From Thiotrichaceae bacterium (lineage in GTDB: Bacteria > Pseudomonadota > Gammaproteobacteria > Thiotrichales > Thiotrichaceae), in the NCBI GenBank assembly GCA_027024625.1, contig JALVRY010000305.1:1-12578 (forward strand): a DNA stretch of 12,578 nt. The letters are read 5' to 3'. The notes beneath the pieces are model-generated. The model searched no databases and was not told the origin of the DNA. It saw only the letters and a list, made by a program, of their open reading frames with translations. How positions within the stretch are numbered: position 1 is the first letter of the stretch; each line of letters begins with the position of its first letter. A program made the translations under genes and the position numbers. Below, one piece after another: positions 1 to 12,578 of the stretch.

Positions 1-526
1 GGTCTAAAGATAATAATAATGATTGGATTAACATGGATACATCATCCCGCTCTCGCGCATCCACTTCAAAAAGAGGAGAATTTAGTGACAGTTGATCCAG
101 CCATTTACGATAGTCTTGTAAATTTGGACTACGTTGCATATCCATTCGAGTGATACCAACAACCAACTGTTGCTTATCAATAAAGTCTCTAAAAGAATGG
201 GTATAAAATTTTAAGTCACGTAATGGATCAACCCGAGTATTATCAAGCAATAATATAAGTCCAATCCCTCCATTAGTCAGAATATCCCACATAAAGTCAA
301 AGCGTTCCTGACCAGGTGTACCATAAAGATGAACACGTTCATTATTACTCAGTTTTATTAATCCATAATCCATCGCAACTGTTGTATTCGCTTTCCGACT
401 TTTTGTCATGTCAGAAGCACTTTCATCCGTAGTGACAATCCCTATATCACTGATAGAAGAAATTGCTGTCGTTTTTCCTGCACCAACAGGACCTGTAAAA
501 ATTATTTTCCGATTTACAGCACTCAT
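1..526 (-). CDS. Small GTPase of the MglA/COG2229 type (3' end beyond window)
   Basis: This ORF starts at ATG 526 and reads leftward with no stop, so 175 residues are visible and the C-terminus lies outside the window. Seen in the protein: a Walker A/G1 loop GPVGAGKT (residues 12-19), a switch region TTVAMDYG (48-55), a G3-like LYGTPGQERF (67-76) and a G4-like TRMD (126-129). The usual Asp of the G3 DxxG motif is absent and the loop reads GTPGQ. This resembles the TVPGQ loop of MglA and is normal for this group of prokaryotic Ras-like GTPases. The family binds and hydrolyses GTP as a cytoplasmic switch, often for cell polarity, gliding or type IV pili. The gene begins 9 nt after the stop of the receiver-like gene and has no clear Shine-Dalgarno sequence, so coupled translation is likely. 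No roadblock/MglB partner is visible; one could lie past the left edge. The GTPase call is strong; the pathway is inferred. Confidence 0.88.
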   Translation of the reverse strand, partial: MSAVNRKIIFTGPVGAGKTTAISSISDIGIVTTDESASDMTKSRKANTTVAMDYGLIKLSNNERVHLYGTPGQERFDFMWDILTNGGIGLILLLDNTRVDPLRDLKFYTHSFRDFIDKQQLVVGITRMDMQRSPNLQDYRKWLDQLSLNSPLFEVDARERDDVSMLIQSLLLSLD

Positions 527-535
527 AGTCTGTTG

Positions 536-1915
536 TTATCCAAGTAGTCGGTTTAGCAAGCGTGAAAATAAACCACGGTTCTTATTTTGTGGTTTTTCCT
601 GTGTATGTTGTATCCGCGTTTTCAATTTATCTGGAGAATGTTCTATCAACCCTAAAACACACGAAGCATTATAAAAAGCAAAGACATAACGCTGGGGAAT
701 ATCAAGATTATGAGCTACTTCTAACATATTAAACGCGTCATTTGACCATAATGCTGAAATTCTAACCACATGTGGAAAGGTTTCTATTCTTGTGAAGTTT
801 GGCCAATGACGTAACATTACTCTTTTTTTCAGATCAACATTACGGTGCAATTTTCCAGACGACGTTAGCAACATGCTTGTCCAAATAAATCCCTCTAAAT
901 CATATACACCATTTGGCCTAGCTTCTGACACCTTATTCGCTGACTCTACCTCTTTTTCTGTCATGATGTGTATATATACATCTGCCTTTTTAACGGGTGT
1001 TTTGCAAAGATTCTCAAATTCATCAGACGTTATATCAACACTGCTGTACGCCTGATTAGCCTTTGGCATAAAATTAAAAATCACAGCCTGATATTTAATT
1101 TGCACCAATTGCTGAGACTGAATCGCTAATCTTAATGCATCTTGTAGGCTAGAAATTAAATAATTCTCTGGTGTGTAAAGAGCTAATTCACTTTTCCACG
1201 CAGCAACATTTTTAATGTCCTCTTCATTGCCACAAAGCTTCTCCCAGCGCTTTTGTTTTTCCTCTAAGGAAATAACAGGCTTACTTGACTTGGGCTTTAA
1301 AGATTTTGGAGCATTCTTTTGTAGCTTACTGGCAGATACTTCCCGTTGAGCTGGAGCTGAAGACTGCTTTTCCGTTTCAGTTACAGAAGCAACCAACTTT
1401 TTTTCCGGCCTCAGCATTTTTGGTGGTATAGCTGTCGGCTTCACAACTGGTTTAATAGCCTTCTTTTTTGCTTCATCAGCCAATGCTTTAATACTAAAAG
1501 CAGAAGTGGCCGAGGGTCTTTTAACCGCAGAAGACTCTGAAGAAGGAGTAGAGTGGGAAACTTCTGTTTGACTTCCCCCATCCTTATCCAATAACTCATG
1601 CACTTTTGCTGCGGCCTGAGTAAGTGATTGGATACTTAGAGGTTTAGCCAACCAAACTACATTTTCGATATCAACCTCATAAAAAGCCAATGCAAGCGTA
1701 GGCTTTTTATCAACCGCATTGGTTTTCTCCCAATTTTGCTTAGCATTTGGATGATCAAAATCAACGATGAAAATATCGGCATCAGCACTTCCTGTGACTG
1801 TGAATAAGCGACTGCCCGCTCCAGCAAAAAAGAATTCTAAAATCGCTTTATTGTGCGGACTGATATCCAGCAGGCTGACTTTTAAACTATTTTGTTTAGT
1901 AGTTATACCCTGCAT
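536..1915 (-). CDS. Degenerate receiver-domain protein with unrecognised C-terminal module
   Basis: 459 residues, starting at ATG 1915 with a good AAGGA 5 nt upstream. Residues about 11-110 look like a response-regulator receiver fold: LKVSLLDISP at the first strand, IFIVDFD (48-54, with D52/D54 where the phospho-acceptor would be) and LAKPLS (89-94, with the KP pair). The acidic pair at the start is reduced to a single D17, and the usual Thr/Ser strand reads LALAFYE, so phosphorylation is doubtful. Residues about 112-220 are a Ser/Lys/Ala/Pro-rich, low-complexity linker. Residues about 225-459 appear globular. A conserved-looking core at about 336-430 (GVYDLEGFIW..., LRHWPNFTR, DIPQRYVFAFYNA) resembles a winged-helix-like or protein-interaction module, but I cannot name the family. 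The gene sits between the FimV-like gene and the GTPase in one orientation, so it may be an adaptor or effector for the GTPase. It is more likely a protein-protein scaffold than a classical DNA-binding regulator. Confidence 0.8.
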   Translation of the reverse strand: MQGITTKQNSLKVSLLDISPHNKAILEFFFAGAGSRLFTVTGSADADIFIVDFDHPNAKQNWEKTNAVDKKPTLALAFYEVDIENVVWLAKPLSIQSLTQAAAKVHELLDKDGGSQTEVSHSTPSSESSAVKRPSATSAFSIKALADEAKKKAIKPVVKPTAIPPKMLRPEKKLVASVTETEKQSSAPAQREVSASKLQKNAPKSLKPKSSKPVISLEEKQKRWEKLCGNEEDIKNVAAWKSELALYTPENYLISSLQDALRLAIQSQQLVQIKYQAVIFNFMPKANQAYSSVDITSDEFENLCKTPVKKADVYIHIMTEKEVESANKVSEARPNGVYDLEGFIWTSMLLTSSGKLHRNVDLKKRVMLRHWPNFTRIETFPHVVRISALWSNDAFNMLEVAHNLDIPQRYVFAFYNASCVLGLIEHSPDKLKTRIQHTQEKPQNKNRGLFSRLLNRLLG

Positions 1916-1990
1916 GTTAATCCTTATTTTCCATTTCTAACTGCCCTTTATCACAATCGTAAGATCACTAATTAAACCCGTATTATTAAA

Positions 1991-2710
1991 TTACCAATCT
2001 TGAGACTCAATTTGAACTTGTTGCCAATCCTCAGAAAGCTCTACTCCAGCAGCCAAAAGCTTTTCTGTTGTACTTTCTAAGGAACTACGGTCACGAGTAT
2101 ACTGATAAATATTGAGCAATTCTTGTGCAACGTCAACATCTTGACTATTACGTGTTAACTCTTCTTCTAATATTTTTTGTGCTTCTTCAACCTGCCCATA
2201 CTCCAAGCAAGCTTGTGCCTCCTCAACTGCATTACCATAGCTTGCCACCTCCTCTTCTTCTATCTCGGTTGGAACAACTAACTTTTGAGATTCGCCTGGT
2301 AAACCTTGGTCTAACACCGAACCCGCTTTATATGAAAAGTCCTTGCGTTTTCCTGTTGATAACCATACCTCAAAATACGCAATATCTTTTGTTTCAAGTT
2401 CAGGCTTAACCAACTCCAGCATTTTTCTTCGTAAATCCGCACCATTATCACCCAGCGCAATAAATAAGTCCTGAATTGCACCTGCAAGAAATGCTTTTAA
2501 GCCATTATCCAAGCTAAGAAAAAGTCGCTGTGCATGAGCACGTAAATCTAAAGGAAAGCGTGTAATATGATGCGAATAATACTTCCACGCTTTGAGAGAA
2601 TCGTCATACAGCGCACCCACTTTCAACTGTTTTTGTGGAGACAATACGAAAGACACAGGTAACTCAGGAAGTGCATTTTGTTCTTTTTCAGAAAATATAT
2701 TGCCTAGCAT
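1991..2710 (-). CDS. FimV-like TPR-domain protein
   Basis: I place the start at ATG 2710 (239 residues). The frame stays open to a TTG at 2722, but an AGG touches that TTG directly, while an AGGTTGG sits upstream of the ATG at a workable distance. The C-terminal part (about 165-239) matches the cytoplasmic TPR segment of FimV-type pilus proteins: LEYGQVEEAQKILEEEL, LLNIYQYTRDRSSLES and a final EDWQQVQ, the pattern of two helix pairs followed by a terminal Trp. There is no signal peptide, LysM or membrane segment, so this is a short cytoplasmic protein and not full-length FimV. The N-terminal 150 residues are soluble, alpha/beta-looking and unrecognised, with an acidic EIEEEE hinge before the TPR part. 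It is the first gene of the leftward cluster; 75 nt without a visible terminator separate it from the receiver-like gene. FimV proteins help to assemble and localise type IV pili and polar regulators; a similar role here is inferred. Confidence 0.75.
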   Translation of the reverse strand: MLGNIFSEKEQNALPELPVSFVLSPQKQLKVGALYDDSLKAWKYYSHHITRFPLDLRAHAQRLFLSLDNGLKAFLAGAIQDLFIALGDNGADLRRKMLELVKPELETKDIAYFEVWLSTGKRKDFSYKAGSVLDQGLPGESQKLVVPTEIEEEEVASYGNAVEEAQACLEYGQVEEAQKILEEELTRNSQDVDVAQELLNIYQYTRDRSSLESTTEKLLAAGVELSEDWQQVQIESQDW

Positions 2711-2990
2711 TATTTGTACCAACCTATTGGGGTGATGAATGTGTACTGATAGAAAGCCGCCCTCTTTCCAAGAGTCCTAGGATGCTGCCTAAGAATAGAA
2801 CAGGCTACTGCAAATCTGCCTGATTAACCAATTACTTCGAAAAATCGTATGTATAAAACATCAATTTTTTTGTTTCAAAAAGTTAACATGATGAAATCCT
2901 ACTAGATTTATAGGCAAAAAAAAGCTTTTTAGCAGAAGTTTTTTTAATCCTAAGCTATAAAAAATGATATATCCTCTATTTACTGACAAG

Positions 2991-3018
2991 AGGTAAAAAT
3001 GCAAATAATATTTTACCT
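2991..3018. repeat. 8-bp perfect inverted repeat AGGTAAAA/TTTTACCT
   Basis: AGGTAAAA (2991-2998) and TTTTACCT (3011-3018) are exact reverse complements separated by 12 nt. The left arm includes the AGAGG-like ribosome-binding sequence of the ten-codon ORF at 2999-3031, and the right arm lies inside that ORF. Folded as RNA, the stem would mask this site. It could equally be a protein-binding site or chance in AT-rich DNA. Confidence 0.4.
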
Positions 3019-3154
3019 ATATAAAAAATAGTGTTCTTTATCCAAAATTTAAGGACTTTTTAGCCGTGCCTAGATAATATGCTGACGTTCTGTTAATTCA
3101 TTAACCTAGTAGAAACTCTATCAACATCAGAACTAGCAGAGACTTTCTTACACT

Positions 3155-3197
3155 TGAATCCATGACTTTAACAGGGCACAGTAAAGCCATGAATTCA
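3155..3197 (-). repeat. 16-bp hairpin, fully paired only in a minus-strand transcript
   Basis: The arms are TGAATCCATGACTTTA (3155-3170) and TAAAGCCATGAATTCA (3182-3197), with an 11-nt loop. As DNA, 14 of 16 positions are complementary. In a plus-strand RNA the two odd pairs are C/A and A/C mismatches. In a minus-strand RNA both become U-G and G-U wobbles, so the stem is unbroken. No U-tract follows on the minus side, so it is not a classical terminator. It may be a structured leader of a leftward transcript, a small repeat element or an operator. Confidence 0.5.
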
Positions 3198-3231
3198 GAT
3201 TAAATAAAACAATAAAACTTGGGATCACAAC

Positions 3232-3591
3232 ATGTTCTACCTGATTGCACAAATTGCATCATTCTTATTAATTGCAACCGTATTAGGCGTAGGATTAGGG
3301 TGGTGGTTTGCAAAAAACAAACAACCAGCAGAAATTGAATATGATGAAGATAAAGCACTAATCGAACATAAACATCGCCTCGACAAATGCCACAAAGAAA
3401 ATGCAAAACTTAGAAGAGAGGCCAAACAACATAAAGAACAGTTAGAAAAGCTGAATGCACAAATAAACATTGCTGGTGATGATAATTTGGCAGAAAAACT
3501 TGAAGCAGCCAATGCTCAAATACAAGCACTCATGGATGATGTACAAATGCGTGACGATATGATTATCGCACTAGAAAAAGATCGTCAATAG
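3232..3591 (+). CDS. Small membrane-anchored coiled-coil protein, unknown function
   Basis: 119 residues, with GGGA 7 nt before ATG 3232. Residues about 4-26 form one hydrophobic membrane segment ending in GWWFAKNK, so the N-terminus is probably a signal anchor with the body in the cytoplasm. Residues about 38-119 are highly charged (Lys, Glu, Asp and Gln) and have heptad-like spacing, as expected for a long coiled coil broken near AGDDN (81-85). The single Cys is C53. The architecture recalls YhcB-type proteins with an N-terminal membrane segment and a coiled coil, but I see no specific family match. It stands alone on the plus strand, convergent with the Nudix gene 28 nt away, with no terminator hairpin in that gap. 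It is a real gene judging by its start site and composition; its function is unknown. Confidence 0.75.
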   Translation: MFYLIAQIASFLLIATVLGVGLGWWFAKNKQPAEIEYDEDKALIEHKHRLDKCHKENAKLRREAKQHKEQLEKLNAQINIAGDDNLAEKLEAANAQIQALMDDVQMRDDMIIALEKDRQ

Positions 3592-3619
3592 CACCGCACT
3601 CATTATTTATCGACTGACT

Positions 3620-4471
3620 TCACACTTCACCATAAAGTAGCCGTGTAATTTCTTCGTAATCTGGATGTTTAGCATCGATAAATCCCGAGCGAATCAACAA
3701 ATCAATGTTCGTTAGATTACAATTATCTTTAAATTCATCAGTATTTTCCGTTAAATCAGCTAGCTCTTCCATGGAAACCAACTGGAAGCTATCCACCTCA
3801 CCATCCGTATTTTCTGGGACAAAATCCTCTGGCAACCAACAGTCAAAGTTAAACAAGGTTGACGACTCAACCCCGCGTTTGGTTTCCATCTTATATTGCA
3901 CATAACCACGCGCTTGCGACTGACTTGCCAAGGCTTTTGGGATGTTTGCCTCTTCCTGCGACTCCTTAATCACATTATCCATCAGACTGATACCCACAGG
4001 CTGCCCGCCTGCAACAATCTGATCCAATTTTCCGGGGTAAAATGGCTTATCTTTTGCACGCTCGGCAATCCAAACATAGTTCGTATCATATTTACGAACC
4101 AAACCATTCACATGCACACCGTAGCACTGCACACCAAAATACAAAGCCGCCGCACGCTCAATCTCCATCACACCTTGTTGACCATAATGATGATTCACAG
4201 GATAAAACTCCCCCACCCATGTATCAATCACGCCTTGTTGATGAAGTACTTTTATAATCGGAGCGATTAATTCACTACGAGCCGCATAATTATCAGCATT
4301 CCCCGTAAAAGTAACAGCCGTATCATCCACCTGAAACACATCAGGCCAAACAGACAAATGGAATGCAAAGGACGAAGAAACCCAACCATACTGACTACCC
4401 TCAACCATAAAAGGTCGATAATTAGCCAAATCCACATTATGGCAGTGCTTAATTTTATCTAAATAGCTCAT
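3620..4471 (-). CDS. Nudix hydrolase, DUF4743 (thiamine-diphosphate-related) type
   Basis: 283 residues starting at ATG 4471; the ribosome-binding sequence is weak (GAAAGAA). Residues about 1-115 form the DUF4743-like N-terminal region, and the Nudix fold follows. The approach WIAERAKDKPFYPGKLDQIV (134-153) and the Nudix box at 155-177 (GG...KESQEEANI) are typical. The metal-binding E170, E173 and E174 are present, Lys replaces the usual Arg before E170, and the first box Glu is Ile, both common in this subfamily. Eukaryotic relatives include the N-terminal domain of S. pombe Tnr3 and yeast YJR142W, which remove diphosphate from damaged (oxo/oxy) thiamine diphosphate. A housecleaning role towards damaged thiamine diphosphate is therefore the best guess. 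It lies downstream of the soe terminator with about 50 nt of its own upstream DNA, so it is probably a separate unit and not part of soe. Confidence 0.87.
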   Translation of the reverse strand: MSYLDKIKHCHNVDLANYRPFMVEGSQYGWVSSSFAFHLSVWPDVFQVDDTAVTFTGNADNYAARSELIAPIIKVLHQQGVIDTWVGEFYPVNHHYGQQGVMEIERAAALYFGVQCYGVHVNGLVRKYDTNYVWIAERAKDKPFYPGKLDQIVAGGQPVGISLMDNVIKESQEEANIPKALASQSQARGYVQYKMETKRGVESSTLFNFDCWLPEDFVPENTDGEVDSFQLVSMEELADLTENTDEFKDNCNLTNIDLLIRSGFIDAKHPDYEEITRLLYGEV

Positions 4472-4511
4472 TTCTTTCTGAAATCATTTTAATAAAACAC
4501 AACTGTACTAC

Positions 4512-4560
4512 CCCAAACGCAAAAAAGGCAGTGCAAAATGCAACTGCCTTTTTCTTTGGG
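4512..4560 (-). terminator. Strong intrinsic terminator after soeC
   Basis: A GGCAGT stem (4527-4532) pairs with ACTGCC (4543-4548). It is extended inside by GCA/TGC with an AAA loop and one bulged A, and outside by an A-tract (4521-4526) facing a T-tract (4549-4553). Beyond these, CCCAAA (4512-4517) can also pair with TTTGGG (4555-4560). Read leftward from soeC, the stem is followed by six U residues, as required for Rho-independent termination. The T-tract on the other side would allow it to work in both directions, but no plus-strand gene ends here. Confidence 0.88.
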
Positions 4561-4574
4561 AAGAGATGGTTTAA

Positions 4575-5552
4575 TTAAGTCGCTTGGTAATAAATATTCT
4601 GCGGGTGATTGGCTTGAGCAAAGAAAAACCAGCGCTCAGCAATTAGGCCGATATACTGAACCAAGGCTGCTAGCAAGAAGACTATGCCATTATTATTAAA
4701 CATACCAACTGCGATTAAAATAAATGGAACAATAAATACCAATAACAAAAAGCTCCATTTTACTAATTGGACGATATTTTCACGCTGTCCATGGAAGTAT
4801 TCACGGGTGTTAAATGATCCCCCCATTGCACCTTGAGCCATCTGTACAATTTTAGGATGACGAATACCAATCGCTGATTTTGCGGTTGTTTTTGGTTTTA
4901 AACGTGAGTTACGAATTAACGAACTAATGCGTGTAATGGCTGCGACAAAGGTAAGTAATAATGCCCAGCCTGCAAATAGGCTGATTAATTCTGGTGCTTG
5001 AATCGTGGCATAAACTGTTGCGATACTAAAACCTGATGCCATTCCAAGAAGAATAAAATTTACTAAGGTTAACGGTGTTGCCCATTCTTGCAGGAATCTA
5101 ATCGCTGCATATATCATTCCCGTGCAAACATACAGTGCGATGCAGACGAATGTGCCGATCACACCAATAATCAATGAGAATGAAATCGCTAATTCAGGGC
5201 GTAATTGAACAACAGTAAAATCCCAACCCATCCCCTGAACAACCGCATAGATGAAGACGACTCCCATAAATGCAGGCAAGGCGATAACTTCACGCGATAA
5301 CCATGAGGTACGCCACATTGCCGCCGCTCGCCATGCTCGCTCTGGTCGTCCAAGATGGAATACGGATGCGATCAAACCTGCAACCAGCAGAACGAGGACA
5401 ATGACTGCACCCATCGCATAGAAAAAGCCAGACTCTTTTACAGGTACTAATTCAACTGTAGAGTAAGTTTGAGCGGTTACCAAAGCTAAAAATAAGCCCT
5501 GCCCTGCTCCAATAAGGGTTGTTAAAAATATTACAGAAAATGCGGGATGCAT
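4575..5552 (-). CDS. soeC: Sulfite-oxidising complex membrane anchor SoeC (DmsC/NrfD-like)
   Basis: 325 residues; AGAGG lies 7 nt before ATG 5552. About eight hydrophobic helices are visible (roughly 8-28, 43-65, 88-108, 122-145, 155-178, 186-210, 266-288 and 290-310). Between helices 2 and 3 is HLGRPERAWRA followed by SWLSRE (67-87), the hallmark of the DmsC anchor family. The basic stretch at about 212-265 between helices 6 and 7 is an extramembrane loop. The protein anchors SoeAB at the inner membrane and is expected to pass electrons from the SoeB iron-sulfur clusters to the quinone pool. It is the last gene of the operon, ahead of a strong terminator. A 123-nt gap separates it from soeB, unlike the near-overlap of soeA and soeB. 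The family also contains anchors of DMSO and polysulfide reductases; the assignment to Soe depends on SoeA having no Tat signal. Confidence 0.88.
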   Translation of the reverse strand: MHPAFSVIFLTTLIGAGQGLFLALVTAQTYSTVELVPVKESGFFYAMGAVIVLVLLVAGLIASVFHLGRPERAWRAAAMWRTSWLSREVIALPAFMGVVFIYAVVQGMGWDFTVVQLRPELAISFSLIIGVIGTFVCIALYVCTGMIYAAIRFLQEWATPLTLVNFILLGMASGFSIATVYATIQAPELISLFAGWALLLTFVAAITRISSLIRNSRLKPKTTAKSAIGIRHPKIVQMAQGAMGGSFNTREYFHGQRENIVQLVKWSFLLLVFIVPFILIAVGMFNNNGIVFLLAALVQYIGLIAERWFFFAQANHPQNIYYQAT

Positions 5553-5610
5553 GGTGTTGCCTCTATATAAATTTTTTTAAAATATACTGTTGTTTTTTCA
5601 ATGCAAACTT

Positions 5611-5648
5611 CACAGAGAAAATACATAAATAACTAAGATGCCTCTGTG
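5611..5648. repeat. Inverted repeat in the soeB-soeC gap
   Basis: CACAGAG (5611-5617) and CTCTGTG (5642-5648) are exact reverse complements separated by 24 AT-rich nt. They lie in the only sizeable gap of the soe operon. The long loop and the lack of a U-tract argue against a terminator. It could be an mRNA stability or processing element that sets the soeC level, or it could be chance. Confidence 0.3.
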
Positions 5649-5675
5649 TTACTATTCAACAATAATTTATAACTT

Positions 5676-6404
5676 TTAAATCCAGCTTGAATCTTCTAAT
5701 GTCATATCATCATCAGAAGGCTTGGTGAAGTTCTCATCTTTAAGTGGGTTATCCACACGCGTGAGGTCTTCTTTTGTCACTGTTGGTTTCACTTTTCGAC
5801 GTGGCAAGTAGTGGTTTGCTGGGTTAGTGCCCCATTCGGGCTGTAACTGATAGCCACCTTGCTCTCGAATAATGGTAGATACTTCTGAGTCCGCATCATG
5901 CACATCGCCAAATAAACGAGCTGTCGTTGGGCAAGCCAAGACGCAGTCTGGTTTGCGTCGCTCTTCTGGCAGATTCGTATCATAAATACGATCGACGCAA
6001 AGCGTGCATTTTTTCATGACCTTTTGTTCTTCGTCGATTTCTCTCGCACCGTAAGGACAAGCCCATGTGCAGTATTTACAGCCGATGCATTTATCATAAT
6101 CGACTAAAACAATACCATCTTCTTTACGCTTGTAACTTGCACCAGTCGGGCAAACAGGTACACAAGGTGGCTCTTCACAATGCAGACAAGACTTAGGAAA
6201 ATGTACCGTTTCTGTATTTGGATAATCTCCCACCTCATAAGTTTGCACACGATTAAAAAATGTTCCCGTTGGGTCTTCAGTGTACATATTGAAGTCAGAC
6301 ATTGGCCCTGCTGAACCTGATGTATTCCATTCTTTACATGACGTTACGCAAGCACTACAACCAACGCAGACGTTAAGATCTATAACTAATGCTAACTGAG
6401 TCAT
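5676..6404 (-). CDS. soeB: Sulfite-oxidising complex iron-sulfur subunit SoeB
   Basis: 242 residues. Sixteen cysteines fall in four ferredoxin-like groups: C13/16/19/23, C73/76/81/85, C106/109/112/116 and C133/136/154/158. The protein should therefore carry four [4Fe-4S] clusters, as in DmsB/PsrB/NrfC-type subunits. It has no signal peptide and is cytoplasmic. It relays electrons from the molybdenum centre of SoeA to the anchor SoeC. The ATG at 6404 is one base after the soeA stop codon, and its GGGG Shine-Dalgarno sequence lies within the soeA 3' end, so the two subunits are translationally coupled. The C-terminal 60 residues after the last cluster motif are acidic and variable, as is common in this family. 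Confidence 0.92.
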   Translation of the reverse strand: MTQLALVIDLNVCVGCSACVTSCKEWNTSGSAGPMSDFNMYTEDPTGTFFNRVQTYEVGDYPNTETVHFPKSCLHCEEPPCVPVCPTGASYKRKEDGIVLVDYDKCIGCKYCTWACPYGAREIDEEQKVMKKCTLCVDRIYDTNLPEERRKPDCVLACPTTARLFGDVHDADSEVSTIIREQGGYQLQPEWGTNPANHYLPRRKVKPTVTKEDLTRVDNPLKDENFTKPSDDDMTLEDSSWI

Positions 6405-6405
6405 A

Positions 6406-9300
6406 TTATTTCCCCGCCATTTTTAGTAGTCGTTGGAAGAAACCTGTGCCACTTCGATAACCATTTGGACGCTTAATGCGAGACATCATACCGGGGTACA
6501 TAGGCAATGTTTTAAACTGTGGTGATGTTACTGCCGGCTCATTATCTTCCGCTTTGTACACTTTCACACGCACGTCATACCAGCCGGCTTGCCCCGTGAC
6601 AGGATCAGAGTTAGAAATCATCCCCTCTCTGGTCTTGCAAGGTAGTTCTTCTGCAATTAAGTGGTTAAGCAAGAAACCTTTGTTGGATTCATTGGCTTTC
6701 TTATCTAAACCCCAAGCACCCGATGCTTTACCAATTGCATTCCATGTCCACACCGTACCGGGTTCAACGGCTTCTGAGAATCGACAAATACAACGCACTT
6801 TACCGTGCATGGATTCTACCCAAATCCAATCGCCATCTTCAAAGCCATTGTGATCCCCTACGCTGGGGTGCAAATATAAGTGATTATGTGCGTGAATCTG
6901 GCGCAACCATGCATTTTGCGAATCCCATGAGTGATACATCGCCATCGGACGCTGGGTAATTGCACTGAGCGGATACTCGCGGCGGTTAGTCATCTCTACT
7001 TCTAGCGGCTCATGATACATGGGCAATGGGTCGAAATAGGTTTCAACACGCTTGCGTAAATGCTCGGGCGGCTGTTTGCCTTTGCGTTTGCCTTGTGCGG
7101 CTAAACGGAAATCTTGGAAAATCTCTGAATAGATTTGAATTTGAATCGGCTCAGCATAACGCGTTAAGCCATGATGTCTTGCCCACTCCAAGTAACCCTC
7201 ATTCCAGTTACGCATATACTGATACGATTTAGGTAATTTATGGTGATATACGCAGTTGTTGTTTGCGTACATTTCCCACTGGTTTGAGTTTGGCTCGCCC
7301 TTCATGGACTTTTCACCCGACTTTCCACGCCAACCTGCTAAGAAGCCGATACCAGAACCGGGGGCTGTCTCATGATTGACAATAAAATCAGGATAATCAC
7401 GATATTTACGCTTGCCCTTATCGTCAACAAAGGCTTTTAGACCAAGACGTGAACCCAACTCAATAATCACTTCTTGGAAGGGCTTACAGTCACCTGTTGG
7501 CGGAACAACAGGAACACGGACAGAATCCACAGGGCCATCATATTCTGATATTGGACGATCCAACATCGACATTACATCATGACGCTCAAGGTAAGTGGTA
7601 TCGGGGAAAATTAAATCCGCAAACTGGGTTGTTTCTGATTGGAAAGCATCACAAACAATAATATAAGGAATCTTGTATTCGCCATCTTCATCCTTATCGA
7701 CCAACATTTCACGCACTTTGCTGGTGTTCATGGACGAATTCCACGCCATATTTGCCATAAACAGCAACAGCGTATCAATTTTATGCGGGTCGCCACGCCA
7801 TGCGTTGGTAATCGCGTTGTGCATTAATCCGTGTGCTGATAAAGGATGTTCCCATGAAAACGCCTTATCCAAACGGACTGGCTCACCTTCACTATCCACA
7901 AACATATCATCAGGCGATGCAGGGAAGCCAAGCGGCATACCATCCAATTCTGTATTGGGCTGCACGGCTTCAGGGCCTTTGGGTGGCTTGGGGCAAGGGG
8001 GAATTGGACGTGGGAATGGAGCTTTGTGGCGGAATCCACCGGGGCGATCAATCGTGCCAAGTAGTGTCATCAAAATCGACATATTACGAATCGCATGATA
8101 ACCATTTGAGTGCGCCGCTAAGCCACGCATGGCATGGAATGCAACAGGATTACCCGTAACAGAATCATGCTCTTCACCCCAAACATCTGTCCACGAAATC
8201 GGCAATTCGATTTTATGATCACGTGCCATAATGCCCATTTCGTAAGCTAAATTACGAATTTTGTCGGCAGAAATGCCTGTAATTTCGGCTGCCCATTCAG
8301 GTGTATAATCTTTTAAACGATCCGTAAGTAGCTGGAAAGCTGTTTTAACTTTTGTGCCATCTTCTAACTCATATTCACCCAATAAGTAAGGATTAGCACC
8401 ACGGTTCTGACTAGGCACGGCTTTATCTTCATCACGATCCCACCAGAGTTTATTTTGTGGGTCGACACAGCTCTCACGGCGATCTTCTGTCGTACGTGAG
8501 AATAAGCCGAATTCATCACTTTCTTCGTCTTGATTCACTAATTCTGCGGCATTGGTGTATTTGATAAGGAATTCACGATCGAATAGACCTTCTTGAATTA
8601 ATACATTATTCAATGCCATAAACAAGGCACCATCCGTACCGGGGCGGATTGGAATCCACTCATCTGCAATCGCTGAATAACCTGTACGAACTGGGTTAAT
8701 GGAGATAAAACGTCCACCATTTTTCTTAAAGTGGGATAACTCGATTTTTAACGGATTGGAATGATGATCTTCCGCCGTGCCGATCATAATGAATAATTTA
8801 GCACGTTCTAAATCAGGGCCACCAAACTCCCAGAATGAACCACCAATGGTGTAGATCATTCCCGCTGCCATGTTGACGGAGCAAAAACCACCGTGTGCCG
8901 CATAGTTAGGTGTACCGAATTGTTTGGCAAATAATCCCGTTAATGCCTGCATTTGGTCACGCCCTGTGAACAAGGCGAATTTTTTAGGGTCGGTGGCACG
9001 AATATTAGCAAGACGTTCTTCAACTATATCAAAGGCCTCATCCCAAGAAATAGCCTCGAAGCTACCTGCTCCACGTTCTGTGCCTTCTTTACGCTTTAAT
9101 ACTTTAGTCAAACGCCCTGGTGAGTATTGCTTCATAATACCCGATGAGCCTTTGGCACAAATAACACCCTTATTCAGAGGATGATCAGGGTTGCCTTCAA
9201 TATAACGGACTTCACCCTTTTCTAAGGTAACATTGATACCGCAACGGCAGGCACACATATAGCAAGTCGTGCTTTTGACTTCGATATTTTGTTTCGACAC
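6406..9300 (-). CDS. soeA: Sulfite-oxidising enzyme catalytic subunit SoeA (molybdopterin)
   Basis: 964 residues, starting with GTG at 9300; AGGG lies 8 nt upstream. The N-terminus has a [4Fe-4S] motif, C13-x2-C16-x3-C20-x27-C48, and then the molybdopterin oxidoreductase core. C140 in HGGFCSVNMA is the probable molybdenum ligand, as in the polysulfide/thiosulfate reductase branch of the DMSO-reductase family. The dinucleotide-binding C-terminal domain begins near residue 775 (YPLSAITQRP, then HNHLYLHPSVGDHNGFEDGD). There is no twin-arginine signal peptide, so the enzyme stays in the cytoplasm. This fits SoeABC of Allochromatium vinosum, which oxidises sulfite to sulfate there, and argues against the exported Psr/Phs/Dms enzymes. 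It needs a bis-MGD cofactor. It is the first gene of soeABC and is preceded by a 286-nt divergent control region. Polysulfide reductase is the main alternative. Confidence 0.9.
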   Translation of the reverse strand: MSKQNIEVKSTTCYMCACRCGINVTLEKGEVRYIEGNPDHPLNKGVICAKGSSGIMKQYSPGRLTKVLKRKEGTERGAGSFEAISWDEAFDIVEERLANIRATDPKKFALFTGRDQMQALTGLFAKQFGTPNYAAHGGFCSVNMAAGMIYTIGGSFWEFGGPDLERAKLFIMIGTAEDHHSNPLKIELSHFKKNGGRFISINPVRTGYSAIADEWIPIRPGTDGALFMALNNVLIQEGLFDREFLIKYTNAAELVNQDEESDEFGLFSRTTEDRRESCVDPQNKLWWDRDEDKAVPSQNRGANPYLLGEYELEDGTKVKTAFQLLTDRLKDYTPEWAAEITGISADKIRNLAYEMGIMARDHKIELPISWTDVWGEEHDSVTGNPVAFHAMRGLAAHSNGYHAIRNMSILMTLLGTIDRPGGFRHKAPFPRPIPPCPKPPKGPEAVQPNTELDGMPLGFPASPDDMFVDSEGEPVRLDKAFSWEHPLSAHGLMHNAITNAWRGDPHKIDTLLLFMANMAWNSSMNTSKVREMLVDKDEDGEYKIPYIIVCDAFQSETTQFADLIFPDTTYLERHDVMSMLDRPISEYDGPVDSVRVPVVPPTGDCKPFQEVIIELGSRLGLKAFVDDKGKRKYRDYPDFIVNHETAPGSGIGFLAGWRGKSGEKSMKGEPNSNQWEMYANNNCVYHHKLPKSYQYMRNWNEGYLEWARHHGLTRYAEPIQIQIYSEIFQDFRLAAQGKRKGKQPPEHLRKRVETYFDPLPMYHEPLEVEMTNRREYPLSAITQRPMAMYHSWDSQNAWLRQIHAHNHLYLHPSVGDHNGFEDGDWIWVESMHGKVRCICRFSEAVEPGTVWTWNAIGKASGAWGLDKKANESNKGFLLNHLIAEELPCKTREGMISNSDPVTGQAGWYDVRVKVYKAEDNEPAVTSPQFKTLPMYPGMMSRIKRPNGYRSGTGFFQRLLKMAGK

Positions 9301-9451
9301 AAGAGAAACCCTAAATCACAAATGAGGGTATCGGAGTATAAAGTTTCGTATATAAGAAAACAATAATATTTATAAACTCTTATGAATAAAGGCTTAATCT
9401 GAATATTTTATCCAAAACTCCCCTAAATGCGGGATGGTTATTTTGACGATA

Positions 9452-9478
9452 AATGTTAAATTATGTTAAGGTAACATT
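9452..9478. promoter_or_regulatory. ATGTTAA direct repeats plus inverted copy, ArcA-box-like
   Basis: ATGTTAA occurs at 9453-9459 and 9463-9469, ten bp apart, and TAACATT (9472-9478) is the exact reverse complement of AATGTTA (9452-9458). Direct GTTAA repeats about one helical turn apart resemble the ArcA-P binding site of gammaproteobacteria. Redox control of sulfite oxidation would make sense, but no arcA gene is in the window and AT-rich DNA makes such matches easy. The site could serve either flanking gene. Confidence 0.35.
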
Positions 9479-9495
9479 CATATTAATAAATATCA

Positions 9496-9524
9496 CCATA
9501 TTTAAATATGGGCTAGAAACTAGC
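9496..9524. repeat. 16-bp perfect palindrome followed by a GCTAG hairpin
   Basis: CCATATTTAAATATGG (9496-9511) is a perfect palindrome and suits a dimeric regulator. Directly after it, GCTAG-AAA-CTAGC (9512-9524) forms a tight 5-bp stem with a 3-nt loop. Both are 60-90 nt upstream of the 67-aa gene. Neither is followed by a T-tract on either strand, so they do not look like terminators. Confidence 0.45.
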
Positions 9525-9586
9525 TTACAAAAAATAAAAATAAATAATGCGTGATAATAGCAGGGAGTAAAAAGGAGTTTACTACA

Positions 9587-9790
9587 ATGAAAAGAGCAAA
9601 AAGACACACCATCACCATTCACCCAAAAGGCAATCTAAATACTGCATCTATTCAACTACACCGCCCAGCAGAAAGATCATGCTGTGAAATAGGCATGATT
9701 GTAGCCACAGCCCATATGGAAATGAATGCGGCTATAAAACGGCGCGATAAGCTCGTCTGCCTACCTATTCACTCTTATGCATTAAACTAA
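9587..9790 (+). CDS. Small protein of unknown function (67 aa)
   Basis: I place the start at ATG 9587 because AAGGAG lies 9 nt upstream; an in-frame GTG at 9551 has no such site. The 67-residue product has a basic N-terminus (MKRAKRHTITIHPKG), a CC pair in RSCCEIGM (residues 32-39) and a short hydrophobic turn (IGMIVATA). It ends with a third Cys in KLVCLPIHSYALN. It has no signal peptide or membrane helix of normal length. I do not recognise any family. The strong ribosome-binding site, a following intrinsic terminator and a structured upstream region suggest a real, separately regulated gene. Its position divergent from soeABC hints at a link to sulfite metabolism, but this is guesswork. 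Confidence 0.6.
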   Translation: MKRAKRHTITIHPKGNLNTASIQLHRPAERSCCEIGMIVATAHMEMNAAIKRRDKLVCLPIHSYALN

Positions 9791-9828
9791 TGAGACTGCA
9801 CAAGTATTCGTGAAAAAATAAACCCCAT

Positions 9829-9867
9829 AAAAAAGCCGCAAAATCTCTAAGACTTTACGGCTTTTTA
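9829..9867. terminator. Bidirectional terminator between the 67-aa gene and pit
   Basis: AAAAAAGCCG (9829-9838) pairs with CGGCTTTTT (9858-9866). The inner part continues as AAA/TTT and TCT/AGA with single mismatches, around a CTA loop. A T-tract follows the stem on both strands. It lies 38 nt after the stop of the rightward small gene and 37 nt after the stop of the leftward transporter gene, so it can end both transcripts. Confidence 0.88.
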
Positions 9868-9903
9868 TTACATCATTTCAAGCTGACAACAGCTTAAACC
9901 AAG

Positions 9904-11169
9904 CTAACCAAACATTCCCTTCAACATAAAGAAGAATAGGATAGAAAGCAAAGCACCGGCTGGTAATGTCACAATCCATGACATAAAGATATTACCCACC
10001 ACTCGCAAATCAATCGATGCAATACCACGAGCAAAACCAACTCCTAATACAGCACCCACAAGCGTATGTGTTGTTGAAATAGGGATACCGGTATACGATG
10101 CTAATACCACCGTTGTTCCTGCTGCAATCTCAGCAGAGAAACCACGTGTAGGCGTTAACTCTGTAATCTTTTTTCCTACCGTTGCAATAACATGATAGCC
10201 AAATGTTGCTAAACCAATGACGATACCAATACCACCAACTAGCAATACCCATGCAGGCAAACTAGATTTTGCTGCAATTTCACCACCCGACGAGGCAATA
10301 CTGATAACCGCAGCCATCGGACCTACTGCATTCGCCACATCATTGGAACCATGTGCAAATGCCATCGCTGAAGCAGTAAAAATCATCATGACACCAAAGA
10401 TTTTCTCCACATTGGAATAAGCAAACCCCTTGTCATCTTTTTTATCAATCTTCACTCTACGGATTAGGAAAGTACCTAACAAAGCGATAAGCACACCAAT
10501 TGCAATCGCAATCATAAATCCTTGGTCTTCAGACAAATCTAAACCAATATGTTTTAAACCTTTTTTAAGCGTCACTAATGCAATAATAAAACCCACCATA
10601 AACAAATAAGCAGGACCATATTTAATCGCATTTTTTAATGGATCACTGGTATTCAGAATAAGCTTTTGAATACTGGTAAACACCATGAAAGAAATCGTAC
10701 CTGCGAGTATAGGTGACACCACCCAACTCATAACAATCGTTCCTACTTTTGCCCAGTTAACCGCATCTACACTCACACCCACTGCGGCAAAACCAACCAC
10801 TGCACCAACAATACTGTGTGTAGTAGAAACAGGCCACCCCTTGCGAGAAGCAATTAACAACCACGTACCCGCTGCAAGTAAAGAAGCCAACATGCCCCAA
10901 ATCAACAAATCTGGATTTGAGACGAAGGAATCTGCTTCAATAATACCTTTACGGATCGTTTTTGTTACCTCACCTCCCGCAAGATAAGCACCTGAAAACT
11001 CAAAAATGGCCGCAAGCACCACGGCTTGTTTTAAAGTAATCGCTTTCGAACCAACCGATGTTGCCATTGCATTCGCGACATCATTTGCACCAATACCCCA
11101 TGCCATAAACAGGCCAAAAGAGGCGGCAAGGATAATATAAATCGTATTTGTATCTTGTAGAAATTCCAT
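9904..11169 (-). CDS. pit: Inorganic phosphate transporter, PiT family
   Basis: 421 residues. AGGAG lies 7 nt before ATG 11169 and overlaps the TAG stop of the DUF47 gene. The two inverted halves of the PiT fold are visible: GANDVANA (27-34) with VSTTHSIVGAVVG (114-126), and GSNDVANA (274-281) with ISTTHTLVGAVLG near residue 365. These are the family's phosphate- and cation-binding signatures. About ten to twelve membrane helices fill the rest, with a charged cytoplasmic loop at about 236-256 (RRVKIDKKDDKG). The protein imports phosphate, probably as a metal-phosphate complex, with H+ or Na+. It is co-transcribed with the upstream DUF47/PhoU-like gene, a common Pit partner, and the operon carries a candidate PhoB box. 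Confidence 0.93.
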   Translation of the reverse strand: MEFLQDTNTIYIILAASFGLFMAWGIGANDVANAMATSVGSKAITLKQAVVLAAIFEFSGAYLAGGEVTKTIRKGIIEADSFVSNPDLLIWGMLASLLAAGTWLLIASRKGWPVSTTHSIVGAVVGFAAVGVSVDAVNWAKVGTIVMSWVVSPILAGTISFMVFTSIQKLILNTSDPLKNAIKYGPAYLFMVGFIIALVTLKKGLKHIGLDLSEDQGFMIAIAIGVLIALLGTFLIRRVKIDKKDDKGFAYSNVEKIFGVMMIFTASAMAFAHGSNDVANAVGPMAAVISIASSGGEIAAKSSLPAWVLLVGGIGIVIGLATFGYHVIATVGKKITELTPTRGFSAEIAAGTTVVLASYTGIPISTTHTLVGAVLGVGFARGIASIDLRVVGNIFMSWIVTLPAGALLSILFFFMLKGMFG

Positions 11170-11179
11170 GATTTTTCTC

Positions 11180-11860
11180 CTAACGAGCTAGCATGAGTTG
11201 TAAACGACTACCCACCTTCTGAGCCGCATCCGCAACACGACCCACCCACTCAATCAAACGGTAAGTAAACATAACGTCTGTCGCACGTAACTCATCTTCC
11301 AAAGTGAACAACACATCACGCAGTTGACGCTGTAACTTATCCGTATCGGATTCAATCTCATCCAGCTTGCTGATCATTTCTTCTACATGATCAACTTCTA
11401 AGCCACGAAAGCCCGTTTCAACCAACTCATCTAACTCATGGATAATATTGCTAGCCTGCTCAACGGCATCGATACAACGCTGTCCATAAGGAATAAATAA
11501 TTCATGCATCTCCTTCGGCAATGTCATTTTTCGCCCTAAAATTAACGATGCGATGTCTTTTGCTTGGTTTGCAATACTGTCTTGCATCAACAATACATCC
11601 AACAAATCACGGCGATCCACCGGCATAAACAAACCCTTTGGCAAATGATGGCGTAACTTCTTTTTCATCACATCTGCTTCATGCTCGCCCCTTGTGATTC
11701 TTTTAGCTGCTGTTTCAATCTTATCCATATCCGCATCAATCACACCGGCAAATAATGGCTCAAGATTCTGAATACACGCATAAACAACAGCCATATGCTG
11801 CTGAAGTGGACTAATAGGTGATGTACCAAACAGCCCCGACATATAAGGTTTTGCCACCAT
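11180..11860 (-). CDS. DUF47/PhoU-like Pit accessory protein (TIGR00153 type)
   Basis: 226 residues, with GAGG 8 nt before ATG 11860. The length and sequence fit the TIGR00153/DUF47 family: an all-helical PhoU-like bundle with an early GLFGTSPI-PLQQHM segment, EHEAD (78-82) and DLLDVLLMQD...ANQAKDI. A C-terminal IEWVGRVADAAQKVGSRL precedes the end. The acidic and His residues on the helices are typical of the metal-binding clusters of PhoU-like folds. It is cytoplasmic and has no signal peptide. It is thought to modulate the adjacent Pit transporter. It is the first gene of a two-gene operon with pit (10-nt gap), divergent from phoB. Confidence 0.9.
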   Translation of the reverse strand: MVAKPYMSGLFGTSPISPLQQHMAVVYACIQNLEPLFAGVIDADMDKIETAAKRITRGEHEADVMKKKLRHHLPKGLFMPVDRRDLLDVLLMQDSIANQAKDIASLILGRKMTLPKEMHELFIPYGQRCIDAVEQASNIIHELDELVETGFRGLEVDHVEEMISKLDEIESDTDKLQRQLRDVLFTLEDELRATDVMFTYRLIEWVGRVADAAQKVGSRLQLMLAR

Positions 11861-11886
11861 AAGAATTTCCTCTCGTTATTAACATA

Positions 11887-11915
11887 TTGAGAGTATTATT
11901 AGTGTGAAATATTAC
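11887..11915 (+). promoter_or_regulatory. Sigma70-like promoter for phoB
   Basis: TTGAGA (11887-11892) and TATTAC (11910-11915) are separated by exactly 17 bp, matching the -35 consensus at 5 of 6 positions and the -10 at 4 of 6. Transcription would begin near 11922, about 25 nt before the phoB ATG. The -10 overlaps the end of the PhoB-box candidate on the other strand, so PhoB binding could also affect its own gene. Confidence 0.55.
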
Positions 11916-11928
11916 ACTTTTATGACAA
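11911..11928 (-). promoter_or_regulatory. Candidate Pho box for the DUF47-pit operon
   Basis: Read on the minus strand the site is TTGTCATAAAAGTGTAAT. It matches the E. coli PhoB-box consensus (two 7-bp CTGTCAT-type units 11 bp apart) at 15 of 18 positions. About 9-12 bp further downstream on that strand is an AT-rich TAATAA/TAATAC that suits a -10 at the spacing usual for Pho promoters. The start codon of the DUF47 gene is about 50 nt from the box. Confidence 0.65.
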
Positions 11929-11946
11929 ATTGAGAGCCGTAAGAAA

Positions 11947-12578
11947 ATGCCAACAATCTTAATTATTGAAGATGAAAAGCCAATTCGAGACATGTTCCGC
12001 TTTGCCATTTTAAAAACGGAATTTAAGTTACTAGAAGCAAAAGATGGCAAGAGTCTATGGGAAGTATTAGACAAAAATATACCTGACCTAATTTTAATGG
12101 ATTGGATGCTCCCCGACACCAACGGCATTGAATTAACAAAACGATTAAAACAAGACGAAATCTACGCCGACATTCCCATTATCATGCTAACCGCACGCAT
12201 TGAAGAAAGAGACAAAATCACAGGACTAAATGCAGGCGCAGATGACTATGTAGCAAAGCCCTTCTCCCCCCTAGAACTCATTGCCCGCATAAAAGCCGTA
12301 TTACGACGTAGTCAAAAAGATAGCCATAACAACGAATTACGCTGTGATGATTTAGTCCTCGATACTGCTAGCCACAAAGTCACGCTACAAAACTCCCCCC
12401 TAGAACTCGGTCCCAAGGAATACCGTCTACTCAAACATTTTATGAAAAACCCCAACCAAGTATTCACTCGTTCACAACTCATGGATCGCCTATGGGGTCG
12501 CAACACCTATGTGGAAGAACGCACAGTTGATGTCCATATCGGTCGTTTGCGCAAAGCCCTTGCTCCTTGGCATTACGA
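11947..12578 (+). CDS. phoB: Phosphate regulon response regulator PhoB (3' end beyond window)
   Basis: 210 codons are visible from ATG 11947; a typical PhoB has about 229, so about 20 residues lie beyond the right edge. The receiver domain (1-115) has E8/D9/E10, the phospho-acceptor D52 in LILMDWMLPD, T82 in MLTAR and K104 in AKPFS. The C-terminal OmpR/PhoB-type winged helix starts near residue 130 and includes LGPKEYRLLKHF, RSQLMDRLWG and the recognition-helix region EERTVDVHIGRLRKAL. ARIEERDKITGLNAGADDY is characteristic of PhoB. The ribosome-binding site is weak (GAGAG about 10 nt upstream). It activates the Pho regulon under phosphate starvation; a phoR sensor-kinase gene is expected just past the window. 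Confidence 0.92.
   Translation, partial: MPTILIIEDEKPIRDMFRFAILKTEFKLLEAKDGKSLWEVLDKNIPDLILMDWMLPDTNGIELTKRLKQDEIYADIPIIMLTARIEERDKITGLNAGADDYVAKPFSPLELIARIKAVLRRSQKDSHNNELRCDDLVLDTASHKVTLQNSPLELGPKEYRLLKHFMKNPNQVFTRSQLMDRLWGRNTYVEERTVDVHIGRLRKALAPWHY

Follow-up and report, generated by a model that had tools for sequence, protein, structure and literature searches.

An operon fitting the Group 3 MglA systems in Thiotrichales, with a FimV-like TPR gene and a possible role in cell polarity

The closest described relatives of the operon analysed here are the Group 3 MglA systems of beta- and gamma-Proteobacteria, for which Wuichet and Søgaard-Andersen gave a computational description in 2014 (PMC4316618). 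In the available text of that study, Group 3 is defined by a GTPGQ motif, a G4 motif that lacks lysine, and DAR at G5. The same text gives the set as MglA, one or two MglB proteins, and a protein with a receiver-like N-terminus, a variable linker, and a winged-helix-like C-terminus. In the literature searched, experiments on Group 3 MglA systems are very few, and there are none on the present operon. In Snodgrassella, mutation of the Group 3 orphan gene mglB-3 alters a motility that its authors, in the part of their report available, call type IV pilus-dependent (PMC11112851).

The window is a stretch of 12,578 nucleotides from a Thiotrichaceae bacterium (order Thiotrichales, class Gammaproteobacteria). 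It corresponds to contig C305 of a metagenome assembly that is 83% complete and 6.6% contaminated and consists of 490 contigs. Three same-strand genes had been named in a first-pass annotation of this DNA, and all three are present at the positions it gave, on the minus strand (Table 1). They encode a TPR protein, a receiver-like middle protein (termed MID), and an MglA-type GTPase. The gap from the MID stop to the GTPase ATG is 9 bases, in agreement with that annotation, and a TTG at 2722 is a possible alternative start of the TPR gene. The contig end truncates the left end of the operon, and the window holds its first three genes. The divergent coiled-coil gene of Table 1 probably lies outside the operon.

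Other parts of the window carry further gene sets. At 4575-9300 are genes for an NrfD-like membrane protein, an iron-sulphur protein, and a 964-aa molybdopterin oxidoreductase, which we take to resemble the sulphite-oxidising SoeABC. The genes at 9904-11860 and 11947-12576 are presumably phosphate-transporter-like and PhoU-like, and a PhoB-like response regulator adjoins them.

Table 1. Positions of the operon genes, their parts, and the neighbouring divergent gene in the window
Feature	Position	Strand	Remarks
GTPase (Group 3 MglA-type by motifs and neighbourhood)	2..526	-	final few residues missing at contig end; motifs GPVGAGKTT / GTPGQ / TRMD / DAR
MID, 459 aa (receiver-like protein, linker, C-terminal module)	536..1915	-	
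MID: amphipathic C-terminal helix, conserved	542..571	-	residues 449-458; model confidence there about 67
MID: alpha/beta module, then winged-helix-like part (about 363-428)	596..1279	-	residues 213-440; model
MID: linker, presumably disordered	1280..1579	-	residues 113-212; low model confidence
MID: receiver (pseudo-receiver) domain	1580..1894	-	residues 8-112; D52, D54, K91, P92 invariant in 111 relatives
TPR protein, 239 aa (own N-terminal domain, FimV-like TPR)	1991..2710	-	ATG start
TPR protein: TPR repeat homologous to internal TPRs of FimV	2015..2248	-	residues about 155-232
Small coiled-coil protein, N-terminal hydrophobic stretch	3232..3591	+	divergent from operon; often neighbours it in the order

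The missing left part of the operon is found on another contig of the same assembly, C424, which overlaps the window end with 241 of 242 bases identical and carries the GTPase gene and the operon onward. The related locus L006 has a complete GTPase and the whole operon order on a single contig. Together they give the gene order TPR, MID, GTPase, U217, an MglB-type roadblock gene (ROBL), and a FimV paralogue. Because C424 and L006 extend the operon to an MglB-type gene, the roadblock that the first-pass annotation had guessed at, and had proposed to look for to the left of the window, does exist.

On C424, the 217-aa U217 is followed by a 120-aa roadblock protein (Robl_LC7, 8.3e-16). U217 is itself the probable second MglB of two-MglB systems, an assignment made from sequence with moderate confidence. 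Weak matches to Robl_LC7 occur in 22 of 31 members of the U217 family (best E 0.0012, with E up to 10 allowed), and a profile-profile comparison of U217 with the MglB-type family found no similarity. The spacing between the GTPase and U217 genes is negative or close to zero, with a median of -1 nt in the order and -4 nt outside it.

The operon is widespread among relatives. MID occurs in 60 of the 63 genomes of the order, and in 46 of the 46 good ones; a profile search of 369 genomes sampled from the class found it in 62. Named carriers of MID relatives include Thiothrix and Thiolinea. Wide regions were taken from 56 matching genomes, which with the window make 57 orthologous loci, plus 4 paralogue loci; G011, G019, and G023 were left out, and L006 and L037, apparently one contig (8,612 bases each), were counted once, as L037. 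The block TPR-MID-GTPase-U217-ROBL is complete in 51 of the 57 orthologous order-level loci, always with all genes on a single strand and in unchanged order, and a looser count gives 52. Among the five loci that the looser count leaves incomplete, the window, L079, L086, and L088 end at contig ends, and L087 is without TPR and U217. Of the 59 MID carriers beyond the order, 38 genomes supplied 40 loci, mostly best matches first. Seventeen of these loci are complete, all with their genes in order, and 23 are incomplete, some of them at contig ends.

U217 is present in 40 of the 369 genomes, all of which hold MID. The TPR protein with its N-terminal domain is present in 36, and 34 of these hold U217 (Fisher 2e-39, uncorrected for phylogeny); the two occur together in 20 families. 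Among the 62 MID carriers, 22 are without U217 and 28 without TPR. A match was counted as TPR presence only if it extended into the N-terminal domain (model start at 50 or less). The matches left out are mostly in long ORFs, and at least three short ones are un-FimV-like (in G070, beside MID, and in G159 and G351); another, in G341, adjoins MID. Since short or MID-adjacent matches were left out, TPR carriers may be undercounted. Judged by gene content and order, the gene set is conserved across the class more than chance would give, and the trio that had been proposed for following across genomes stays together in both order and class.

The GTPase reads GPVGAGKTT at the P-loop, GTPGQ at G3, TRMD without the usual lysine at G4, and DAR at G5. 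In the G2 region, ANTTVAMDYG, a threonine stands where Group 1 has arginine, as read by eye. Among the 84 block GTPases scoring above 150 bits, GTPGQ is found in 82 and DAR in 80. In the available text of the 2014 study, GTPGQ is common to Groups 2, 4, and 5 as well as Group 3, and the lysine-less G4 with DAR is common to Group 2 (PMC4316618). Motifs and gene neighbourhood taken together fit a Group 3 MglA. The TVPGQ of Group 1 (Myxococcus-type) MglA is absent from the window GTPase, and its replacement by GTPGQ rules out an MglA of the Myxococcus kind. A second, paralogous GTPase of 54% identity, with a C-terminal extension, is encoded on contig C312 (L004:315-1367) and is followed by a small protein and then a dCache-HAMP protein.

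The first-pass annotation knew of no named system with exactly this gene set. Since the GTPase motifs and the core composition match Group 3, this was wrong for the core: the GTPase, receiver-like protein, and MglB were described together in 2014, as far as the text available goes (PMC4316618), and the operon core fits that Group 3 system.

MID has no match in Pfam or NCBIfam with E up to 1. For the C-terminal module, which the first-pass annotation called unrecognised, a winged helix had already been predicted in 2014, in the text available (PMC4316618). An AlphaFold model of MID shows a receiver fold at residues 8-112, a linker of low confidence, and a confident C-terminal module. The phosphorylation site of the receiver, previously described as atypical, deviates at the acidic pair and position 77, but not at the acceptor D52 or at K91-P92, which are found in 111 of 111 relatives. 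Of positions 17 and 18, taken by eye to be the Mg-binding acidic pair, the former is D in 47 of 111 relatives, including the window MID, and the latter is I in most (82 of 111). Position 77 is S in 82 of 111 and A in 29, the window MID having A. With the second acidic residue replaced and A at position 77, MID lacks the full residue set of a phosphorylatable response regulator. The C-terminal tail exceeds the 95th percentile of shuffled tails in amphipathicity in 109 of 111 relatives and in 18 of 38 outer tails, amphipathic tails being rarer in outer loci than in the order. R452 and L457 of the tail are invariant among the relatives aligned, and in the model the C-terminal helix resembles a membrane-targeting or anchor helix.

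The TPR protein is related to FimV through its repeats. A profile of the TPR family matches FimV loci in their internal TPRs (30 loci searched; best domain E 1.3e-11), and the reversed-sequence control of this search gave no match, which bears out the earlier label of FimV-like. In the class search with the TPR profile, eight genomes (G076, G081, G083, G133, G136, G145, G185, and G410) match a FimV-type ORF, these ORFs being equated with the FimV matches by equal length and place. The window protein gives only a sub-threshold TPR match in Pfam and no match to FimV_Cterm (TIGR03504), and among its relatives 7 of 39 have weak TIGR03504 matches (best E 2.5e-4, at a limit of 10). Generic TPR families match as many members or more (LapB 11 of 39, PilW 9), so that the term FimV-like rests on the profile search and not on curated models. 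The TPR protein is not itself a FimV, since a Pfam/NCBIfam search of its 239 residues gave no LysM match and its N-terminal domain is its own. FimV-type proteins are present alongside it. On C424, a 580-aa FimV-type protein follows the roadblock gene and has a C-terminus over the TIGR03504 cut-off (53 bits); the main FimV, encoded elsewhere in the same genome, is likewise over the cut-off. In 44 of the 57 orthologous order-level loci, the strand of the operon also carries a FimV-type gene close by (profile at least 30 bits, within 12 kb). In the window's own genus, this gene comes directly after ROBL, without PAS or PhnD (L005, L037, L038).

Many relatives carry sensor genes in or beside the block. 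PAS-protein matches occur in 23 of the 63 order-level loci scanned and in 9 of the 40 outer loci, and PhnD-like matches in 23 of the 63 and in 10 of the 40. At L039:10002-11285 and in many of L040-L060, a PAS protein, which we take to be Aer-like, and a PhnD-like binding protein follow the roadblock gene. Profiles found protoglobins in 6 of the 40 outer loci, three of them checked by Pfam, and in none of the order-level loci. The protoglobin gene lies between U217 and the roadblock gene at L139:5029-5694, L155:4347-4937, and L156:9056-9649; the further profile matches are in stretches L128, L144, and L148. Three outer genomes encode the GTPase, within the block, as a fusion with a Ser/Thr protein kinase domain at its N-terminus (L127:1596-3089, L157:8033-9622, and L158:5344-6846). 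L162 has a kinase beside MID, with a weak match to the GTPase profile. The outer loci L129, L139, and L148 hold TPR-MID-U217-ROBL without the GTPase, and the L006 GTPase used as query found no match in their genomes; these blocks suggest that the switch is not always needed.

The explanation we favour, at a probability of roughly 0.55, is that the operon is a switch governing polarity and type IV pili, in which MID would be a membrane-bound adaptor, the TPR protein an effector, and the MglB-type protein a GAP. The GTPase would cycle between GTP and GDP, its GAP being the MglB-type protein by itself or together with U217. MID, held at the membrane by its amphipathic tail, would present or sense the GTPase; its receiver would serve as an interaction or signal-input domain and its winged helix as a protein-binding domain. 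The TPR protein would connect the switch with components at the pole, for example FimV landmarks and pilus ATPases; the model for this is SgmX, a TPR protein of Myxococcus that acts with MglA-GTP according to the text available (PMC7519303). The Snodgrassella mglB-3 mutants (PMC11112851) are a second analogy for a role in type IV pili. The output would be the place or time at which type IV pili act, including the choice of pole; in many relatives, signals from the environment may enter through separate PAS, PhnD-like, protoglobin, or kinase domains. PilT is over cut-off in 40 of 40 MID carriers and in 33 of 40 non-carriers (Fisher 0.012, confounded by phylogeny; the split is a reading of rows against a tally of 73/80). 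The genomes were 40 of the 62 carriers and 40 of the 307 non-carriers, a non-random sample picked by handle number. As most non-carriers also hold PilT, this link to type IV pili is weak.

A receiver joined to a winged helix is also the architecture of a transcription factor, and MID could be one, with the GTPase and the receiver-like domain controlling DNA binding by the winged helix. This is in line with a suggestion found in the available text of Wuichet and Søgaard-Andersen (PMC4316618). A few single MID members have HTH matches in Pfam, at chance level, and the winged-helix region as a whole (336-440) carries a small positive charge (mean +1.7). The recognition helix, however, is near neutral (mean charge +0.28); together with the conserved membrane-type tail, this tends to disfavour a plain transcription factor, and we consider this role unlikely. 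Rather unlikely, too, is a general conservon-like signalling hub with an output other than type IV pili, in which sensing of redox state, oxygen, or ligands would act on metabolism, the envelope, or cell division. The sensors found within the blocks or next to them (PAS, PhnD-like, protoglobin) and the protein kinase fusions would suit such a hub, and actinobacterial conservons with Group 2 MglA act in development and drug resistance, in the text available (PMC4316618). The FimV-like TPR gene, the adjoining FimV-type gene, and PilT in all 40 carriers tested speak against it.

The switch for polarity and pili might also be read more boldly. The winged-helix-like part of MID has weak structure matches only, and among these SEA/GATOR1 chains are the most similar, weakly. 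The operon could conceivably be a bacterial Ragulator/GATOR1-like circuit, in which the roadblocks and a membrane-anchored winged-helix MID would set the nucleotide state of the GTPase in response to oxygen, redox, ligand, or kinase signals, and the FimV-like TPR effector would pass the result to polar pili. We regard this as very doubtful; if true, the operon would be a self-contained circuit from sensor to polarity. New here are the homology of the TPR protein to the inner TPRs of FimV, the amphipathic tail and near-neutral winged-helix-like part of MID, and the sensor and kinase variants. The FimV-like TPR, adjoining FimV-type gene, and membrane-type tail provide a testable link to polarity that is missing from the 2014 transcription idea, and the sensor and kinase variants are candidate inputs.

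The operon shares with Group 3 MglA systems the GTPase motifs, the receiver-like neighbour with its variable linker, and one or two MglB proteins, and differs from the available text of their description (PMC4316618) by the FimV-like TPR gene, FimV paralogue, sensors, kinase fusions, and membrane-type tail. The Snodgrassella mgl operon likewise has one mglA and two coupled mglB genes; it differs by a third, orphan mglB, the one mutated, and the available part of that report mentions no TPR or receiver-like partner (PMC11112851). Actinobacterial conservons (CvnA-D) have a GTPGQ-class GTPase, a roadblock protein, and an uncharacterised partner, but possess their own histidine kinase, CvnA, and no response regulator, as the text available describes them (PMC4316618). 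The operon genes on the window, C424, and L006 include no CvnA-type histidine kinase. Myxococcus MglA-MglB-RomR-SgmX is comparable in having a GTPase, a roadblock GAP, a receiver-domain protein, and a TPR effector for type IV pili, whereas its GTPase is of Group 1, with TVPGQ and an arginine finger, and mglA lies apart from the genes of its partners, in the available texts (PMC7519303; PMC4316618); SgmX and RomR are likened to TPR and MID by description. With the FimV/HubP polar landmarks, the TPR protein differs in its 239-aa length, lack of a LysM match, and own N-terminal domain, but shares homologous TPR repeats, and a FimV-type gene adjoins the operon.
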